Positions 1 through 64,000 of a stretch of DNA of 64,000 nucleotides are shown here, in pieces; positions within the stretch are counted from its first letter, which is position 1, and every line of letters begins with the position of its first letter. A program made the position numbers and the translations under genes. Below the pieces are notes generated by a model. It saw nothing but the letters and a program-made list of their open reading frames with translations. It was not told the origin of the DNA and ran no database searches. The stretch is taken from contig JABSPM010000111.1 in the NCBI GenBank assembly GCA_013215095.1, positions 1 to 64,000 of the forward strand. The letters run 5' to 3'. The DNA is from Flavobacteriaceae bacterium. GTDB taxonomy: Bacteria > Bacteroidota > Bacteroidia > Flavobacteriales > Flavobacteriaceae.

Positions 1-516
1 CTCATCAGTAGAGAAATGCCCTTAACCAAAGAAGGTGTAGTATTATCTATTGGAAAAATCAAAAGTGGCGTACGTAGCAATATCATTCCAGAGTCTGCAC
101 AAATCATTGGAACTCTAAGAACACTAGATCTTGAAATGCAATCTCAAATTAACAAACGCATGAAAGAAATGGTACCTGCTATTGCTAAAGCCTATAGGGC
201 TGAAGCTACTATTACTATTGCTAAGGGATATCCAATTACCTATAATGATCCAAATTTAACCAAACAAATGTTACCGTCATTACAAGCTGCCGCAGGAAAG
301 GATGCTGTTGCTGAAATCAAAGCGATAACAGGTGCTGAAGACTTCTCCTTTTTTCAAAAAGAAGTTCCTGGTTTATATTTCTTTTTAGGTGGAATGACAC
401 CCGGAAACACAACACCTTTTCCGCATCATACACCAGATTTCAGTATTGACGAAGATGGTTTATTATTAGGCGTAAAAACATTTGTACAAATGTCTATTGA
501 TTATTTAAACCATTAA
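1..516 (+). CDS. M20 family metallopeptidase/amidohydrolase, C-terminal part
   Basis: The reading frame is already open at base 1, so the true start lies upstream; about 171 C-terminal residues are present. The sequence fits the end of M20D-type zinc amidohydrolases, which cleave N-acyl or amide bonds of amino-acid conjugates. The first part (SGVRSNIIPESAQIIGTLRT) matches the lid/dimerisation domain. GAEDFSFF and the later HHTPDF match the return to the catalytic domain, where the His is the usual last metal ligand. The N-terminal metal-binding half and any signal peptide are outside the window, so the substrate and location cannot be read. The stop is 6 bp before the next gene, so the two are probably co-transcribed. 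Confidence 0.85.
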   Translation, partial: LISREMPLTKEGVVLSIGKIKSGVRSNIIPESAQIIGTLRTLDLEMQSQINKRMKEMVPAIAKAYRAEATITIAKGYPITYNDPNLTKQMLPSLQAAAGKDAVAEIKAITGAEDFSFFQKEVPGLYFFLGGMTPGNTTPFPHHTPDFSIDEDGLLLGVKTFVQMSIDYLNH

Positions 517-522
517 AAGTAT

Positions 523-2121
523 ATGAATTCAATTTTAGAGTTAATCTCACAATTACCATGGTGGAGTTGGTGTCTTGTTGTGCTAGCTTTAATAGCTATT
601 AGAGATGTCTTTTTTCAAAAAAAACATACGATTAGTCATAATTTTCCAATTGTTGGGCATTTGCGGTATTTACTGGAAAGTATTGGGCCAGAAATGCGCC
701 AGTATTTTGTAGCAAATAACCGAGAAGAACTTCCTTTTAATCGCATTGAACGCAGTTGGATATATGCCTCCGCGAAAAAAGAAAATAATTATGAAGGATT
801 TGGTACAGACAGAGATATCTATTCGCATCAGCATATTTTTATAAATAATGCAATGTTACCTTATCAGGTAGATGCCGATCATCCTCATGCTACAGATAAA
901 ACCTTTTTACCCTGCGCTAAAGTTATTGGTGCTTACAATAAACGTAAGCACCCTTATCGTCCAGCATCGATAATAAATGTCTCCGCCATGAGTTTTGGAT
1001 CCTTATCTGCAAAAGCTATCGCCTCTTTAAATAAAGGTGTGGCCCTTGCTGACGCATATCACAATACGGGAGAAGGAGGTTTATCGCCTTACCATAGTTA
1101 TGGAGGAGATGTGATGTTTCATTTCGGAACAGGATACTTTGGGGTTAGAGGAAATGATGGTAAATTTTCTATGAAAAAAATGAAAGCATTAGTCGAAAAT
1201 AATCCATTTATTAGAGCAATTGAAATCAAGTTATCACAGGGTGCAAAGCCAGGAAAAGGTGGGGTTTTACCTGGTAAAAAAATCACCAAACAAATTGCTG
1301 AAATTCGCGGTGTTGAAGTTGGAAAAGATGTTCTTTCTCCTCCTAACCATTCGGCCTTTTCTAATGTCAAAGAAATGCTTGATTTTATAGAATCGATTGC
1401 CGCAGAAACAGGCTTACCTGTTGGAATAAAAGCTGCGATTGGAAAATTAAACCAATGGGAAGAACTAATAGCACTAATGAAAGCTACTGGAAGAGGTCCA
1501 GATTTCATTACTATAGATGGTGGCGAAGGCGGTACAGGTGCTGCACCCCCTAGTTTTGCAGACCATGTATCGTTACCTTGGGTTTATGGTTTTGCAGATT
1601 TGTATAAATTATTTAAAGAAAATGGCCTAGCAGAACGTATTGTGTTTATTGGAAGTGGAAAACTAGGCTTTCCAGCAAAAGCCGCAATGGCCTTTGCCAT
1701 GGGAGTTGATTGTATAAATGTTGCGCGTGAGGCCATGCTAAGCATTGGTTGTATTCAAGCACAAATATGCCACACCAATGGCTGTCCCGCTGGCATTGCA
1801 ACCCAAAGTAAATGGAAACAAAACGGAATTAATGTTCCCCTAAAATCAGAACGCCTAGCACAGTATTTCAAAACTTTCAAAAAAGAACTTGTTGAAATCA
1901 CACATGCTGCTGGGTATGAACATCCTTGCCAATTTAAAATGACTGATATAAAAGTTAATGTAGACGATCATAATTTGAGTAAAGCACTCGATCGTACCTA
2001 CAAGTATATTAAGGCACCTGTTCCATTTATGAGCATGCAAGCTCTAAAAGAATGCGAGCATTTGGGAGGAACAAAAACAGATAAAACCAATCCTACACAA
2101 AAAAAAGAAGTTACAAATTAG
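523..2121 (+). CDS. FMN-binding glutamate synthase family protein, membrane-anchored
   Basis: This 532-residue protein has one hydrophobic segment near residues 12-30 followed by a GltB-type FMN-binding barrel. Visible family motifs are GEGGLSPYH, KLSQGAKPGKGG, the glycine-rich DGGEGGTGAAPPSF, and a cysteine cluster near residues 410-421 with C-x5-C-x4-C spacing, as in the 3Fe-4S site of glutamate synthase. It lacks the glutaminase and GltD parts, so it is the stand-alone archaeal/GltB2-like type. The electron donor and product are unknown; conversion of 2-oxoglutarate to glutamate is only an analogy. ATG at 523 is used because it follows the upstream stop by 6 bp and gives the membrane segment. 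Confidence 0.88.
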   Translation: MNSILELISQLPWWSWCLVVLALIAIRDVFFQKKHTISHNFPIVGHLRYLLESIGPEMRQYFVANNREELPFNRIERSWIYASAKKENNYEGFGTDRDIYSHQHIFINNAMLPYQVDADHPHATDKTFLPCAKVIGAYNKRKHPYRPASIINVSAMSFGSLSAKAIASLNKGVALADAYHNTGEGGLSPYHSYGGDVMFHFGTGYFGVRGNDGKFSMKKMKALVENNPFIRAIEIKLSQGAKPGKGGVLPGKKITKQIAEIRGVEVGKDVLSPPNHSAFSNVKEMLDFIESIAAETGLPVGIKAAIGKLNQWEELIALMKATGRGPDFITIDGGEGGTGAAPPSFADHVSLPWVYGFADLYKLFKENGLAERIVFIGSGKLGFPAKAAMAFAMGVDCINVAREAMLSIGCIQAQICHTNGCPAGIATQSKWKQNGINVPLKSERLAQYFKTFKKELVEITHAAGYEHPCQFKMTDIKVNVDDHNLSKALDRTYKYIKAPVPFMSMQALKECEHLGGTKTDKTNPTQKKEVTN

Positions 2122-2190
2122 TTTTAGACGCCTTTAAATTAATATGATGTAGTAAATACTTGAAAACCTTAAGAAAACCTGTTTATCACT

Positions 2191-2272
2191 TTAACACCAT
2201 TTTATATTGGAAATTACTAAATAAAGCACCTATTTCTCCTTTCTCTTTCAGTACTTCCAAATGAAAAATAAT
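2191..2272. repeat. MITE-like dispersed repeat, short copy (copy A)
   Basis: About 82 bp starting AACACCATTTTATATTGGAA and ending CTTCCAAATGAAAAATAATA, with loosely inverted ends. Its interior (AATAAAGCACCTATTTCTCC then TTTCTCTTTCA) aligns with the longer copy at 33947-34068 (AATAAAACGACCTATTCTGC then TTTCTTTTTCA), as if an internal piece had been lost. It carries no coding capacity. It lies in the 388 bp gap between the FMN protein and the OmpA gene, where nothing else except the terminator was recognised. Confidence 0.5.
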
Positions 2273-2452
2273 ATAAACATAGAGATCTATAATACCATCT
2301 CTATTCTTAAATCACTCAATTAGAATGCGCTTTTTTGCGTTATCTTTCAAAATAAAAACAACTATTAACTAAGGCTATGACTGATTTTTTTATGTAAAAA
2401 AATTGTTGTTTTTCTAATATGCAATTTAACAGAAGAACTGGTATAAAGAAAC

Positions 2453-2482
2453 AAAAAACCACGCTTTACACGCGGTTTTTTT
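2453..2482. terminator. Bidirectional rho-independent terminator
   Basis: AAAAAACC-A-CG and CG-C-GGTTTTTT form a stem with one mismatch around a CTTTACA loop. It has A- and T-runs on both sides and sits between the convergent FMN protein (+) and OmpA-like (-) genes, so it can serve both. Confidence 0.7.
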
Positions 2483-2509
2483 TTATGATTACAATTAATT
2501 TAAGTACTC

Positions 2510-4438
2510 TTAGTGCTTATTAAAAGCCTCCTCTAGATTTGTGATAATAAACTCCGAACGTCTATTGGCTTGGTGTTCTTCTTCTGTACACTTCACCCCA
2601 TTAGAACATTTGTTAATCAGCTCTGTCTCTCCTTTTCCTTGCCCCGAAATTCTACTCGCATCTATTCCTTTAGAAATCACATATTGTGCTGTAGCTTTTG
2701 CTCTTCGATCTGACAATGCCATATTATAGACATCTTTACCCCTACTATCTGTATGAGATGTTGCCTGGATAATCATATGAGGATATGTATGCATCACCTC
2801 TACCAACTTGTCTAACTCTGATGCCCCCTGTGCCGTTATATTATGCTTGTCTAACTCAAAGAAAATAGGGTTTAAAACGACCTTGTTTTCTACTATAATT
2901 GGGCTTAAAGCCAATATTTTATTTACATCTCCCACATTGGTCGTAGCAATCTCTACACTATTTATAGCATACATCTCTCTATTAGCCTCTACTTTCAATA
3001 CACGGTTACACTCGTATTTAAAATGTACAAATCCGCCTTCATCCGAAACTTTATCTGCTACCTTAGTACGATTCTCGTCATAAATAACCACTTCAGTATA
3101 TGGTAATATCGCATTCGTTTTAGCATCTAAAATCTGTACAGATACATCTAGATCGCAGATAGAAACGATTTGCTCAAATGCGTAAATATCGTCGCTACCA
3201 GAACCACCTTCTCTGTTAGACGCAAAGAATCCTTTTTGAGAATCTTCGTCTATAGTATAACTAAAATCATCGTTACCCGAGTTAATTGGAGCTCCAATAT
3301 TTTTTACAGACTCAAAATTATCTCCATTAATTTCGCTTGCAAAAATATCCAGCATTCCTAAACCGGGATGGCCATTAGAGGCAAAATATAAAACATTCTT
3401 ACTACTAATGTATGGAAACATTTCTGAGCCTTCTGTATTGATAGTTTTTCCTAAGTTAACAGGTAATCCATAAGTTCCATCTTCATTTATAGTTACATAC
3501 CATAAATCTGCTTTACCCATGGTTCCTTCCATGTCAGAAGAAAAGTACAATCGTTTAGCATCTGCGCTAACGGCTGGTCCTGAAGCATTGGAAGTTTCAT
3601 TGTTAAAAGGTAATGTCTTTACGTTGCCCCATTTATCGCCTACTTTAGTAGCTGAATAAATATTAATCGTACTCTTACCGCCCTTATCTTTTTTAAACTT
3701 CTTTCCGAATAAACTTGCGCTTCTATTTACGCTTTCTCCAGAAAAATATATGGTTTTTCCATCTGGACTAAAGCTTACTGTTCCTTCGTTAAACTTCGTA
3801 TTAATTTCAGAACCTAAAACAGTTTCATTGGTTAATTCTCCAGTCGTTGCATCATAATCTGACACATAAATATCTAAATAAGGTTCTTTTGTCCATCCAT
3901 AGTTACGGCCTTTTCCACTTCTCGCAGATGTATAATAAACCTGACCTTTGAACACTAGTAGACCAAATTCTGAAAACTCAGAATTAAACCCCTCAATTGC
4001 AGTTATTTTAAACTCAGAACTATCTGCTAACAAATCTGCAACCACATTGGGTGATTTAATATGCGCAATAGCTCTAACATCGTTTGGTTTTTTCTCTGAA
4101 AATTTATCCATCCAAGTTTTGGCTGCATCATATTTACCATTCGCTTTCAACATTTGAGCATACTTAAAGTAATCTTCAGCATTCTTAGAATTGCCTACAA
4201 CTTTAGCTAAATACTCCTCAGCCTTTTTTGTGTTAAATACGTTATAGTAGGTATCTGCTAAACGAGAATTCACGTAATCATCACCATTACCATCTTTAAT
4301 CACTTCTAGATATGCGTCAATAGCGGCTACATATTTTAAATCATCAAATAATTTATCTGCCTTAGCGGTGTATTTATTTTGTGCCCTTAAACTAAAAACT
4401 CCTAATAGCATTAAGCTTATACATATATATTTTTTCAT
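2510..4438 (-). CDS. OmpA family protein with TPR, PD40 propeller and peptidoglycan-binding domain
   Basis: This 642-residue envelope protein begins with a signal peptide (hydrophobic run ending LRAQ, cleavage near residue 20) without a lipobox Cys. Domain order: helical TPR-like repeats (about 25-120), WD40/PD40-type blades (about 140-420, with FSPDGKTIYFSG, ADAKRLYFSS and FFASNREGGSGSDD), a carboxypeptidase-regulatory-like fold (about 430-510), and a C-terminal OmpA domain (about 525-635, with SHTDSRG and NMALSDRRA). This is the architecture of PorE and of the OmpA-like partners of PorP/SprF proteins around the type IX secretion apparatus, where the OmpA part binds peptidoglycan. Unusually, the upstream gene is not PorP/SprF but a small secreted protein 4 bp away. 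A direct role in secretion is not shown. Confidence 0.88.
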   Translation of the reverse strand: MKKYICISLMLLGVFSLRAQNKYTAKADKLFDDLKYVAAIDAYLEVIKDGNGDDYVNSRLADTYYNVFNTKKAEEYLAKVVGNSKNAEDYFKYAQMLKANGKYDAAKTWMDKFSEKKPNDVRAIAHIKSPNVVADLLADSSEFKITAIEGFNSEFSEFGLLVFKGQVYYTSARSGKGRNYGWTKEPYLDIYVSDYDATTGELTNETVLGSEINTKFNEGTVSFSPDGKTIYFSGESVNRSASLFGKKFKKDKGGKSTINIYSATKVGDKWGNVKTLPFNNETSNASGPAVSADAKRLYFSSDMEGTMGKADLWYVTINEDGTYGLPVNLGKTINTEGSEMFPYISSKNVLYFASNGHPGLGMLDIFASEINGDNFESVKNIGAPINSGNDDFSYTIDEDSQKGFFASNREGGSGSDDIYAFEQIVSICDLDVSVQILDAKTNAILPYTEVVIYDENRTKVADKVSDEGGFVHFKYECNRVLKVEANREMYAINSVEIATTNVGDVNKILALSPIIVENKVVLNPIFFELDKHNITAQGASELDKLVEVMHTYPHMIIQATSHTDSRGKDVYNMALSDRRAKATAQYVISKGIDASRISGQGKGETELINKCSNGVKCTEEEHQANRRSEFIITNLEEAFNKH

Positions 4439-4442
4439 TGTG

Positions 4443-4916
4443 TTACTTGTTTATATTAGAAAAATCAGAAGTTCCCGACTTGGAAAAATCCGTCATAGTT
4501 TGTTGAGCTTCAGAAATAAATGTTACTTCTACATCTACTGCTAAGGCAATTCCATCTGAAATGACGTCAATGTCTGGCGCCGTAATTGTTAAATTAGTAA
4601 ATCCTGTAATAACTGTACCGTTAATTTCGGATGCATATACTTTATCTACTAGCGAATCATCAATGGAAAGATAAAAGCGATACAAAGCATCATTTGTTGT
4701 AGAACAGTCATTTCTTGTAAAATTCCCTGATGTATTTACTAACTGCAATCCAATAATATCACCTGTACCGTTACAAGCGATATCAGAAACGTTAATTGAC
4801 AATACATTAGTACCATCATCTTGATAAGAAAGCTCAAAAGTTTGCGTGCATATAGATTGAGCATTTGTCAATAAGCACATACCTAATAAAGCAAAAAATA
4901 ATAAGTTTTTTTTCAT
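4443..4916 (-). CDS. Small secreted protein of unknown function
   Basis: The 157-residue product starts with a clear signal peptide (MKKNLLFFALLGMCLLTNAQ). The mature part is rich in Ser/Thr/Asn and beta-prone, with three cysteines that could form disulfides. I do not recognise the family. It lies first in a two-gene unit, 4 bp ahead of the OmpA/PD40 gene, where other Flavobacteriaceae often have a PorP/SprF-like barrel. A periplasmic or surface role together with that protein is inferred from position only. A CAAATTTA -7 element (read on the minus strand as TAAATTTG) lies 30 bp upstream. Confidence 0.75.
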   Translation of the reverse strand: MKKNLLFFALLGMCLLTNAQSICTQTFELSYQDDGTNVLSINVSDIACNGTGDIIGLQLVNTSGNFTRNDCSTTNDALYRFYLSIDDSLVDKVYASEINGTVITGFTNLTITAPDIDVISDGIALAVDVEVTFISEAQQTMTDFSKSGTSDFSNINK

Positions 4917-4945
4917 AGCACTTAATTTATTGATTAAAAATCAAC

Positions 4946-4953
4946 CAAATTTA
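4946..4953 (-). promoter_or_regulatory. Bacteroidota -7 promoter element for the secreted protein/OmpA unit
   Basis: On the minus strand this reads TAAATTTG, matching the TAnnTTTG -7 box, 30 bp upstream of the 4916 start. No convincing TTG -33 box is visible. Confidence 0.5.
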
Positions 4954-5412
4954 ACAAAAAACATCACTGTATATATTTTTATTAAAAAAAAGTCAGAAAA
5001 AAAACAAATTAAAACACTGAAAAACAAATATTAAAACGAACATATAAATGATAACAAAAATGACTATTAGTGTCTTAAAACATAAAGACATAACTCGTTT
5101 TATATTTTAAAGCAAACAATGTCTGTTAATACATTACCCCCATAATATCAGTGATAATTCTCACTTTAAAATGGTGCTTTCAATTTATTGAAAAAAGTGA
5201 TTTTATTTGATTAACACCTTAAAGACGTATAACCCAATAGTAGATCACACAATGACATCCAACTTTAGACATAAAACCGCTTATTAAGTGGGTTTTAACT
5301 TAGATCAAAAACGGCATGGCCTCGTCCTGGATAATTGAAATAGGTGTTGATATTTCTATTCAGAATAAAAACTATTTTAATACCATTTTCCTTTTAAAAA
5401 CAACTCAGGGTA
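4954..5412. other. Gene-free region with one repeat-end motif
   Basis: About 460 bp, very AT-rich, with stops in all frames. The only item of note is TTAATACCATTTTCCTTTTA at 5377-5396, which matches the left end of the dispersed MITE-like repeat seen at 33947 and 21410. No RNA gene or terminator was recognised. Confidence 0.5.
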
Positions 5413-6576
5413 CTACTCTCTATTTTGCTTCTTAGCTTTTTTACTACCAGAGTACATCTCATATTTTACTAAACGCGATTCTAGTTTGGCATTAAATAGC
5501 TTAATTTTTCGAGATGGCCTTAGACCAACATACTTTAAAGCTTCGAGGTTTGAGGTGATAAACCAAGCATGAGTACCAGGATAGCCATGCTTTAATGTCG
5601 TACCGATATTTCCATAGAACTCCTCAATATTAATTTCTAAACGTTCGCCATACGGTGGGTTAAATAACATATGTAAATGGTTGTCACCTCCCTTTTGAGT
5701 TTTAAAAAAATCCTCATGCTGTACTCTAATAAATTCTTCTAAATGTGCATTTCTAATGTTGTCATTTGCCTTTCTTATGGCAGAAGGCGATTTATCATAG
5801 CCAATAATTTTATGATGAAAATCTCTAGTTTTCTTTAACAATGATTCCTCTATCTTTTCAAACAAATCCACATCCCAATCTTGCCAGCGTTCAAAAGCAA
5901 ACTCTTTTCGCATCAAATTTGGCGGAATATTGCAAGCAATCATTGCAGCTTCAATCAATACAGTTCCACTACCACACATTGGATCCATAAAATCTGACTG
6001 ACCATCCCAACCAGAAAGCATTACCAATCCTGCTGCTAAAACCTCGTTAATTGGAGCAATGTTGGTTGCTGACTTATAACCTCTTCTGTGTAAAGATTCT
6101 CCAGAACTGTCTAATGAAATGGTACACACTTGACGATCAATATGAATATTTACTTTCAAATCTGGAAAACGCAAATCAATATTAGGACGCTCACCAGTAT
6201 TTTCTCTAAAACGATCTACAATAGCATCTTTTGCCTTTAAAGCTATATATTTGGAATGTGTAAAGATGTTGCTATGTACAGTAGCATCAATAGCTAAAGA
6301 ACCTTTAGATGACACATACTTTTCCCAAGAAATACGTTTTACTTTATCATAAAGATCTTGTTCGCTAAGCACTCTAAAAGTTTTTATGGGTTTTAAAATT
6401 TTTATGGCGGTCCTTAATCCAAGGTTTGCTTTATACATAAAGCCCATATCGCCTACAAAACTCACATTACGAATCCCCTTTTTTATCTCTTGGGCACCAA
6501 GTTGTCTTAACTCTTTTTCTAGTATATTTTCAAAGCCAAATAGGGTTTTGGCAACCATCTTAAAATTATTCTCCAT
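5413..6576 (-). CDS. THUMP domain class I SAM-dependent RNA methyltransferase (RlmL/YcbY N-half type)
   Basis: The 387-residue protein has an N-terminal ferredoxin-like/THUMP region (about 1-160) that binds RNA, followed by a Rossmann methyltransferase domain with DPMCGSGT (SAM site) and NPPYGERL (catalytic motif of N2-guanine or N6-adenine methylases). The family includes the RlmL half of E. coli RlmKL, which makes m2G2445 in 23S rRNA; that substrate is inferred. ATG at 6576 (MENNFKM) is preferred over the ATG at 6588 because the minus-strand -7 element at 6597-6604 would start transcription almost on top of the latter. The gene is transcribed divergently from the methyltransferase at 6635. 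Confidence 0.85.
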   Translation of the reverse strand: MENNFKMVAKTLFGFENILEKELRQLGAQEIKKGIRNVSFVGDMGFMYKANLGLRTAIKILKPIKTFRVLSEQDLYDKVKRISWEKYVSSKGSLAIDATVHSNIFTHSKYIALKAKDAIVDRFRENTGERPNIDLRFPDLKVNIHIDRQVCTISLDSSGESLHRRGYKSATNIAPINEVLAAGLVMLSGWDGQSDFMDPMCGSGTVLIEAAMIACNIPPNLMRKEFAFERWQDWDVDLFEKIEESLLKKTRDFHHKIIGYDKSPSAIRKANDNIRNAHLEEFIRVQHEDFFKTQKGGDNHLHMLFNPPYGERLEINIEEFYGNIGTTLKHGYPGTHAWFITSNLEALKYVGLRPSRKIKLFNAKLESRLVKYEMYSGSKKAKKQNRE

Positions 6577-6596
6577 GTATCTCTTCAAATAGATTG

Positions 6597-6615
6597 CAAA
6601 AATAATCTATTTTTG
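6597..6615. promoter_or_regulatory. Palindromic back-to-back divergent promoter
   Basis: CAAAAATA, then ATC, then TATTTTTG: a perfect 8-3-8 inverted repeat in which each arm is a TAnnTTTG -7 element facing outward. The plus arm lies 20 bp from the ATG at 6635 and the minus arm 21 bp from the ATG at 6576. No -33 box is evident. Confidence 0.6.
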
Positions 6616-6634
6616 TCGCCACACATAGCAATCT

Positions 6635-7366
6635 ATGACAAAAGACAATTTAAACTGGTATTCATCTTGGTTTAACACACCATTTTATCACATCCTCTAT
6701 AAAGATAGAGACGCTTCAGAGGCCAAACGTTTTATGGAGAATTTAACAGCATATCTCAATATACCTAAAGCTGCTACTATTCTTGATTTGGCCTGCGGAA
6801 AAGGCCGACATTCTGTTCATTTAAACAGCTTAGGTTTTGATGTCACAGGATTGGACTTATCTGAAGCGAGCATTGCTCATGCTAAACAGTTCCAAAATGA
6901 AACGTTACATTTTGCTGTGCACAATATGAGTCTGCCCTATCACAAAAAATTTGACGCTGTTTTTAATTTATTTACAAGTTTTGGCTATTTTGAAGATGAA
7001 ACCGATAACCTCAACACCATTAAAGCTATTAAAGCCAATTTAACTCAGAATGGCATTGGTGTCATAGATTTTATGAATGTTAATTATACACTCAACAATC
7101 TAGTACCAGAAGATGTTAAGCATATAGAAGGGATTAACTTTAAACAAAAACGGTATGAAAATGAGGGTTATATCATTAAAGATATTAGTTTTGAACACAA
7201 CAATCAACACTACAAATTTCAAGAGCGCGTAAAAGCTTTAAGTCTAGACGATTTTAAAGTACTATTTGAACGCGCAGGCATTCAATTGTTAGAAACTTTT
7301 GGTGACTATAAACTAAAAAAATATCATCCTGAATTTTCAGAACGTTTAATTATGATTTTTATGTAA
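6635..7366 (+). CDS. Class I SAM-dependent methyltransferase
   Basis: A 243-residue soluble protein with a Methyltransf_25/11-type core. Motif I is ILDLACGKGRHS (about 50-61), followed by FDVTGLDLS for the acidic ribose-binding residue and FNLFTSFGYF in the motif IV region. The C-terminal half (about 150-243) is a small insert typical of CmoA/UbiE-like proteins of Bacteroidota. The substrate cannot be read; small molecules or tRNA bases are both possible. It is followed after 1 bp by the ZIP transporter gene, suggesting co-transcription from the 6608-6615 promoter element. Confidence 0.85.
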   Translation: MTKDNLNWYSSWFNTPFYHILYKDRDASEAKRFMENLTAYLNIPKAATILDLACGKGRHSVHLNSLGFDVTGLDLSEASIAHAKQFQNETLHFAVHNMSLPYHKKFDAVFNLFTSFGYFEDETDNLNTIKAIKANLTQNGIGVIDFMNVNYTLNNLVPEDVKHIEGINFKQKRYENEGYIIKDISFEHNNQHYKFQERVKALSLDDFKVLFERAGIQLLETFGDYKLKKYHPEFSERLIMIFM

Positions 7367-7367
7367 T

Positions 7368-8042
7368 ATGAACAAATATTTGCTTCCTATATATGCCGTA
7401 ATTTTAGGGTTTATAATTGTTAAAATCTCTAAAAACAAATCCATTAAAAACATCAAATTACTTTTGGCTTTTAGTGGTGCTTTTTTGTTATCACTGACTA
7501 TACTTGATTTGTTACCAGATGTCTATGAACATCTTCATTCTAAAGTTATTGGCTTGTGTATCATGGGGGGAATTTTATTGCAAATTATTCTCGAATTTTT
7601 CTCTAAAGGTGCAGAACATGGTCATGTTCATATGCATAAAAAACGTACTGCATTCCCTTGGCTACTCTTCATTAGTTTATGCCTACATGCTTTTTTAGAA
7701 GGCTTTCCTATACATCAACATAATCACATGGTGTATGGCATTTTAATTCATAAAATACCAATCGCAATTCTAATTATGACCTATTTAATACAATCTGAAT
7801 TTAAAACCATTCAGATCTTAATTTTTCTTACCTTATTTGCTCTTATGACGCCGTTAGGAACGATTATTTCCAATAATATAGATATGGTTGCAGGTTATAT
7901 TGATTATATTAATGCTATTGTTATTGGAATATTTTTACATATTTCAACCACCATTTTATTTGAAAGTAGTGAAGGTCACAAATTCAATCTCAATAAAATA
8001 ATTGTTATTGTTGCAGCTATAGGAATTGCATACATCATGTAA
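7368..8042 (+). CDS. ZIP family divalent metal transporter
   Basis: A 224-residue polytopic membrane protein with about seven or eight hydrophobic segments. A His-rich cytoplasmic loop (EHGHVHMH, about 84-91) and HAFLEGFPIHQH in a core helix match the ZIP signature, where His and Glu form the zinc or iron path. ZIP proteins import Zn2+, Fe2+ or Mn2+ down a gradient; the metal here is not determinable. The gene follows the methyltransferase by 1 bp. The protein is short for the family (often 240-300 residues), but the core helices appear present. Confidence 0.85.
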   Translation: MNKYLLPIYAVILGFIIVKISKNKSIKNIKLLLAFSGAFLLSLTILDLLPDVYEHLHSKVIGLCIMGGILLQIILEFFSKGAEHGHVHMHKKRTAFPWLLFISLCLHAFLEGFPIHQHNHMVYGILIHKIPIAILIMTYLIQSEFKTIQILIFLTLFALMTPLGTIISNNIDMVAGYIDYINAIVIGIFLHISTTILFESSEGHKFNLNKIIVIVAAIGIAYIM

Positions 8043-8082
8043 TACGATAAAAGGATGAACTACACAATTAAAAATACAACAC

Positions 8083-8511
8083 GTGTTTAGCAAAGAAACC
8101 TCTAGATTATTACGACAAGAATTTTGGACCAGTTTTGGAAAATCATTTCCTAGGAAATGGATTTTGTATAACACAAAAATTAAAGGTCTTTCCTTTAAAT
8201 TCTATTTTGACACAAAAAAAGCCTATGTTACTTTAGATTTAGAAGATGATTTAGATAACCGCATTAACTGCTGGGAAAAACTGGTGGCTCTAAAAACTAT
8301 TTTGACCGAAGAATACCTTCCCAAAGCTATTTATGAAGAAGAGTTTTATTTGGACAACGGCAAAGAAATCTCTAGAATTTACATCCCTTTAGAACAAAAG
8401 GTATCTATTCATAACAAAGCTACCTGGCGAGATACTATGGTGTTTCTAAATCAAACCATGATACTATTTGAAACTTTTTTTGAGGAATACAAGGATATTA
8501 TAAAGGGATAA
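8083..8511 (+). CDS. DUF4268 domain-containing protein
   Basis: A 142-residue protein that is almost entirely a DUF4268 domain (LRQEFWTSFGKSFPRKW near the N-terminus). The domain is found alone in Flavobacteria and as the C-terminal part of some restriction-associated proteins, but its biochemical role is unknown. The start must be GTG at 8083: an in-frame stop sits at 8056 and no ATG precedes the conserved MFSKE-type N-terminus. The 40 bp gap to the ZIP gene allows co-transcription. Confidence 0.8.
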   Translation: MFSKETSRLLRQEFWTSFGKSFPRKWILYNTKIKGLSFKFYFDTKKAYVTLDLEDDLDNRINCWEKLVALKTILTEEYLPKAIYEEEFYLDNGKEISRIYIPLEQKVSIHNKATWRDTMVFLNQTMILFETFFEEYKDIIKG

Positions 8512-8828
8512 TTCTAAAATCTACACATTTTTTTATATCATCTATCTGTTCCTACAGTTGGTTTTATTTATAAAAACCTACATCAAATAATATCATAAAA
8601 CAACGCACTAAAAGTAGCTACAATAGTCGTTATGCAATTGTAAATTTTGGTATTGAAAGCGCGTTTGGTTCTCTCTGATACTCTAACTACGTAATTACAC
8701 CTATTCTATAACCTGCTCAACAACAACCACAGTCTTATTATTCTATAGAAAAGGTCATTAACTCAATTTAAGATTTTATAATTTATTTTAAAAGTAAATT
8801 CGAATTTAGCTCACTCCAATCACTATTA
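8512..8828. other. Gene-free region, nothing recognised
   Basis: A 317 bp AT-rich gap between the convergent DUF4268 and purC genes. It has stops in all frames, no strong hairpin and no repeat match to other parts of the window. Confidence 0.4.
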
Positions 8829-9779
8829 TTACAATTTCAAATAGTCTAAGACATTCAGGTTAATACGTGATTGAATGTCGCTAAGGTCAGCTTTGACAAA
8901 AGTATCTCCCGTAATATTTTCGTAAAGTTCTATATAACGTGCACTTACACTTTCAATATATTCATTAGACATGTGCGGTATGGTTTGTCCTTCTAAGCCT
9001 TGAAAATCATTAGATATCAACCATTGACGAACAAACTCTTTCGATAATTGTTTTTGAGTTTCACCTCTATCCTGACGTTCTTGATATCCATCAGCATAAA
9101 AATAACGTGAAGAATCTGGTGTATGAATTTCATCAATTAATACGATATCTCCTGCTTTAGTTTTTCCAAATTCATATTTAGTATCTACTAAGATGAGGCC
9201 TTGTGCTTGCGCTATCTCCGTACCACGTTGAAATAATTTTCGTGTATAATCTTCCAAAACTTCATAATCTGCTTCACTTACAATGCCTTTTGCTAAAATA
9301 TCTTCTCGAGAAATATCCTCATCATGATCTCCTTTTTCAGCCTTAGTGGCGGGTGTAATAATAGGCTCAGGAAATTTATCGTTTTCTTGCATACCTTGTG
9401 GCATAGCAACACCACAAAGCATACGTTTTCCAGCTTTATATTCTCGTGCCGCGTGCCCAGACATATACCCTCTAATTACCATTTCGACTTTAAAAGGTGT
9501 ACATAAATGTCCAACCGCAACATTTGGATCTGGAGTAGCAATTAGCCAGTTTGGAACCAAATCTTCAGTGGCTTTCATCATTTTTGTTGCGATTTGATTA
9601 AGAATTTGCCCTTTATAAGGAATCCCGCTTGGCATCACTACATCAAAAGCAGATAGACGATCTGTAGCAATCATTACCAATTGCTCATCGTTGATATTAT
9701 AAACCTCTCTCACTTTTCCTTTATAAACACTCTTTTGTCCAGGAAAATTAAAGTTAGTATACGTTATAGTATTACTCAT
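8829..9779 (-). CDS. purC: Phosphoribosylaminoimidazole-succinocarboxamide synthase (SAICAR synthase)
   Basis: This 316-residue cytosolic enzyme ligates aspartate to CAIR using ATP in de novo purine synthesis. Visible motifs are KGKVREVY (ATP/phosphate loop near residue 17), [31 protein letters not shown] and LVDTKYEFG followed by [13 protein letters not shown]. The length suits the longer Bacteroidota/yeast-like form. The start at 9779 is chosen over an ATG at 9833 because a CAAAAATA (minus-strand TATTTTTG) -7 element at 9831-9838 would lie inside the longer version. No other pur gene is adjacent, so it is probably monocistronic. Confidence 0.95.
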
Positions 9780-9830
9780 TATGTTGTTTTCGGTCTTAAA
9801 GACACTAATTTGATTAACGTTGGTTTTGCG

Positions 9831-9838
9831 CAAAAATA
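9831..9838 (-). promoter_or_regulatory. -7 promoter element of purC
   Basis: It reads TATTTTTG on the minus strand (TAnnTTTG consensus), 51 bp upstream of the 9779 start; this is what decides that start. Confidence 0.55.
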
Positions 9839-10217
9839 AGATTTTAATCAGAATTTATATGTGATTATGGCAAATTAGTTCTGTGTAGATATTATAAGCT
9901 GCACAGTGGTTCTCAGTTTGCCTTTAGCCATGCAAAAATTGCTAATCCAATTTGGTAAAATAATTTTTAGTTCGGTACACTTTTAAATAACATAAAACCT
10001 TGAACCACGCGTCAAAGTCTTAGTATTATTTTTAACACATATAAATAAACTAACAATAGTCTATTATAAGTAAACTCTAAAAGACATAAAGCGCAATTGA
10101 TTTAAACTAAAAGTGACAAACACAAATGCCATATAACAAGATAACATAAGAGTTGAATACCATTGATTTCATAGGCTTAAATTACAGTACATTATCATGA
10201 ACATTAAAAAACTATAA
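9839..10217. other. Gene-free region, nothing recognised
   Basis: About 380 bp between phoH and purC, AT-rich and with no persuasive ORF. A GAATACCATTGATTTCAT string near 10155 only weakly resembles the end of the dispersed repeat. No terminator for phoH could be identified with confidence. Confidence 0.4.
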
Positions 10218-11171
10218 CTACTCTCTGTTCTCAATACTTTTATATGCCGCAATAATTTTCTTTACGAGTTTATGTCTAATAACATCTTTATCGTCTAAGA
10301 AAATGATACCTACACCGTCTACATTCTTTAAAATTAATAAAGCTTCTTTTAAGCCAGAAATTGTACGTCTAGGCAAATCAATTTGTCCAGGATCGCCAGT
10401 TAATAAAAATTTGGCACTTTTTCCCATTCGGGTTAAGAACATTTTCATTTGGGCATGTGTGGTATTTTGACCCTCATCTAAAATTACAAAAGCATTATCT
10501 AATGTGCGTCCTCGCATAAATGCTAATGGTGCAATTTGAATAACCCCTTTTTCAATGTAGCTCTCTAATTTTTCGGCAGGAATCATATCGCGCAAAGCAT
10601 CATATAAAGGCTGCATATAAGGATCTAATTTCTCTTTTAAATCCCCTGGTAAAAACCCGAGGTTCTCTCCTGCCTCCACGGCTGGACGTGTCAAAATGAT
10701 GCGACGTACTTCTTTGTTCTTTAAAGCTTGTACCGCCAAAGCCACGCCAGTATAGGTCTTTCCCGTTCCTGCTGGACCAATAGCAAATACCATATCATTT
10801 TTACGCATGCTTTCTACCAATTTGCGTTGATTCGCTGTTTGGGCCTTAATCAAACGCCCTCCAACACCATGGACAATTACCTCTCCACTGGATACAGAAG
10901 TTTCATAATCGGCTTTGCTACGACTTGTTAAAACACGTTCTATAACGTTTTCATCCAATTTATTGTACTTTACAAAATGTTGCATTAACATGGCTAAACG
11001 ACGATCAAATTCGTCTAGCATTTCTTCGTTTCCATAAGCTTTAATTTTATTCCCTCTGGCAACAATTTTGAGTTTTGGAAAGTATTTTTTTAATGCGGCT
11101 ATATTCGTGTTTTGGGCTCCAAAAAACTCTTTTGGGTTTACCTCTTCTAACTCTATGATAAGTTCGTTCAA
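10218..11171 (-). CDS. phoH: PhoH family ATPase
   Basis: A 317-residue cytosolic P-loop ATPase of the PhoH/YbeZ type. An N-terminal KH-like region (about 1-100) is followed by Walker A GPAGTGKTY (near 132-140), ILDEGQN (Walker B) and LTGDPGQIDLP. YbeZ-like proteins work with the YbeY ribonuclease in rRNA processing and are predicted RNA helicases; that partner is not in the window. The gene is divergent from the SAM hydrolase gene with a 158 bp promoter gap between them. Confidence 0.92.
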   Translation of the reverse strand: MNELIIELEEVNPKEFFGAQNTNIAALKKYFPKLKIVARGNKIKAYGNEEMLDEFDRRLAMLMQHFVKYNKLDENVIERVLTSRSKADYETSVSSGEVIVHGVGGRLIKAQTANQRKLVESMRKNDMVFAIGPAGTGKTYTGVALAVQALKNKEVRRIILTRPAVEAGENLGFLPGDLKEKLDPYMQPLYDALRDMIPAEKLESYIEKGVIQIAPLAFMRGRTLDNAFVILDEGQNTTHAQMKMFLTRMGKSAKFLLTGDPGQIDLPRRTISGLKEALLILKNVDGVGIIFLDDKDVIRHKLVKKIIAAYKSIENRE

Positions 11172-11257
11172 AAGTGCTAAATTATTTTTTAAATATTACT
11201 ACACCAAATTATAATTTTTTTTACCCAATTCCTAAAATTAAAAACGAAAAAATTACG

Positions 11258-11265
11258 TAGATTTG
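11258..11265 (+). promoter_or_regulatory. -7 promoter element for the SAM hydrolase operon
   Basis: TAGATTTG matches TAnnTTTG and lies 65 bp before the ATG at 11330 in the phoH/SAM hydrolase divergent gap. Confidence 0.5.
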
Positions 11266-11329
11266 CACATTCTCAAAATTAGGCTAATTTTCAACATTTC
11301 ATTTTAAACACAACGTAATAGTTTAGCTC

Positions 11330-12166
11330 ATGGCTATCATAACATTAACTACTGATTTCGGGGAAAAAGACCACTTTGTTGGCGCTATCAAAGGCGCTGT
11401 ATATAGCGAGTTACTTGATGCTAAAATTGTTGATATTTCGCATTCGGTATCACCTTTCAGTATTCCTGAAGCTGCATATATCATCCAAAATGCCTATAGT
11501 AGTTTTCCGAAAGGGACAATTCATTTAATTGGTATTGACTCGGAAATCAATGAAGAGAACAAACATATTGCTGTAAAGTTAGACGGTCATTATTTTGTAT
11601 GTGCCAATAATGGCATTATGAGTATGATTTGTTCAGAAATTGTACCAGAGAAGATTGTAGAAATTAACATTCACGATAAAATAGCAACGAGCTTTCCTGT
11701 TTTAGATGTCTTTGTAAAAGTTGCCTGCCATATTGCACGTGGTGGTACTTTAGAAGTCATAGGAAAACTGATTCATACAATTAAACCAATTAAAAACCTA
11801 AACCCCTTTGTAAATGAAGATAAAAACCAAATTATCGGTATGGTCATCTACATTAACAACTATGGAAATGTGGTAACCAATATCAAAAGGAAATTTTTTG
11901 AAAGCGTGCAAAAAGGACGAGAATTTGAAATTTTTGCAAGAAATTATAGGTTTAAAGAAATCCATCATAAATACAGTGATATTGTTGATTTTTCAATTCC
12001 TGAAGACAAGAGACATGCAGAAGGTAAAGGGTTGGTTGTCTTTAATTCTTCCAATTATTTAGAGATCGCTGTATACAAAAGCAACCCCACAACTGTAGGC
12101 AGTGCCTCAACGTTGATGGGCTTAAAAATGATGGATACAGTAACGATTAACTTTAACAAATACTAA
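11330..12166 (+). CDS. S-adenosyl-L-methionine hydrolase (adenosine-forming), DUF62 family
   Basis: A 278-residue cytosolic protein of the fluorinase/chlorinase-like family that cleaves SAM with hydroxide to adenosine and methionine. The signature LTTDFGEKDHFVGAIKG is at the N-terminus (Asp near residue 8 is the sugar-binding Asp), with DISH and YFVCANNG further in and a C-terminal beta-barrel. The physiological reason for SAM hydrolysis in bacteria is unsettled. The next gene starts immediately after its stop, so the two are translated from one transcript. Confidence 0.92.
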   Translation: MAIITLTTDFGEKDHFVGAIKGAVYSELLDAKIVDISHSVSPFSIPEAAYIIQNAYSSFPKGTIHLIGIDSEINEENKHIAVKLDGHYFVCANNGIMSMICSEIVPEKIVEINIHDKIATSFPVLDVFVKVACHIARGGTLEVIGKLIHTIKPIKNLNPFVNEDKNQIIGMVIYINNYGNVVTNIKRKFFESVQKGREFEIFARNYRFKEIHHKYSDIVDFSIPEDKRHAEGKGLVVFNSSNYLEIAVYKSNPTTVGSASTLMGLKMMDTVTINFNKY

Positions 12167-12466
12167 ATGATGTTGGTACGTATTGTAAAATTGAGTTTTG
12201 AAGAAGCGCATGTTGCAAATTTTCTAGAAAACTTCCATAAAAACAAACAAGATATACGACATTTTGAAGGGTGTCGTTTTTTAGAATTATATAGAGACCT
12301 GAATGACCCCACAACATTTTTCACCTATAGTTATTGGGATAACTCTGCATCTCTAGACAGATACAGACATTCGGATCTATTTAAAGGGGTTTGGGCAAAA
12401 ACAAAACCATTATTTAAGGCAGCACCTAAAGCTTGGAGTGTAGATAAATTAGTATCTATAGAATAA
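12167..12466 (+). CDS. Antibiotic biosynthesis monooxygenase (ABM)-like small protein
   Basis: A 99-residue ferredoxin-like dimeric alpha-beta fold of the ABM/YgiN type: MLVRIVKLSFEE strand, GCRFLELYRD and FFTYSYWDN as core strands, ending WAKTKPLFKAAPKAWSV. Members include quinol monooxygenases and heme-degrading proteins; the Bacteroidota version has no known substrate. It abuts the SAM hydrolase stop with no gap, so it is part of that operon. Confidence 0.82.
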   Translation: MMLVRIVKLSFEEAHVANFLENFHKNKQDIRHFEGCRFLELYRDLNDPTTFFTYSYWDNSASLDRYRHSDLFKGVWAKTKPLFKAAPKAWSVDKLVSIE

Positions 12467-12571
12467 ATTACAGTTCTAAAATATGAGGTTATAACCCTAT
12501 ATATGAGATCTATAAACACATATTAAATGAGTTTCTAATTAAGACGTGTAACCCAGCATCTAAAAATACAT

Positions 12572-12579
12572 TAGATTTG
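12572..12579 (+). promoter_or_regulatory. -7 promoter element upstream of gldFG
   Basis: TAGATTTG (TAnnTTTG) 30 bp before the ATG at 12610; a clear -33 TTG is not seen. Confidence 0.5.
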
Positions 12580-12609
12580 CTTTAACAATTCTAAAAACCA
12601 AACCGTTCT

Positions 12610-15003
12610 ATGTTAGCCATATTAAGAAAAGAAATAAATTCGTTTTTTGCCTCTACAATAGGGTATTTGGTGATTGCACTGTTTTTATTAATCAATGGAC
12701 TAGTTTTATGGTTATTTAAAGGCGAATTCAATATTCTGGATTATGGTTTTGCCGATTTATCTCCGTTCTTTTTGCTAGCACCCTGGGTGTTACTTTTTTT
12801 AATTCCTGCCATAACTATGCGCAGTTTTAGTGATGAAAAAAAACAAGGTACATTAGAGTTATTATTAACCAAACCTATCTCACATTTAGAACTTGTTTTA
12901 GGCAAGTATCTTGGAGCATTTGTGTTAATTCTTTTAGCCTTATCTCCAACCTTGTTATACAGTATTGCTATTAACGATTTAAAATTGGATAGCAATACTA
13001 TAGACACAGGGCGCATACTAGGTTCCTATCTTGGTTTGCTATTTTTGGCAGCGGCTTATACTGCTATTGGTCTATTTTCTTCTACCCTTTCTGACAATCA
13101 AATTGTTGCATTTTTGGTAGCTGTATGTTTATGCTTGATTTTTTATATTGGATTTGAAGGTATTGCTGATATAGCGTTTCCTTTTTTTGAAAAATTGGGC
13201 ATGAGCTACCATTATAAAAGTATCAGTCAAGGTGTTCTTGATACTAGAGATTTGATTTATTTTTTAAGTATTACTACCATTTTTATCCTTCTTACTAAAG
13301 CACGCATAACAGCAACAAGCACATGGAAAAAATCGGTTTGGATACAACGCGGTGTTATACTGACTGCAATTATAGTTTTAAACATGGGATCTTACAGTCT
13401 ATATCAGCGTTTTGACCTCACTAAAGACCAACGTTATACATTAGATCAAGCATCTAAAAATTTAATCGAAACTATAAATTCACCAATTATGGTGGATGTC
13501 TTTTTAGAAAGTGAAACTTTAAACAGTTCGTTTAGAAAATTACAAACAGAAACCAAACAACTTCTTCAAGAGTTTAATGCCCTAAATTCTAACATCAATT
13601 ATAGTTTTATAAATGCTTTAGAGGATGAAAGTACACGGAAACAAAATCTTCGTGATTTGGATCAACGTGGCTTAAAACCAATGCAAGTTAATGTCTATGA
13701 AAATGGCAAACAGAGCCAGGAAGTTGTGATTCCTTGGGCACTAGCTAGCTATAATGGTCTCACCATTGAAATCCCTTTATTAAAGCAAAAAATTGGTGCA
13801 AATCAACAAGATATGGTTTCCAATTCGGTGCAACATTTAGAATATGCTTTTGCTGATGCCTTTAATAAACTCATCCATCCAAAAAGCAAAAAAATAGCTA
13901 TTTTGCAAGGTAATGGTCAACTAGAAACAAAATACATCGCAGATTTTCTTAAAACAATTAGAGACTACTACTATATTGCGCCTTTTACACTAGATAGCGT
14001 TGCCTCCAACCCTAAGCAAACACTTCAAAAATTATCTCAATATGATTTAGTGATATCAGCTAAGCCTACTATAGCTTTTACTGAGAAAGAAAAGTTGGTT
14101 TTAGACCAATATGCAATGCAAGGCGGAAACACTATGTGGCTTTTAGACAAAGTAATCATGGACAAAGACAGCCTTTACAACACAAAGGGTGAAAATGTAG
14201 GTATTCCTAGAGATTTAAATCTTACGGATTTCTTTTTCAAATACGGCATACGCATTAACCCCGTGCTTATTGCAGATATTTATTCTGCCCCAATTACATT
14301 GGCACTTGGTGAAGGTAGCGAAGCACAATTTCAACCTTTACAATGGCAATATTCGCCCTTAGCAAACTCGCAAAATAATCACCCCATAGTTCGCAACATT
14401 GATATGGTGAAATTTGATTTCGCAAATCAAATTGACACTTTAAAAACAAGTCATAGCGCGATCAACAAAACACTATTGCTTCAAAGTTCTCCATTAACAA
14501 AAGTGCTAGGTATGCCAAAATTAATAAGCTTGGAAGAAGTAACTAAGCAACCAGACCCTAAGACCTTTAACAAAGGTGCGCAAAACTTAGCTGTCCTACT
14601 TGAGGGCAAATTTACTTCGGTTTATCATAATCGCATAAAACCCTTTAAGCTCAACAAAGCGCACAATACAAGCGTTCCTGCCAAAATGATCATCATTGCT
14701 GATGGAGATGTGATAAAAAATGACTTAGGACGAAATGGCCCATTAGAACTAGGATTTGATCGTTTTTCGGGGAAAAAATTCGGAAACAAAGAGTTTCTTC
14801 TAAACTGTACTAATTATTTACTAGAGGATAACGGACTTATAAACATTAGATCTAAAGTCGTAAAATTTTCTTTTCTAGACCCTCAAAAAATTGCTGCTCA
14901 AAAAGCAAAATGGCAATTTGCAAACATCTTATTGCCACTGCTATTACTGGCTCTTTTTGGTTTTATTTTTAATTACATAAGACGAAAAAAGTACAGCCTA
15001 TAA
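12610..15003 (+). CDS. gldF-gldG: GldF-GldG fusion: gliding motility ABC transporter permease plus extracytoplasmic subunit
   Basis: One uninterrupted 797-residue ORF contains two normally separate proteins. Residues 1 to about 240 are GldF, an ABC-2 type permease with six hydrophobic segments (MLAILRKEINSFFASTIGYL, SFSDEKKQGTLELLLTKPIS). From about 245 the sequence becomes GldG: one membrane segment (WIQRGVILTAIIVLNMGSY), RFDLTKDQRYTLDQ, a large periplasmic domain, and a C-terminal membrane helix (FANILLPLLLLALFGFIFNY). In Flavobacterium johnsoniae GldA (ATPase), GldF and GldG form a transporter required for gliding. The ATPase gene is not present here. dnaN follows 74 bp downstream. The join shows no stop, start overlap or frameshift, so it is a genuine fusion as read. 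Confidence 0.88.
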   Translation: MLAILRKEINSFFASTIGYLVIALFLLINGLVLWLFKGEFNILDYGFADLSPFFLLAPWVLLFLIPAITMRSFSDEKKQGTLELLLTKPISHLELVLGKYLGAFVLILLALSPTLLYSIAINDLKLDSNTIDTGRILGSYLGLLFLAAAYTAIGLFSSTLSDNQIVAFLVAVCLCLIFYIGFEGIADIAFPFFEKLGMSYHYKSISQGVLDTRDLIYFLSITTIFILLTKARITATSTWKKSVWIQRGVILTAIIVLNMGSYSLYQRFDLTKDQRYTLDQASKNLIETINSPIMVDVFLESETLNSSFRKLQTETKQLLQEFNALNSNINYSFINALEDESTRKQNLRDLDQRGLKPMQVNVYENGKQSQEVVIPWALASYNGLTIEIPLLKQKIGANQQDMVSNSVQHLEYAFADAFNKLIHPKSKKIAILQGNGQLETKYIADFLKTIRDYYYIAPFTLDSVASNPKQTLQKLSQYDLVISAKPTIAFTEKEKLVLDQYAMQGGNTMWLLDKVIMDKDSLYNTKGENVGIPRDLNLTDFFFKYGIRINPVLIADIYSAPITLALGEGSEAQFQPLQWQYSPLANSQNNHPIVRNIDMVKFDFANQIDTLKTSHSAINKTLLLQSSPLTKVLGMPKLISLEEVTKQPDPKTFNKGAQNLAVLLEGKFTSVYHNRIKPFKLNKAHNTSVPAKMIIIADGDVIKNDLGRNGPLELGFDRFSGKKFGNKEFLLNCTNYLLEDNGLINIRSKVVKFSFLDPQKIAAQKAKWQFANILLPLLLLALFGFIFNYIRRKKYSL

Positions 15004-15042
15004 ATGTTAATAAGTTTCTTTCAAAATTAGGAGACAAAAAGA

Positions 15043-15050
15043 TATCTTTG
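15043..15050 (+). promoter_or_regulatory. -7 promoter element of dnaN
   Basis: TATCTTTG (TAnnTTTG) 27 bp before the dnaN ATG, giving dnaN its own promoter inside the short gap after gldFG. Confidence 0.55.
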
Positions 15051-15077
15051 TGAGAGATAATTTTAGAACGGAAATCA

Positions 15078-16202
15078 ATGAAATTTATAGTATCAAGTAA
15101 GTATCTATTAAAGGAATTACAAATTCTAGGTGGTGTAATTAATAATTCTAACACCTTACCTATTTTGGATAATTTTTTATTCAATTTAGACAACACTTCA
15201 TTAACCATTTCTGCTAGTGATTTAGACACAACCATATCTTCTATCCTTGAGGTAGATAGCGACTCTCAAGGTAGTGTTGCTATTCCTGCAAAGTTACTTT
15301 TAGATACTCTAAAAACATTTCCAGAACAACCGTTAACTTTCATTATTGGAGAAAATAATATGGTTGAAATTAACTCTAACCACGGGAAGTACGCCTTAGC
15401 TTATTCGGATAGTAAAGAATTCCCAAAAGCGGTAGCAATAGAAAAACCTAGCACGACATCTATTCTTGCTGATATTTTATCTACTGCAATTTCTAAAACT
15501 ATTTTTGCAGCAGGTAATGATGATTTAAGACCAGTAATGAGTGGTGTGTTTTTCCAATTCTCGTCAGAGAATTTAACTTTTGTTGCAACAGATGCACATA
15601 AGCTTGTAAAATATACACGCCATGATGTTTCGGCAAGCGAAACAACGGAGTTTATCATGCCTAAAAAACCTTTAAATCTATTAAAGGGTATTTTATCTGA
15701 CACCTCTAAAAGTGTAAAAATCACATACAATGATTCTAACGCAAAGTTTTCTTTCCAAAATTATGAGCTGGTTTGTCGTTTAATTGATGGGAAATACCCA
15801 AACTACGAAGCCGTTATACCGAAAGAGAATCCAAATAAACTGACAACTTCAAGAACTCAGTTATTAAACTCTGTTAAACGTGTATCTATTTTCTCAAATA
15901 AAACAACACATCAGATACGTTTAAAAATGGCAGGTTCCGAGCTCAATATTTCTGCTGAGGATATTGACTACAGTAATAAAGCACACGAAAGATTAACTTG
16001 TGATTATCAAGGTGACGATATGGAGATTGGATTCAACTCACGTTTCTTAACAGAAATGCTTGTAAACCTTAATGGAGACCATGTAATGATAGAAATGAGT
16101 TTACCAAATAGAGCTGGAATTTTAACCCCTGTAGACAGTTTAGATAAGGGCGAAGAAATTATAATGCTAGTAATGCCAGTAATGCTTAATAACCAAAACT
16201 AA
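15078..16202 (+). CDS. dnaN: DNA polymerase III beta sliding clamp
   Basis: A 374-residue protein of standard clamp length, with three repeated clamp domains (about 1-120, 125-245, 250-374). Recognisable segments are LPILDNFLF, a central FAAGNDDLRPVMSGV and LVCRLIDGKYPNYEAVIP, and the C-terminal VMPVML, the conserved end that helps form the partner-binding pocket. It encircles DNA and tethers polymerase III and repair factors. It is away from dnaA, as is usual in Flavobacteriia, and has its own -7 element and a strong terminator. Confidence 0.97.
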   Translation: MKFIVSSKYLLKELQILGGVINNSNTLPILDNFLFNLDNTSLTISASDLDTTISSILEVDSDSQGSVAIPAKLLLDTLKTFPEQPLTFIIGENNMVEINSNHGKYALAYSDSKEFPKAVAIEKPSTTSILADILSTAISKTIFAAGNDDLRPVMSGVFFQFSSENLTFVATDAHKLVKYTRHDVSASETTEFIMPKKPLNLLKGILSDTSKSVKITYNDSNAKFSFQNYELVCRLIDGKYPNYEAVIPKENPNKLTTSRTQLLNSVKRVSIFSNKTTHQIRLKMAGSELNISAEDIDYSNKAHERLTCDYQGDDMEIGFNSRFLTEMLVNLNGDHVMIEMSLPNRAGILTPVDSLDKGEEIIMLVMPVMLNNQN

Positions 16203-16213
16203 ATATAACATAC

Positions 16214-16254
16214 ACAACAACCACAACCCTACTGTTGTGGTTGTTGTATTTTCC
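16214..16254 (+). terminator. Strong hairpin terminator of dnaN
   Basis: ACAACAACCACAAC and GTTGTGGTTGTTGT form a perfect 14 bp stem with a CCTACT loop, followed by ATTTTCC, 11 bp after the dnaN stop. Confidence 0.75.
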
Positions 16255-16469
16255 CCAAAATTCTAATTCATTGCCTAATACCATTTTCTATTTGTGCCAA
16301 AAGTTGCACTGTTCATACTTTGGTTAAGCAGTCAAAAATTTGAGGTACCTGTACAACATTATCACCACCGTTCATTTTGTACTTGATAATTTTATTACTA
16401 ATTTCATATCATATCACCAATCACTCAAATAACCACTATAGAACTTCAGTTTTCAACTCAAATAATATT

Positions 16470-16811
16470 ATGATTACAATATATCACAACAATCGCTGCA
16501 GCAAATCCAGACAAGGGTTACAATTATTAGAAGCATCTGGTAAAGAATTTAGAATTATAAAATACTTAGAAGACATTCCGAGCAAAGCGGAACTTGCAAA
16601 CATTATTGCGTATTTAGGCATTAAACCTATTCACCTTGTTCGTAAGAATGAAGCGATTTGGAAAGATAACTTTAAGGGAATAGATTTGACGGATGATGAT
16701 ATTATCACGGCAATGACAGCCCACCCCAAACTTATAGAACGTCCAATCGTTATCAATGATAAAAAAGCTGTAATTGGCAGGCCACCCGAACAAATATTAG
16801 ATATTATCTAA
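16470..16811 (+). CDS. ArsC/Spx-like arsenate reductase family protein
   Basis: A 113-residue thioredoxin-fold protein with the single-Cys active site NNRCSKSR at residues 7-14, the LEDIPSKAEL segment, and HPKLIERPIVI, whose Arg-Pro is the conserved oxyanion-binding site of the glutaredoxin-coupled ArsC family. The length equals E. coli ArsC-type and YffB-like proteins. Arsenate reduction is possible, but no arsenic transporter or regulator is nearby, so a general redox role is equally likely. ATG at 16470 is used; an in-frame ATG at 16377 would add 31 residues unlike the family. Confidence 0.85.
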   Translation: MITIYHNNRCSKSRQGLQLLEASGKEFRIIKYLEDIPSKAELANIIAYLGIKPIHLVRKNEAIWKDNFKGIDLTDDDIITAMTAHPKLIERPIVINDKKAVIGRPPEQILDII

Positions 16812-17206
16812 ACCTCATAAAATTCAAGATACGATTATCTCCTTTTGCAAAAAGACACATTAATCTATATACATTAAAACCAGCTTATAAAACCCGATAA
16901 TTCTGCTTCGTAGTTATTTCATATCTATTACGTCCTAAATAGCGCTTATACCAATGTACTATCAATCGTATAAAGATTCACACAATAGGATTACTAGAAC
17001 AAAAAAATATTAACACCTAAAATTCTCACTTCCAAAAGGAGTTGACATAGGAATTGTCTCGAATTTAACCCAAAAGATAAAGTGCTTGACACCTGTATCT
17101 ATTAAAAACAGTATGTTTGTAATATTTTGGGTATATCTATAAAATGAGTGCAAGAAAAAAGCAACCATTTTGGTTGCTTTTAATATATTATGATATGTTC
17201 TTAATA
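16812..17206. other. Gene-free region apart from a terminator
   Basis: About 395 bp, AT-rich, between the ArsC-like gene and a convergent small membrane protein gene. Only the hairpin at 17155-17182 was recognised. Confidence 0.4.
17155..17182. terminator. Bidirectional hairpin terminator
   Basis: AAAAAAGCAACCA, TTT, TGGTTGCTTTT: a 7 bp GC-containing stem extended by A-T pairs, 25 bp beyond the end of the small membrane protein gene on the minus strand. Confidence 0.7.
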
Positions 17207-17392
17207 TTATTCATTTAAAGCCGCTTCACGCGCTGCTTTTTTTTCCGCTTTCTTTTCTTTAAGACGTTCAATCGCAGCACCAAAAACCCAATATGGAATT
17301 GCAAACGTTAATAAAAATATCATTAACCAAAACCCGATAGTCAAAATGGTTAAAAATGCTAAAAATCCTAAATATTGGTCAAAATCGAACAT
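17207..17392 (-). CDS. Small membrane protein of unknown function
   Basis: A 61-residue protein with two hydrophobic stretches (about 8-25 and 25-40) and a strongly charged Lys/Ala/Glu-rich C-terminal tail (ERLKEKKAEKKAAREAAL) likely to be an exposed helix. I do not recognise a family. Support for translation comes from its composition, from the bidirectional terminator just after its stop, and from a gap of more than 400 bp to fumC. Confidence 0.65.
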   Translation of the reverse strand: MFDFDQYLGFLAFLTILTIGFWLMIFLLTFAIPYWVFGAAIERLKEKKAEKKAAREAALNE

Positions 17393-17769
17393 AATTACAG
17401 TCTAATATTAATGAGACTACAAAGATAAGCTATCAATTGTTCTTATACAATAGCTAAACCCAATTTTATTCAAATGCCTTGATGACTATATTCATTTCAT
17501 TACAGTGCTGTCATTAGTGCTTGCTACTTTCAAATTATAATTAGAACTATTACAGGACACAAAATAGAGCAACCTTTCAAGACGCTTCTTTAGTTAGAGC
17601 GTTATAAATAACATCTCATTTATATCAAACCAAGGTCTTATAAAGCAAAAATCCGTAAAGCTTTAAAAGTATTTAACAGTTTGTATTGATCCCAGTAAAA
17701 AACGAAATATATGTATTAATTTTAGTTAAAAACTAACAAAAATACTAAGGCTAAACCTCTCAAAAAATG
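17393..17769. other. Gene-free region upstream of fumC
   Basis: About 380 bp with stops in every frame; no hairpin or repeat recognised. The fumC -7 element lies at its right edge. Confidence 0.4.
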
Positions 17770-17777
17770 TACATTTG
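17770..17777 (+). promoter_or_regulatory. -7 promoter element of fumC
   Basis: TACATTTG (TAnnTTTG) 29 bp before the fumC ATG. Confidence 0.6.
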
Positions 17778-17806
17778 TGACACATTAAAATTTTAAAATT
17801 TACATC

Positions 17807-19204
17807 ATGAGTTATAGAATAGAAAAAGATACAATGGGCGAAGTAAAAGTGGCTTCAGACAAACTCTGGGGTGCACAAACCGAGCGCTCTCGTAATAACT
17901 TTAAAATCGGTGCTCCAGCATCCATGCCTCTAGAGGTGGTTTATGGTTTTGCTTATCTAAAAAAAGCAGCCGCATATACCAATTGTGATTTGGGTGTTTT
18001 AGCTCCTGAAAAGCGCGATTTGATTGCACAAGTTTGTGACGAAATCTTAGATGGACAGCATGATGATCAATTTCCATTAGTTATATGGCAAACAGGTTCT
18101 GGAACTCAAAGCAATATGAATGTAAATGAGGTAGTTGCTAATAGAGCACATCAATTAGCCGGAAAAACTATTGGAGATGGAGAAAAAACGATTCAACCTA
18201 ATGATGATGTTAACAAATCTCAATCATCCAACGACACATTCCCAACTGGAATGCATATTGCAGCTTACAAAAAAATTATTGAGACAACACTACCAGGTGT
18301 AACACAGTTAAGAAACACATTACATCAAAAATCTGAAACATTTAAAGATGTTGTAAAAATTGGTCGCACGCACTTAATGGACGCAACACCTTTAACGCTA
18401 GGACAAGAATTTTCAGGATATGTATCACAATTAGACCACGGCTTAAAAGCTCTAAAAAACACCTTATCGCATTTAAGTGAATTAGCACTTGGTGGAACTG
18501 CTGTAGGAACAGGTTTAAACACACCGGCTGGTTATGATGTGCTTGTCGCTAAATATATTGCAGAATTTACTGAGTTACCTTTTATTACTGCAGAAAATAA
18601 GTTTGAAGCTTTAGCGGCTCATGATGCTATGGTTGAAACACATGGTGCTTTAAAGCAAATTGCTGTATCCTTAAACAAGATTGCAAATGATATTAGAATG
18701 ATGGCTTCTGGACCACGTTCAGGAATTGGTGAAATTATAATTCCTGCCAATGAACCAGGAAGTTCTATTATGCCAGGAAAAGTAAATCCAACACAATGCG
18801 AAGCTATAACTATGGTATGTGCTCAGGTTATGGGTAACGATGTTGCGGTAACTGTTGGTGGTACTCAAGGGCATTATGAATTAAACGTATTTAAACCAAT
18901 GATGGCTGCCAATGTATTACAGTCAGCACAATTAATTGGAGATGCCTGTATAAGTTTTGATATCAACTGTGCTTCTGGTATTGAACCTAATCACGGTACC
19001 ATAAAAACCTTATTAAATAATTCATTAATGCTTGTTACTGCGTTAAATACAAAAATTGGGTACTATAAAGCTGCTGAAATTGCCAATACTGCACATCAAA
19101 ATGGAACAACATTAAGAGAAGAAGCGATTAATCTAGGCTATGTGACACCAGAACAATATGATGAGTGGGTAAAACCTGAGGATATGGTTGGCAGTTTAAA
19201 GTAA
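17807..19204 (+). CDS. fumC: Class II fumarate hydratase
   Basis: A 465-residue tetrameric cytosolic enzyme interconverting fumarate and malate in the TCA cycle. Signature motifs are [33 protein letters not shown] (catalytic His), and [15 protein letters not shown], the fumarase/aspartase signature loop with the catalytic Ser. The length and all three conserved regions are complete. It stands alone with its own -7 element and downstream hairpins. Confidence 0.97.
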
Positions 19205-19289
19205 GTATTTAGCTATTCTAAAATTTCATAACATTCTTGTTTGAAGTTAGAATAAGACAAAACGAAAAATCTTTAGGATACAGAAAAGG

Positions 19290-19317
19290 AAAAACCAAAG
19301 CATAAGTTCGGTTTTTG
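19290..19317 (+). terminator. Probable fumC terminator
   Basis: AAAACC...GGTTTTT imperfect stem with a short AA/TT extension and an AT-rich loop, ending in a T-run, 86 bp after the fumC stop. Confidence 0.45.
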
Positions 19318-19362
19318 TTTAAACTAAAAACAGGTCAGAAAAAAGATCAAATTAAGGCCATT

Positions 19363-19394
19363 AAAAAAGCAAGTGAAAATCACTTGCTTTTTCT
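19363..19394. terminator. Bidirectional hairpin terminator
   Basis: AAAAAAGCAAGTGA, AAA, TCACTTGCTTTTT: an 8 bp core stem with A/T extensions, between fumC (+) and the Crp-type regulator (-). Confidence 0.7.
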
Positions 19395-19482
19395 GTGTAA
19401 TTAGCTATTAACCCATCTCAAAAGAATGGATATACAAATCTATTTTTTTAGATACAGAACACCATTAACATAGGTTAATTTC

Positions 19483-20052
19483 TCATAATATTTTTTTTCT
19501 AATTCTACTCAGCTGCACTGGAGTTACATTTATATAAGATGCAATTTGATATTGTGGTATTAATTCTTCGATATTTGGAATTTGAACTAATAGTTTTTTA
19601 TAACGCTGTGTTCCATCTAATGTCATAAGGTCTATATTTCTTTCCTCATAAGCAATAAAAGCATTCTCTAAGATACGTGTATATAATTTTGGAGCATCTT
19701 TTAATTCATCGCATAATTTCATTGCGCCATAATAATCGATTTCAAAAAAATCGCAGGTCGTTAAACTTTCAAAAGTAAATTTAGACGGTTGTTTTTTTAT
19801 TAAAGATGTAAATGCACCTCCAAAAGAAATTGGAGAGTAAATTCTTTTATTATAGTCTTTACCATCTTCTGTTGTTATATAAGCTCTAATAACACCAGAA
19901 GTCAAAAGATATATTTTGCCTGGAATTTTCCCAGCTTTAGTTAAGATGGTATTAGGTTTTATTGTTTTCCGTTCGGATAAACTCACAAAACGATTAAACG
20001 TATATTCAGAAATGGGGCTAATTTTGTTTAAATACTCGTGATAATAATTCAA
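19483..20052 (-). CDS. Crp/Fnr family transcriptional regulator
   Basis: A 189-residue DNA-binding regulator. An N-terminal cyclic-nucleotide-binding-like beta barrel (about 15-125) contains KIPGKIYLLTSGVIRAYI, but the canonical cAMP phosphate-cassette Arg-Ser-Ala is absent. The C-terminal helix-turn-helix IPQYQIASYINVTPVQLSRI is complete. This short Bacteroidota subfamily rarely has a known effector. It is divergent from hutI with a 107 bp shared gap, which makes hutI a candidate target by position only. Confidence 0.85.
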   Translation of the reverse strand: MNYYHEYLNKISPISEYTFNRFVSLSERKTIKPNTILTKAGKIPGKIYLLTSGVIRAYITTEDGKDYNKRIYSPISFGGAFTSLIKKQPSKFTFESLTTCDFFEIDYYGAMKLCDELKDAPKLYTRILENAFIAYEERNIDLMTLDGTQRYKKLLVQIPNIEELIPQYQIASYINVTPVQLSRIRKKIL

Positions 20053-20159
20053 ATTACAAAAATCTTAAATTTGGGTCTATTAAAAACAATATAAACGTTT
20101 TTAAACTTATATTTTTTTAATTTAGCCACTATTCGACAAGAACCACATAAAAACCGATA

Positions 20160-21398
20160 ATGTTTACATTAATTAGCAACATCAAAGAGCTCCTACAAGC
20201 AAGAGAATCAGACAAATACAAAATATCTGGCGCAGAAATGAAACAACTTCCTACGATAAAGAATGCGTATATTTTGATAGAAAATGACGTCATTGTTGAC
20301 TATGGTGAAATGCAACACTTAAAACCCATTATTGTAGACAAAACTATAGATGCGTCAAATCAGATAGTGATGCCTACTTGGTGTGATTCTCATACTCATA
20401 TCGTTTATGCAGGAAATAGAGAACAAGAATTTGTAGATCGTATTAATGGTTTGAGCTATGAAGAAATTGCTAACAGAGGTGGAGGAATACTAAATTCTGC
20501 AAACAAACTGCAAGAGACAAGCGAACAAGACTTGTATTTACAATCTATAGAACGCGTAAAGAACGTTATCCGACTAGGAACTGGCGCATTAGAAATCAAA
20601 TCGGGATATGGCTTAACCACTGATGCCGAATTAAAAATGCTACGTGTAATAAAACGCATTAGAACGGAATTTCCAATTCCAGTAAAGGCCACTTTTTTGG
20701 GAGCACATGCACTGCCAGCCAAATATAAACACGATAAAACCGCCTATTTAGACCTTATAATTAATGAAATGCTTCCTAAAATAGAGGAAGAACAATTAGC
20801 AGATTATATCGATATTTTCTGTGAAAAGGGATACTTTGATTTAGAAGATACCGAGAAAATATTAAATGCGGGACAACATTATGGATTAAGACCCAAAATC
20901 CATGTCAATCAATTTAATGCCTTTGGTGGTGTAGCTAAAGGTGTAGCTCACAATGCGCTTTCTGTAGATCACTTAGAAGAATTAAACATAGCCGATATAA
21001 ACATCCTTAAAGGCAGCAGCACCATGCCAGTAGCATTACCGTCTTGCTCCTATTTCTTAAGTATTCCTTATACACCTGCAAGACAAATTATTGATGCAGG
21101 ACTGCCATTGGCTTTAGCTACAGATTATAATCCAGGATCCACACCTAGTGGCAACATGAATTTTGTACTAAGTACCGCTTGCATAAAAATGAAAATGACT
21201 CCAGAAGAAGCAATTAATGCCGCAACCCTTAACGGCGCCTATGCAATGGGTATTGAGAAAGACTACGGTAGTATTACCAAAGGAAAAAAAGCAAACCTTA
21301 TCATCACAAAGGGCATTCCAAGCTACAACTATTTACCTTATGCTTTTGGAGATAATCATATTGACAAAGTCCTTATCAACGGTAAAATTTATAAGTAA
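20160..21398 (+). CDS. hutI: Imidazolonepropionase
   Basis: A 412-residue amidohydrolase-superfamily metalloenzyme hydrolysing 4-imidazolone-5-propanoate to N-formimidoyl-glutamate, the third step of histidine degradation. DSHTHIVYAGNREQEF carries the metal-binding HxH near residue 78; IKSGYG, the HVNQFNAFGG metal His, SVDHLEEL, and LATDYNPGSTPSGNMNF with the catalytic Asp are all present. The hutG-like gene lies 1.2 kb downstream; hutH and hutU are not in the window. Confidence 0.95.
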   Translation: MFTLISNIKELLQARESDKYKISGAEMKQLPTIKNAYILIENDVIVDYGEMQHLKPIIVDKTIDASNQIVMPTWCDSHTHIVYAGNREQEFVDRINGLSYEEIANRGGGILNSANKLQETSEQDLYLQSIERVKNVIRLGTGALEIKSGYGLTTDAELKMLRVIKRIRTEFPIPVKATFLGAHALPAKYKHDKTAYLDLIINEMLPKIEEEQLADYIDIFCEKGYFDLEDTEKILNAGQHYGLRPKIHVNQFNAFGGVAKGVAHNALSVDHLEELNIADINILKGSSTMPVALPSCSYFLSIPYTPARQIIDAGLPLALATDYNPGSTPSGNMNFVLSTACIKMKMTPEEAINAATLNGAYAMGIEKDYGSITKGKKANLIITKGIPSYNYLPYAFGDNHIDKVLINGKIYK

Positions 21399-21409
21399 AT
21401 ATAGTCCTT

Positions 21410-21470
21410 TAATACCATTTTTCATTTAAAAATACCTTAAAATAAAACGATGAATTTTTTCTTTATATAA
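21410..21470. repeat. MITE-like dispersed repeat, left-end copy (copy C)
   Basis: TAATACCATTTTTCATTTAA followed by AATAAAACGATGAATTTTTT aligns with the left half of the repeat at 33947-34068. A matching right end was not found before the terminator at 21584, so this appears to be a partial or diverged copy. Confidence 0.4.
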
Positions 21471-21583
21471 AGTAGAACACGAAAGTATAACGTTAGCTCT
21501 AGTTACTTCTTATACTGCAAGAGAAAACAGAAAAGAGGTCCCTTTATTCACAATTCATTTCATATGAACCTCAAAAACAAAGA

Positions 21584-21612
21584 AACGCCTTAAAATTAAA
21601 TTTTAAGGCGTT
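21584..21612. terminator. Bidirectional terminator between hutI and the coiled-coil gene
   Basis: AACGCCTTAAAATT, A, AATTTTAAGGCGTT: a perfect 14 bp inverted repeat between convergent genes. Confidence 0.75.
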
Positions 21613-21638
21613 CTATAGACGTAACACGCATTCTGAAA

Positions 21639-22529
21639 TTACCTTAATGTAAATTCTGAACTCGAAACCAGTTTAGACTTATCATAAACATTCACGCGGT
21701 ATTTTCCTTTTTCGAATTTATTTTTTCCTCGCGTTGCTGCGAACTCACAAATATCTATATTCCTGTTCTGGTAATTGAATTTACTTATTAAACTATAATT
21801 TAATATTTGCCCATCAAATTGAATTCGCTTGTTTAATCCTAAAACATTTTCATTTGGGTCAATAACCTGAATAAAGAACTCTTTATCCCCAGCAGCTACC
21901 AAGGTGTTTTTTGTTACCGTATAACAGACTCTAATTTTATCTGACCTACCTGCTCTTTCGGTTGGTATTAATTTTCCCGAACTTCTTTCTATAACACCAA
22001 ATCCCTTTAAGCCAGCCGTCACTAATACCGCCGCATTTTCTACCATGTTAGCAAGCGCTGTATTCTGTTTTAATAATGTATTGTTTAGCTCAGTGCCCTC
22101 TTCTAGCTTAACCTGAGTACTATCTAAAGATGTTGTTAATGCTGCATTACTTACTCGTAAAGAATCATTTTCTGCTAATAACACATCCATTTCTTTCTGT
22201 AATGCCAAATACTTCTTTTTATATTTCCAAAGGCTCTTAACACTATTATCAGACACTTTTAAAGAATCTATCAAACCTTGAATACGCAATTTAGCGGCAA
22301 CTAATTTCTCATTTGTAATGTCATTTTCATTATTAGCCGCTTCATATTTTGCGATCATATTTTCAAGATCATTTAACGCCTTTTGTTTATCTTCCATTAA
22401 TTCTGTCTGTACTGCTTCACTTTCATTTTTCAAATTAAAGCTATAATAAGCCGTTCCTAACAGTAATAAAATCACAAGCCCCAAAGCCACCTTTAAACCC
22501 GTACTATTCTTTTTTTCTTTATCAACCAT
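21639..22529 (-). CDS. Membrane-anchored coiled-coil protein of unknown function
   Basis: A 296-residue protein with one N-terminal membrane segment (LKVALGLVILLLLGTAYYSF, about 12-31), a long heptad-rich coiled coil (about 35-165), and a C-terminal beta-rich domain (about 175-296) ending VSSSEFTLR, resembling a small Ig-like or sandwich fold in the periplasm. The family is conserved in Flavobacteria and, from memory, sometimes labelled as a chromosome-partitioning protein, but no ParA ATPase motif is present. Its function is unknown. It is convergent with hutI and divergent from the hutG-like gene. Confidence 0.8.
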   Translation of the reverse strand: MVDKEKKNSTGLKVALGLVILLLLGTAYYSFNLKNESEAVQTELMEDKQKALNDLENMIAKYEAANNENDITNEKLVAAKLRIQGLIDSLKVSDNSVKSLWKYKKKYLALQKEMDVLLAENDSLRVSNAALTTSLDSTQVKLEEGTELNNTLLKQNTALANMVENAAVLVTAGLKGFGVIERSSGKLIPTERAGRSDKIRVCYTVTKNTLVAAGDKEFFIQVIDPNENVLGLNKRIQFDGQILNYSLISKFNYQNRNIDICEFAATRGKNKFEKGKYRVNVYDKSKLVSSSEFTLR

Positions 22530-22646
22530 ATTCTTAATTGTTATTTATCGTCAAATTTTATTTTCTATCTTTTTTCATCCTTAATCTCCGCTGTCGCATC
22601 TAAATTAATTGTATTTTAGTGGTCAAAAATAACGTTTATTTCTTTA

Positions 22647-23666
22647 ATGAAACATCTTAATCTTTTTACGGAAACAAACCGCAAAAAATGGGTTAATAAA
22701 CGCTCTAAGGAATCTAAATTTGGAGAACACGTCCAATTAATTACTAAGACTGAAAATATATACGAGCAGCTTCAAAATTTAGATGTTTCTTATGTGCTTT
22801 TGGGTATTCCTGAAGATATTGGCGTCTTCGCTAACGGAGGAGAGACAGGTACATCAAACGCCTGGATTTCAACCCTTAAAACCTTACTCAACCTACAAAG
22901 CAACACCTTTACAAATCCCAATAAATTAGTTGTTTTGGGAACGCTAGATTTTTCTGAATACGCAAATAAAATAGCATTCCTGAACCCTAAAAAACGAACC
23001 GACCAAAAAAAAGCTAGAAAACTCGTATGTGAAATTGATAAAGTAGTATCACAACTTGTACATGATATTGTTAGAGCTGGCAAAAAACCCATAATCATTG
23101 GTGGTGGTCATAACAATGCCTATGGCATTCTAAAAGGAACTGCTCTAGCACTAAATAGCCCCATAAATTGTATCAATTTTGATACACATTCCAATTTTAG
23201 AACTGAAGAAGGCCGTCATAATGGCAATGCCTTTAGTTATGCATTTTCCGAAGGTTTCTTAAAAAAATATTTTGTTTTTGGCTTACACGAAAAAACAACT
23301 TCACAAGACATATTAAACACACTTAAAGGTCTTAAAAAGTTTGTGCAATTTAATACTTATGAAGCCTTGGAGATTAGAAAAGAGTTAAAGTTTAAAAAAG
23401 AGTGTAAACATGCTTTTACGCATATTGGCAATTCCAATTTTGGCATAGAAATAGATTGTAATGCTATTGCAGGTATTCCAACAAGTGCAATGATACCATG
23501 TGGATTTACTCCAAGTAAAGCACGAGAATTTATCAGTTTTTTTGGCGCAAAAGAAAACGCTAGCTATTTGCATATTTGTGAAGCCGCCCCTAACCTTGGG
23601 TCAAAAAAAACCGCTTCATTAACCGCTAAATTAATCAGTTATCTAGTTACCGATTTCATGCGATAA
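22647..23666 (+). CDS. hutG: Formimidoylglutamase-like arginase/ureohydrolase family protein
   Basis: A 339-residue ureohydrolase-fold protein that would hydrolyse formimidoylglutamate to glutamate and formamide, the last hut step. IIIGGGHNNAYG supplies the first metal His. The second metal motif, normally D-x-H-x-D, reads DTHSN, and the third, normally D-x-D, reads DCN, so two expected Mn-ligand aspartates are asparagine. The rest (EGRHNGNAFSYAFSEG, the IPCGFTPSKAREF tail) is intact and the ORF is not disrupted. Activity is therefore uncertain; the gene may encode an altered or regulatory homologue. Confidence 0.82.
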   Translation: MKHLNLFTETNRKKWVNKRSKESKFGEHVQLITKTENIYEQLQNLDVSYVLLGIPEDIGVFANGGETGTSNAWISTLKTLLNLQSNTFTNPNKLVVLGTLDFSEYANKIAFLNPKKRTDQKKARKLVCEIDKVVSQLVHDIVRAGKKPIIIGGGHNNAYGILKGTALALNSPINCINFDTHSNFRTEEGRHNGNAFSYAFSEGFLKKYFVFGLHEKTTSQDILNTLKGLKKFVQFNTYEALEIRKELKFKKECKHAFTHIGNSNFGIEIDCNAIAGIPTSAMIPCGFTPSKAREFISFFGAKENASYLHICEAAPNLGSKKTASLTAKLISYLVTDFMR

Positions 23667-23900
23667 AACATTTATTTTTTTTGCAAACAGCAACGTTATA
23701 AACGAAAAAACAACCCCATACAATCTCATAGTATTAAAATGCCATAAGACCAATAAAAAAAATGTTTTGGATGAAGATAAATTTATGCTGAATATGAAAA
23801 ACGATGCATCAACATATACAATAACTCAATTGTGGCTGTTAATGACTATATCCCTTAAAAAAGTAAATACGCTAAATGAGGTTACCCTTATATGCTAAAA
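23667..23900. other. Gene-free left flank of the repeat islet
   Basis: No credible gene. A GCAACGTTATAAACG string at about 23690 matches the CAACGTTATA start of repeat R1 (23901) and a third copy at about 26147, so these strings may mark module boundaries. Confidence 0.4.
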
Positions 23901-24010
23901 CAACGTTATATAACATCACTCTTAACTCCAAAAAGCCCTTAGTACTTTTGCTAAGATCAAGAGCAGTATGGAAACTAAAACAATTAATAAGAAACTTGAC
24001 GCTAATCAGA
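23901..24010 (+). repeat. Cassette-type repeat R1
   Basis: About 110 bp, first of three related copies. Shared landmarks are an initial CGTT, an ACTCC/ACTCAAAAA block, AAGAGCAGTATGGAAACTAAAA, and a closing AACTTGACGCTA. It contains TACTTTTG at 23943-23950, which fits the -7 promoter consensus; R2 and R3 have lost that match. It lies 131 bp before the ADP-ribosylglycohydrolase gene. Confidence 0.75.
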
Positions 24011-24141
24011 ACCAACAGTGTTATATATGTTCAAGAAGTACATTGCTTCAAATTGACTGAAAATTATTAGATTTACAATGAAAAAGATATAAGGTGTCTA
24101 GAGTTAATACCTTTATACAGTTTTTACACCCAATTTGATAA

Positions 24142-25065
24142 ATGAAAATATCAGAAAGATTTGAAGGATGTATTATCTGTGGCTCGATTGGAGACGCATA
24201 TGGAAGTGCGCATGAGAATCTGACTAAAACTGACTCCAATGATTCGAATACATTTTATTTATTTGGTAAACCTAAAAAGGTAATTCCGAAATGGAAAATT
24301 ACGGATGATACACAACTGACTTTGGCTACTTGCGAAGAAATTATAGAAAATAATGAATTAAAACCTGAAGATTTTGCTCAAAAGTATCTAGATTATTTCA
24401 AGCAGAGAAAAATTACTGGAATAGGTGCAAGTACATTAAAAGCTTTGCAAGAATTAGAAGTTGGAGGACATTGGAGTCAAGTTGATCGAAAAGGAGAATA
24501 TACAGCAGGAAATGGTGCATATGTGAGAATTTACTCTCTTGCATTTGTTCATAATATGACTCGCGAGCAAATTCGAGAAATAAGTATCATAACCCACAAT
24601 AACGATGAAGCATATATTGGCGCATTAAGCATAGTGTTTGCAATACGAGCTATTTTAAATGGGGAATGGACAGGTAAAGAAAACCTAATTGAACTATTAA
24701 TTGACCAAATCCCTGATACAAGATTAAGAGATAGGCTGATTGAAATTAAAAATATTAATAACCTTTTGGAGATTGGACAGAAGGGAAACGATGGATATGT
24801 TGTGAATTCCGTACCCTTGGCAATTGCCGCAGCGAACAAAGTAACTGAAATTGGAATTGATGGAGTATTTGAACAACTTATTGAAATTGGAGGCGATACA
24901 GATACAAATGCTTCGATAGCTGGACAAATAGCTGGAACTTTAATCGGTCGAAAAGGAATTCCTGAAAACCTAATGAGTAAATTGACAGAATTAAATGAAT
25001 TTGACTGGATTGAAAAGACGATAAATAACTATAACAATAAAAAAACTGGGTGTAATACTGTATAA
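24142..25065 (+). CDS. ADP-ribosylglycohydrolase family protein
   Basis: A 307-residue all-helical protein of the DraG/ARH type, which removes ADP-ribose from proteins or nucleic acids using two metal ions. GSIGDAYGSA is at the N-terminus, KITDDTQLT (about 51-59) supplies the first metal ligands, and IGGDTDTNASIAGQIAGTLI (about 251-270) supplies the second set; all the ligand Asp/Thr residues are present. It forms a single-gene module between repeats R1 and R2. No ADP-ribosyltransferase partner (such as DarT) is adjacent. The stop codon is embedded in the TATAAC that begins the post-gene stem segment. Confidence 0.9.
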   Translation: MKISERFEGCIICGSIGDAYGSAHENLTKTDSNDSNTFYLFGKPKKVIPKWKITDDTQLTLATCEEIIENNELKPEDFAQKYLDYFKQRKITGIGASTLKALQELEVGGHWSQVDRKGEYTAGNGAYVRIYSLAFVHNMTREQIREISIITHNNDEAYIGALSIVFAIRAILNGEWTGKENLIELLIDQIPDTRLRDRLIEIKNINNLLEIGQKGNDGYVVNSVPLAIAAANKVTEIGIDGVFEQLIEIGGDTDTNASIAGQIAGTLIGRKGIPENLMSKLTELNEFDWIEKTINNYNNKKTGCNTV

Positions 25066-25115
25066 CAAATCACAGCAGGCTTTGGTATGCTACGCTTGTC
25101 ATACTAAGCGTTGTA
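25061..25115 (+). repeat. Post-gene stem-capable segment (attC-like shape) M1
   Basis: It starts TATAACAAAT and ends AAGCGTTGTA, whose tips pair (TATAAC with GTTGTA, one G-U). The centre is only partly complementary. A similar segment follows the next module at 25932-25983 and shares ATAACAA at its start and ATACTAA-CGTT at its end. Integron attC sites have this shape, but the RYYYAAC/GTTRRRY consensus is not fully met. Confidence 0.4.
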
Positions 25116-25214
25116 AACAATCCCTAATAGAACTCAAAAAATCCTGAATATTTTGGCAAACTTCAAGAGCAATATGGGAACAAAAACATTAATAAAAAAA
25201 CTTGACGCTAGTAA
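25107..25214 (+). repeat. Cassette-type repeat R2
   Basis: Second copy: AGCGTTGTAAACAATCCCTA, then CTTCAAGAGCAATATGGGAA and AAACTTGACGCTAGTAAGAA. The first 25 bp are closest to R3 (AATCCCTAATAGAA is shared) and the end is closest to R1. It lies 20 bp before the COQ4-like gene. Confidence 0.75.
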
Positions 25215-25233
25215 GAAGTAAAAAAGAAAATAA

Positions 25234-25932
25234 ATGAACCTTTTTCAGAAAATTACAAGAAGTATAATCAAGATTTCATTTGGTACTTCCGTTTCAATAA
25301 TTGAATATTTCAGTAAGATGGACAAATATCACCAACAAGTTGACAAATTAAGAAAACTTGAAAGCGTAACTTTAGGAAAAGAAATAGCTAAATGCTTAGA
25401 CAAGTATAAACTAACACTTGTCCCCAAATACGAAAGTCACGACCTCAAACATGTCTTGCTCGATTATAAAATGACAGCAGAAGATGAAATTAGAATGCAA
25501 GCATTTATGATAGGAAATGGTAATTACTAGATACCGTCATTTACAATTTTCTTTTTTGGAGCTATTTTACTCCCTGAACTCTGGTTAACTTTTTATTCTG
25601 ACTTTAAGAGAGGAAGACAAACTATCCCAATCTATAATTGGACAGTTAAAGACGATGCAAGTAAACCAATCAGAGAATTAAGAGCTGAATTGGCTAAACC
25701 AACACCACAAAAAATAACATTAATAAATATGAAAAGATTGACTCAATTCGCTGCAATAGCTGCAGTATTAGCAGGTGTATTTGGAATGCTATTTTGCCTT
25801 CCGTTTTTGTTTTCGTCAAATATAGCCGACTTAATAGGGGCTGGATTCCCATTTGTTGGTGGGGCAATTTTGGTTGTAGGTGGTCTTTTAGCATTATCGA
25901 ACCTAACGAAGGAAAATAATAAAAACCATTAG
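25234..25932 (+). pseudogene. COQ4-like protein gene interrupted by an in-frame TAG
   Basis: One frame of 233 codons is split by TAG at 25528-25530 into 98 and 133 codons with no shift. Just before the stop lies HDLKH followed after 11 residues by Glu, exactly the zinc motif HDxxHx11E of COQ4. Just after the stop the sequence continues in the same frame with FFFGAILLPELWLTFYSDF and FKRGRQTIPIYNW, consistent with the rest of the domain, then a two-helix membrane tail (about residues 175-225). COQ4 proteins help assemble ubiquinone; bacterial relatives of this size have no fixed role. Either a recent nonsense mutation or recoding; a pseudogene is the simpler reading. Confidence 0.75.
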
Positions 25933-25983
25933 ATAACAAGGATTTGTAAAATGAATTAAAACGCATTTATACTAAACGTTACC
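25932..25983 (+). repeat. Post-gene stem-capable segment M2
   Basis: It begins GATAACAAGG directly at the end of the COQ4-like frame and ends TACTAAACGTTACC; tips GATAAC and GTTACC pair with one mismatch. It is the counterpart of the segment at 25061-25115. Confidence 0.35.
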
Positions 25984-26086
25984 TGTAATCCCTAATAGAA
26001 TTCAAAAATTCTTGAGTACTTTTAATAAGATCTAGAGCAGTATGGAAACTAGAAATAGTGATGAAAAACTTGACCTTATTCAGAAT
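25975..26086 (+). repeat. Cassette-type repeat R3
   Basis: Third copy: AACGTTACCTGTAATCCCTA, TCTAGAGCAGTATGGAAACT, ATGAAAAACTTGACCTTATT. It is followed by about 190 bp without a gene, a third CAACGTTATGTTATA string near 26147, and the IS66 remnant, so the module that would follow R3 is missing or replaced. Confidence 0.75.
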
Positions 26087-26278
26087 TTGAAAAAATCGAG
26101 TAAATACTATATTCAGAGTCAATTCAAGAAGAATAGAATTATATACAACGTTATGTTATAAAAAAAGTGACTGAAATTAATGTGTTAATTAGAGTTGATA
26201 AGTCGTATCCCTCCCTCTAACCCATCTTGACGTGTTTTGTACCTGGACTTATTTTTGATTTTTTAAAAATCAGAAATT

Positions 26279-26566
26279 ATGTTAGCTTTAGATAGTAGTT
26301 TTAGATTCGAGTTGTATTTGGGTTCAACGGATATGCGTAAGAGTTTTTATAGTTTATGCGGAATTGTTTCAAGTGACTTATCAGGATTTCCTGCAGACGG
26401 TTCAGTTTATATTTTTGTAAATCGCCTTCATAATAAGATGAAATTATTACAATGGCGCGTAGGAGGTTTTGTTTTGTATTATAAGCGTTTAGAAAAAGGC
26501 ACGTTTGAGCTACCTGTTTACGATAATTCAGTAAAAAATTTGGTTTTAAGTTATACTGAATTATAA
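26279..26566 (+). mobile_element. Truncated IS66 family TnpB (Orf2) remnant
   Basis: A 95-residue product with the IS66 Orf2 signature: STDMRKSFYSLCGIV, SVYIFVNRLHNKMKLLQW and GGFVLYYKRLEKGTFELP. Typical proteins are about 115-120 residues and end in a helical segment missing here, where the frame stops after SYTEL. tnpA and the tnpC transposase are absent on both sides, so this is a dead fragment. It sits at the right edge of the repeat islet. Confidence 0.82.
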
Positions 26567-26600
26567 GAAGTCTATAATATTGATATTCGCCTTTAAAAAC

Positions 26601-26636
26601 AAAAACTTCGTCTGACCTATCAGACGAAGCTTTTTT
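26601..26636. terminator. Bidirectional hairpin terminator
   Basis: CTTCGTCTGA, CCTA, TCAGACGAAG then CTTTTTT; A-run on the left. A 10 bp perfect stem between the IS66 remnant (+) and the prohibitin gene (-), most useful to the latter. Confidence 0.75.
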
Positions 26637-26713
26637 CTTGCTTTTAATTTTCAGTTTTAAAATAGACTGAGAGCACTATAATACTGCTTCTTGAGACTAT
26701 CTCTTGAAACGTA

Positions 26714-27526
26714 TTATTGATTTCCTAAAATGATTGGCATTCCAGAATCGCCAGAACCAATTACAATGACTTTGCTATTAGATGATTCCGATAATTTTAT
26801 CGTCGCTTCAATACCTTTATCTTGTAGAATTTTATCTGTTAAAGAGGCGCTTAAAATACGATTTGCATCTGCTTTACCTTGGGCTTCGATACGTTGTTTT
26901 TCTGCTTCTTTTTGAGCTGTAACCAATCTAAACTCGTATTCTAATGATTCTTGCTCTTGCTTCAACTTACGCTCAATTGCTTGCTTAATTGTTGGTGGTA
27001 AAGTTACATCTCTAATTAAAATACTGTTTAATTGGATATATTGAGGACCTACAATTTTTTGAGTTTCAGAAAAAATTTCTTCCTGAATCGCGTCACGTTT
27101 ACTAGAATACAATTGTTCTGGTGTGTAGCGCCCCACAACACTACGAGCCGCAGAACGAATTGCAGGTTGCAATACACGACTTACGTAATTTACACCTTTT
27201 TCTTTATGTAATTTTGCTAAATTTTTAATATCTGGCTGATAAAGTACCGAAGCATCTAACTGTATATCCAATCCATTTGATGATAGTACAGACATGCGTT
27301 CTGGAATCTCTTGTTGACGTACTTCATAATCAATCACACTATTCCAAGGTGCTACAAAATTTATACCTTCGCCCAATGGTTCAGATTCTGCATCTACTCC
27401 ACCGCTTAAGGTATATAAAACACCTGCATGACCAGAATCAATGGTCACTACAGATTTTGAAATAATGATAATACCGATAACCAAGAATACAATAATTGGC
27501 AATCCTATTTTAGGTAATTTTTCCAT
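26714..27526 (-). CDS. Prohibitin (SPFH/band 7) family protein
   Basis: A 270-residue membrane-associated scaffold protein. There is one N-terminal membrane helix (IGLPIIVFLVIGIIIISKSV, about 6-25) and an SPFH domain (about 25-205, with IDSGHAGVLYTL, PERMSVLSSNGLDIQLDASV and GRYTPEQLYSSKRDAIQEEI). A charged helical region (KRKLKQEQESLEYEFRLVTA) probably drives ring assembly. Such proteins organise membrane microdomains and chaperone FtsH-type proteases. It is 22 bp downstream of the VWA gene and probably in its operon. Confidence 0.9.
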   Translation of the reverse strand: MEKLPKIGLPIIVFLVIGIIIISKSVVTIDSGHAGVLYTLSGGVDAESEPLGEGINFVAPWNSVIDYEVRQQEIPERMSVLSSNGLDIQLDASVLYQPDIKNLAKLHKEKGVNYVSRVLQPAIRSAARSVVGRYTPEQLYSSKRDAIQEEIFSETQKIVGPQYIQLNSILIRDVTLPPTIKQAIERKLKQEQESLEYEFRLVTAQKEAEKQRIEAQGKADANRILSASLTDKILQDKGIEATIKLSESSNSKVIVIGSGDSGMPIILGNQ

Positions 27527-27548
27527 GTTATATGTTACTGTTTTATTA

Positions 27549-29576
27549 TTAAATTAATCCGTTGTATTTTCTTAAAAACCACTCTATGGCTAAGGTCAAT
27601 ATAAGAAGCGCCAATACATACTTAAAGTCTATTAAAGGCACTCTATTTATCTGACTTTTTTGAACTATAGCAAAACGACTATCGTTTAATAATAGCTCGC
27701 TTAGTCCTTTATAGTTATTTACGAAAAAAGCGCTACCTCCACTATTAGTAGCTATAGTTTGCAGTTTTGTTACATCTGCATTTAAAAATTGTTGTTCAAT
27801 ATGATATTCCAATATTGAAAAACTTCCAGAACGTCGCAATTTTCCATTATTGGCCACCACTGTAAAATCATAGTCCGCTGCTGGAAGACTTCCCAAATCT
27901 ACTTGGTAATTATTTTGTTTTAGCACAAACGGAAAATTATAGACGTTACCTGAGGCGCTGTCTTTTAGTTCTATATGTAAAGCTCCTGTAGTATCAAATT
28001 CATAATTTTTATTAAAATACTGTGCAATCATAACCACATTAGAATTACCGCTATAAAAGGCATCATAATTAAGTGTTAATCGTCTTTTCTGATGTTTTGA
28101 TGCCAAATACTGAACGAGTTTACCAATAAAATCATCAAAACCTTGAAACGACTCTGTATTCAAATAATTTTGTGCTCTCCATTTCCAAATGCCTTCTCCT
28201 AGTATTACTGCTCCTCTTGTAGTGTTCTCTTCAAATGTAAATACAAGTGGTTTTTTAGTCTTTGTATTACCTATAGTTTGGTATAAAATATGTTCTATAG
28301 AACTATTGGTTTTTAGAGTACCAAATTCTGACACTAAAGGCGGAAAACTTTCAAAATCAATATTATCAATTATAAAGGTGTTATAATTGTAGTTCAAATG
28401 TGCTTGAGCATCTTCTGTCTGCTGTGTAAGTTCTTGAGAATAGTGCGTCTGAATTGCATTTAAAAAAGCCCATTGTGTTTGTGTTCCTGTGATAATTAAG
28501 CTATTCAATTTTGAGCGTTCAATAGCCTTAAAAGTTTCCTTAAACTGTACGTTGGGCTGATATAATATGGCCAACTGGTATGCCTTAGTAGTTCTTAAAA
28601 ATTCTAATGGAGATAATATGTCAACGGCGCGTTGTTCATTACTTTCAATCGCTTTTTTTAATGCTCCAATATCTGGATGAACTATCGTAGAAATGAGTGC
28701 TATACTCGTTTTTTCGTCAATAACTTCAACTGCAAATTGTCGGCTATTATTAATGGTGTTTTTTTCGTTGTCTAAGGCTTTAATTTGTGCTTTATAATTA
28801 GTAACCCCTACACGATTGGCTGGCAAAGTCAGCGTAAATGTTTCAGAATTATTATCTTGCGAAAATTGTAAATTTTTATGATATATTACTTGTTTACCCA
28901 AAATAATTTCTAGACTTGTATTTACCTTTTCATCACCCTCATAAACTGCAATAATTTCTACTGGAAATTTATTCTTTAGGTAAGCGTACTTATTCACATT
29001 TAATTGCTGTATTTTTAAATCTGAATATGTTGTTGTATCGCCCAAAATAACAGGAAATATAGGGTTATCATATCCCTTACATGTATACTCATAATCTGTA
29101 CCATAGGTTTGATTTCCATCCGTAATAAGAAGCGTTGGCGCCACTTTATCTTTGTAAATTTCATCTAAGGTTTTAAATCCTTTAGAAATATTGGTTTGAT
29201 TGGCTTTAAAACTGAGCGAATCATTCGCATTCAATTCCTTACCAATGGTAAATATATTAATATCAAATTGCTCTTGCAGTCGCGCATTTGTCCTTAAATC
29301 ATGTAGTATTTTTTTTGCGTTTGAATTTTGGTTTAAATGCTGAATTGATTCTGAATTATCAACTACTATTGCAAGATTTGGTTTTACGTTATATATCGTA
29401 CTTTGTTCAATTTTTGGATTAATAATAAGAACTAAAAGAGCAAATATGCTAAGAAATCTCAAAAAGGCAAATACTGCATTTAATTTTCGCTTCTTTGATT
29501 TGTATATGTACTGAAATAGCGCTAGACCTAGCGCTGTTATTGCAGCAAGAATTATATATATAACAGTTAGTTTCAA
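27549..29576 (-). CDS. VWA-domain membrane protein of unknown function
   Basis: A 675-residue protein with two N-terminal membrane helices (about 3-23 and 37-57), a von Willebrand A-like domain (LAIVVDNSESIQ near 68, the MIDAS-type DxSxS, and TLLITDGNQTYG), extended beta-rich domains, and a C-terminal helix (FKYVLALLILTLAIEWFL, about 650-668). The large middle faces the periplasm. It resembles Bacteroidota proteins related to BatA/BatB aerotolerance factors, but MoxR and the other bat genes are missing, so a specific role is not assigned. It overlaps the upstream gene by 4 bp. Confidence 0.8.
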   Translation of the reverse strand: MKLTVIYIILAAITALGLALFQYIYKSKKRKLNAVFAFLRFLSIFALLVLIINPKIEQSTIYNVKPNLAIVVDNSESIQHLNQNSNAKKILHDLRTNARLQEQFDINIFTIGKELNANDSLSFKANQTNISKGFKTLDEIYKDKVAPTLLITDGNQTYGTDYEYTCKGYDNPIFPVILGDTTTYSDLKIQQLNVNKYAYLKNKFPVEIIAVYEGDEKVNTSLEIILGKQVIYHKNLQFSQDNNSETFTLTLPANRVGVTNYKAQIKALDNEKNTINNSRQFAVEVIDEKTSIALISTIVHPDIGALKKAIESNEQRAVDILSPLEFLRTTKAYQLAILYQPNVQFKETFKAIERSKLNSLIITGTQTQWAFLNAIQTHYSQELTQQTEDAQAHLNYNYNTFIIDNIDFESFPPLVSEFGTLKTNSSIEHILYQTIGNTKTKKPLVFTFEENTTRGAVILGEGIWKWRAQNYLNTESFQGFDDFIGKLVQYLASKHQKRRLTLNYDAFYSGNSNVVMIAQYFNKNYEFDTTGALHIELKDSASGNVYNFPFVLKQNNYQVDLGSLPAADYDFTVVANNGKLRRSGSFSILEYHIEQQFLNADVTKLQTIATNSGGSAFFVNNYKGLSELLLNDSRFAIVQKSQINRVPLIDFKYVLALLILTLAIEWFLRKYNGLI

Positions 29577-30091
29577 TCTTTATTTACCTTAATAATATCA
29601 AAAGAGTTTAAGAACTTTTCAATTAGCAGTAGGTCTTCATTGTCCTTGGCGCAAACCACCTGAGTAATGTAAATACTCTCTTCTACGGCATAAATATTTA
29701 TGAAAAGTGCAATTCCTTTAGCTTCAATCTTTATCTTCCTTACAGGATATCCATTAAAGACATCTCCTTTATCTTGTATTAATTTACCATTAACACTACT
29801 AGTGGCACCTTTTACTGCCTTATCTAATACTGTCTTTGGTTTTATTAATGTTCCCTTAGGATAGTTGGTTTTAATGACGGACATATACGTCTGGTCTTTA
29901 CAAGAATAACTTAGCATCTGCACGTCCAACTCACCGACTTCCGACTGTTCTTTTTTTGTTGTTATTGTAGGTTCACCCAAAAAATCTGCTCGACATTCTA
30001 GCATGGCATTTCTATGTGTTTTCCATTCTTGGGAAAACACATTCAAAACCACAAAAAATGCTAAGAAAGCAAGGACATTTTTTTGACCCAA
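29573..30091 (-). CDS. Secreted protein of unknown function
   Basis: A 172-residue protein with a signal peptide (NVLAFLAFFVVLNVFSQ) and three mature cysteines. The pattern MLECRADFLGEP, VKTNYPKGTL-like and GYPVRKIKIEAKGIALFINI suggests a compact alpha/beta domain like PsbP/LpqN-type modules, but I cannot name it. Its end overlaps the VWA start by 4 bp, so the two are translationally coupled; they may work together in the periplasm. Confidence 0.7.
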   Translation of the reverse strand: MGQKNVLAFLAFFVVLNVFSQEWKTHRNAMLECRADFLGEPTITTKKEQSEVGELDVQMLSYSCKDQTYMSVIKTNYPKGTLIKPKTVLDKAVKGATSSVNGKLIQDKGDVFNGYPVRKIKIEAKGIALFINIYAVEESIYITQVVCAKDNEDLLLIEKFLNSFDIIKVNKD

Positions 30092-30101
30092 AGTATTCGT
30101 T

Positions 30102-30848
30102 TTATGTTAGCATACCGCCATCAACATTCAACGTCTGACCAGTGACGTAGGCAGACATATCACTAGCTAAAAACACACATGCATTAGCAATATCTTCTGG
30201 TGTTCCACCTCGTTTTAAAGGAATAGCTTGTCGCCAATTTTTAATGGTTTCTTCGCCTAGTTTTGCTGTCATTTCAGTTTCAATAAACCCAGGAGCAATA
30301 ACATTACTTCTTATGTTTCTCGACCCTAATTCTAAGGCTACTGATTTAGAAAATCCAATAATTCCTGCTTTAGAAGCTGCGTAGTTTGCTTGGCCTGCAT
30401 TACCTTTTACTCCTACCACAGAACTCATATTAATAATAGAGCCTTTACGTTGTTTTAACATCGCACGTTGTACAGCTTTTGTCATATTAAAAACTGACTT
30501 CAGGTTTACTTCAATAACCTTATCAAAGTCGTCCTCTCCCATTCTCATCAATAAATTATCCTTGGTAATACCCGCATTATTAATAAGCACATCTATACTT
30601 CCAAATTCTGACACAACAGCATCGGCTAATTCTTGAGCCTGCTCAAAACTCGCTGCATTACTTTGATAGCCTATTGCCTTAACGCCTAATGCCTTTAATT
30701 CTTCTTCTAATGCCTTAGCCGCATCAACCGAAGAACTATAAGTAAATGCCAAATTTGCACCTTGTTCTGCAAACACTTTAGCTATACCACGACCAATTCC
30801 CCTACTTGCTCCTGTAATAATAGTTGTTTTTCCTTCTAATAATTTCAT
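30102..30848 (-). CDS. fabG: 3-oxoacyl-[acyl-carrier-protein] reductase
   Basis: A 248-residue short-chain dehydrogenase/reductase using NADPH to reduce 3-oxoacyl-ACP in fatty acid elongation. TGASRGIGRGIA (cofactor loop at 12-23), NNAGITKDNLL, the catalytic Ser in NMSSVVGVKG, YAASKAG (catalytic Tyr and Lys) and the C-terminal VTGQTLNVDGGM are complete. It is first in a four-gene minus-strand unit leading to the prohibitin gene (gap to the secreted protein 10 bp). Confidence 0.95.
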   Translation of the reverse strand: MKLLEGKTTIITGASRGIGRGIAKVFAEQGANLAFTYSSSVDAAKALEEELKALGVKAIGYQSNAASFEQAQELADAVVSEFGSIDVLINNAGITKDNLLMRMGEDDFDKVIEVNLKSVFNMTKAVQRAMLKQRKGSIINMSSVVGVKGNAGQANYAASKAGIIGFSKSVALELGSRNIRSNVIAPGFIETEMTAKLGEETIKNWRQAIPLKRGGTPEDIANACVFLASDMSAYVTGQTLNVDGGMLT

Positions 30849-30875
30849 TATTTTGTATTGCGTTTAGTTCCTGTT

Positions 30876-30883
30876 CAAATATA
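30876..30883 (-). promoter_or_regulatory. -7 promoter element of the fabG unit
   Basis: It reads TATATTTG on the minus strand (TAnnTTTG), 28 bp upstream of the fabG start; a TTG (CAA at 30901) lies 17 bp further upstream. Confidence 0.55.
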
Positions 30884-30905
30884 ATAATTACAAATTGCAT
30901 CAAAT

Positions 30906-30938
30906 AAAAAAACCTCACAAAATCTCGCGAGGTTTTTA
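30906..30938 (-). terminator. Hairpin terminator after the M16 protease gene
   Basis: AAAAAACCTC ... GAGGTTTTT stem of 9 bp around ACAAAATCTCGC, 19 bp past the M16 stop on the minus strand. Confidence 0.7.
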
Positions 30939-30956
30939 ACAGTGTTATAATAGAGC

Positions 30957-33917
30957 TTACATCTTTGTATCTTCTGGTTTCTCGTAATTGAAAAGATAAT
31001 CTATGTCAATTTCTTTGATTGTTCCTAACTCCTTAAGCGGCTCAAAGTCAATATCATTTTTATTTCCAATAACCATAATATTATAATTTTCTCCTTTAAT
31101 ATTCGTATTAAAGAACGCCCTTAAGTCTTCAATAGTCATTGTTTTAATGGTGTCGTACATTTCTTTCCTATGGTCATGGTTAATCCCTCGTTTTTTAAGG
31201 CTTTCATACGTCCAAAAAATATCTGATTTAGTGATTCTTTCCGCTGCAATTTTCTTTAACGTGGCTTCTTTTGCTGCGTTAAATTGTTCTTCTGCTTCTG
31301 GCATATTATTCATTAATTCTAACATAGCATCCACTGCTTCTGCCATTTTGTTTGCTTGTGTTCCTATATAGGCCATTACATAATTTGAATCTTCTATTTT
31401 TGACGCGTTGTTATAACTTGCAAATGCGGAATACGCTAAGGATTTAGATTCTCTAATTTCCTGAAAAACAATAGAAGACAAACCACTTCCAAAATATGTG
31501 TTAAATAATTTGGAAACCGCCATATTTTCAACTTTAAATGGTTCTCCTTTAGCTAAAAATAGCATTTCAGACTGTACCATATCATAGTCTACAAAATAAA
31601 CATTTCCACCAGTTTCTAATTCTTCATAAACCTTTGGTTCTGGATATTTGGCTAGTGTTTCTGGAATTATATGGTGTGTATTTAACGCTACAATTGCATT
31701 GTCTATATCTTTACCATAATAAAAAATACGTTGCTTGTAATTTTTTAGTTCCTTCACCCTTTTCACCAAATCTTCAGGCGCAAAGGTTTTTAATTCAGAT
31801 ATTTGATAATTATCTCTTAGTCTAGAATTATCTCCAAACTTTCCGTAGTTCATTAATCCATTAAATAAAATACTTCCTTTCTGGGTCTTATTATCTTGTC
31901 TGCCTTTAGCAATAGACTGTACATATTTATGATAGGCTTCTTTATCTGGCACTGCATTGTTCCATAAATGCTCTAATAATTCTAATCCTTTAGGTAAATT
32001 TTCTTTAAGCCCGTTAAGTCCAACGTAAGTTCTATCATTTCTTGTGCTAACATAGTAATTAACGCCCAGTTTGTAGAATTCCTTTTTTAAGTCTTCGGCA
32101 GAATATTTATCTGTTCCTAGATATTCCATATAACCAACTGCTAGTCCCAACTTTTTATCATAATCTTTCCCCATATCAAAAATAATATTCAGGTCAAATA
32201 AATCATTCTTTGTATTGGTTATGTAGGCAACATCTAAACCATTATTGGTTACTTTATTTTTAATTTCGGTTTTAAAATCTATGAATTTTGGTTTTAAATC
32301 TTCTGTTTCTATCTGATTAAATTGCTCTAGATATTTAGAGTTTTTATCCCTGTTTACATTAACAGGCGTAATCCCTGGGTTTTCAACTTTTACAATCGTA
32401 TTGTCTTCGCCTTTTCGCTTATAAGTAATTACATAGTTGTCTTTATAAAATGCATTAGCAAAATCTACTATTTCTTGTTTTGTAATGGTCTTAAGTGCAT
32501 TTAAAAATTTCACTTTGTCTTCCCATTTTTCGTGATGAATAAAAGCGTTATAATATACAGATGCTAGTGCGGTACTGTTTTCGTAGCGTCTGGTTTCAGT
32601 AAGTTTTAAGTCATTGACAACGGCTTCAATCATCCAATCTTCAAAGGCACCTTTTTTAAGGTTTTCAATTTGTTCAAGTATTAAATCTTTAACGTCATCT
32701 AAACTTTGTCCTTCTTTTGGAACTCCTTTGAACGTATGGTAACCATAATCATTTAAAAATGTTGGAGAACAGCTTGCATTTTGTACCACTTGTTTCTGGT
32801 TTAAATTCAAATCTAATAATCCAGCATTACCGTTTGCTAAAATCATATCGGCAAGCGTTACGAATTTCTTTTGATCAGAATTAATATGTTCTGTTCTAAA
32901 TGCAATAGAAACACTTTCTGCAGTTGGACCAAACACTTCTCGCACAATTGGAGCTGTAATAGGTGTTTCTTTAGGTAATGTAGGGTGTGTAATTTCTTTT
33001 TTCTCTAACTTACCGAATGTATTATTTACTTTTGTAATTGTTTCATCAAAATCTAAGTCGCCAACTAATACCATTGCCATATTGTTTGGAACATAATATT
33101 TATCAAAATAATTATGAATATCAACCATAGAGGGGTTTTTTAAATGCTCTGCAGTTCCGATTGTCGTTTGCTGACCGTAAGGATGGTTAGGAAATAAGCC
33201 ATCTAACATCGCAGCGTATTGTTTTCTCCAGTCATTATCTTGACCCGTATTAAATTCTTCAAAAACAGCTTCTAATTCTGTATGGAATAAACGAAGTACT
33301 AATTGGCTAAACCTTTCACTTTCAAGGCTCAACCACTTATCGAGTTCATTCGTTGGTATTTTATTTTTATAGACGGTTTCTTCAAACCAAGTATGTGCAT
33401 TAGTTCCAGAAGCTCCAAGTGAACTTACCATTTTGTCATATTCATTAGCGACACAAAAATTTGAAGCTTCTAATGAGACTGCATCAATTTTTTTGTATAA
33501 CTCCAATTTTTTAGTAGGATCTTTTTCTGCCCTATGCTTTTCATACAATTCAGAAATTTGCTTAAGATATTTTTTTTCTGTATCCCAATCTAGAGCACTA
33601 ATTTCGTCAGTACCTTTAAACACCATATGTTCTAGATAATGTGCGAGTCCTGTAGATTCTTTAGGATCATAATTAGACCCTGCTCGAACAGCAATATAAG
33701 TCTGAATTTTTGGCTCATTATCGTTCTTACTTAAATACACTTTAAGTCCATTCTCTAAAGTATATAATCTTAATCCAGTTGGGTCATTATTAACCGTTTC
33801 ATAAGTAAAACCATTAGGATCAATATTTGTTACTGTTATAATCTCATTCTTAAGTTGTGTTTTACAACTAATGACAAGCCCCACAGCAAAAAGTAATATT
33901 ACAAATTTTAATTTCAT
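30957..33917 (-). CDS. M16 family zinc metalloprotease, lipoprotein
   Basis: This 986-residue pitrilysin-like protease carries two M16 units. A lipoprotein signal (LLFAVGLVISC, Cys18) places it on a membrane facing the periplasm. The active unit has HYLEHMVFKGT (the inverted HxxEH zinc motif, about 88-92) and the downstream Glu in ELEAVFEEF. The second half (from about 550) lacks the motif, as usual, and contributes the R-Y-type substrate site near LAYSAFASYNN. It likely degrades peptides. It is monocistronic, with a terminator after it and a dispersed repeat upstream. Confidence 0.92.
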   Translation of the reverse strand: MKLKFVILLFAVGLVISCKTQLKNEIITVTNIDPNGFTYETVNNDPTGLRLYTLENGLKVYLSKNDNEPKIQTYIAVRAGSNYDPKESTGLAHYLEHMVFKGTDEISALDWDTEKKYLKQISELYEKHRAEKDPTKKLELYKKIDAVSLEASNFCVANEYDKMVSSLGASGTNAHTWFEETVYKNKIPTNELDKWLSLESERFSQLVLRLFHTELEAVFEEFNTGQDNDWRKQYAAMLDGLFPNHPYGQQTTIGTAEHLKNPSMVDIHNYFDKYYVPNNMAMVLVGDLDFDETITKVNNTFGKLEKKEITHPTLPKETPITAPIVREVFGPTAESVSIAFRTEHINSDQKKFVTLADMILANGNAGLLDLNLNQKQVVQNASCSPTFLNDYGYHTFKGVPKEGQSLDDVKDLILEQIENLKKGAFEDWMIEAVVNDLKLTETRRYENSTALASVYYNAFIHHEKWEDKVKFLNALKTITKQEIVDFANAFYKDNYVITYKRKGEDNTIVKVENPGITPVNVNRDKNSKYLEQFNQIETEDLKPKFIDFKTEIKNKVTNNGLDVAYITNTKNDLFDLNIIFDMGKDYDKKLGLAVGYMEYLGTDKYSAEDLKKEFYKLGVNYYVSTRNDRTYVGLNGLKENLPKGLELLEHLWNNAVPDKEAYHKYVQSIAKGRQDNKTQKGSILFNGLMNYGKFGDNSRLRDNYQISELKTFAPEDLVKRVKELKNYKQRIFYYGKDIDNAIVALNTHHIIPETLAKYPEPKVYEELETGGNVYFVDYDMVQSEMLFLAKGEPFKVENMAVSKLFNTYFGSGLSSIVFQEIRESKSLAYSAFASYNNASKIEDSNYVMAYIGTQANKMAEAVDAMLELMNNMPEAEEQFNAAKEATLKKIAAERITKSDIFWTYESLKKRGINHDHRKEMYDTIKTMTIEDLRAFFNTNIKGENYNIMVIGNKNDIDFEPLKELGTIKEIDIDYLFNYEKPEDTKM

Positions 33918-33946
33918 AGGTATAATGATTTAAATTGGTATGTATA

Positions 33947-34068
33947 TAATACCTTTTTCTATTTGGAATCACTTGAATAAAACGACCTATTCTGCTTTCT
34001 TTTTCAATATGAAGAGAAAACAATTTTCGTTTTATTTTTATGGTACTTTCAAATGGAAAATGGTACAA
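33947..34068. repeat. MITE-like dispersed repeat, longest copy (copy B)
   Basis: About 122 bp with imperfect terminal inverted repeats: left TAATACCTTTTTCTATTTGG, right CTTTCAAATGGAAAATGGTA. The interior is related to the copy at 2191-2272. It has no coding capacity and lies between the M16 gene and the sucD terminator. Confidence 0.6.
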
Positions 34069-34080
34069 ATTATTTATTAA

Positions 34081-34122
34081 AAAAAATCGTTTACAATCTT
34101 CTTCTAGACGCAAACGATTTTT
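34081..34122 (-). terminator. Hairpin terminator of sucD
   Basis: AAAAATCGTTT ... AAACGATTTTT, an 11 bp stem with a 19-nt loop, 34 bp beyond the sucD stop on the minus strand. Confidence 0.65.
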
Positions 34123-34155
34123 ACATTATTATTAGTATAATTCTCAATGTTAAAG

Positions 34156-35028
34156 TTAGCGCATTACTTCTGCGACTTTTTTCCCAATTTCGGCAGGAGA
34201 ATCTACAACATGAATTCCGCATGATCTCATAATTGCTTTTTTAGCTTGCGCTGTATCGTCACTTCCTCCTACAATGGCACCAGCATGTCCCATGGTGCGT
34301 CCAGCAGGAGCAGTTTCTCCAGCAATAAATCCTACTACTGGTTTCTTACTTCCACTCTCTTTGTACCATTTTGCAGCGTCTCCTTCTAATTGCCCTCCAA
34401 TTTCTCCTATCATTACAACACACTCAGTTTCTGGATCGTTGATTAATAACTCAACTGCTTCCTTAGTTGTCGTTCCAATGATTGGATCTCCACCGATACC
34501 AATGGCAGTTGTAATTCCTAACCCTTGTTTTACCACTTGATCCGCAGCTTCATAAGTTAAAGTACCCGATTTTGAAACGATACCTACTTTTCCTTTTTTA
34601 AATACAAAACCTGGCATAATACCTACTTTTGCTTCTTCAGGAGTAATTACTCCTGGACAGTTAGGACCAACCAAACGACAATCCTTATCTTGGATATAGT
34701 CATATGCTTTAATCATATCTGCCACTGGAATACCTTCCGTAATAGTAATAATTACTTTAATTCCAGCATCAGCAGCTTCCATAATAGCGTCCGCAGCAAA
34801 TGCAGGTGGAACGAAAATTATAGTCGTATCTGCTCCTGCTTCTTTTACAGCATCTTCAACAGTATTAAAAACTGGCTTATCTAAGTGAGTTTGTCCACCT
34901 TTTCCTGGTGTTACACCACCAACAACATTAGTTCCATATTCAATCATTTGAGAAGCATGGAAAGTTCCTTCACTTCCGGTGAAACCTTGTACTATAATTT
35001 TTGAATCTTTATTTACTAAAACGCTCAT
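34156..35028 (-). CDS. sucD: Succinate-CoA ligase, alpha subunit
   Basis: The 290-residue alpha subunit of succinyl-CoA synthetase (TCA cycle, succinyl-CoA to succinate with nucleotide triphosphate). [11 protein letters not shown] (CoA-binding loop), [20 protein letters not shown], and the phosphohistidine loop [18 protein letters not shown] (His near 246) are intact. The beta subunit gene sucC is not in the window, as is common in Bacteroidota where the two can be split. It has its own -7 element in the 113 bp gap after the lpx genes. Confidence 0.97.
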
Positions 35029-35066
35029 TTTTGAATGTGTTTATATTTTAATTTTATTAAACTCAA

Positions 35067-35074
35067 CAAAAGTA
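35067..35074 (-). promoter_or_regulatory. -7 promoter element of sucD
   Basis: It reads TACTTTTG on the minus strand (TAnnTTTG), 39 bp upstream of the sucD start; this suggests sucD is not solely transcribed from the lpx operon. Confidence 0.5.
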
Positions 35075-35141
35075 ATTTTTTAGCAATTAATTATGAAGAG
35101 TTTTTATACATTTTTATATTATTTTTTGCGGTGCGTAGAAA

Positions 35142-36080
35142 TTATGAGTTTCCTTTTAACCGTTCTAAAATTTCTGGAATTTTTCGAATTGAAGCTATCT
35201 CTTTATACTTCGTTCTAAAGTCATCCGCTGGGATTCCAAAATAATGTTTCCCGCCCTCTAAAGATTTGCTAACTCCTGCTTTAGCCGACAAAACAGCTTT
35301 TTCTCCAATAGTAACTCCGCTAGTAATACCTACCTGCCCCCAAATAGTGACGTCATCTTCTATGATCGTGCAACCTGCAATTCCAACTTGGGATGCAATT
35401 AGACAGTTCTTACCAATTACGGTATCATGGCCTATTTGTACTTGATTATCTATTTTTGAACCTTCTTGTATTGTGGTATCTGCAGTCACACCTCTATCTA
35501 TAGTACACCCTGCTCCAATATCTACATGGTTTTCTATAACAACCCTTCCTCCAGATAAAAGCCGATCAAAACCCTCAGGACGTTTTTTATAATAAAATGC
35601 ATTTGCACCTAAAACTGTTCCGGAGTGAATGGTAACATTATCACCAATACTAGTATCATCGTAGATACTTACATTAGCATGAATGACACAATTATTTCCT
35701 ATAACGACATTATGCCCTATAAAAGCTGTAGGCTGAACAATTGTATTTTTACCAATTACAGCACTTTCTGAAATATGTGCTACTGCTGCAATAAACGGTT
35801 TGAAATGATCCGTTAATTTATTAAAATCTCTAAACGGATCGTCTGAAACTAATAACGCTTTGCCTTCAGGGCAATCTACGGATTTATTTATAAGTACAAT
35901 GGTAGCTGCAGATTCTAGGGCTTTACCATAATATTTTGGATGATCAACAAAAACAATATCTCCTGGATTAACCACATGAATTTCGTTCATCCCTAAAACT
36001 GGAAAATCATCTGCACCAACATAGGAGCATCCAATTATTTCGGCAATTTGTTTTAAAGTATGTGGCTGTGGAAACTTCAT
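35142..36080 (-). CDS. Second LpxD-like acyltransferase (UDP-3-O-acylglucosamine N-acyltransferase homologue)
   Basis: A 312-residue left-handed beta-helix protein with an LpxD-type N-terminal domain (about 1-95, ending near HISESAVIG) and about ten hexapeptide turns (AFIGHNVVIGNNCVIHANVS, IDRGVTADTTIQEGSKIDNQ). It is a diverged paralogue of the LpxD at 38849-39877 (342 residues). The catalytic-type His of LpxD is expected in the VQIGHDTVIG turn, which is present. Whether it N-acylates lipid A precursors or another sugar nucleotide is unknown. It follows efp by 3 bp in the operon. Confidence 0.82.
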   Translation of the reverse strand: MKFPQPHTLKQIAEIIGCSYVGADDFPVLGMNEIHVVNPGDIVFVDHPKYYGKALESAATIVLINKSVDCPEGKALLVSDDPFRDFNKLTDHFKPFIAAVAHISESAVIGKNTIVQPTAFIGHNVVIGNNCVIHANVSIYDDTSIGDNVTIHSGTVLGANAFYYKKRPEGFDRLLSGGRVVIENHVDIGAGCTIDRGVTADTTIQEGSKIDNQVQIGHDTVIGKNCLIASQVGIAGCTIIEDDVTIWGQVGITSGVTIGEKAVLSAKAGVSKSLEGGKHYFGIPADDFRTKYKEIASIRKIPEILERLKGNS

Positions 36081-36083
36081 ACA

Positions 36084-36650
36084 CTATTGTTTTATACGTT
36101 CTTTATAAGTTCCTTTTTCGGTCTCTACTTTAATCTTGTCTCCTTCATTAATAAATAAAGGCACGTTAACTGTGGCTCCAGTTTCAACTGTAGCTGGTTT
36201 GGTAGCGTTGGTTGCTGTATTTCCTTTTACCCCTGGCTCTGTATGTGTAACTTCTAATATAACACTCGCCGGCATATCTACGGATAATGGCATACCATCT
36301 TCTGAATTGATTAAAATGGTTACAACCTCTCCTTCTTTCATCAAATCTGGACGGTCTAATGCACTTTTTTGAAGTTCTATTTGAGAGTAATCATCTGCAT
36401 GCATAAAATGAAAGGTTTCCCCATCATTATATAAAAACTGGAATTTATGTGTTTCTACCCTTACGTCATCAATTTTATGACCTGCTGAAAAGGTATTATC
36501 AATAACTTTTCCAGTGGTAACACTTTTTAGTTTTGTTCTCACAAAAGCGGGACCTTTACCAGGTTTTACATGCAAAAACTCTATAATTTTGAAAATATCA
36601 TGGTTATACCTTATGCATAAGCCATTTCTAATATCTGATGTACTTGCCAT
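36084..36650 (-). CDS. efp: Elongation factor P
   Basis: A 188-residue three-domain tRNA-shaped factor that relieves ribosome stalling at polyproline. N-terminal KOW-like domain (1-65) with the tip loop HVKPGKGPAFV, whose Lys after Gly is the site modified or left bare in different phyla; two OB domains follow (to 188), with GVKGNTATNATKPATVETGA in the last. It is embedded between lpxA (17 bp upstream) and the second lpxD (3 bp downstream), a placement linking translation of proline-rich envelope proteins to lipid A genes only by operon. Confidence 0.96.
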   Translation of the reverse strand: MASTSDIRNGLCIRYNHDIFKIIEFLHVKPGKGPAFVRTKLKSVTTGKVIDNTFSAGHKIDDVRVETHKFQFLYNDGETFHFMHADDYSQIELQKSALDRPDLMKEGEVVTILINSEDGMPLSVDMPASVILEVTHTEPGVKGNTATNATKPATVETGATVNVPLFINEGDKIKVETEKGTYKERIKQ

Positions 36651-36667
36651 AACTGTTTTATCTTTTT

Positions 36668-37453
36668 TTAATTTGATTTAAAATACCCTTTCATAATTCC
36701 TCTATGCGAATTTCTAATGAATTGTAAAATTTCATCACGCTCTGGAGTAGCCTCCATTTCCGCCTCTATAATTGCAGCAGCTCGGGTATTGTTATAATTT
36801 TTTTGATATAGAATTCTAAAAATATCTTGAACTTCCCTTATCTTTTCGGTTGTGAACCCTCTGCGTCGTAATCCAACTGAATTAATGCCAACATATGATA
36901 AAGGTTCTCGTGCTGCTTTAACATAAGGCGGCACATCTTTTCTAACTAGCGAACCTCCGGTAACAAAGGCGTGTTTTCCTACTGATGCAAATTGATGTAC
37001 TGCAACCATTCCTGCTAAAACGACATTATCTCCAATAGTTACGTGTCCTGCTAAGGTTGTATTATTAGAAAAAACACAATAATTTCCAACGATACAATCA
37101 TGAGCAATATGACTATAAGCCATGATTAGACAGTTATTACCTACTACAGTTTTCATTTTATCCGTAGTTCCTCTATTAATGGTGACACACTCCCTAATTG
37201 TAACATTATCGCCAATCTCAACAGTAGTATCTTCGTCTTTATATTTTAAGTCTTGCGGAATAGCCGAAACAACTGCACCTGGAAAGATATTACAATTTTT
37301 CCCTATTCTTGCACCTTCCATAATCGTTACATTGGACCCAATCCAAGTTCCTTCTCCAATCACTACATTATTATGAATGGTTGTAAAAGGTTCTATTACA
37401 ACATTTTTTGCAATTTTTGCACCAGGGTGCACATATGCGAGTGGCTGATTCAT
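36668..37453 (-). CDS. lpxA: UDP-N-acetylglucosamine O-acyltransferase
   Basis: A 261-residue trimeric left-handed beta-helix enzyme for the first step of lipid A synthesis, adding a 3-hydroxyacyl chain from ACP. Hexapeptide turns run from about 1 to 190. AYSHIAHDCIVGN supplies the catalytic His, followed by HQFASVGKHAFVTGGS and the helical C-terminal domain (GINSVGLRRRGFT). It is separated by 2 bp from the upstream lpxC/fabZ gene, so the two are translationally coupled. Confidence 0.95.
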   Translation of the reverse strand: MNQPLAYVHPGAKIAKNVVIEPFTTIHNNVVIGEGTWIGSNVTIMEGARIGKNCNIFPGAVVSAIPQDLKYKDEDTTVEIGDNVTIRECVTINRGTTDKMKTVVGNNCLIMAYSHIAHDCIVGNYCVFSNNTTLAGHVTIGDNVVLAGMVAVHQFASVGKHAFVTGGSLVRKDVPPYVKAAREPLSYVGINSVGLRRRGFTTEKIREVQDIFRILYQKNYNNTRAAAIIEAEMEATPERDEILQFIRNSHRGIMKGYFKSN

Positions 37454-37455
37454 AA

Positions 37456-38856
37456 TTATTTTACTTTAGATATTTGCGCCATTAATTCAGCTTCTGCACA
37501 TAATTTACCATTCGCATAAGCATAACCTTGCATATGACAAATTCCTCTTCTGATTGGCGTTATTAAATCACATTTGAATATCAAAGTGTCACCAGGAACT
37601 ACTTTTTGTTTAAACTTTACTTTGTCTATTTTCATAAAAAAGGTCAAGTAATTTTCAGGATCTGGCACTGTACTTAAGACAAGAATTCCTCCTGTTTGTG
37701 CCATAGCTTCAACAATTAAAACCCCTGGCATTACTGGTGCACCAGGAAAATGCCCAGTAAAGAAAGGCTCATTCATTGTCACATTCTTTGTGCCTATGAC
37801 ATGACTTTTAGATAACTCAAAAATTTTATCTATTAGTAAGAAAGGTTGTCTATGTGGTAACATTGCCATGATTTGATTGATATCCATTAAAGGTGTTTGG
37901 TTCAAATCTACTTTAGGAACGTTATTACGTTTTTCAATCTTAATAATCTTAGACATTTTTTTCGCAAACTGCGTATTCACAAAATGTCCTGGTTTATTCG
38001 CAATGACTTTACCTCTAATACGCATACCTGACAGTGCTAAATCTCCTATAACATCTAGTAATTTATGCCTTGCTGCTTCATTTGGATAATGCAGTGTCAA
38101 ATTATCAAGGATGCCATTTGGTTTTACCGCAATATTGTCTTTTTTAAAAGCTACTTTAAGACGTTCCATAGTTTCTGAAGACAATTCTTTATCAACGTAA
38201 ACAATGGCGTTATTGAGGTCTCCACCTTTTATTAACCCGTGTTCTAATAACATTTCTAATTCATGAAGAAAACTAAATGTTCTAGAACTTGAAATATCTT
38301 TTTTAAAATCGGGTAAATGTTGTAAAGTTGCATTTTGCGTTGAAAGTACCTTAGTCCCAAAATCTACCATTGCAGTGACTTGATATTCTTCTGCTGGTAT
38401 AATCGTAATTTCACTACCTGTGGTTTCATCAACATAAGAAATGACTTCTTCTACAACAAATTCTTCACGCATAGCCTCTAATTCTATAGTTTCGGCTTCT
38501 TCTAAAGCTTCCACAAAGAATTTAGAAGACCCATCCATAATTGGAGGCTCTGAAGCATCTAATTGTATAATGACGTTATCTATTTGTAACCCTACCAAAG
38601 CGGCTAATACATGTTCACAAGTTTGAATTATAACCCCTTTTTTTTCTAAGCATGTTCCTCTTTGAGTACTCGTTACATAATTCGCGTCTGCTTCAATAAT
38701 TGGCACACCTTCTAGGTCTGTTCTTTGAAAAACGTATCCAGTATTTGCTTCGGCTGGCTTAAAGGTAAGTGTTACATCTTTTCCCGTGTGTAAACCGACA
38801 CCTTGTAAAGACACTTCTTTAACAATGGTTGTTTGTTTAAATTCAGTCTTAATCAT
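37456..38856 (-). CDS. lpxC/fabZ: Bifunctional UDP-3-O-acyl-N-acetylglucosamine deacetylase / 3-hydroxyacyl-ACP dehydratase
   Basis: A 466-residue fusion. Residues 1 to about 310 are the zinc deacetylase LpxC, the committed lipid A step ([32 protein letters not shown] with a metal His, [12 protein letters not shown], and [14 protein letters not shown]). Residues about 320-466 are FabZ, the hot-dog dehydratase of fatty acid elongation ([32 protein letters not shown] with catalytic His and Glu). The fusion is characteristic of Bacteroidota and links use of 3-hydroxyacyl-ACP by both routes. The start overlaps the lpxD end by 8 bp. Confidence 0.96.
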
Positions 38857-39877
38857 TCTGATTTATTTTTTTATCTAAATTGTTAACATCTTTAACAATC
38901 TTGGGGAGATTTTTAAAATAAACGTAAGATTTATTATAATCACCATATGGCAATGCTGGCGACCCTTGCAAAACTTCATTGTCTTTTACATTTCTGCCAA
39001 TACCAGATTGTGCTTGCACTTTTACATTATTGCCTATACTAATATGACCAACAATACCTACTTGGCCACCAATTTGACAATTTTCGCCAATTTTTGTAGA
39101 ACCTGCAATTCCTGTCTGTGCAGCAATAACAGTGTTTCTACCAATATCTACATTATGAGCGATTTGAATTTGATTATCCAACTTCACCCCTCTTCTTATT
39201 ACCGTAGCTCCTAATGTTGCTCTATCTATAGTCGTACCTGCTCCAACATCTACATAATCTTCCAAAATAACATTTCCTGTTTGAGGTACTTTAGAATATT
39301 CTCCTTTCTCATTTGGTGTAAAACCAAAGCCATCAGCTCCAATAATTGCACCAGAATTAATCACACAATGATTTCCAATAACACTCTCTGAATATATTTT
39401 TGCTCCAGAAAACACCACAACATTGTCCCCAATTATTACATTATCTCCAATATAAGAATTCGGGTAGATTTTAACATTATCACCAATTTTGACATGCTCT
39501 CCCAAATACGAGAATGCCCCTAGATAAATATTCTCACCATAAGTAGCAGAATCTGAAATATAACAAGGTTGTTCTATTCCAGATTTATTCATCTTTACTT
39601 GATTATAGTATTCTAATAGCTTAGAAAAAGCCTTGTAAGCATCATCCACCTTAATGAGCGTTGTATCTACATCATGCTCTGGCTCAAAGTCTCTATTTAC
39701 AATGGTAATAGATGCTTTTGTATCGTATATAAATTGAGTGTACTTTGGGTTGGCTAAAAAGGTTAATGCTTCCTTTTGTCCTTCTTCTATTTTAGCAAGC
39801 TTAGAAACTTCAACATCAGCATTACCTACAATGTCTCCTTCTAAAATACCAGCTATTTGTGCTGCGGTAAATTTCAC
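38849..39877 (-). CDS. lpxD: UDP-3-O-(3-hydroxyacyl)glucosamine N-acyltransferase
   Basis: A 342-residue trimeric enzyme adding the second acyl chain in lipid A synthesis. N-terminal uridine-binding domain (about 1-100: FTAAQIAGILEGDIVG, ALTFLANPKY), then hexapeptide beta-helix (IGDNVIIGDNVVVFSGAKIY), IAHNVDIGRNTVIAAQTGIA with the catalytic His, and a short helical C-terminus. It is the first gene of the lpxD-lpxC/fabZ-lpxA-efp-lpxD2 unit. Confidence 0.95.
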   Translation of the reverse strand: MKFTAAQIAGILEGDIVGNADVEVSKLAKIEEGQKEALTFLANPKYTQFIYDTKASITIVNRDFEPEHDVDTTLIKVDDAYKAFSKLLEYYNQVKMNKSGIEQPCYISDSATYGENIYLGAFSYLGEHVKIGDNVKIYPNSYIGDNVIIGDNVVVFSGAKIYSESVIGNHCVINSGAIIGADGFGFTPNEKGEYSKVPQTGNVILEDYVDVGAGTTIDRATLGATVIRRGVKLDNQIQIAHNVDIGRNTVIAAQTGIAGSTKIGENCQIGGQVGIVGHISIGNNVKVQAQSGIGRNVKDNEVLQGSPALPYGDYNKSYVYFKNLPKIVKDVNNLDKKINQND

Positions 39878-39938
39878 GCGATAAATTATTTTTAGTTAAA
39901 TTCTTACGAACATTTGCAAAATGCACATTTCCTTGTCG

Positions 39939-39946
39939 CAAAAGTA
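39939..39946 (-). promoter_or_regulatory. -7 promoter element of the lpx operon
   Basis: It reads TACTTTTG on the minus strand (TAnnTTTG), 62 bp upstream of lpxD in the 80 bp gap after the HD gene. Confidence 0.5.
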
Positions 39947-39957
39947 TAAAAAAACTG

Positions 39958-41187
39958 TTAAAGTTTTTCTTTCGGATAACATATATAATACTTTGTCACT
40001 GGTTTTGATAATACTTTGAGGTGTAAATGATCCGATGCTTTCACAATTTCTGAGACTTTTCCAGTTTTAAAAAGAATGTTTATTCGTTGCGTTTTTCTTT
40101 GATATGCTTGATTTGTTATTTCTCCCGTAAACACGAAATAAGCAGCTTCATTTCTTGAGATTTCATAGGTAGCAATAAGTTTTTCGAGATGCTTTTCATA
40201 GTTATCCTCTTTAATTTTTTTAGTCTTAATCTTAACTTTTAATAACTCTCTATCTAAAATCATTTTGCACAAATTACGCAAAACAAAATCCTTATGATAA
40301 CACCATTCTTTTAATGCTGAAATAATATCATTATCATCTAATCTCGAAAACACTTGCAAACTTTGTTTAGACAAGGCCACTTTATCAACTTCCTTATTGA
40401 GAAAATACAGCAAGGCTTTACTTGCAAATAAATCCTCACCCATTTCTGTTAGCTCATTGGCACGCTTAAGGACTCTTATTAATAATTGTTCTGCAACCAA
40501 ACTCGTTTTATGCAAATACACCTGCCAATACATTAATCGTCGTGCCGTTAAAAACTGCTCAACAGCGTATATCCCTTTTTCTTCAATCACTAATTCATCA
40601 TCAACTACATTCATCATAGTAATGAGGCGCTCGCTATTAACATTGCCCTCTGCAACTCCTGTGTAAAAGCTATCACGTTTTAAATAATCAGCTCTATCCA
40701 TATCTAATTGACTTGATATTAACTGATACATAAATTTTCTATGGTATTCGCCTTTAAATATTTTTATGGCTAGCGTTAAATTTCCGTTAAATTCTTCATT
40801 TAAAAGCTCCATAAAAAAGACAGAAATCTCCTCATGAGAAATACCTTTTACGATGCTATGCTCCATAGCATGACTAAAAGGACCATGTCCAATATCGTGC
40901 AATAAAATAGCAATTAACAATGCATTTTCTTCATCTTCTGACACCTTAACACCCTTAAAACGAAGTATTCGGACTGCCTTTTGCATTAGGTGCATACAAC
41001 CAAGAGCATGATGAAACCGTGTGTGATGAGCACCTGGATACACCAAATAAGACAAGCCCATCTGTGTTATCCTGCGTAACCTTTGAAAATAGCGATGTTC
41101 TATAAGATCGAAAATTAATGCGTTGGGTATAGTAATAAATCCGTAAATTGGATCGTTAAATATTTTGAGTTTGTTCTGTGTGTTCAA
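39958..41187 (-). CDS. HD domain phosphohydrolase (dGTPase-like)
   Basis: A 409-residue cytosolic protein with an HD superfamily metal site: HTRFHHALGCMHLMQ supplies the first His, LLHDIGHGPFSHAMEH the HD pair and further His residues, and SQLDMDRADYLKRDS the last Asp (near 180). The sequence resembles SAMHD1/dGTPase-type deoxynucleotide triphosphohydrolases and their deacting homologues in Flavobacteria. The substrate is inferred. It lies upstream of lpxD (80 bp) and divergent from porX (36 bp). Confidence 0.88.
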   Translation of the reverse strand: MNTQNKLKIFNDPIYGFITIPNALIFDLIEHRYFQRLRRITQMGLSYLVYPGAHHTRFHHALGCMHLMQKAVRILRFKGVKVSEDEENALLIAILLHDIGHGPFSHAMEHSIVKGISHEEISVFFMELLNEEFNGNLTLAIKIFKGEYHRKFMYQLISSQLDMDRADYLKRDSFYTGVAEGNVNSERLITMMNVVDDELVIEEKGIYAVEQFLTARRLMYWQVYLHKTSLVAEQLLIRVLKRANELTEMGEDLFASKALLYFLNKEVDKVALSKQSLQVFSRLDDNDIISALKEWCYHKDFVLRNLCKMILDRELLKVKIKTKKIKEDNYEKHLEKLIATYEISRNEAAYFVFTGEITNQAYQRKTQRINILFKTGKVSEIVKASDHLHLKVLSKPVTKYYICYPKEKL

Positions 41188-41210
41188 ACTTGTTTTAATT
41201 AAAAGTTATA

Positions 41211-41218
41211 CAAATATA
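41211..41218 (-). promoter_or_regulatory. -7 promoter element of the HD gene
   Basis: It reads TATATTTG on the minus strand (TAnnTTTG), 24 bp upstream of the 41187 start, in the very short divergent gap to porX. Confidence 0.5.
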
Positions 41219-41223
41219 ATTAT

Positions 41224-42777
41224 ATGAGCAATATAAACATCCTTTGGGTTGATGACGAAATAGATTTATTAAAACCACATATAATATTTCTAGAAAAGAA
41301 AAACTACAATGTTATTCCTTGTCAAAGCGGCACTGAAGCAATAGATCTTATCGAAGAGCAAAATTTTGATATTGTGTTTTTGGACGAAAATATGCCAGGT
41401 CTGACTGGCTTAGAAACCTTATCTGCAATCAAAAGCATTAAAGGACATATACCTATAGTTATGATTACCAAAAGTGAGGAAGAATATATCATGGAGGAAG
41501 CCATAGGAAGTAAAATTGCAGATTATTTGATTAAGCCAGTTAATCCAAATCAGATTTTATTGAGTTTAAAGAAAAATTTAGATCACACACGATTAGTTAC
41601 AGAAAAAACAGCATCAAACTACCAGCAAGAATTTAGAAAAATAGCGATGGATTTGGCCATGGTAAACACATTTGAGGAGTGGTCAGATTTATATCAAAAA
41701 TTAATTTATTGGGAAATTCAACTTGAAACTATTGATGACCCAGCCATGTTTGATATTCTAAAATCTCAAAAAAATGAAGCAAACTTAGCATTTGGCAAAT
41801 TTATAGATCGAAATTATGCAGATTGGTGCCAACAAAACAAAGATGCACCAATAATGTCTCATAATCTTTTTAAAGAAAAAGTTATTCCTGAACTTAATAA
41901 AGACCAACCTACCTTGTTTATTGTAATAGATAACTTGAGGTATGACCAATGGAAAGCTTTTGAACCTGTATTACAAAATTATTACAAAAAAGAAGCCGAG
42001 ACATCTTATTACAGTATATTGCCTACTGCAACGCAATATGCGAGAAATGCTATTTTTTCTGGGCTAATGCCAAGCGAAATGGAACGCTTACATCCAAACC
42101 TTTGGAAAAATGATATTGATGAAGGTGGTAAAAATCTACATGAAGATGCGTTTTTAGGCGCACAATTGAAACGCTTAGGATTAGGCCATTTAACCTATGA
42201 ATATACCAAAATTTCAAATCTAAGGGCTGGTAAAAAATTGGTAGAAACTTTCAAATCAAAAAAAGACAATGATTTAACTGTAGTTGTTTACAATTTTGTA
42301 GATATGCTCTCTCATGCTAAAACAGAAATGGAGGTTGTAAAAGAACTAGCATCTAATGATAAAGCCTACAGATCCTTAACGGTAAGTTGGTTTAAGAACT
42401 CACCTTTATTAGAAATCATCCAACAAGCTCAACAACTCGGGTTTAAATTAATTATTACAACTGATCATGGTACTATCAATGTAAAACATCCGTCAAAAGT
42501 AATTGGAGACCGAGACACAAGTTTAAACCTACGCTATAAAACAGGTCGAAGCCTAACTTATGAGCAAAAAGAGGTCTTAACAGCAAAAAACCCACACAAA
42601 ATAGGTCTACCAGCAATAAACATGAGCAGTTCCTTTATTTTTGCAAAAAGTGATTTATTCTTTGCATATCCTAACAACTACAACCACTATGTTAACTATT
42701 ATCGCAACACCTACCAACACGGTGGTGTCTCATTAGAAGAAGTTATAATACCTTTTGCGGTTTTAAACCCTAGATAA
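41224..42777 (+). CDS. porX: PorX-type response regulator with PglZ/alkaline phosphatase-like effector
   Basis: A 517-residue cytosolic regulator. Receiver domain at 1-120 (ILWVDDEIDLLKP acidic pocket, DIVFLDENMPG with the phosphorylatable Asp near residue 53, and the Lys of IKPVNP). A helical linker leads to a PglZ domain of the alkaline phosphatase fold (about 200-517) with FIVIDNLRYDQWKA, YSILPTATQYARNAIFSG (nucleophile Thr) and ITTDHGTI. PorX in Porphyromonas and Flavobacterium is a nucleotide phosphodiesterase that, with PorY and SigP, controls type IX secretion genes. It stands alone with its own terminator. Confidence 0.95.
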   Translation: MSNINILWVDDEIDLLKPHIIFLEKKNYNVIPCQSGTEAIDLIEEQNFDIVFLDENMPGLTGLETLSAIKSIKGHIPIVMITKSEEEYIMEEAIGSKIADYLIKPVNPNQILLSLKKNLDHTRLVTEKTASNYQQEFRKIAMDLAMVNTFEEWSDLYQKLIYWEIQLETIDDPAMFDILKSQKNEANLAFGKFIDRNYADWCQQNKDAPIMSHNLFKEKVIPELNKDQPTLFIVIDNLRYDQWKAFEPVLQNYYKKEAETSYYSILPTATQYARNAIFSGLMPSEMERLHPNLWKNDIDEGGKNLHEDAFLGAQLKRLGLGHLTYEYTKISNLRAGKKLVETFKSKKDNDLTVVVYNFVDMLSHAKTEMEVVKELASNDKAYRSLTVSWFKNSPLLEIIQQAQQLGFKLIITTDHGTINVKHPSKVIGDRDTSLNLRYKTGRSLTYEQKEVLTAKNPHKIGLPAINMSSSFIFAKSDLFFAYPNNYNHYVNYYRNTYQHGGVSLEEVIIPFAVLNPR

Positions 42778-42792
42778 AACACCTATAAAACG

Positions 42793-42826
42793 CAATAAAA
42801 ATCGACGAATCACGGTTTTTATTGTG
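42793..42826 (+). terminator. Hairpin terminator of porX
   Basis: CAATAAAAATCG, ACGAATCA, CGGTTTTTATTG: a 12 bp stem with one G-U pair, 16 bp after the porX stop. Confidence 0.65.
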
Positions 42827-42870
42827 TTTCTATTAATTTATGTTTATCATTGCTGCCTTATAGATTACAA

Positions 42871-43293
42871 ATGATAAGAGAATTTACATTAAACCAAATA
42901 GATAGCGTCGCTAAAGACATTTTACAAAACATTGAATCAAAAACCATACTATTCTATGGTAACATGGGAACTGGAAAAACAACACTTATTAGCGCTTTGG
43001 TAAAAGCCCTAGGAGGTGAAGTTGAAGCTTCTAGTCCAACGTTTTCTATAGTGAATGAATATGAGGTCTCTGAAGATAAAGTATATCATTTTGACTTTTA
43101 TAGACTAGATAATTTTCATGAAGCTTTAGATATTGGAATCGAAGATTATTTTGGTTCGAAGCATTGGATTTTTATAGAATGGCCAGAACGCATTAATGAA
43201 ATATTGCCATCCAATGTTGATATTTCTTACATTTTCCTAAATAAAAACAACTCTAGAACATTAAAATTAAATGAAAAGCTCTTAGAAATTTAA
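42871..43293 (+). CDS. tsaE: tRNA threonylcarbamoyladenosine biosynthesis ATPase TsaE
   Basis: A 140-residue P-loop ATPase that drives the TsaB-TsaD complex to form t6A37 in ANN-reading tRNAs. Walker A is FYGNMGTGKTTL (about 31-42), followed by SPTFSIVNEY and HFDFYRLDN (Walker B-like) and IFIEWPERI. ATG at 42871 (MIREFTL) is preferred; the in-frame TTG at 42850 would add seven residues without family support. Length and motifs are complete. Confidence 0.93.
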   Translation: MIREFTLNQIDSVAKDILQNIESKTILFYGNMGTGKTTLISALVKALGGEVEASSPTFSIVNEYEVSEDKVYHFDFYRLDNFHEALDIGIEDYFGSKHWIFIEWPERINEILPSNVDISYIFLNKNNSRTLKLNEKLLEI

Positions 43294-43434
43294 TTTTTTT
43301 TTAAAAAAAATATTAAAAAACCAGGTAGATAAACACCAAACCAAAACTAAAAACTACGGTTAAACCACAGCTTGAAAGCCTTATAAACAAAGGGTTTTAA
43401 CATTTTTTTAACATTTAAAAACCATGTGCTACAG

Positions 43435-43442
43435 TAACTTTG
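43435..43442 (+). promoter_or_regulatory. -7 promoter element of the small secreted/membrane gene pair
   Basis: TAACTTTG (TAnnTTTG) 37 bp before the ATG at 43479. Confidence 0.55.
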
Positions 43443-43478
43443 TAACAGTTAAATATTCATTTTATAACTTTTTGAATT

Positions 43479-43622
43479 ATGAGAAACAAAAAAGTATTAA
43501 TTGTCTTGGCAATATTTGGCAGTGCTTTGTTTTCAGCTCATGCTACAAATATTATTGATCTAAATGTACAAACAACTACAGAAGTTAAAAAATCAGACAT
43601 TAAAGTACCACCACATGGGTAA
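43479..43622 (+). CDS. Tiny secreted protein (47 aa)
   Basis: A short ORF encoding 47 residues: a signal peptide (MRNKKVLIVLAIFGSALFSA, cleavage likely after AHA) and a mature stretch of only about 24 residues, rich in Thr/Lys/Val and ending in KVPPHG. A TAnnTTTG element lies 37 bp upstream. Its stop (43620) lies inside the start region of the following membrane protein gene: ATG-GGTAA overlap at 43615-43622. I do not recognise the family. The overlap suggests that the two are translationally coupled. Confidence 0.6.
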   Translation: MRNKKVLIVLAIFGSALFSAHATNIIDLNVQTTTEVKKSDIKVPPHG

Positions 43623-44121
43623 TTTCAAATTTGGAAAAAAAAGGCTTATTATTGGAAGTTTAATTGCTACAGTAATTGCAAGTAGTCCATTTCTATTTTA
43701 TCTACATAAAAGTGTTCCGAAAACGCAAGTATGGGACACTTTTTTGTTTAGATTTGAAAGCCATTTTTATGAAAATGCGAATACTGCAATGTGGGCAACT
43801 ACTCAAAAATTATATCCCCTTCTACTGCTTTTTATATGGTTTTTTACTTGTAGACATTGGTGGTATCACGCTATATTAGTTCCTATATGTATGTATGTGT
43901 TTCAATTTTTTAGTCTCATTACTCTTGAAACGCATGTCTTGGATGAATTTGAAATTATCTACTTGACACCAATTATGGCAATTATTGTACCATCAATATA
44001 TCTATTGCGAGCCAGAATGTTTAACAGAATTAATGATGTGGATAAAAGCATGGAAGACCTAGAAAAAGAGTTTATGATGACTCCAACGAATTTCTGGGAT
44101 AAAGTTAAGCGGTATTTTTAA
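43615..44121 (+). CDS. Membrane protein of unknown function
   Basis: A 168-residue protein starting MGNFKFGKKR. Hydrophobic segments lie at about 13-30, 65-80, 87-105 and 117-133, followed by a charged C-terminal region (NDVDKSMEDLEKEFMMTP). I do not recognise a family. ATG at 43615 is chosen: it overlaps the stop of the 47-residue secreted protein by 8 bp, while a longer frame beginning at 43564 lacks a good start and would read through the upstream gene. A role in the envelope is inferred only from hydropathy. Confidence 0.75.
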   Translation: MGNFKFGKKRLIIGSLIATVIASSPFLFYLHKSVPKTQVWDTFLFRFESHFYENANTAMWATTQKLYPLLLLFIWFFTCRHWWYHAILVPICMYVFQFFSLITLETHVLDEFEIIYLTPIMAIIVPSIYLLRARMFNRINDVDKSMEDLEKEFMMTPTNFWDKVKRYF

Positions 44122-44181
44122 AAACAGCCTATTTTCTAAAACTATTTTTTGTAATTTGGGGATTCAATATTAATCCCGACC

Positions 44182-45381
44182 ATGAGTAAATCTATATCAC
44201 CATTTACCAAAGAACAGTTACTGCCTCAGGAAGAAAAACTAGAGGTTCTAAAACAAAAAGGCAAACTTTTTATTGGCATTCCTAAGGAAACTGCATTTCA
44301 AGAAAAACGTGTTTGTTTGACACCAGATGCCGTATCAGCTCTAGTCGCCCACGGACACCGTGTTATGATAGAATCTGGAGCAGGACATGGGGCTAACTTT
44401 CAAGACACCGATTATAGCGAGGCTGGAGCTGAAATCAGTAATGATATTAAAAAAGTATTTTCCTGCCCAATAATCCTTAAAGTTGAACCACCTTCTTTAA
44501 AAGAAATCGATCTTTTGAATCCACAAGCGCTGTTAATATCAGCTTTGCAACTAAAAACCCAGAATAAATTATACTTTGAAGCTCTAGCCAAAAAACGTAT
44601 TACAGCATTAGGATTTGAATTTATAAAAGATGAAGATGGGACCTATCCTGCTGTACGCCAACTTAGTGAAATTGCGGGTACTGCTTCAGTTTTAATAGCT
44701 TCGGAATTGTTGTCTAACGTCAATAATGGTAACGGTCTTATGTTTGGAAACATTAGCGGAGTGCCTCCTACTGAAGTAGTTATTGTAGGTGCAGGAACTG
44801 TTGGAGAATTTGCTGCACGTTCTGCCATTGGGCTTGGGGCAAATGTAAAACTATTTGACAATTCTATAACAAAACTTAGAACAGTACAAGCTAATCTTGG
44901 TAGAACAGTTTACACCTCTACAATGCAACCCAAAAACCTTCTTAAAGCTCTAAAACGATGCGATGTTGCTATTGGTGCGGTAAGAGGAAAAACACGATCT
45001 CCGATTTTGGTGAATGAAACTATGGTAGAGCAAATGAAACCTGGGGCTGTTGTTATTGATGTAAGTATTGATATGGGAGGCTGCTTTGAAACGAGTGAAA
45101 TTACCACTCATGATCATCCAACATTCTTGAAACACAATGTTATTCATTATTGCGTCCCCAATATCCCTGCAAGATACTCCAGAACATCCTCTGTTTCAAT
45201 AAGTAATATATTTACACCCTATTTATTAAAAATTGCAGATGATGGAGGCATAGAAAATGCACTTCGTTTTGACCGCGGATTAAAAAATGGATTGTATTTT
45301 TATCACGGAATTTTGACTAACAAAACTGTAGCAAATTGGTTTGATTTGGACTGCAGTGATGTTAATCTGCTTATTTTTTAA
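44182..45381 (+). CDS. ald: Alanine dehydrogenase
   Basis: A 399-residue NAD-dependent oxidoreductase of the alanine dehydrogenase/transhydrogenase-alpha family, interconverting L-alanine and pyruvate plus ammonia. GIPKETAFQEKRVCLTPDAV is the N-terminal family motif (Lys and Arg substrate ligands), VVIVGAGTVGEFAARSAIGL the Rossmann loop (near 196), and HYCVPNIPARYSRTSSVSIS the C-terminal closure. Bacteroidota members are slightly longer than the 370-residue Bacillus type because of an N-terminal extension. It is followed by a small DUF4258 protein gene after 5 bp. Confidence 0.92.
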   Translation: MSKSISPFTKEQLLPQEEKLEVLKQKGKLFIGIPKETAFQEKRVCLTPDAVSALVAHGHRVMIESGAGHGANFQDTDYSEAGAEISNDIKKVFSCPIILKVEPPSLKEIDLLNPQALLISALQLKTQNKLYFEALAKKRITALGFEFIKDEDGTYPAVRQLSEIAGTASVLIASELLSNVNNGNGLMFGNISGVPPTEVVIVGAGTVGEFAARSAIGLGANVKLFDNSITKLRTVQANLGRTVYTSTMQPKNLLKALKRCDVAIGAVRGKTRSPILVNETMVEQMKPGAVVIDVSIDMGGCFETSEITTHDHPTFLKHNVIHYCVPNIPARYSRTSSVSISNIFTPYLLKIADDGGIENALRFDRGLKNGLYFYHGILTNKTVANWFDLDCSDVNLLIF

Positions 45382-45386
45382 TTATT

Positions 45387-45761
45387 ATGAAATTTATTCA
45401 TCGTTTAGGTTATTATCTCGGAGGTTTTTCTATTGGACTTGTTTTTTTAACCTTCTTCTTAAGTGGTAAAAAAACAGCTTGTAGTTATGGTCCTGAAGCA
45501 CGTGTTTTGAAAAATATTAGTACAAAAAAACACATTTACACTAAAGAAATTTATGATTTTATGACAACCCATCAAATAGATTCTTTGGAAATTGCTAAAA
45601 TTATTAGACATGGTAGTGTTCAGTTTTCTGAAAGCAAAACCCAACTAGATTCTTGCAGAATATACATTATCGAAGGTCAACATAAAGAAAACAAACTTAG
45701 TCTTGCCGTTGAAAACTGTAACACTATAGCTCGTGTAAACACTATAACATATAAGCAATAG
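45387..45761 (+). CDS. DUF4258 domain-containing membrane-anchored protein
   Basis: A 124-residue protein with one N-terminal membrane segment (LGYYLGGFSIGLVFLTFFLS, about 6-25) and a soluble DUF4258-like domain (about 50-124: FMTTHQIDSLEIAKIIRHGS, DSCRIYIIEGQ). The domain has a compact alpha-beta fold and no established activity. It is 5 bp after ald and presumably co-transcribed. Confidence 0.75.
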   Translation: MKFIHRLGYYLGGFSIGLVFLTFFLSGKKTACSYGPEARVLKNISTKKHIYTKEIYDFMTTHQIDSLEIAKIIRHGSVQFSESKTQLDSCRIYIIEGQHKENKLSLAVENCNTIARVNTITYKQ

Positions 45762-45957
45762 GTAGACTTAACATCGGTTGCATGATACTATTTTATAAAA
45801 AAAGTTAATTGGAAAAATTTACAATTTAAATCCCAGTCCTTATTTTAAAATAGAACCTTCCGACACATACTATAGCACAGCTTTTGAGATCTATTATTAA
45901 CAACTTATAGCTAAGCAATTAATAATTTCATATATATTTAAATTTAGACATCAAGTT

Positions 45958-46548
45958 ATGGCAAAACGTTTGTTTGATATTATCTTTTCACTATTTGGAG
46001 GCATTATATTTGCTCCAATTCTAGCTGTTATTGCTATTATTATTAAACTCGATTCTAAAGGCTCAATATTCTATAGACAAAGACGAGTAGGCAAACACAA
46101 CACAGAGTTTAAAATATATAAGTTTAGAACAATGCATGTAAATGCAGATAAAATGGGATTACTAACGCTAGGCGATACTGACACGAGAATAACAAAATTT
46201 GGCTATGTTTTAAGAAAATATAAACTCGATGAACTCCCTCAGCTCATTAATGTTTTTAAAGGCGAAATGAGTTTTGTTGGGCCTCGACCAGAAGTTAGAA
46301 AATATGTAAATATGTACTCTAAATCAGATGCTGAAATACTAAATATTAAACCAGGTATAACCGATTATGCTTCCATTAAATATCGAAATGAAGTAGAACT
46401 ACTAAAAGCCTCAGATAATCCAGAAAAATTATACATTAATGAAATTCTACCCGAAAAAATAAGGCTCAACAAAATATATATCGCAAATCACAACATAATT
46501 ACCGATATCAAAATTATTATCAAAACCTTTATTGCAATTATATTCTAG
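45958..46548 (+). CDS. Bacterial sugar transferase (polyprenyl-phosphate phosphoglycosyltransferase)
   Basis: A 196-residue monotopic enzyme that transfers a sugar-phosphate from a UDP-sugar to undecaprenyl phosphate to start a surface glycan or glycolipid. Re-entrant membrane helix at about 8-30 (IIFSLFGGIIFAPILAVIAI), YRQRRVGKHNTEFKIYKFRT (family motif), YKLDELPQLINVFKGEMSFV and VGPRPE with the catalytic Asp-Glu pair. It is of the short, catalytic-core type. No other glycan genes are adjacent; it stands alone between ald and an M28 peptidase. Confidence 0.92.
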   Translation: MAKRLFDIIFSLFGGIIFAPILAVIAIIIKLDSKGSIFYRQRRVGKHNTEFKIYKFRTMHVNADKMGLLTLGDTDTRITKFGYVLRKYKLDELPQLINVFKGEMSFVGPRPEVRKYVNMYSKSDAEILNIKPGITDYASIKYRNEVELLKASDNPEKLYINEILPEKIRLNKIYIANHNIITDIKIIIKTFIAIIF

Positions 46549-46726
46549 CATTATTCTATAATACTTTTTAAACTACTTTACACGCCATATATATACCCTT
46601 TACAGAAAGCTATAATAAGCTTAAAAAATGTCACCTCTGCTCAAAAGTGCTAAAAATTGAAACCTTAGAGAATCCTTCGTGTTACTTTTTTTTGTAATAT
46701 CGTCTTTAAATAAACACTAATTACCT

Positions 46727-48283
46727 ATGAATAAATTGTATTTCGCTTTAGCTGCATTAGCAGCATCTGCTGTGATATTGTCATGTAAACCATTGGAAAA
46801 AAATCAAAAAGTTTATGCAGATTCAATTACGCAAACCGAACTCAAAGACATGCTTTACACCTATGCTTCAGACACCTACCAAGGTAGAGAAACTGGCACA
46901 CCAGGACAAAAGAAAGCTGTTGAATTCATAAAACAACACTATGTGAATTTGGGTATATCTTCTCCTATTGCTAAAGATGACTATTTTCAAGAAGTCCCTT
47001 TACAGATTGTAAAAGCACCTACAGTGCATATCACTATAAACGACCAAGTTTTTGAATATTATAAGGATTTTATTGCCTATGGAAATGCTCAATCTGATAC
47101 AATTAATGTTTCCGAAATCGTCTATGCTGGTTATGGTATAATAGACAAAAACTATAACGACTACGAAAACCTTAATGTTAAAGACAAAGTTGTGATTGTT
47201 AAAGCAGGTGAACCTAAAGACAAAAATGGAAACAACCTACTTAGTGGAAACCAATTGGCCTCTAAATGGAATAATGGCCGTGCTGGAATTGCTACAAAAA
47301 GAGACGCTGCTAAAAACCAAGGTGCAAAAGCAGTATTTTTCATAGATGATGAGCTATTTAACCATTATGCACCCAATTTTCAAAAACGGGATGAAGATGA
47401 TAATCATAAACGTCTATCATTAGTAGATAAAGACAAACCAATGTATGTTTTTTTAATCAGTGAAGCCATGGGTAAACTACTTGCTCCTTCTAGTGATAGT
47501 TCTTTTATGCCTACAACCCATGAAGCAAACATTAGTATTACTTACATCAATAGTACTCAAGCTATGACTTCAGAAAATGTTATTGCTTATATACCAGGGA
47601 CCGAAAAACCAGAAGAATACATTGTTCTTTCTGCTCATTTAGATCACATTGGCATAAATGACCAAGGAGAAGTCTTCAATGGTGCTGATGATGACGGCTC
47701 TGGAACTGTAGCTATTATAGAGATTGCTGAAGCGTTTAAAAAAGCTGTAGAAAATGGTCATGGTCCAAAACGGTCTATTCTTTTTTTGCATGTAACGGGA
47801 GAAGAAAAAGGTCTTTTAGGCTCCCGATATTATACCGATATAGATCCTATTGTTCCTTTAAGTAAAACCATTGCAAATTTGAATATTGATATGATTGGAC
47901 GTACAGATCCAAAACACGATAGTAATAATAACCGCAATTATCTATATTTAATTGGCAGTGACAAATTAAGCACAGAATTACATAACATTTCTGAAGAAGT
48001 CAATAACAAGTACACAAACATTGAGTTTGACTACACCTACAATGATGACAACGATCCTAATCGTTTTTATTACCGCTCCGATCATTACAATTTCGCAAAA
48101 AACAATGTTCCTGTGATTTTCTATTTTAATGGCACCCATGACGATTATCATAAAATCTCTGATACTCCCGATAAAATTCAATACGATTTATTAGAACATA
48201 GAACAAAATTAATCTTTCATACTGCATGGGAATTGGCTAATAGAGAAAAAACTATTGCAGCTGATAAGGCAAGCACAGAATAA
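46727..48283 (+). CDS. M28 family zinc aminopeptidase, lipoprotein
   Basis: A 518-residue protein with a lipoprotein signal (ALAALAASAVILSC, Cys20). A PA-type insert (about 130-265, with SEIVYAGYGII and NVKDKVVIVKAG) precedes a catalytic M28 domain. Zinc ligands and catalytic Glu are visible in LSAHLDHIGI, NGADDDGSGTVAII, HVTGEEKGLLGS and NLNIDMIGR, with a final His in YHKISDTPDKI. M28 enzymes release N-terminal residues from peptides in the envelope. A strong terminator follows. Confidence 0.93.
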   Translation: MNKLYFALAALAASAVILSCKPLEKNQKVYADSITQTELKDMLYTYASDTYQGRETGTPGQKKAVEFIKQHYVNLGISSPIAKDDYFQEVPLQIVKAPTVHITINDQVFEYYKDFIAYGNAQSDTINVSEIVYAGYGIIDKNYNDYENLNVKDKVVIVKAGEPKDKNGNNLLSGNQLASKWNNGRAGIATKRDAAKNQGAKAVFFIDDELFNHYAPNFQKRDEDDNHKRLSLVDKDKPMYVFLISEAMGKLLAPSSDSSFMPTTHEANISITYINSTQAMTSENVIAYIPGTEKPEEYIVLSAHLDHIGINDQGEVFNGADDDGSGTVAIIEIAEAFKKAVENGHGPKRSILFLHVTGEEKGLLGSRYYTDIDPIVPLSKTIANLNIDMIGRTDPKHDSNNNRNYLYLIGSDKLSTELHNISEEVNNKYTNIEFDYTYNDDNDPNRFYYRSDHYNFAKNNVPVIFYFNGTHDDYHKISDTPDKIQYDLLEHRTKLIFHTAWELANREKTIAADKASTE

Positions 48284-48306
48284 TTCCTTAATGGTTTATT
48301 TTTTTT

Positions 48307-48337
48307 AAAAGCCTTTCCTTTTGGAAAGGTTTTTTTG
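48307..48337 (+). terminator. Hairpin terminator of the M28 peptidase gene
   Basis: AAAAGCCTTTCC, TTTT, GGAAAGGTTTTTTT: a 7 bp GC-containing stem with T-run, 24 bp after the stop. Confidence 0.75.
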
Positions 48338-48749
48338 TTTAAAAATGCGTTCTTGTTTTGTATCCATCCTAGTAACTACGCTTTATCTTTTTGAGAAAAT
48401 CATGAGGTTATAGAAGTTCTAGTTTTTAAATATTCCAATCAGGGATATTTTAACCCTAAAAATTCATTGTTAATTTAAGTAAAAGGGTATAAAATAAAAA
48501 CTAATAATCGCATATATGGAGAACGCAAATTTGAACTCGCCCCAATCAGAACATATAGCACTGAAGTGAACAAATTAAATCCTATCATTCAACCGATAGA
48601 ATTTACGCACAAAACGAATAGAAATCAAACTTAAATATCTTATTAGCAAGACCCAATTTATGCCCCTTTAAATTTGACTTGAATTGCTAAAAATGATAAA
48701 AACATTTGAATACATCACATTAGAATATAATTTTTTAATTCTTTAGAAA
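48338..48749. other. Gene-poor region with possible coding debris
   Basis: No intact gene. A run at about 48509-48634 reads without stops (RIYGERKFELAPIRTYS... ending at TAA 48632) and could be a leftover of a gene, but no start or homologue is recognisable. The rest is AT-rich noise. Confidence 0.35.
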
Positions 48750-49085
48750 CTACTCCTTTTCCTATCGTTAAAAAACCTTTGGAAATTGATAGCGAATGGA
48801 CTGACAAAATGAAAATTGGAAAAATTGACAAACTATTATTTAGTTGTTAGATGATAACACATTTGTGACGACAGAAATTTCTTCAGATTCCTCATATGGG
48901 CTTTCTCAAAAAAAACAATTGAAGTTGACAACGAAGATAGCGAACCAAAAAGTGAAAGAAGATATTTAAATGCGCTTTCTGGACCTAACGGAGAAACTAT
49001 TTCATATTATCGAGCCGGAAGTTGTTGTCCAATTATAAATTATAAGGCGATTTTTGGCAATAAAGTTATGCTTGATAATTCATAG
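48750..49085 (+). pseudogene. Frameshifted remnant of a small Bacteroidota secreted protein family (GSCC motif)
   Basis: Two reading frames join around an A-run at 48907-48914. Before it the frame reads TTEISSDSSYGLSQKK; after it, one base off, DNEDSEPKSERRYLNALSGP then NGETISYYRAGSCCPII, ending at TAG 49083. From memory this pattern (ERRFLNAL, GPNGE-x-SYYR-x-GSCCP) is typical of a family of roughly 150-residue lipoproteins often mislabelled 2-dehydro-3-deoxyphosphooctonate aldolase. No signal peptide or good start is left upstream, and the C-terminus after GSCC is shortened. A one-base deletion in the A-run explains the shift. Confidence 0.6.
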
Positions 49086-49243
49086 ATTAACTTAGGAATT
49101 TACATAAACATATATGGATTAAGAAAAACTTATGGCGCCTATAGGATTTGACATAAACAACTAACGCCAGTCAAATGTTTACTACGCGCTACTACTCTTC
49201 AGTTTAAGACCCTCGCAGCTCGCAGTTCGGCAATTATAAGAAC

Positions 49244-49933
49244 TTATTTTTTATGTACTTTAGAATTAGAAGAATGCCTCCAAGCATCAGTAAGCACATA
49301 AAAATCTAGACCAAGAGCATCTTTTTGACGCTCCAAACGTCCACTTTGAAAATTACGTTGCAATATATCTTCAATAAGATAATCTTCTTTAACATGCATC
49401 GGATCATATTTTCGTTTTAAGGAAATATCAAACACATTGGCTGTGCTATTGAACCAAAATGCCCGCCAACCGTTACGCAATTCTTTTACAAGCTCATAAG
49501 TCGTTTTACCCGTTTGTCTATGAATCAATTTTATAAGTATCTGTCCCTCTGTTCTTGTTAGCTTTTTTAATTCGTCTGTAAACTCTCCTTCGAGGTAAGT
49601 TTGAATTTTTTTTGCATACCGTTTACGTTCGCGTTTTTTAACCATACGTTCCAAACGCGCATTCAAAGTATCTAATCGCTCAGATGCTAATCGTGCATAA
49701 TGATAAACTTTCAGGGTTTTTCGCTTAAGAATAAGATAGCGCTTACGTTCTTCTCTACTATCAAACTTAAGCTTATGAAGCAACATTACTTCATCTAAAA
49801 CAATCTCAGATACAGGAATAGAATCTCCCTTAACATAATAATACTCATAAGCTAGAGTATCGCTCTTAATCTCTGGATATTGCGCAAAAGCTGATATCGA
49901 AAACAGAATTAATGTATATTTCAAATAGTTCAT
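49244..49933 (-). CDS. DUF4294 domain-containing secreted protein
   Basis: A 229-residue protein with a signal peptide (LKYTLILFSISAFAQ), followed by a basic, helical DUF4294 domain (about 30-190: YVKGDSIPVSEIVLDEVMLL, KKRERKRYAKKIQTYLEGEF, TRTEGQILIKLIHRQTGKTT). The domain is confined to Bacteroidota, is essentially always beside an M42 aminopeptidase gene as it is here (divergent, 101 bp), and has no known activity. Confidence 0.85.
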   Translation of the reverse strand: MNYLKYTLILFSISAFAQYPEIKSDTLAYEYYYVKGDSIPVSEIVLDEVMLLHKLKFDSREERKRYLILKRKTLKVYHYARLASERLDTLNARLERMVKKRERKRYAKKIQTYLEGEFTDELKKLTRTEGQILIKLIHRQTGKTTYELVKELRNGWRAFWFNSTANVFDISLKRKYDPMHVKEDYLIEDILQRNFQSGRLERQKDALGLDFYVLTDAWRHSSNSKVHKK

Positions 49934-49959
49934 CTACTGTAGATATGCGAATAGCATAC

Positions 49960-49967
49960 CAAAGTTA
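49960..49967 (-). promoter_or_regulatory. -7 promoter element of the DUF4294 gene
   Basis: It reads TAACTTTG on the minus strand (TAnnTTTG), 27 bp upstream of the 49933 start. Confidence 0.5.
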
Positions 49968-50034
49968 ATAAATAAGACTGTTTTAACTATTAAATGTTCC
50001 TTAATATTGTTTATTTTAGGCAAAAATTTCACGA

Positions 50035-51123
50035 ATGGCAAAACAAAAGATACTAAATAAAAAATCTATTGATTTTTTAGAGAAATACCTTAATAATGCT
50101 GCACCGACCGGATATGAATGGGAAGGGCAAAAAATTTGGATGGATTACTTAAAACCGTATGTAGATGAATTTATTACAGACACCTACGGAACAGCTGTTG
50201 GCGTTATTAATCCTGAAGCCAAATATAAAGTGGTAATTGAAGGGCATGCAGATGAAATTTCTTGGTATGTGAATTATATTTCGGATAATGGATTGATTTA
50301 CGTCATTAGAAATGGAGGTAGTGATCATCAAATTGCACCAAGTAAGATTGTTAACATTCACACTAACAAAGGCATCGTAAAAGGTGTTTTTGGATGGCCA
50401 GCAATTCATACAAGATTGCGCACCAATGAAGAACCACCAAAGCCTGATAATATATGTATAGACGTAGGTGCAAAAAACAAAGAGGAAGTCGAAAAAATGG
50501 GAGTGCATGTAGGTTGTGTTATTACTTACCCTGATGAATTCCATATCCTCAACAAAGATAAATTTGTTTGTCGTGCCCTCGATAACAGAATGGGCGGATT
50601 TATGATTGCCGAAGTGGCAAGATTGTTACATGAAAATCAAATAAAATTACCTTTTGGGCTATATATCACAAATTCTGTTCAAGAAGAAATTGGACTTCGA
50701 GGTGCAGAAATGATAACCCATACCATCAAACCTAATGTAGCTATTGTTACTGATGTAACTCATGATACAACTACGCCAATGATTAATGCTAAAAAGGAAG
50801 GTCATTTAGAACTTGGTAAAGGTCCTGTAATAGCTTATGCACCTGCTGTACAACAAAAATTAAGAGATTTAATTACAGAAACTGCAAAAGACAAAAACAT
50901 CCCATTCCAACGCTCTGCCCTTTCACGAGCAACAGGAACCGACACAGACGCCTTTGCTTATAGTAATGGAGGCGTTGCTTCAGCATTAATATCTTTACCT
51001 CTACGGTACATGCATACAACCGTAGAGATGGTTCATAGAGATGATGTAGAGCATGTCATTTTAATGATATACGAAACTCTTCTTAATATTAATGATGGTG
51101 ATACATTCAGCTATTTTGAGTAG
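50035..51123 (+). CDS. M42 family metallopeptidase (glutamyl aminopeptidase type)
   Basis: A 362-residue cytosolic di-metal aminopeptidase that forms dodecamers. NAAPTGYEWEGQ is the N-terminal family motif; EGHADEISW supplies the first metal His and Asp; VCRALDNRMGGF a bridging Asp; NSVQEEIGLRGA the catalytic Glu-Glu; IVTDVTHDT and HTTVEMVHRDDVEHV the remaining ligands. It degrades peptides released by larger proteases. Confidence 0.94.
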   Translation: MAKQKILNKKSIDFLEKYLNNAAPTGYEWEGQKIWMDYLKPYVDEFITDTYGTAVGVINPEAKYKVVIEGHADEISWYVNYISDNGLIYVIRNGGSDHQIAPSKIVNIHTNKGIVKGVFGWPAIHTRLRTNEEPPKPDNICIDVGAKNKEEVEKMGVHVGCVITYPDEFHILNKDKFVCRALDNRMGGFMIAEVARLLHENQIKLPFGLYITNSVQEEIGLRGAEMITHTIKPNVAIVTDVTHDTTTPMINAKKEGHLELGKGPVIAYAPAVQQKLRDLITETAKDKNIPFQRSALSRATGTDTDAFAYSNGGVASALISLPLRYMHTTVEMVHRDDVEHVILMIYETLLNINDGDTFSYFE

Positions 51124-51143
51124 TATTAGAAATCAGCAGACAT

Positions 51144-51172
51144 AAAAAAGCCAGCAAAATGCTGGCTTTATC
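51144..51172. terminator. Bidirectional hairpin terminator
   Basis: AAAGCCAGCA, AAA, TGCTGGCTTT: a perfect 10 bp stem between convergent M42 (+) and sterol desaturase (-) genes. Confidence 0.8.
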
Positions 51173-51174
51173 TT

Positions 51175-52047
51175 TTAATCGTTTTTATGAAATCCATAAA
51201 ACAGTTGACCTATAAATCCTTTTGGCATCTTATAGTCATCAGAATAGCCCAATGCTATAGTTCCGCTATCCTCCGGTATATAATTGGTTTTAAAAATATA
51301 ATCCCAAAGACTTAAACTTATTCCAAAATTTACACCATAAGACCGTTCCTTTGGCAAACTATAAGCATGATGATACAAATGCATTATAGGATTGTTAAAT
51401 ATATATTTTAAAGGACCATAAGATAATTTGACATTAGCATGATTAAGATGTCCAATAAAGATAGATACAAAATGTACGATATAAGCTTGTTCTGGTTCAA
51501 ATCCTCCAAGCAGCATTACACCAAAAACTTTTAATGGTTTATAGAACACATTTTCCATCCAATGATATCGCAAATGTGCAGCAAATCCCATTTCTTTTAC
51601 AGAATGATGTACTTTATGAAAGCGCCACAACACGCTGAAGCGATGCAATAATACATGTGTAAACCATTGTAAAAAATCTAAAACTAAGAAAAACACCAAT
51701 AGTTGTAACCACATCGGAAATACTGCAATATCAACAAGTGCTAGAGATTTCATGGTGATATTTAAACCCTGAAAAAAATGCTCTAAAACACTATAAACAC
51801 CACTAATTACAATAGAAAAAATAAAGAAATTGAAAAACATATAAAATGCATCAAACCAAAAATCTTTTCTAAATATAGATTGACGTCTACGCCAAGGAAA
51901 AACAATTTCCAACAACCAAACTAAAAACGAAATTATATAAAGTCCCCAGAAATAATTTGAATACCAAGGCACTTCAAATATTATCGATCTTAAGATCCAA
52001 TCTAAAGTTCCCAAAAAAGTATTACAAAATATATCTAGGTATTTCAT
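51175..52047 (-). CDS. Sterol desaturase/fatty acid hydroxylase family protein
   Basis: A 290-residue integral membrane di-iron oxygenase. About four to six membrane segments surround the His clusters HVLLHRFSVLWRFHKVHHS (HxxxH and HxxHH-type) and GHLNHANVKL, HLYHHAYS. The family hydroxylates or desaturates lipids; in Bacteroidota a role in ornithine lipid, sphingolipid or carotenoid modification is possible but not shown. The start overlaps the E1 stop by one base (TAATG), indicating coupling. Confidence 0.9.
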   Translation of the reverse strand: MKYLDIFCNTFLGTLDWILRSIIFEVPWYSNYFWGLYIISFLVWLLEIVFPWRRRQSIFRKDFWFDAFYMFFNFFIFSIVISGVYSVLEHFFQGLNITMKSLALVDIAVFPMWLQLLVFFLVLDFLQWFTHVLLHRFSVLWRFHKVHHSVKEMGFAAHLRYHWMENVFYKPLKVFGVMLLGGFEPEQAYIVHFVSIFIGHLNHANVKLSYGPLKYIFNNPIMHLYHHAYSLPKERSYGVNFGISLSLWDYIFKTNYIPEDSGTIALGYSDDYKMPKGFIGQLFYGFHKND

Positions 52048-54053
52048 TAATAAGCTAATAATTCTAATAATTCCTCTTCAAACCTATCTTTAGATAAATA
52101 CTGTTTTTCTAATTGGTTAATAAAGGGAATTGGCGTTTCTAAACTTGCAACACGTTTTACTGGGGCATCTAAATACTCAAAACACTCCTCCATAATCATC
52201 GCAGAAATATCACTAGCAATTCCTCCAAAGAGAGAATCTTCTTGAAGAATAATTGCTTTACCCGTTTTCTTAACAGAATTAAAAATAGTCGTTTTATCTA
52301 GTGGTTGTAAACTTCTTAAATCTATAAGATCTGCCGAAATATTAGCATGATCTTCTAACGTATTTAAACACCAATGAACAGCAGCTCCATAAGCAATAAT
52401 AGTAACATTATTACCTTCTTGTAAGATGGAAGCTTTACCAAAAGGCAAAGTGTAATAATCTGCAGGAACCTGTTGTCTAACACTTCTATATAAAGCCTTA
52501 TGCTCAAAGAACAATACTGGATTAGGGTCATTAATAGCGGTCGCTAATAAGCCTTTAGCATCATAAGGAAATGCCGGATAAATGACTTTCAACCCTGGTG
52601 TTTTTGTAAACCAAGCCTCATTGGTTTGAGAGTGGAAAGGACCAGCAGCACCACCTGCACCACAAGGCATTCTTACCACAACATCAGCATTTTGATTCCA
52701 TCTATAATGTACTTTAGCTAAATAATTCACCACAGGATTAAATCCAGAAGTTACAAAATCTGAGAACTGCATTTCTACAACACTTTTCATCCCTGCGATA
52801 GACAACCCCATTCCTGCTTCAACAATTGCCGATTCACAAATCGGTGTATTACGCACACGCCCTCTTCCAAAGGTCTCCACAAAACCTTCTGTAATTTTAA
52901 AGACACCACCATATTCTGCAATATCTTGTCCCATAATGACTAAGTCATCATGCTTTTCCATAGATTGTTTTAAACCCTCCGAAATTGCATCAATAAGACG
53001 CAATTCTTTAGTCTCTGAACTCGGATTAACAACCTCATAATCATAGGGTTTATAAACATCTTTCAATTCCTGTTCTACATTAGAAACTATTGGAGCTTCA
53101 TTGAACGCAATTTCCAAATTATCTTGAATTTCTTTCCTAATTTGTTCTTTCATTTCAACTTCGGCTATATCGGTTAAGATTTTTTCAGCCTTTAAATAGG
53201 ATTCAAAATTTGTCAATGGATCTTTCTTTGCCCAAGATTCCATCAGTTCCTTTGGCACATACTTTGTTCCACTTGCCTCTTCATGACCACGCATTCTAAA
53301 GGTTTTAAACTCAACTAAAATTGGTCTTGGCGTCTCACGCACGCTTTTTACCAATTTGGTCATAGCTTGATACACTTCCAAAATATTATTTCCATCAACA
53401 ATCACGGATTCCATACCATAGCCTTTACCACGATCTGCAATATTGTCACAATTGTATTGTTCTGAAGTAGGTGTAGAAAGTCCGTAACCATTATTTTCAA
53501 CACAGAATATCACTGGTAATTGCCATACTGAAGCTACATTTAGAGCTTCATGAAAATCGCCTTCGCTTGTACCACCTTCACCCGAGAAAACAACAGTCGC
53601 TTTCTTTTCTTCTTTTAAAAGACTAGCCAATGCAATACCATCTGCAACCCCAAGCTGAGGTCCCAAATGGGATATCATCCCTACAATATTATAGTCTTGT
53701 GTACCAAAGTGAAATGAACGATCTCTACCCTTGGTAAAACCACTAGCTTTTCCTTGCCATTGTCCAAACAATCGATTTAAAGGAATTTCTCTTGTCGTAA
53801 AAACCCCCAAATTTCTGTGCATTGGAAGAATATATTCCTCTGAATTTAAGGCCATAGTAACACCAACAGAAATAGCTTCCTGACCAATACCTGAAAACCA
53901 TTTAGAAATCTTACCTTGTCGCAGTAAGACAAGCATCTTTTCTTCTATAAACCTTGGCTTAAGCATGTTAGCATAAAGTGCCAATAGCGTTTTCTTACTT
54001 AAATTCTTTTTATCGTATGTGAGTTCTGAAATTGTATGCTCTGCTATATTCAT
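52047..54053 (-). CDS. Fused alpha-beta E1 component of a 2-oxoacid dehydrogenase complex
   Basis: A 668-residue thiamine diphosphate enzyme. Residues about 1-320 are E1 alpha (the GEGGTSEGDFHEALNVASVW through VENNGYG cofactor motif, YNIVGMISHLGPQLGVADGI); residues about 345-668 are E1 beta (VIMGQDIAEYGGVFKITEGF, VRMPCGAGGAAGPFHSQTNE, FGGIASDISAMI). It decarboxylates a branched-chain or pyruvate-type 2-oxoacid and reduces the lipoyl group of E2. No E2 or E3 gene is nearby, so the complex partner is encoded elsewhere. Confidence 0.93.
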   Translation of the reverse strand: MNIAEHTISELTYDKKNLSKKTLLALYANMLKPRFIEEKMLVLLRQGKISKWFSGIGQEAISVGVTMALNSEEYILPMHRNLGVFTTREIPLNRLFGQWQGKASGFTKGRDRSFHFGTQDYNIVGMISHLGPQLGVADGIALASLLKEEKKATVVFSGEGGTSEGDFHEALNVASVWQLPVIFCVENNGYGLSTPTSEQYNCDNIADRGKGYGMESVIVDGNNILEVYQAMTKLVKSVRETPRPILVEFKTFRMRGHEEASGTKYVPKELMESWAKKDPLTNFESYLKAEKILTDIAEVEMKEQIRKEIQDNLEIAFNEAPIVSNVEQELKDVYKPYDYEVVNPSSETKELRLIDAISEGLKQSMEKHDDLVIMGQDIAEYGGVFKITEGFVETFGRGRVRNTPICESAIVEAGMGLSIAGMKSVVEMQFSDFVTSGFNPVVNYLAKVHYRWNQNADVVVRMPCGAGGAAGPFHSQTNEAWFTKTPGLKVIYPAFPYDAKGLLATAINDPNPVLFFEHKALYRSVRQQVPADYYTLPFGKASILQEGNNVTIIAYGAAVHWCLNTLEDHANISADLIDLRSLQPLDKTTIFNSVKKTGKAIILQEDSLFGGIASDISAMIMEECFEYLDAPVKRVASLETPIPFINQLEKQYLSKDRFEEELLELLAY

Positions 54054-54072
54054 GTTATTTCTTTGAATGCTC

Positions 54073-54089
54073 CAAAAATAGCAAATTTA
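54073..54089 (-). promoter_or_regulatory. Tandem -7 promoter-like elements of the E1 gene
   Basis: Two minus-strand TAnnTTTG matches (CAAAAATA at 54073 and CAAATTTA at 54082) lie 20 and 29 bp upstream of the 54053 start; only one is likely to be used. Confidence 0.45.
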
Positions 54090-54161
54090 TAACTAATCCT
54101 ATTTACTTTTTTGTCAACTTTAAACTTATTTACAATACATCTAAGTCCAATCAAAATTAGC

Positions 54162-54169
54162 TATATTTG
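54162..54169 (+). promoter_or_regulatory. -7 promoter element of the 54.2-58.1 kb operon
   Basis: TATATTTG (TAnnTTTG) 31 bp before the ATG at 54200; it excludes the TTG at 54167 as a start. Confidence 0.6.
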
Positions 54170-54199
54170 CCGTTCTACTTATTTTTAAAATTTAATAAA

Positions 54200-55150
54200 A
54201 TGAACAAGATACCTAGTGTAGATTTAAGAGATTTCCTTTCAGAAGATCCTAAACGCAAACAAAAATTTATAAATGAAATTGGTGAAGCCTATGAAAACAT
54301 TGGCTTTGTTGCGCTTAGAGGTCACTTTTTAGATGATGAACTGGTTGGTAATTTATATCGAGAAGTTAAACAGTTTTTTGATCTACCACTAGAAACAAAA
54401 CAGAAGTATGAAATTCCTGGAATTGGAGGTCAAAGAGGCTATGTTTCTTTTGGAAAGGAAAGCGCTAAAGGAAAAAAAGAAGGCGATTTAAAGGAATTTT
54501 GGCATTTTGGTCAATATGTAGAGGACAATCCAGCATTAGAACAAGAATATCCAGCCAATGTAACAGTTGAAGAACTTTCCGAATTTAATGCTGTAGGTAA
54601 GAAGACATATAGGATGCTCGAAAAAACAGCAAAATATGTCTTGCGATCACTGGCCTTATATCTTAGCTTAGAAGAAACTTATTTTGACCAGTATATCCAA
54701 AATGGCAATAGTATTTTAAGACCTATTCACTATCCGCCAATTTTAGAAGAACCTAAAGATGCTGTTCGTGCTGCTGCACATGGAGATATCAACTTAATTA
54801 CCCTATTAATGGGCGCTCAAGGAAAAGGGCTACAAGTTCAAAATCACGAAGGCGAATGGATTGATGCTATTGCAAAGCCAGATGAGCTCATGATTAATGT
54901 TGGAGATATGCTATCTCGTCATAGTAACAATAAATTAAAATCTACGATCCATCGTGTAGTCAACCCACCAAAGGAACTTTGGGGAACTTCTCGTTATTCC
55001 ATTCCATTTTTTATGCATCCAGTTAGTAATATGAAACTTGATGTTATTGAAAATTGTATTAGTGATGATAATCCAAAACGATTTGATGACATTACGGCTG
55101 GAGAATTTTTAGCAGAACGCCTTATTGAATTGGGCTTAATTAAAAAGTAA
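54200..55150 (+). CDS. Isopenicillin N synthase-like 2-oxoglutarate/Fe(II) oxygenase
   Basis: A 316-residue cytosolic dioxygenase. N-terminal DIOX_N region (about 1-120: IPSVDLRDFLSEDPKRK, GFVALRGHF) and the jelly-roll Fe domain with metal ligands in HGDINLITLL (HxD near 187-189) and HSNNKLKSTIHRVVNPP (His near 246). RYSIPFFMHP provides the Arg that binds 2-oxoglutarate. The substrate is unknown. The ATG at 54200 is set by the upstream -7 element and by the family start. It overlaps the next gene by one base. Confidence 0.9.
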   Translation: MNKIPSVDLRDFLSEDPKRKQKFINEIGEAYENIGFVALRGHFLDDELVGNLYREVKQFFDLPLETKQKYEIPGIGGQRGYVSFGKESAKGKKEGDLKEFWHFGQYVEDNPALEQEYPANVTVEELSEFNAVGKKTYRMLEKTAKYVLRSLALYLSLEETYFDQYIQNGNSILRPIHYPPILEEPKDAVRAAAHGDINLITLLMGAQGKGLQVQNHEGEWIDAIAKPDELMINVGDMLSRHSNNKLKSTIHRVVNPPKELWGTSRYSIPFFMHPVSNMKLDVIENCISDDNPKRFDDITAGEFLAERLIELGLIKK

Positions 55151-55479
55151 TGGATTTAAAAGATCAATTAAAGCATTTATTTCCAGATCACGTTTCCTCA
55201 GAACCCGAAGTTCCTAAAGAACCTTCAGGCGCTATTTGGATGCAAGAAGAACCAATTATTTGTAAGTACGAAAAACGCAAAGGAAAACCTATTACAATTC
55301 TTGAGGGCTATACTGGGGCAAGCTCAGATTTTAAAGCTTTAGCTAAAACTTTAAAAACCCAACTCAACGTTGGTGGAAGTTTTAAAGATGATAAAATCAT
55401 CATTCAAGGTGACTATAGAGATAAAATCATGTCTATATTAAAAACTAAAGGTTTTAAAGTAAAACGTGTTGGTGGGTAA
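55150..55479 (+). CDS. SUI1/YciH-type translation factor
   Basis: A 109-residue protein with a short N-terminal extension and an eIF1/SUI1 fold (about 35-109: GKPITILEGYTGASSDFKAL, TQLNVGGSFKDDKIIIQGDY, KTKGFKVKRVGG). Bacterial YciH proteins can discriminate start codons in vitro; the role in vivo is uncertain. The overlap TAATG with the upstream oxygenase and zero gap to the following gene place it firmly in an operon. Confidence 0.9.
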   Translation: MDLKDQLKHLFPDHVSSEPEVPKEPSGAIWMQEEPIICKYEKRKGKPITILEGYTGASSDFKALAKTLKTQLNVGGSFKDDKIIIQGDYRDKIMSILKTKGFKVKRVGG

Positions 55480-56421
55480 ATGAGTGATATGACTTTACAT
55501 ATTACCAATGGTTCAAACTTAACCGAGTATCTAAAAGATTTAGATTTTAAAGGTGATTTTTTAACCTGGCATGAGATATTATGTGAAGGTCCAACAACAA
55601 CCCGTATCGACTCTAAAGAATTTATCAAAACAAGACAAGCGTTTCTCAATACCTATTACAATATAGAAATTGACGAATACGATTTAAAAAATGAGATAGA
55701 AAAATTAGAGGCTATTGCAAACTATTCGGAAATTGTACTCTGGTTTGAATACGACCTTTTTTGTCATATTAACGCCATTGCAGTAATTAGCCTATTACAA
55801 CAAAAACGCATAACACAACCCCTCTACTTTGTATGTAGTGGACGTATCAAAGGAGAAAAAGATTTAAAAGGTCTTGGCGAACTTTCTCCTGAAGAACTCT
55901 TAAAACATTATAAAGAAAAAATTAAACTTGAGGAAAACGACATTGAAATAGCCACAGGAGTCTGGGAAATTTATTGTGGAAAAGACCACAATTTATTAAA
56001 ACCAATGATTCAAAAATCATCAAATTTCAAATATTTAAACAGTTGTTTAAAAGCGCATTTGGAACGTTTTCCCGATTCAAAAAATGGTCTAAGCAGACTA
56101 GAATTTCACATCCTAAAAACAGTTCAAAAACAAACCATTAAATCCAAACATCATTTATTAGGCTGTATTCTGAATTATCAGGGGTATTATGGTTTTGGTG
56201 ACATTCAAATTAAACGTATTATTGAAACCTTATCTGAATTTTTTGAAACAAAAGACACTCATTTAAGGCTAAGTAGAAAAGGTCATGAAGCTCTATTGGG
56301 GCGAAAGAATTTTTCAAAAGAACTCAATAATAATATGACCTATGGAGGCTCTAGACGTTTAGATTTTCAATTTAACTCAAAAGAAAATAAACTTATAAAA
56401 ACAGTATTTAATGGCCATTAA
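55480..56421 (+). CDS. DUF1835 domain-containing protein
   Basis: A 313-residue protein with an N-terminal DUF1835 domain (about 3-125: LHITNGSNLTEYL, FLTWHEILCEGPTTT, ELVLWFEYDLFCH-like segment at 90-102) and a C-terminal winged-helix-like DUF3658 region (about 200-313: GLSRLEFHILKT, LSRKGHEALLG). Its activity is unknown. It starts directly at the previous stop and overlaps the phosphorylase by 11 bp. Confidence 0.85.
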   Translation: MSDMTLHITNGSNLTEYLKDLDFKGDFLTWHEILCEGPTTTRIDSKEFIKTRQAFLNTYYNIEIDEYDLKNEIEKLEAIANYSEIVLWFEYDLFCHINAIAVISLLQQKRITQPLYFVCSGRIKGEKDLKGLGELSPEELLKHYKEKIKLEENDIEIATGVWEIYCGKDHNLLKPMIQKSSNFKYLNSCLKAHLERFPDSKNGLSRLEFHILKTVQKQTIKSKHHLLGCILNYQGYYGFGDIQIKRIIETLSEFFETKDTHLRLSRKGHEALLGRKNFSKELNNNMTYGGSRRLDFQFNSKENKLIKTVFNGH

Positions 56422-57280
56422 AGACTCTGAACTTATACTAAACCCAGACGGGAGTGTATACCACCTCAATCTAAAACCAGATAATATTGCAGATACTATT
56501 ATTTTTGTAGGCGACCAAGACCGTGTAAAACGCATCACTAAGCATTTTGACACAATCGAATTCCAAACCCAAAAAAGAGAATTTAAAACCCAAACAGGAA
56601 CCTATAAAGGCAAACGTTTAACAGTAATATCAACAGGTATTGGCCCAGATAACATTGATATTGTTATGAATGAATTGGACGCCTTGGTTAACATCAATTT
56701 GACAACAAGGCAAGCGAACAAAAACTTAAAATCACTAAACATTGTGCGTATTGGCACATCTGGAAGTATACAAAGTGACGTTCCAGTAGATTCATTTGTA
56801 TTAAGTACACATGGTCTAGATTTAAATGGTATGCTTCATTTTTATCAAATAGACCAAATGCGTAGACCAAAAATTGAACAAGCCTTTAAAGCGCATACCA
56901 ATTGGAGTAAAGAAAAAGCGACACCTCTATTTATTGATAATAACACTGATTTAGAGCGCTTGCTAGAGAGCGACACCACCTTTAAAGGAGCAACAGCAAC
57001 AGCAGGCGGATTCTATGGACCACAAGGACGTGTATTGCGATTGCCGCTTCAAAACCCAGAATTAAAAGCTAAAATAGACAACTTTAATTTTGACGGTATT
57101 CGTATCACAAACTTTGAAATGGAAACTTCGGCTATTTATGGTTTAGCGCAACTTTTGGGACATAAAGCATGCTCTTTAAATGCAATTATAGCCAACCGCC
57201 CAAATGGCAATTTTAGCAAAAACCCTAAATTGGTCGTAGAAAAATTAATCACCTATACCCTAGAAAAATTGATACAATAA
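56411..57280 (+). CDS. Nucleoside phosphorylase (uridine phosphorylase type)
   Basis: A 289-residue PNP/UDP-family enzyme cleaving a nucleoside with phosphate. Conserved segments: IIFVGDQDRVKRITKHFDTI, STGIGPDNIDIVMNELDAL, RIGTSGSIQSDVPVDSF (phosphate Arg and Thr), and ITNFEMETSAIYGLAQLLG (ribose-binding Glu-Met-Glu). Pyrimidine specificity is inferred from overall similarity. The ATG overlaps the DUF1835 gene by 11 bp and the next gene follows after 10 bp. Confidence 0.92.
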   Translation: MAIKDSELILNPDGSVYHLNLKPDNIADTIIFVGDQDRVKRITKHFDTIEFQTQKREFKTQTGTYKGKRLTVISTGIGPDNIDIVMNELDALVNINLTTRQANKNLKSLNIVRIGTSGSIQSDVPVDSFVLSTHGLDLNGMLHFYQIDQMRRPKIEQAFKAHTNWSKEKATPLFIDNNTDLERLLESDTTFKGATATAGGFYGPQGRVLRLPLQNPELKAKIDNFNFDGIRITNFEMETSAIYGLAQLLGHKACSLNAIIANRPNGNFSKNPKLVVEKLITYTLEKLIQ

Positions 57281-57290
57281 GTCATTAGTT

Positions 57291-58145
57291 ATGAAAAAAG
57301 TGAAAATTGGAGGAGTTCCTGAGCATTTTAATTTAGCCTGGTATTTAACGCTTAAAAATGGAGAATACAAAGACAATGGCATTAATCTAAGATGGGAAGA
57401 TTATTTTGGAGGTACTGGTCAAATGTGTAAAGCATTAAGGACAGGTGAAATTGATATGGCCGTTGTGCTCACAGAAGGTATTGTTAAGGATATTATAGAT
57501 GGTAATCCCTGTAAAATTGTTCAAGTATTTGTAGAATCGCCACTAACCTGGGGGATTCATGTTGCGGCCGAGTCTAAATATCAATCTATTGAAGAAATTA
57601 AGGGAACAAAAGCAGCCATAAGTCGTTATGGTTCTGGATCGCACTTAATGGCTTATGTCAATGCGCAAAATAACCAATGGCAGTTAGAAAAAGACCTGAA
57701 CTTTGAAGTCATTAAAAACCTAGATGGTGCCGTAGAAGGACTTACAAATGGTATTGCCGATTATTTCATGTGGGAAAAATACACCACAAAACCCATTGTA
57801 GACAAAGGTATATTTAGAAGAATTGGGGAATGTCCGACACCTTGGCCTTGTTTTGTTATTGCGGTAAGAGAAGATTTTATAGAACAGCATCTTGATACGT
57901 TAAAACGTATTTTAAATATCATTAATAACACCACACTAGAATTTAAAAATATCCCAAGTATAGATAGAACCATTGCAAACAGATATAAACAAGAATTAGA
58001 AGATGTTAAAGCCTGGCTATCAGAAACCCAATGGTCTCAAGATAATATTGACAGAACAACTATTCAGAACGTTCAGAACAAATTACTAGAACTAAACATC
58101 ATAGACAAAAAGATAAGTTACGAAGACTTAACACAACAAATTTAA
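57291..58145 (+). CDS. Signal-less periplasmic-binding-protein-like (SsuA/THI5 fold) protein
   Basis: A 284-residue type 2 solute-binding fold: KIGGVPEHFNLAWYLTLKNG, WEDYFGGTGQMCKALRTGEI, DMAVVLTEGIVKDII, SPLTWGIHVAAES, and WPCFVIAVREDFI. The usual signal peptide is missing: the protein starts directly in the first beta strand (MKKVKIGG). So it is probably cytosolic, a sensor or enzyme of the THI5/MqnA kind rather than a transporter subunit. No permease or ATPase gene is nearby. It ends the 54.2-58.1 kb operon. Confidence 0.85.
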   Translation: MKKVKIGGVPEHFNLAWYLTLKNGEYKDNGINLRWEDYFGGTGQMCKALRTGEIDMAVVLTEGIVKDIIDGNPCKIVQVFVESPLTWGIHVAAESKYQSIEEIKGTKAAISRYGSGSHLMAYVNAQNNQWQLEKDLNFEVIKNLDGAVEGLTNGIADYFMWEKYTTKPIVDKGIFRRIGECPTPWPCFVIAVREDFIEQHLDTLKRILNIINNTTLEFKNIPSIDRTIANRYKQELEDVKAWLSETQWSQDNIDRTTIQNVQNKLLELNIIDKKISYEDLTQQI

Positions 58146-58278
58146 TGTAAAATAGGAGTCTCATTAAAGACTTAACAAATAAGGTTGCGCCTTTTTTAAA
58201 GATAAAACTTTATGATTTTTGTTTTTTATTGCAAAAAAAGTATTAAATTGGTTGAAAAAATCCTAAAATCTAAATGCT

Positions 58279-58425
58279 ATGATGTACACAATTTTTATTG
58301 TCTTGTGGGTTTTAGTTGCACTTAATTTTCTTCTATTAAGAATTAGTTGTAACGTAACTCTCAAAGAAGAAAAGATTTCTAAACCAGTTGGTGTTGAACA
58401 TTACAAAACTCTAGCTACCACGTAA
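58279..58425 (+). CDS. Micro membrane protein 1 (48 aa)
   Basis: A short ORF encoding one membrane helix (MMYTIFIVLWVLVALNFLLL) and a charged tail (LKEEKISKPVGVE). Its helix and the following RISCN resemble the peptide at 59137-59238 (IVL...NFLLL..S.N). It overlaps the ung 3' end by 11 bp on the opposite strand. Support is the shared pattern and hydropathy; the function is unknown. Confidence 0.5.
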   Translation: MMYTIFIVLWVLVALNFLLLRISCNVTLKEEKISKPVGVEHYKTLATT

Positions 58426-59080
58426 TTGGCTTCTTCCTAAGGCTAATTAGTATCGTATTAGATGTACTAAAATGATTGTTCCCAAACCAATAACCGCGAT
58501 TTGCACTCAGCGGTGATGGGTGACCACTTGTTAATATATGATGTTTTTTACGATCAATGAGTTTTTGCTTTTTTTTCGCAAAGCCGCCCCATAACAAGAA
58601 TATCACATTCTCTTTATGGTCGGATATACTTTTTATAACAGCATCAGTAAAAGACTCCCAGCCTTTTTTTTGATGGCTACCAGCTTGGTGTGCTCTTACT
58701 GTAAGTGTTGCGTTTAATAGTAAAATTCCTTGTTCTGCCCAACGTTTTAAATTACCGCTTTGCGGATAAGATTGGTTTAAATCTCTTTTAATTTCTTTAA
58801 ATATATTAATTAAAGATGGTGGGTGTGCAATACCATCAGGCACCGAAAAGCATAGTCCATTGGCTTGGCCTTTATCATGATAGGGATCTTGACCAATAAT
58901 AACAACTTTTAGCGCATCAAACTTACAATAGTCAAATGCTGAAAATATGTATTCTTCTGGAGGAAAACATTCATGAGATTCATATTCTGAAGTAATACAA
59001 CTGATTAATGTTTTGAAGTACGACTTCTTAAACTCCGCTTCCAAAAATGGTTTCCAACTTGCATCGATATTTAATTTCAT
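58415..59080 (-). CDS. ung: Uracil-DNA glycosylase
   Basis: A 221-residue family 1 UDG that removes uracil from DNA. GQDPYHDKGQANGLCFSVPD carries the water-activating Asp (motif 1); LLLNATLTVRAHQAGSHQKK; FLLWGGFAKKKQKLI; and HHILTSGHPSPLSANRGYWF with the catalytic His (motif 2). Complete and of standard length. It lies between two plus-strand micro-protein genes. Confidence 0.96.
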   Translation of the reverse strand: MKLNIDASWKPFLEAEFKKSYFKTLISCITSEYESHECFPPEEYIFSAFDYCKFDALKVVIIGQDPYHDKGQANGLCFSVPDGIAHPPSLINIFKEIKRDLNQSYPQSGNLKRWAEQGILLLNATLTVRAHQAGSHQKKGWESFTDAVIKSISDHKENVIFLLWGGFAKKKQKLIDRKKHHILTSGHPSPLSANRGYWFGNNHFSTSNTILISLRKKPITW

Positions 59081-59082
59081 GG

Positions 59083-59090
59083 TATTTTTG
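59083..59090 (+). promoter_or_regulatory. -7 promoter element of micro membrane protein 2
   Basis: TATTTTTG (TAnnTTTG) with a TTG at 59059-59061, spacing 21 bp, and 46 bp before the ATG at 59137. Confidence 0.5.
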
Positions 59091-59136
59091 TGACTTTTTA
59101 TAAAAACCTGAGTCTTAAGTTATAGAATCTAAACTT

Positions 59137-59238
59137 ATGGTAATACTTCTATACATTGTTCTATGCCTCATCGGGATTAATTTTCTATTATTATACTATA
59201 GTACAAATAAACGCACTCCTAAGAACAATCAAAAATAA
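59137..59238 (+). CDS. Micro membrane protein 2 (33 aa)
   Basis: A short ORF, MVILLYIVLCLIGINFLLLY followed by a Lys-rich tail (KRTPKNNQK), i.e. one membrane helix. It has a promoter-like element upstream and precedes mutS2 by 62 bp. The helix pattern IVL...NFLLL..S.N is shared with the 48-residue product at 58279. Function unknown. Confidence 0.5.
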   Translation: MVILLYIVLCLIGINFLLLYYSTNKRTPKNNQK

Positions 59239-59270
59239 AGATTGGAATAAAATTATAACTATTATTAATT

Positions 59271-59278
59271 TACCTTTG
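59271..59278 (+). promoter_or_regulatory. -7 promoter element of mutS2
   Basis: TACCTTTG (TAnnTTTG) 22 bp before the mutS2 ATG. Confidence 0.55.
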
Positions 59279-59300
59279 CAAATCGCTAGGAAAATTATCA

Positions 59301-61472
59301 ATGATACACATTCATCATAAGACATTACAAGATTTAGAATTACCAACACTATTATCTCAAATTTCAGCATATTGTAAAACGGAATTAGGGCAAAATCAAG
59401 TGTTAGAAATTACACCATATGCATCAAAGACCAAGGTTATAAATGCCTTACATAAAGTACATGAATATATTTCTTCATTTGACAATGACAATAAAATACC
59501 TAAGCATAGCTTTCAAGACATCAATGCCGCCCTAAAAATGCTAACCATAGAAGATAGCATTTTAGAATTAGAAAGTTTTATAAAAATTGCCACTTTAGCG
59601 GATACATCAATAGATTTAATTCTTTTCTTTAAGAAATTTGAAACCTATTACCCCACTCTAAATGCACTGTCTTCAGAACATGAAATTGCAAAAGACATTT
59701 CTCAAAGTATACGCAAAATTATTGATCGCTTTGGAGAAGTAAAAGATAAGGCTAGTGATATTTTATTTGGTATTAGAAAATCTATACACCAGGTAAGAGG
59801 TCAACTGAATTCAAGTTTTATTTCGGCTTTACAAACCTATAGTGGTTCAGATTATTTAGATGATATTAGAGAAACTGTCTTAGAAAATAAGCGAGTTCTT
59901 GCCGTTAAGGCCATGCACCGTAGAAAAGTAAAAGGCTCTATATTGGGATCTAGTAAAACTGGAAGCATCGTTTATATAGAACCAGAAGCAACTTTACAAT
60001 TGCATAGAGAGCTTAATAATTTGGAATACGAAGAACGGGAAGAAATCAATAAGATTTTAAAAAGTTTAACCAATCATCTTAGAATTTACCATCCCCTTTT
60101 ACAAGATTACCAAAAGTTTTTAACTCAGATTGATGTTATTTCTGCTAAAGCCTTGTATTCACAATCCATAAACGGTGTATTGCCTACTATTACTAATGAC
60201 CGTTTTGTTCATCTTAAAGACGCATATCACCCACTCCTATACTTGGCTAATAAAGTTGAAAGAAAAACCACATACCCGCAAACTATTAAACTTTCAAAAG
60301 ACAATAGAATCATTGTGATTAGCGGGCCAAATGCTGGTGGAAAAAGTATTACTTTAAAAACAGTGGGCTTATTGCAAGTTATGTTACAATGTGGTGTTTT
60401 AGTGCCTGTACATGAACGTAGCACCATGTGTATTTTTAATAGAATTCTTAGTGATATTGGAGACAATCAATCTATAGAAAATCATTTGAGTACCTATAGC
60501 TACCGTCTCAAACAAATGAATTACTTCCTTAAGAAATGTAATGACAAGACTCTCTTTTTGATTGATGAGTTTGGAACTGGTAGTGACCCTGAACTTGGTG
60601 GTGCTCTTGCCGAAACTTTTTTGGAAGTGTTTTATGACCGAGAATCCTTTGGCATTATTACCACGCATTACACCAATCTTAAGCTTCTGGCAAATGAGTT
60701 GCCCTATATGCAGAATGCTAGTATGCGCTTTGACGAGCGCAGCTTAGAACCCATATACAAGTTAGCTTTAGGACAAGCTGGTAGTTCGTTTACATTTGAA
60801 GTTGCACAAAAAAACGGCATACCGTATAGTTTAATTAATAAGGCTAAAAAGAAGATTGAACGCGGCAAAGTTCGTTTTGACAAAACCATTGCTAAACTGC
60901 AAAAAGAACGCTCCAAACTAGAAAAAACCGAGCGCTCATTAAAAGTCAATGAGCAAAAAAAAATCGCTGAAGCTGATAAATTAGAAGAGATTAATACTAA
61001 GGTAAAAAAGAAGTTAGAAAGCTATCAAGAACTATTTGATGCTAATCAACGCTTAATTTATTTGGGACAAAAAATTGATACCATTGCAGAACGTTATCAC
61101 AACAACAAGAAAAAGGGGGATTTGATGAATGAATGCTTTAAAATTATCCAAATAGAAAACTCTAAGCGAAAAAAAATTGCGCCTAAACAAAAGAAGATTA
61201 TCAAAGCTAAAACACTACAAGTTAAAAAAGAAGTAGAAAAGAAAGTTGCTGTAATAAGAGAAAAAAAGAAAGAAGAAAAGCGAAAAGCCGCGCTTCAACC
61301 CCTAAAACCAAAACCGGTTTTAAAAGTTGGAGACCGTGTACGCTTAGAAGATGGAAGAGCCGTAGGTACCATTGATAAAATAGAAAAACAAAAAGCTGTG
61401 GTTAACTACGGTTTATTTACTACTAGTGTAAGTGTCACCCAATTGGAACTTGTCGAATCAGCAAAACCATAA
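59301..61472 (+). CDS. mutS2: MutS2-type ATPase lacking an Smr domain
   Basis: A 723-residue MutS-family ATPase: core and clamp helices (about 1-290), ATPase (about 310-520) with Walker A SGPNAGGKSITLKT, FLIDEFGTGSDPELGGALAE (Walker B) and TTHYTNLKL, then a long Lys/Glu-rich coiled-coil (about 520-670) and a small KOW-like end (VGDRVRLEDGRAVGTIDKI). The Smr nuclease domain typical of Bacillus/Thermus MutS2 is absent. MutS2 acts in recombination control or rescue of collided ribosomes rather than mismatch repair. Confidence 0.93.
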   Translation: MIHIHHKTLQDLELPTLLSQISAYCKTELGQNQVLEITPYASKTKVINALHKVHEYISSFDNDNKIPKHSFQDINAALKMLTIEDSILELESFIKIATLADTSIDLILFFKKFETYYPTLNALSSEHEIAKDISQSIRKIIDRFGEVKDKASDILFGIRKSIHQVRGQLNSSFISALQTYSGSDYLDDIRETVLENKRVLAVKAMHRRKVKGSILGSSKTGSIVYIEPEATLQLHRELNNLEYEEREEINKILKSLTNHLRIYHPLLQDYQKFLTQIDVISAKALYSQSINGVLPTITNDRFVHLKDAYHPLLYLANKVERKTTYPQTIKLSKDNRIIVISGPNAGGKSITLKTVGLLQVMLQCGVLVPVHERSTMCIFNRILSDIGDNQSIENHLSTYSYRLKQMNYFLKKCNDKTLFLIDEFGTGSDPELGGALAETFLEVFYDRESFGIITTHYTNLKLLANELPYMQNASMRFDERSLEPIYKLALGQAGSSFTFEVAQKNGIPYSLINKAKKKIERGKVRFDKTIAKLQKERSKLEKTERSLKVNEQKKIAEADKLEEINTKVKKKLESYQELFDANQRLIYLGQKIDTIAERYHNNKKKGDLMNECFKIIQIENSKRKKIAPKQKKIIKAKTLQVKKEVEKKVAVIREKKKEEKRKAALQPLKPKPVLKVGDRVRLEDGRAVGTIDKIEKQKAVVNYGLFTTSVSVTQLELVESAKP

Positions 61473-61549
61473 CTACTGCAAAATATAAGACTATGAATAA
61501 CCTACTAACTTTTTAGGCCATTTTACAACAATAATAGTATTAGATATAT

Positions 61550-61557
61550 TAGCTTTG
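61550..61557 (+). promoter_or_regulatory. -7 promoter element at the DCC-family gene start
   Basis: TAGCTTTG (TAnnTTTG) ends 4 bp before the GTG at 61562, so the transcript may be nearly leaderless. Confidence 0.4.
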
Positions 61558-61561
61558 CATA

Positions 61562-61981
61562 GTGCATATAGAAATTCCAAAACATAAAAAACTTATCCTC
61601 TTTGATGGCGTATGCAATCTCTGTAATAACACTGTGCAATACGTTATTCAAAGAGACCATAAAAATAAGTACCTGTTTGCATCACTTCAAAGTAAAGTAG
61701 GTAAGCAAATTATTGAAGCCTTCAATATAGACACGACCAAAACAGACTCTATATTGCTCTATAGCAATGGCCAACTTTACAGCAAATCTACTGCTGCTCT
61801 AAAAGTAGCAGCTACTTTAGGTTTCCCAACAAATGTACTTGCTATAAGTCTTATTATTCCGGCTTTTATTAGAAACGTCGTTTATGATTATATCGCTAAA
61901 AATAGATACAAATGGTATGGTAAAAAAAAAGATTGTATGATACCCTCTCCAGAATTGAAATCTAAATTTATAGACCTATAA
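61562..61981 (+). CDS. DCC family thiol-disulfide oxidoreductase-like protein
   Basis: A 139-residue thioredoxin-like protein with the DxxCxxC signature FDGVCNLCNNTVQ at about 14-26. Its hydrophobic middle segment is VLAISLIIPAFIRNVVYDYI, and its end is RYKWYGKKKDC. The family (YuxK/DUF393) has no fixed substrate. GTG at 61562 (VHIEIPKHKK) is used because the family begins with a similar strand and no Met precedes the active site. Confidence 0.88.
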   Translation: MHIEIPKHKKLILFDGVCNLCNNTVQYVIQRDHKNKYLFASLQSKVGKQIIEAFNIDTTKTDSILLYSNGQLYSKSTAALKVAATLGFPTNVLAISLIIPAFIRNVVYDYIAKNRYKWYGKKKDCMIPSPELKSKFIDL

Positions 61982-62078
61982 GCCTGGCTTATTTTCTTTA
62001 GAAATAGTTCCTAAAGCTAATGCAATTTCATCCTTAATATTAATCATATTATCTTATGAGAAATAAAAGAATACAAGT

Positions 62079-62315
62079 TTGAATTTAAGAAAATTGACAA
62101 GTATTCCTATTTTAGTAAGTGTAATTTTAGTAAGTAAATTATTGACTTTTTTAAGCATACCTTTTATGACTCGTTCACTTGGGATGTCGCATTTCGGTTC
62201 TTTAACATTAAATTTAAACCTCTATAAATTAATATTTGGACTTTTTATTTTAATTATTTCTTGCACTGTGTTTTATTCATTGAGAAAGGAAAACAAAGTT
62301 AAAATTGCGGAATAA
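62079..62315 (+). CDS. Small two-helix membrane protein, uncertain
   Basis: A 78-residue ORF starting at TTG with two hydrophobic stretches (SIPILVSVILVSKLLTFLSI and YKLIFGLFILIISCTVFYSL). An ATG at 62056 is in another frame and stops at once. Function unknown; the middle FMTRSLGMSHFGSL vaguely resembles the start of polysaccharide flippases, but the rest does not. The S1 repeat begins about 10 bp after its stop, which supports its being a unit. The start codon is doubtful. Confidence 0.45.
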   Translation: MNLRKLTSIPILVSVILVSKLLTFLSIPFMTRSLGMSHFGSLTLNLNLYKLIFGLFILIISCTVFYSLRKENKVKIAE

Positions 62316-62323
62316 AGTACTGG

Positions 62324-62416
62324 CTACAATAACTAGTGTTCGGATTGCTCCCATCCCAAAATCAAAACATCTTGTTGACTAAAACCTAAGTCCTGCTTAC
62401 GTTTGTTATGAGTTCA
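62324..62416 (+). repeat. Cassette-type repeat S1
   Basis: About 93 bp, starting in CTACAATAACTAGTG and ending CGTTTGTTATGAGTTC. It shares AATC-AAACAT--TGTTGACT followed by AAAACC-A-GTCCTGCTT-CG with S2 at 63104-63197, 782 bp apart. Directly after the small membrane ORF. The region to 62615 has no convincing gene. Confidence 0.65.
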
Positions 62417-62615
62417 ACTAGTATGAGTATTGTGATCCATTTGTTTTATGGTATTCTAGTCTATATTTTAGAGAGATTAAGTCTTTTTTATGGCGTTGAT
62501 TTTAATTTTCAAAACGATTTAAATTCTATTTATTTACTAAATTTGAATAAAACGTATAATGTAGATATGTTTGCTACTACGTGTATTTCGTTTTTGTGAC
62601 CTGCATACAAAAAAG

Positions 62616-63107
62616 ATGAATCATAAAAAAAAATTCAGAAATAAAGGAGCAATTGGAGCATTACTTGACGAGTATGAGAAAGCTATAAATGAACTCGTTG
62701 AAACTATCAATAACATTTCAGAGAAAGAATTAGCTAAAATCATTGACTTTGAAACAGATGACGAGGATTGCAAATCAATACAAAGCATTTTAACTCACAC
62801 TGTTCAAAGTGGATACAACTATATTGTAGAAATTAGAATGTGGTTAGGTGAAAGCTTAGAATATAGAAACAAGATAAATTTTCAGACTATTGAAGATTAT
62901 AAATATGCGCTACAAGAAATGTTTAAATGTAATGAACAACTACTTATGGACTACCCAAATATTGAATTATGCGAAAATGATCCAAATAAAAAAATAAATG
63001 TTCGGTGGGGACAAAACTATGATGTAGAACAACTACTAGAACACGCCATTTTACATATATTGCGACATAGAAGACAAATTGAAAAAATTAAACTAAAAAT
63101 CTCGTAG
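62616..63107 (+). CDS. DinB/YfiT-like putative metalloenzyme
   Basis: A 163-residue four-helix bundle of the DinB superfamily. The metal His in ILTHTVQSGYNYI and the pair in LLEHAILHILRHRRQIEK fit the family's three-His site. Members are thiol-S-transferases or unknown hydrolases, and are often found as accessory single genes in Bacteroidota. ATG at 62616 (MNHKKKFRNKG) is chosen; an earlier in-frame start would add an unrelated 15 residues. The stop is at the left edge of repeat S2, so gene and repeat form one unit. Confidence 0.85.
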   Translation: MNHKKKFRNKGAIGALLDEYEKAINELVETINNISEKELAKIIDFETDDEDCKSIQSILTHTVQSGYNYIVEIRMWLGESLEYRNKINFQTIEDYKYALQEMFKCNEQLLMDYPNIELCENDPNKKINVRWGQNYDVEQLLEHAILHILRHRRQIEKIKLKIS

Positions 63108-63197
63108 TGCATTGCTAATCTTCCCTGTTCTCACCGCTCAAAATCTAAACATGGTGTTGACTAAAACCCACGTCCTGCTTGCGTTGGGTTTGAGTCC
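63104..63197 (+). repeat. Cassette-type repeat S2 with bulged hairpin
   Basis: About 94 bp starting at the DinB-like stop codon. It ends in a bulged hairpin: ACTAAAACCCACG and CGTTGGGTTTGAGT pair around TCCTGCTTG with one A-G mismatch and one bulge. Counterpart of S1. Confidence 0.7.
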
Positions 63198-63218
63198 AGA
63201 TTTTAAACTAAGGAAGAT

Positions 63219-63253
63219 AAAAAGAGAATTTGAAGGCGCAAATTCTTTTTTTT
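63219..63253 (+). terminator. Hairpin terminator of the DinB unit
   Basis: AAAAAGAGAATTTG, AAGGCG, CAAATTCTTTTTTTT: an 8 bp perfect core plus A/T extensions. Confidence 0.65.
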
Positions 63254-63418
63254 AGGTCTAAATATTAATTTTTCAAGACTTGCAAACAATCAAATACAAA
63301 ACGAAGATACTTATGGTCTGGAGGACTGGTCTATTTTTATACTGAATTTATATCAAAGCGAAAATCCAGTAAAATTGCGTATATTGATGAGTTATACCAT
63401 TTCATATTCCTATTGATT

Positions 63419-63452
63419 TTACCGTTGAATTAAACACTTAATTCAACGGTAA
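63419..63452. repeat. Perfect palindrome with ACAC loop
   Basis: TTACCGTTGAATTAA, ACAC, TTAATTCAACGGTAA: 15 bp arms with no mismatch and no T-run beyond what the arms supply. It could be a terminator or a recombination/repair hotspot. It lies in a 379 bp gap where no gene was recognised. Confidence 0.65.
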
Positions 63453-63486
63453 TCCTTGTGACTGTTAAATTTCATTCTAGAATTCA

Positions 63487-63705
63487 GTGATTTATGAAAC
63501 ATTCTCTACACATAACGTTAAAGCACACCTCTTGATTGATAATCAAAAAAATGATGGCATTCAATTTCAGCCAAATAAGTTGATTCATAACATTATAAAA
63601 GGAATAAGTGAGTCAAAATGGGGTGAAACCTATGGTATTGCTTGGGCAAATATTCAAGAAAAAGCAGCACCTCATATGTTAGAAGTAATCAATTTAGTAA
63701 TTTGA
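63487..63705 (+). CDS. Unrecognised short ORF, possibly a gene fragment
   Basis: A 72-residue frame from GTG at 63487 (VIYETFSTHNVKAHLL to MLEVINLVI). No RBS-like or -7 element is seen, and the start inside AGTG suggests a truncated C-terminal piece rather than a full gene. The composition (ESKWGETYGIAWANIQ) looks protein-like. It sits between two palindromes and directly before the ParD gene. I do not recognise the family. Confidence 0.35.
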   Translation: MIYETFSTHNVKAHLLIDNQKNDGIQFQPNKLIHNIIKGISESKWGETYGIAWANIQEKAAPHMLEVINLVI

Positions 63706-63744
63706 AAAATTTGCTCGATTTCCTACATTTAAAGTAAAAATCAT

Positions 63745-63781
63745 ACAAGGTGTATAAAATTAATAATTTTATACACCTTGT
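63745..63781. terminator. Long perfect inverted repeat, probable terminator
   Basis: ACAAGGTGTATAAAATTA, A, TAATTTTATACACCTTGT: 18 bp arms without mismatch, 40 bp after the short ORF and 89 bp before the parD start. Confidence 0.6.
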
Positions 63782-63820
63782 TAGCTACAAACGATCCAAA
63801 TTAACTCTTCAAACGTTATT

Positions 63821-63850
63821 TTGAATTGATACCAATAGTTGGTATATTTG
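63821..63850 (+). promoter_or_regulatory. parD promoter with overlapping inverted-repeat operator
   Basis: TTG at 63821, 19 bp spacer, TATATTTG at 63843: both Bacteroidota promoter boxes with ideal spacing. Overlapping it is ATACCAA, TAG, TTGGTAT at 63829-63845, a perfect 7-3-7 inverted repeat placed where an autorepressor would bind. The ATG at 63870 is 20 bp downstream. Confidence 0.7.
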
Positions 63851-63869
63851 GATAATATAATTTAGAATT

Positions 63870-64000
63870 ATGGCAAAAAACACATCAATTTTACTAGGTG
63901 ATTATTTTAACAACTTCATTAGTCGACAAATCAAAACAGGAAAATATTCTTCAGCAAGTGAAGTCGTAAGAGCTGCCCTAAGAATGTTCGAACAAGAAGA
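63870..64000 (+). CDS. parD: ParD family antitoxin, N-terminal part
   Basis: The gene runs off the window after 43 codons. MAKNTSILLGDYFNNFISRQ begins a ribbon-helix-helix domain and KYSSASEVVRAALRMFEQEE is its helix-helix part, as in ParD/CopG antitoxins, where the N-terminal domain binds the operator as a dimer. A parE toxin gene is expected just downstream but is outside the window. The promoter and inverted repeat upstream fit autoregulation. Confidence 0.88.
   Translation, partial: MAKNTSILLGDYFNNFISRQIKTGKYSSASEVVRAALRMFEQE

Follow-up and report, generated by a model that had tools for sequence, protein, structure and literature searches.

What do three similar repeats among unrelated genes, all on the plus strand of a flavobacterial contig, represent? 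The DNA analyzed here (the window, 64,000 nt) belongs to contig C15 of a 3.07-Mb draft genome (G000; 118 contigs, 99.77% complete), the sole member of its genus in the genome collection. The three-copy repeat of about 110 bp described in the initial annotation proved real: a repeat search returned three 83-nt copies (starts 23929, 25135 and 26003), the second and third being 77% and 80% identical to the first over 83 bp, and conserved flanks extend the copies to ~110 bp (23904-24012, 25109-25219 and 25977-26088). As had been claimed, an ADP-ribosylglycohydrolase gene and a COQ4-like gene lie between them, but a TAG at 25528-25530 interrupts the reading frame of the latter, and its PF05019 match lies at the cut-off. 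The parts of the array, and of a second site near the end of the window, are as follows.

23905..24009, plus strand: R1, box GTTATATA and repeat unit (unit ~23913-24009); the box is shifted, with GTT 7 nt before the unit
24010..24123, plus strand: leftover sequence from R1 up to the following cassette
24123..25109, plus strand: ADP-ribosylglycohydrolase cassette, with start box TTACACCCA (24124-24132), then AATTTGATAAATG
24142..25065, plus strand: ADP-ribosylglycohydrolase gene, 307 aa (PF03747, 2.5e-44)
25047..25118, plus strand: attC-like site, from R'' TGGGTGTAA (25047-25055) to box GTTGTAAAC (25110-25118)
25119..25215, plus strand: R2 repeat unit
25234..25932, plus strand: COQ4-like gene (PF05019, 6e-5, exactly at the cut-off)
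25925..25986, plus strand: possible attC-like site that precedes R3 and runs to box GTTACCTGT (25978-25986)
25987..26083, plus strand: R3 repeat unit
26145..26161, plus strand: GTT motif ACAACGTTATGTTATAA, which may close the array
63487..63705, plus strand: truncated recombinase N-terminus, 72 aa, GTG start (tblastn: residues 11-50, 37.5%, 5e-5)
63746..63790, plus strand: attI-like palindrome with 17-nt arms, and GTTAGCTACAA

Further copies beside different genes, which the initial annotation had envisaged, were found elsewhere in the genome. A sequence model built from eight copies detected 13 at E of at most 0.01 (10 strong and 3 degenerate, the eight among them) on 11 contigs. A search of genome contigs for the exact repeat pattern returned no stretch. 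One copy follows a Fur-type gene, another lies inside the end of a rhodanese gene, another precedes a lipoprotein gene, and one adjoins tpiA (a gene named by reading the sequence). An old tandem duplication of intergenic DNA would account for three similar copies within 2.2 kb, but ten further copies lie on ten other contigs, each beside other genes. Because the 13 copies are spread over 11 contigs, rather than confined to one locus with the same genes in the same order, we regard tandem duplication as refuted and its probability as next to nil. Under stricter filters the repeat was present in 4 of the 249 genomes of the family: this genome, G050, G137 and G084. The G050 form is longer (~141 bp, 12 matches), and reverse-strand self-matches showed that its greater part is one imperfect palindrome. 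A degenerate palindrome resembling this form, without the AATCCC leader, was seen on contig C91 of the own genome (L057, 9818-9880). The consensus energy was -1.77 kcal/mol with a covariation term of +1.28, and single copies gave z from -2.82 to +1.25; we therefore make no claim that the repeat is a structured RNA. A promoter role was dropped, as no convincing motif was seen by eye.

The cassette organization is clearest in related Flavobacteriaceae, where tandem co-directional cassettes separated by imperfect palindromes were observed. In Tamlana sp. 2_MG-2023 (L133), a cassette array lies downstream of a recombinase gene, and each cassette opens with a GTT box whose reverse complement forms the first bases of the palindrome closing that cassette. 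Among 122 candidate cassettes drawn from 22 loci (two loci yielded none), the own start box was matched exactly (9/9) near the stop codon in 68 and at 8/9 in 7, compared with 0.15% and 3.5%, respectively, for foreign boxes at gene ends; 54 candidate boxes had no exact match, and many of them are probably false boxes. Across 61 named loci, 150 exact 10-nt pairs were found in 292 kb downstream of the recombinase versus 20 in 534 kb upstream, and at least one pair occurred in 39 of these loci, several of which have <1 kb of downstream sequence. A count on the opposite strand reads these pairs in reverse and was discarded as a control. ORFs with a matching pair numbered 38 of 302 downstream and 3 of 736 upstream. 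Consecutive cassettes form a chain of eight in Aequorivita viscosa (L213), and chains also occur in some other loci. The start consensus of the 68 exact cassettes is C-GTT-R-NNNN-Y-AA, with Y at the last box position in 67 and C before GTT in 63, neither of which was imposed. At 129 imperfect-palindrome sites the median spacing from R'' to the next box was 129 nt, and the bottom strand was the more stable in 107, a count that includes chance pairs and was set against shuffles keeping base composition only. The array strand carried the longest ORF in 271 of 299 cassettes, some loci being duplicates and some pairs chance.

GTT[AG] lies within 47-87 nt after the recombinase gene in 22 of 22 loci. 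Because GTT[AG] alone would be expected often, it is the inverted repeat in front of it that carries weight: its arm reached at least 6 in 18 of the 22 loci and at least 9 in 15, whereas 70 of 440 shuffled 48-mers reached arm 6. In position and form, the site next to the recombinase appears attI-like. Identical cassettes occupy non-adjacent places within one array in L185, L191 and L218, Lacinutrix neustonica (L236) has near-identical ones so placed, and Winogradskyella pacifica (L230) and W. psychrotolerans (L237) share a cassette, 97% identical, whose position in the array differs between them. The match between L178 and L233, with identical cassettes at identical places, proves nothing because both are the same record, and it was discounted. 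Judging from the shared and displaced copies, the cassettes of these arrays appear to move. A divergent gene of ~129 aa with paired cysteines lies beside the recombinase in 48 of 61 loci (L133, 4993-5382) and had no NCBIfam or Pfam match.

The recombinase of this system belongs to a tyrosine recombinase family of 376-380 aa. Close copies (E of at most 1e-110) occur in 42 of 249 family genomes, and weaker matches (1e-40), possibly including other recombinases, in 159. Named hosts include Tamlana, Winogradskyella, Psychroserpens, Lacinutrix, Maribacter, Aquimarina, Formosa, Arenibacter and Aequorivita. R235, K260, H324, R327, H350 and Y359 are invariant in 33 sequences, and we presume their catalytic roles from knowledge of the family. 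The recombinase scored 196 bits against TIGR02249 (cut-off 265) and 221.9 bits against NCBIfam NF040815 (cut-off 220). Among solved structures, archaeal Xer proteins (4a8e and 5hxy) are nearest in sequence, followed by IntI4 (2a3v). The IntI4 alignment falls into two stretches, separated by 60 residues in IntI4 and by 17 in the recombinase family; of the IntI-specific region, ~43 residues are missing from the family. The predicted model, with a mean pLDDT of 82, aligned to XerA with Z 22.8 and to IntI4 with Z 20.6 (rmsd 3.9 over 266). Residues 1-100 form an extra N-terminal domain, for which there was no Pfam match and the best Foldseek hit had E 0.075, none being <0.001. Compared alone by VIA, this domain resembled XPB (Z 6.3, rmsd 1.9 over 57) and HARP (Z 4.3, rmsd 1.8 over 48), a predicted likeness that is tied with eIF1-type folds and may serve as a weak lead. 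A classical IntI integron, or a CALIN left by one, would follow the same cassette logic, but no protein in the four repeat-carrying genomes exceeded the TIGR02249 cut-off for IntI; given also the missing region of the recombinase, we consider this origin of the array very unlikely.

Within the window array, the ADP-ribosylglycohydrolase gene is the only cassette still showing the full signature. Start and end complements of 9 nt were found in 3 of 86 window ORFs, two of them A+T-only or A-rich low-complexity words, and this gene is the sole one with non-trivial words (TTATACAGT and TTACACCCA), its box at 24124-24132 being matched at 25047-25055. R1 was tried as the start of this cassette and ruled out by the true box at 24124, so that the cassette begins at ~24123. 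The AATTTGATAAATG after the box is the consensus start; because the first G of its GTT has been changed to T, the cassette may no longer be movable. Judging by position and not by a box match, the remnant at 24010..24123 probably derives from the 3′ portion of an earlier cassette's end. Neither R2 with the COQ4-like gene nor the R3 unit gave a box match, and both look decayed. Neither attC-like site of the window folds more stably than its shuffled versions: the hairpin at 25047..25118, taken alone, is weak (z -1.16), as is that at 25925..25986 (z -0.61), whose R'' mismatches the start box of its cassette. The exact attC-like arm CTTGTTATACNNAACGTT, found in 2 of 149 genomes, was too specific to be of use. 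A fragment of IS66 Orf2 lies directly behind the array, after R3 (26279-26566; PF05717, 2.6e-23).

The initial annotation held that the window contains no integrase; this was overturned by the truncated recombinase N-terminus at 63487-63705. Together with the palindrome that follows it, the segment 63487-63790 resembles a dead integrase with its attI-like site. A ParD/ParE-like pair comes after the recombinase remnant (63487-64000) and runs past the window end. The genome holds ten recombinase fragments, plus two XerC/D-like genes, and its recombinase of the cassette system is broken; the fragments outside the window are on C21, C24, C113, C44, C96, C5, C78, C36 and C12. Further matching cassettes were found on C96, C12 and C78. 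In a plasmid search, every one of the 388 records was <60% identical.

The repeat itself is a gene-less unit of ~97 bp, separate from the recombination site and lodged behind the cassette-start box CGTTRNNNNY-AA and at look-alike chromosomal sites. The earlier view of the repeat as module boundary was not borne out: the boundary is the GTT box with the adjoining attC-like palindrome, and repeat copies also occur alone at ordinary chromosomal sites. The left end is sharp (AATCCC) and preceded by GTT and six variable bases. Of the 25 copies that have a left end, 18 show this GTT exactly at -9 (background 0.018 per position), and in three more (R1, C89 and C33) it starts 7-8 nt ahead of the anchored end. 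The right end, GTTAGTCAG, again presents GTT and six bases before AA, and on G050 contig C27 two copies abut head to tail through this GTT-N6-AA motif. In G050 C22 the insertion is clean (GTTATGTGC[unit]AAGCTGAAAA): the box and R'' match exactly across the repeat and a typical cassette leader follows it, from which we conclude that the unit appears to have been inserted into a cassette behind its box. This is the one case among 15 ORF-followed copies in which the left box matches the gene end exactly. A second copy with matching left box and R'' spans two genes on G050 C1, where a ParD/ParE-like pair sits as one cassette with the repeat (L138, 6652-7409). In the other ORF-followed copies neither box fits, which would not be predicted had the unit simply entered an intact cassette; exchange between repeat copies could explain the mismatched boxes. 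Pieces of group II introns lie upstream of two copies (L052, 4973-5092, and L065, 2-77; RF01999 and RF00029), the L065 piece within 20 nt of the repeat, and group II introns may target the same boxes.

One probable empty site was reconstructed at a split gene pair. A lipoprotein rhodanese gene follows a first rhodanese gene within 400 nt in 25 of 29 relatives in which the first was located. In the own genome the two are apart: a repeat on C44 terminates the first, and the second starts behind another repeat, on C89. When the C44 and C89 flanks were joined, the frame continued to a stop (GEVVHNAN*) and the sequence then reached the second rhodanese gene; therefore, a repeat copy was probably inserted between the two genes at GTTGTACAC^AAT, a junction that is reconstructed and known from no relative. 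The two places would later have been exchanged across two repeat copies, a genome rearrangement between C44 and C89 that split the pair.

Two other accounts of the repeat have to be weighed against this evidence. It could be a conserved 5′ leader or promoter of certain cassettes, spread with them by homologous recombination: in many copies a start codon lies within ~30 nt of the right end with the gene in the same orientation, and on G050 C22 and C1 the repeat is inside a cassette with matching box and R''. However, copies without a following gene stand at gene ends (the Fur, rhodanese and tpiA side), the repeat ends are sharp, and most cassettes have merely a short leader, and we hold this account to be improbable. 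A stronger competitor, to which we give somewhat less than an even chance, leaves the cassettes as described and takes the repeat for an ordinary miniature transposable element, brought to cassette starts by an unrelated enzyme such as a HUH transposase or one of the IS1111-attC type. Both IS1111-attC elements and group IIC-attC introns are known to target attC; the G050 form has an imperfect terminal palindrome; and a genome carries from a few to 13 copies, in just 4 of 249 family genomes. The copies also lie at ordinary sites and were absent at 81 recombinase loci examined, except for two weak partial matches in one locus. On the other hand, no target-site duplication was found at copies read one by one, although some IS families make none, and no autonomous version with a transposase was found beside any copy looked at. 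Also against this account, the right end of the repeat carries the GTT-N6-AA motif of its target, and two copies abut through it.

We consider it likely that the window locus is a degenerate cassette array of a Flavobacteriaceae integron-like system in which the repeats are passengers behind the boxes. The claim of a cassette array can be kept in that unrelated co-directional accessory genes do form a small array, but the repeat has to be given up as holder or mover of the genes. In intact relatives, a XerA-like tyrosine recombinase gene precedes the attI-like site and a run of co-directional cassettes. Each cassette starts with the box CGTTRNNNNY-AA, contains one or two genes and closes with an imperfect palindrome, the initial nine or ten bases of which are reverse-complementary to that box. 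Cassettes would insert at G^TT through recombination of the folded site, in the manner of integrons, because the relation between box and R'' is the trace expected from a circular cassette whose attC site is folded. The three repeats would be copies of the gene-less unit (AATCCC...GTTAGTCAG) inserted immediately 3′ of a box without target duplication; because the right end repeats the GTT-N6-AA pattern, we suppose that the same kind of recombinase exchanges the repeat at the other box edge (Y^AA). The cassette signature, the adjacent recombinase, the target motif of the repeat and one probable empty site are observed; from them we infer the catalysis, the strand, the circular intermediates and the candidate mover of what we take to be a new short mobile unit.

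A bolder reading, which we offer tentatively and think rather unlikely, is a second origin or a re-engineering of integrons. A XerA-type recombinase of Flavobacteriaceae without the IntI helix would grip folded cassette sites by its added N-terminal domain, the predicted fold of which resembles the fork-DNA-binding domains of XPB and SMARCAL1 (HARP). GTT-RNNNNY would then be the overlap of the recombinase core site, with cassettes crossing at the left edge (G^TT of the 8-nt box) and repeats at the right (Y^AA), so that one enzyme would serve two cargos on opposite strands.

Integrons are recognized by IntI, and surveys require the IntI additional domain. No report of a Flavobacteriaceae integron run by a non-IntI recombinase was found in the open-access literature searched. 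Bacteroidota are listed among the phyla with integrons in review passages (PMC8618304), intI is mentioned as reported in the Bacteroidetes/Chlorobi group (in part of PMC2426708), and a passage on IntegronFinder 2.0 gives one complete integron in Bacteroidetes, that of Salinibacter ruber M1. Should the system function in the way its anatomy suggests, a large pool of mobile genes has been overlooked in a major marine group, on the scale of the 42 of 249 family genomes with close recombinase copies. It would also offer a test of how a double-strand recombinase can turn to folded single strands when it lacks the helix acquired by IntI for this purpose (PMC7790495).

Among known systems, the repeat may be compared with the attC-targeting elements (IS1111-attC and group IIC-attC introns) in that it takes one position relative to the cassette site; it differs from them in that no transposase or intron was found in the repeat. 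Archaeal XerA and other Xer recombinases (4a8e and 5hxy) are the closest solved relatives of the recombinase, but the genes described here sit at cassette arrays and encode the extra N-terminal domain. CALINs, attC clusters without integrase, share with the window array that no integrase lies beside it, whereas here a truncated platform remnant lies 37 kb away. In the chromosomal integrons of Treponema, the integrase is co-directional with the cassettes, as here, and some attC sites are given as 115-132 bp (in part of PMC3607928), but these integrons have IntI.

The likeness to integrons at large is extensive. A tyrosine recombinase adjoins the insertion point; the cassettes are co-directional; the imperfect palindromes carry AAC/GTT boxes, with a start box complementary to the R'' at the cassette's own end; the bottom strand may fold better; and cassettes are duplicated and shuffled. 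In contrast to integrons, the recombinase is nearer to XerA than to IntI, has no IntI-specific region and carries ~100 additional N-terminal residues; its gene is co-directional with the cassettes, the box is longer (9-10 nt) and the attI-like site is palindromic. Because the IntI-specific additional domain, the defining feature of integrons, was tested and is absent from this recombinase, we do not class the array as an integron in the strict sense. There is good evidence that the array is integron-like, in a form not defined by IntI, and in its anatomy it appears to work like one.
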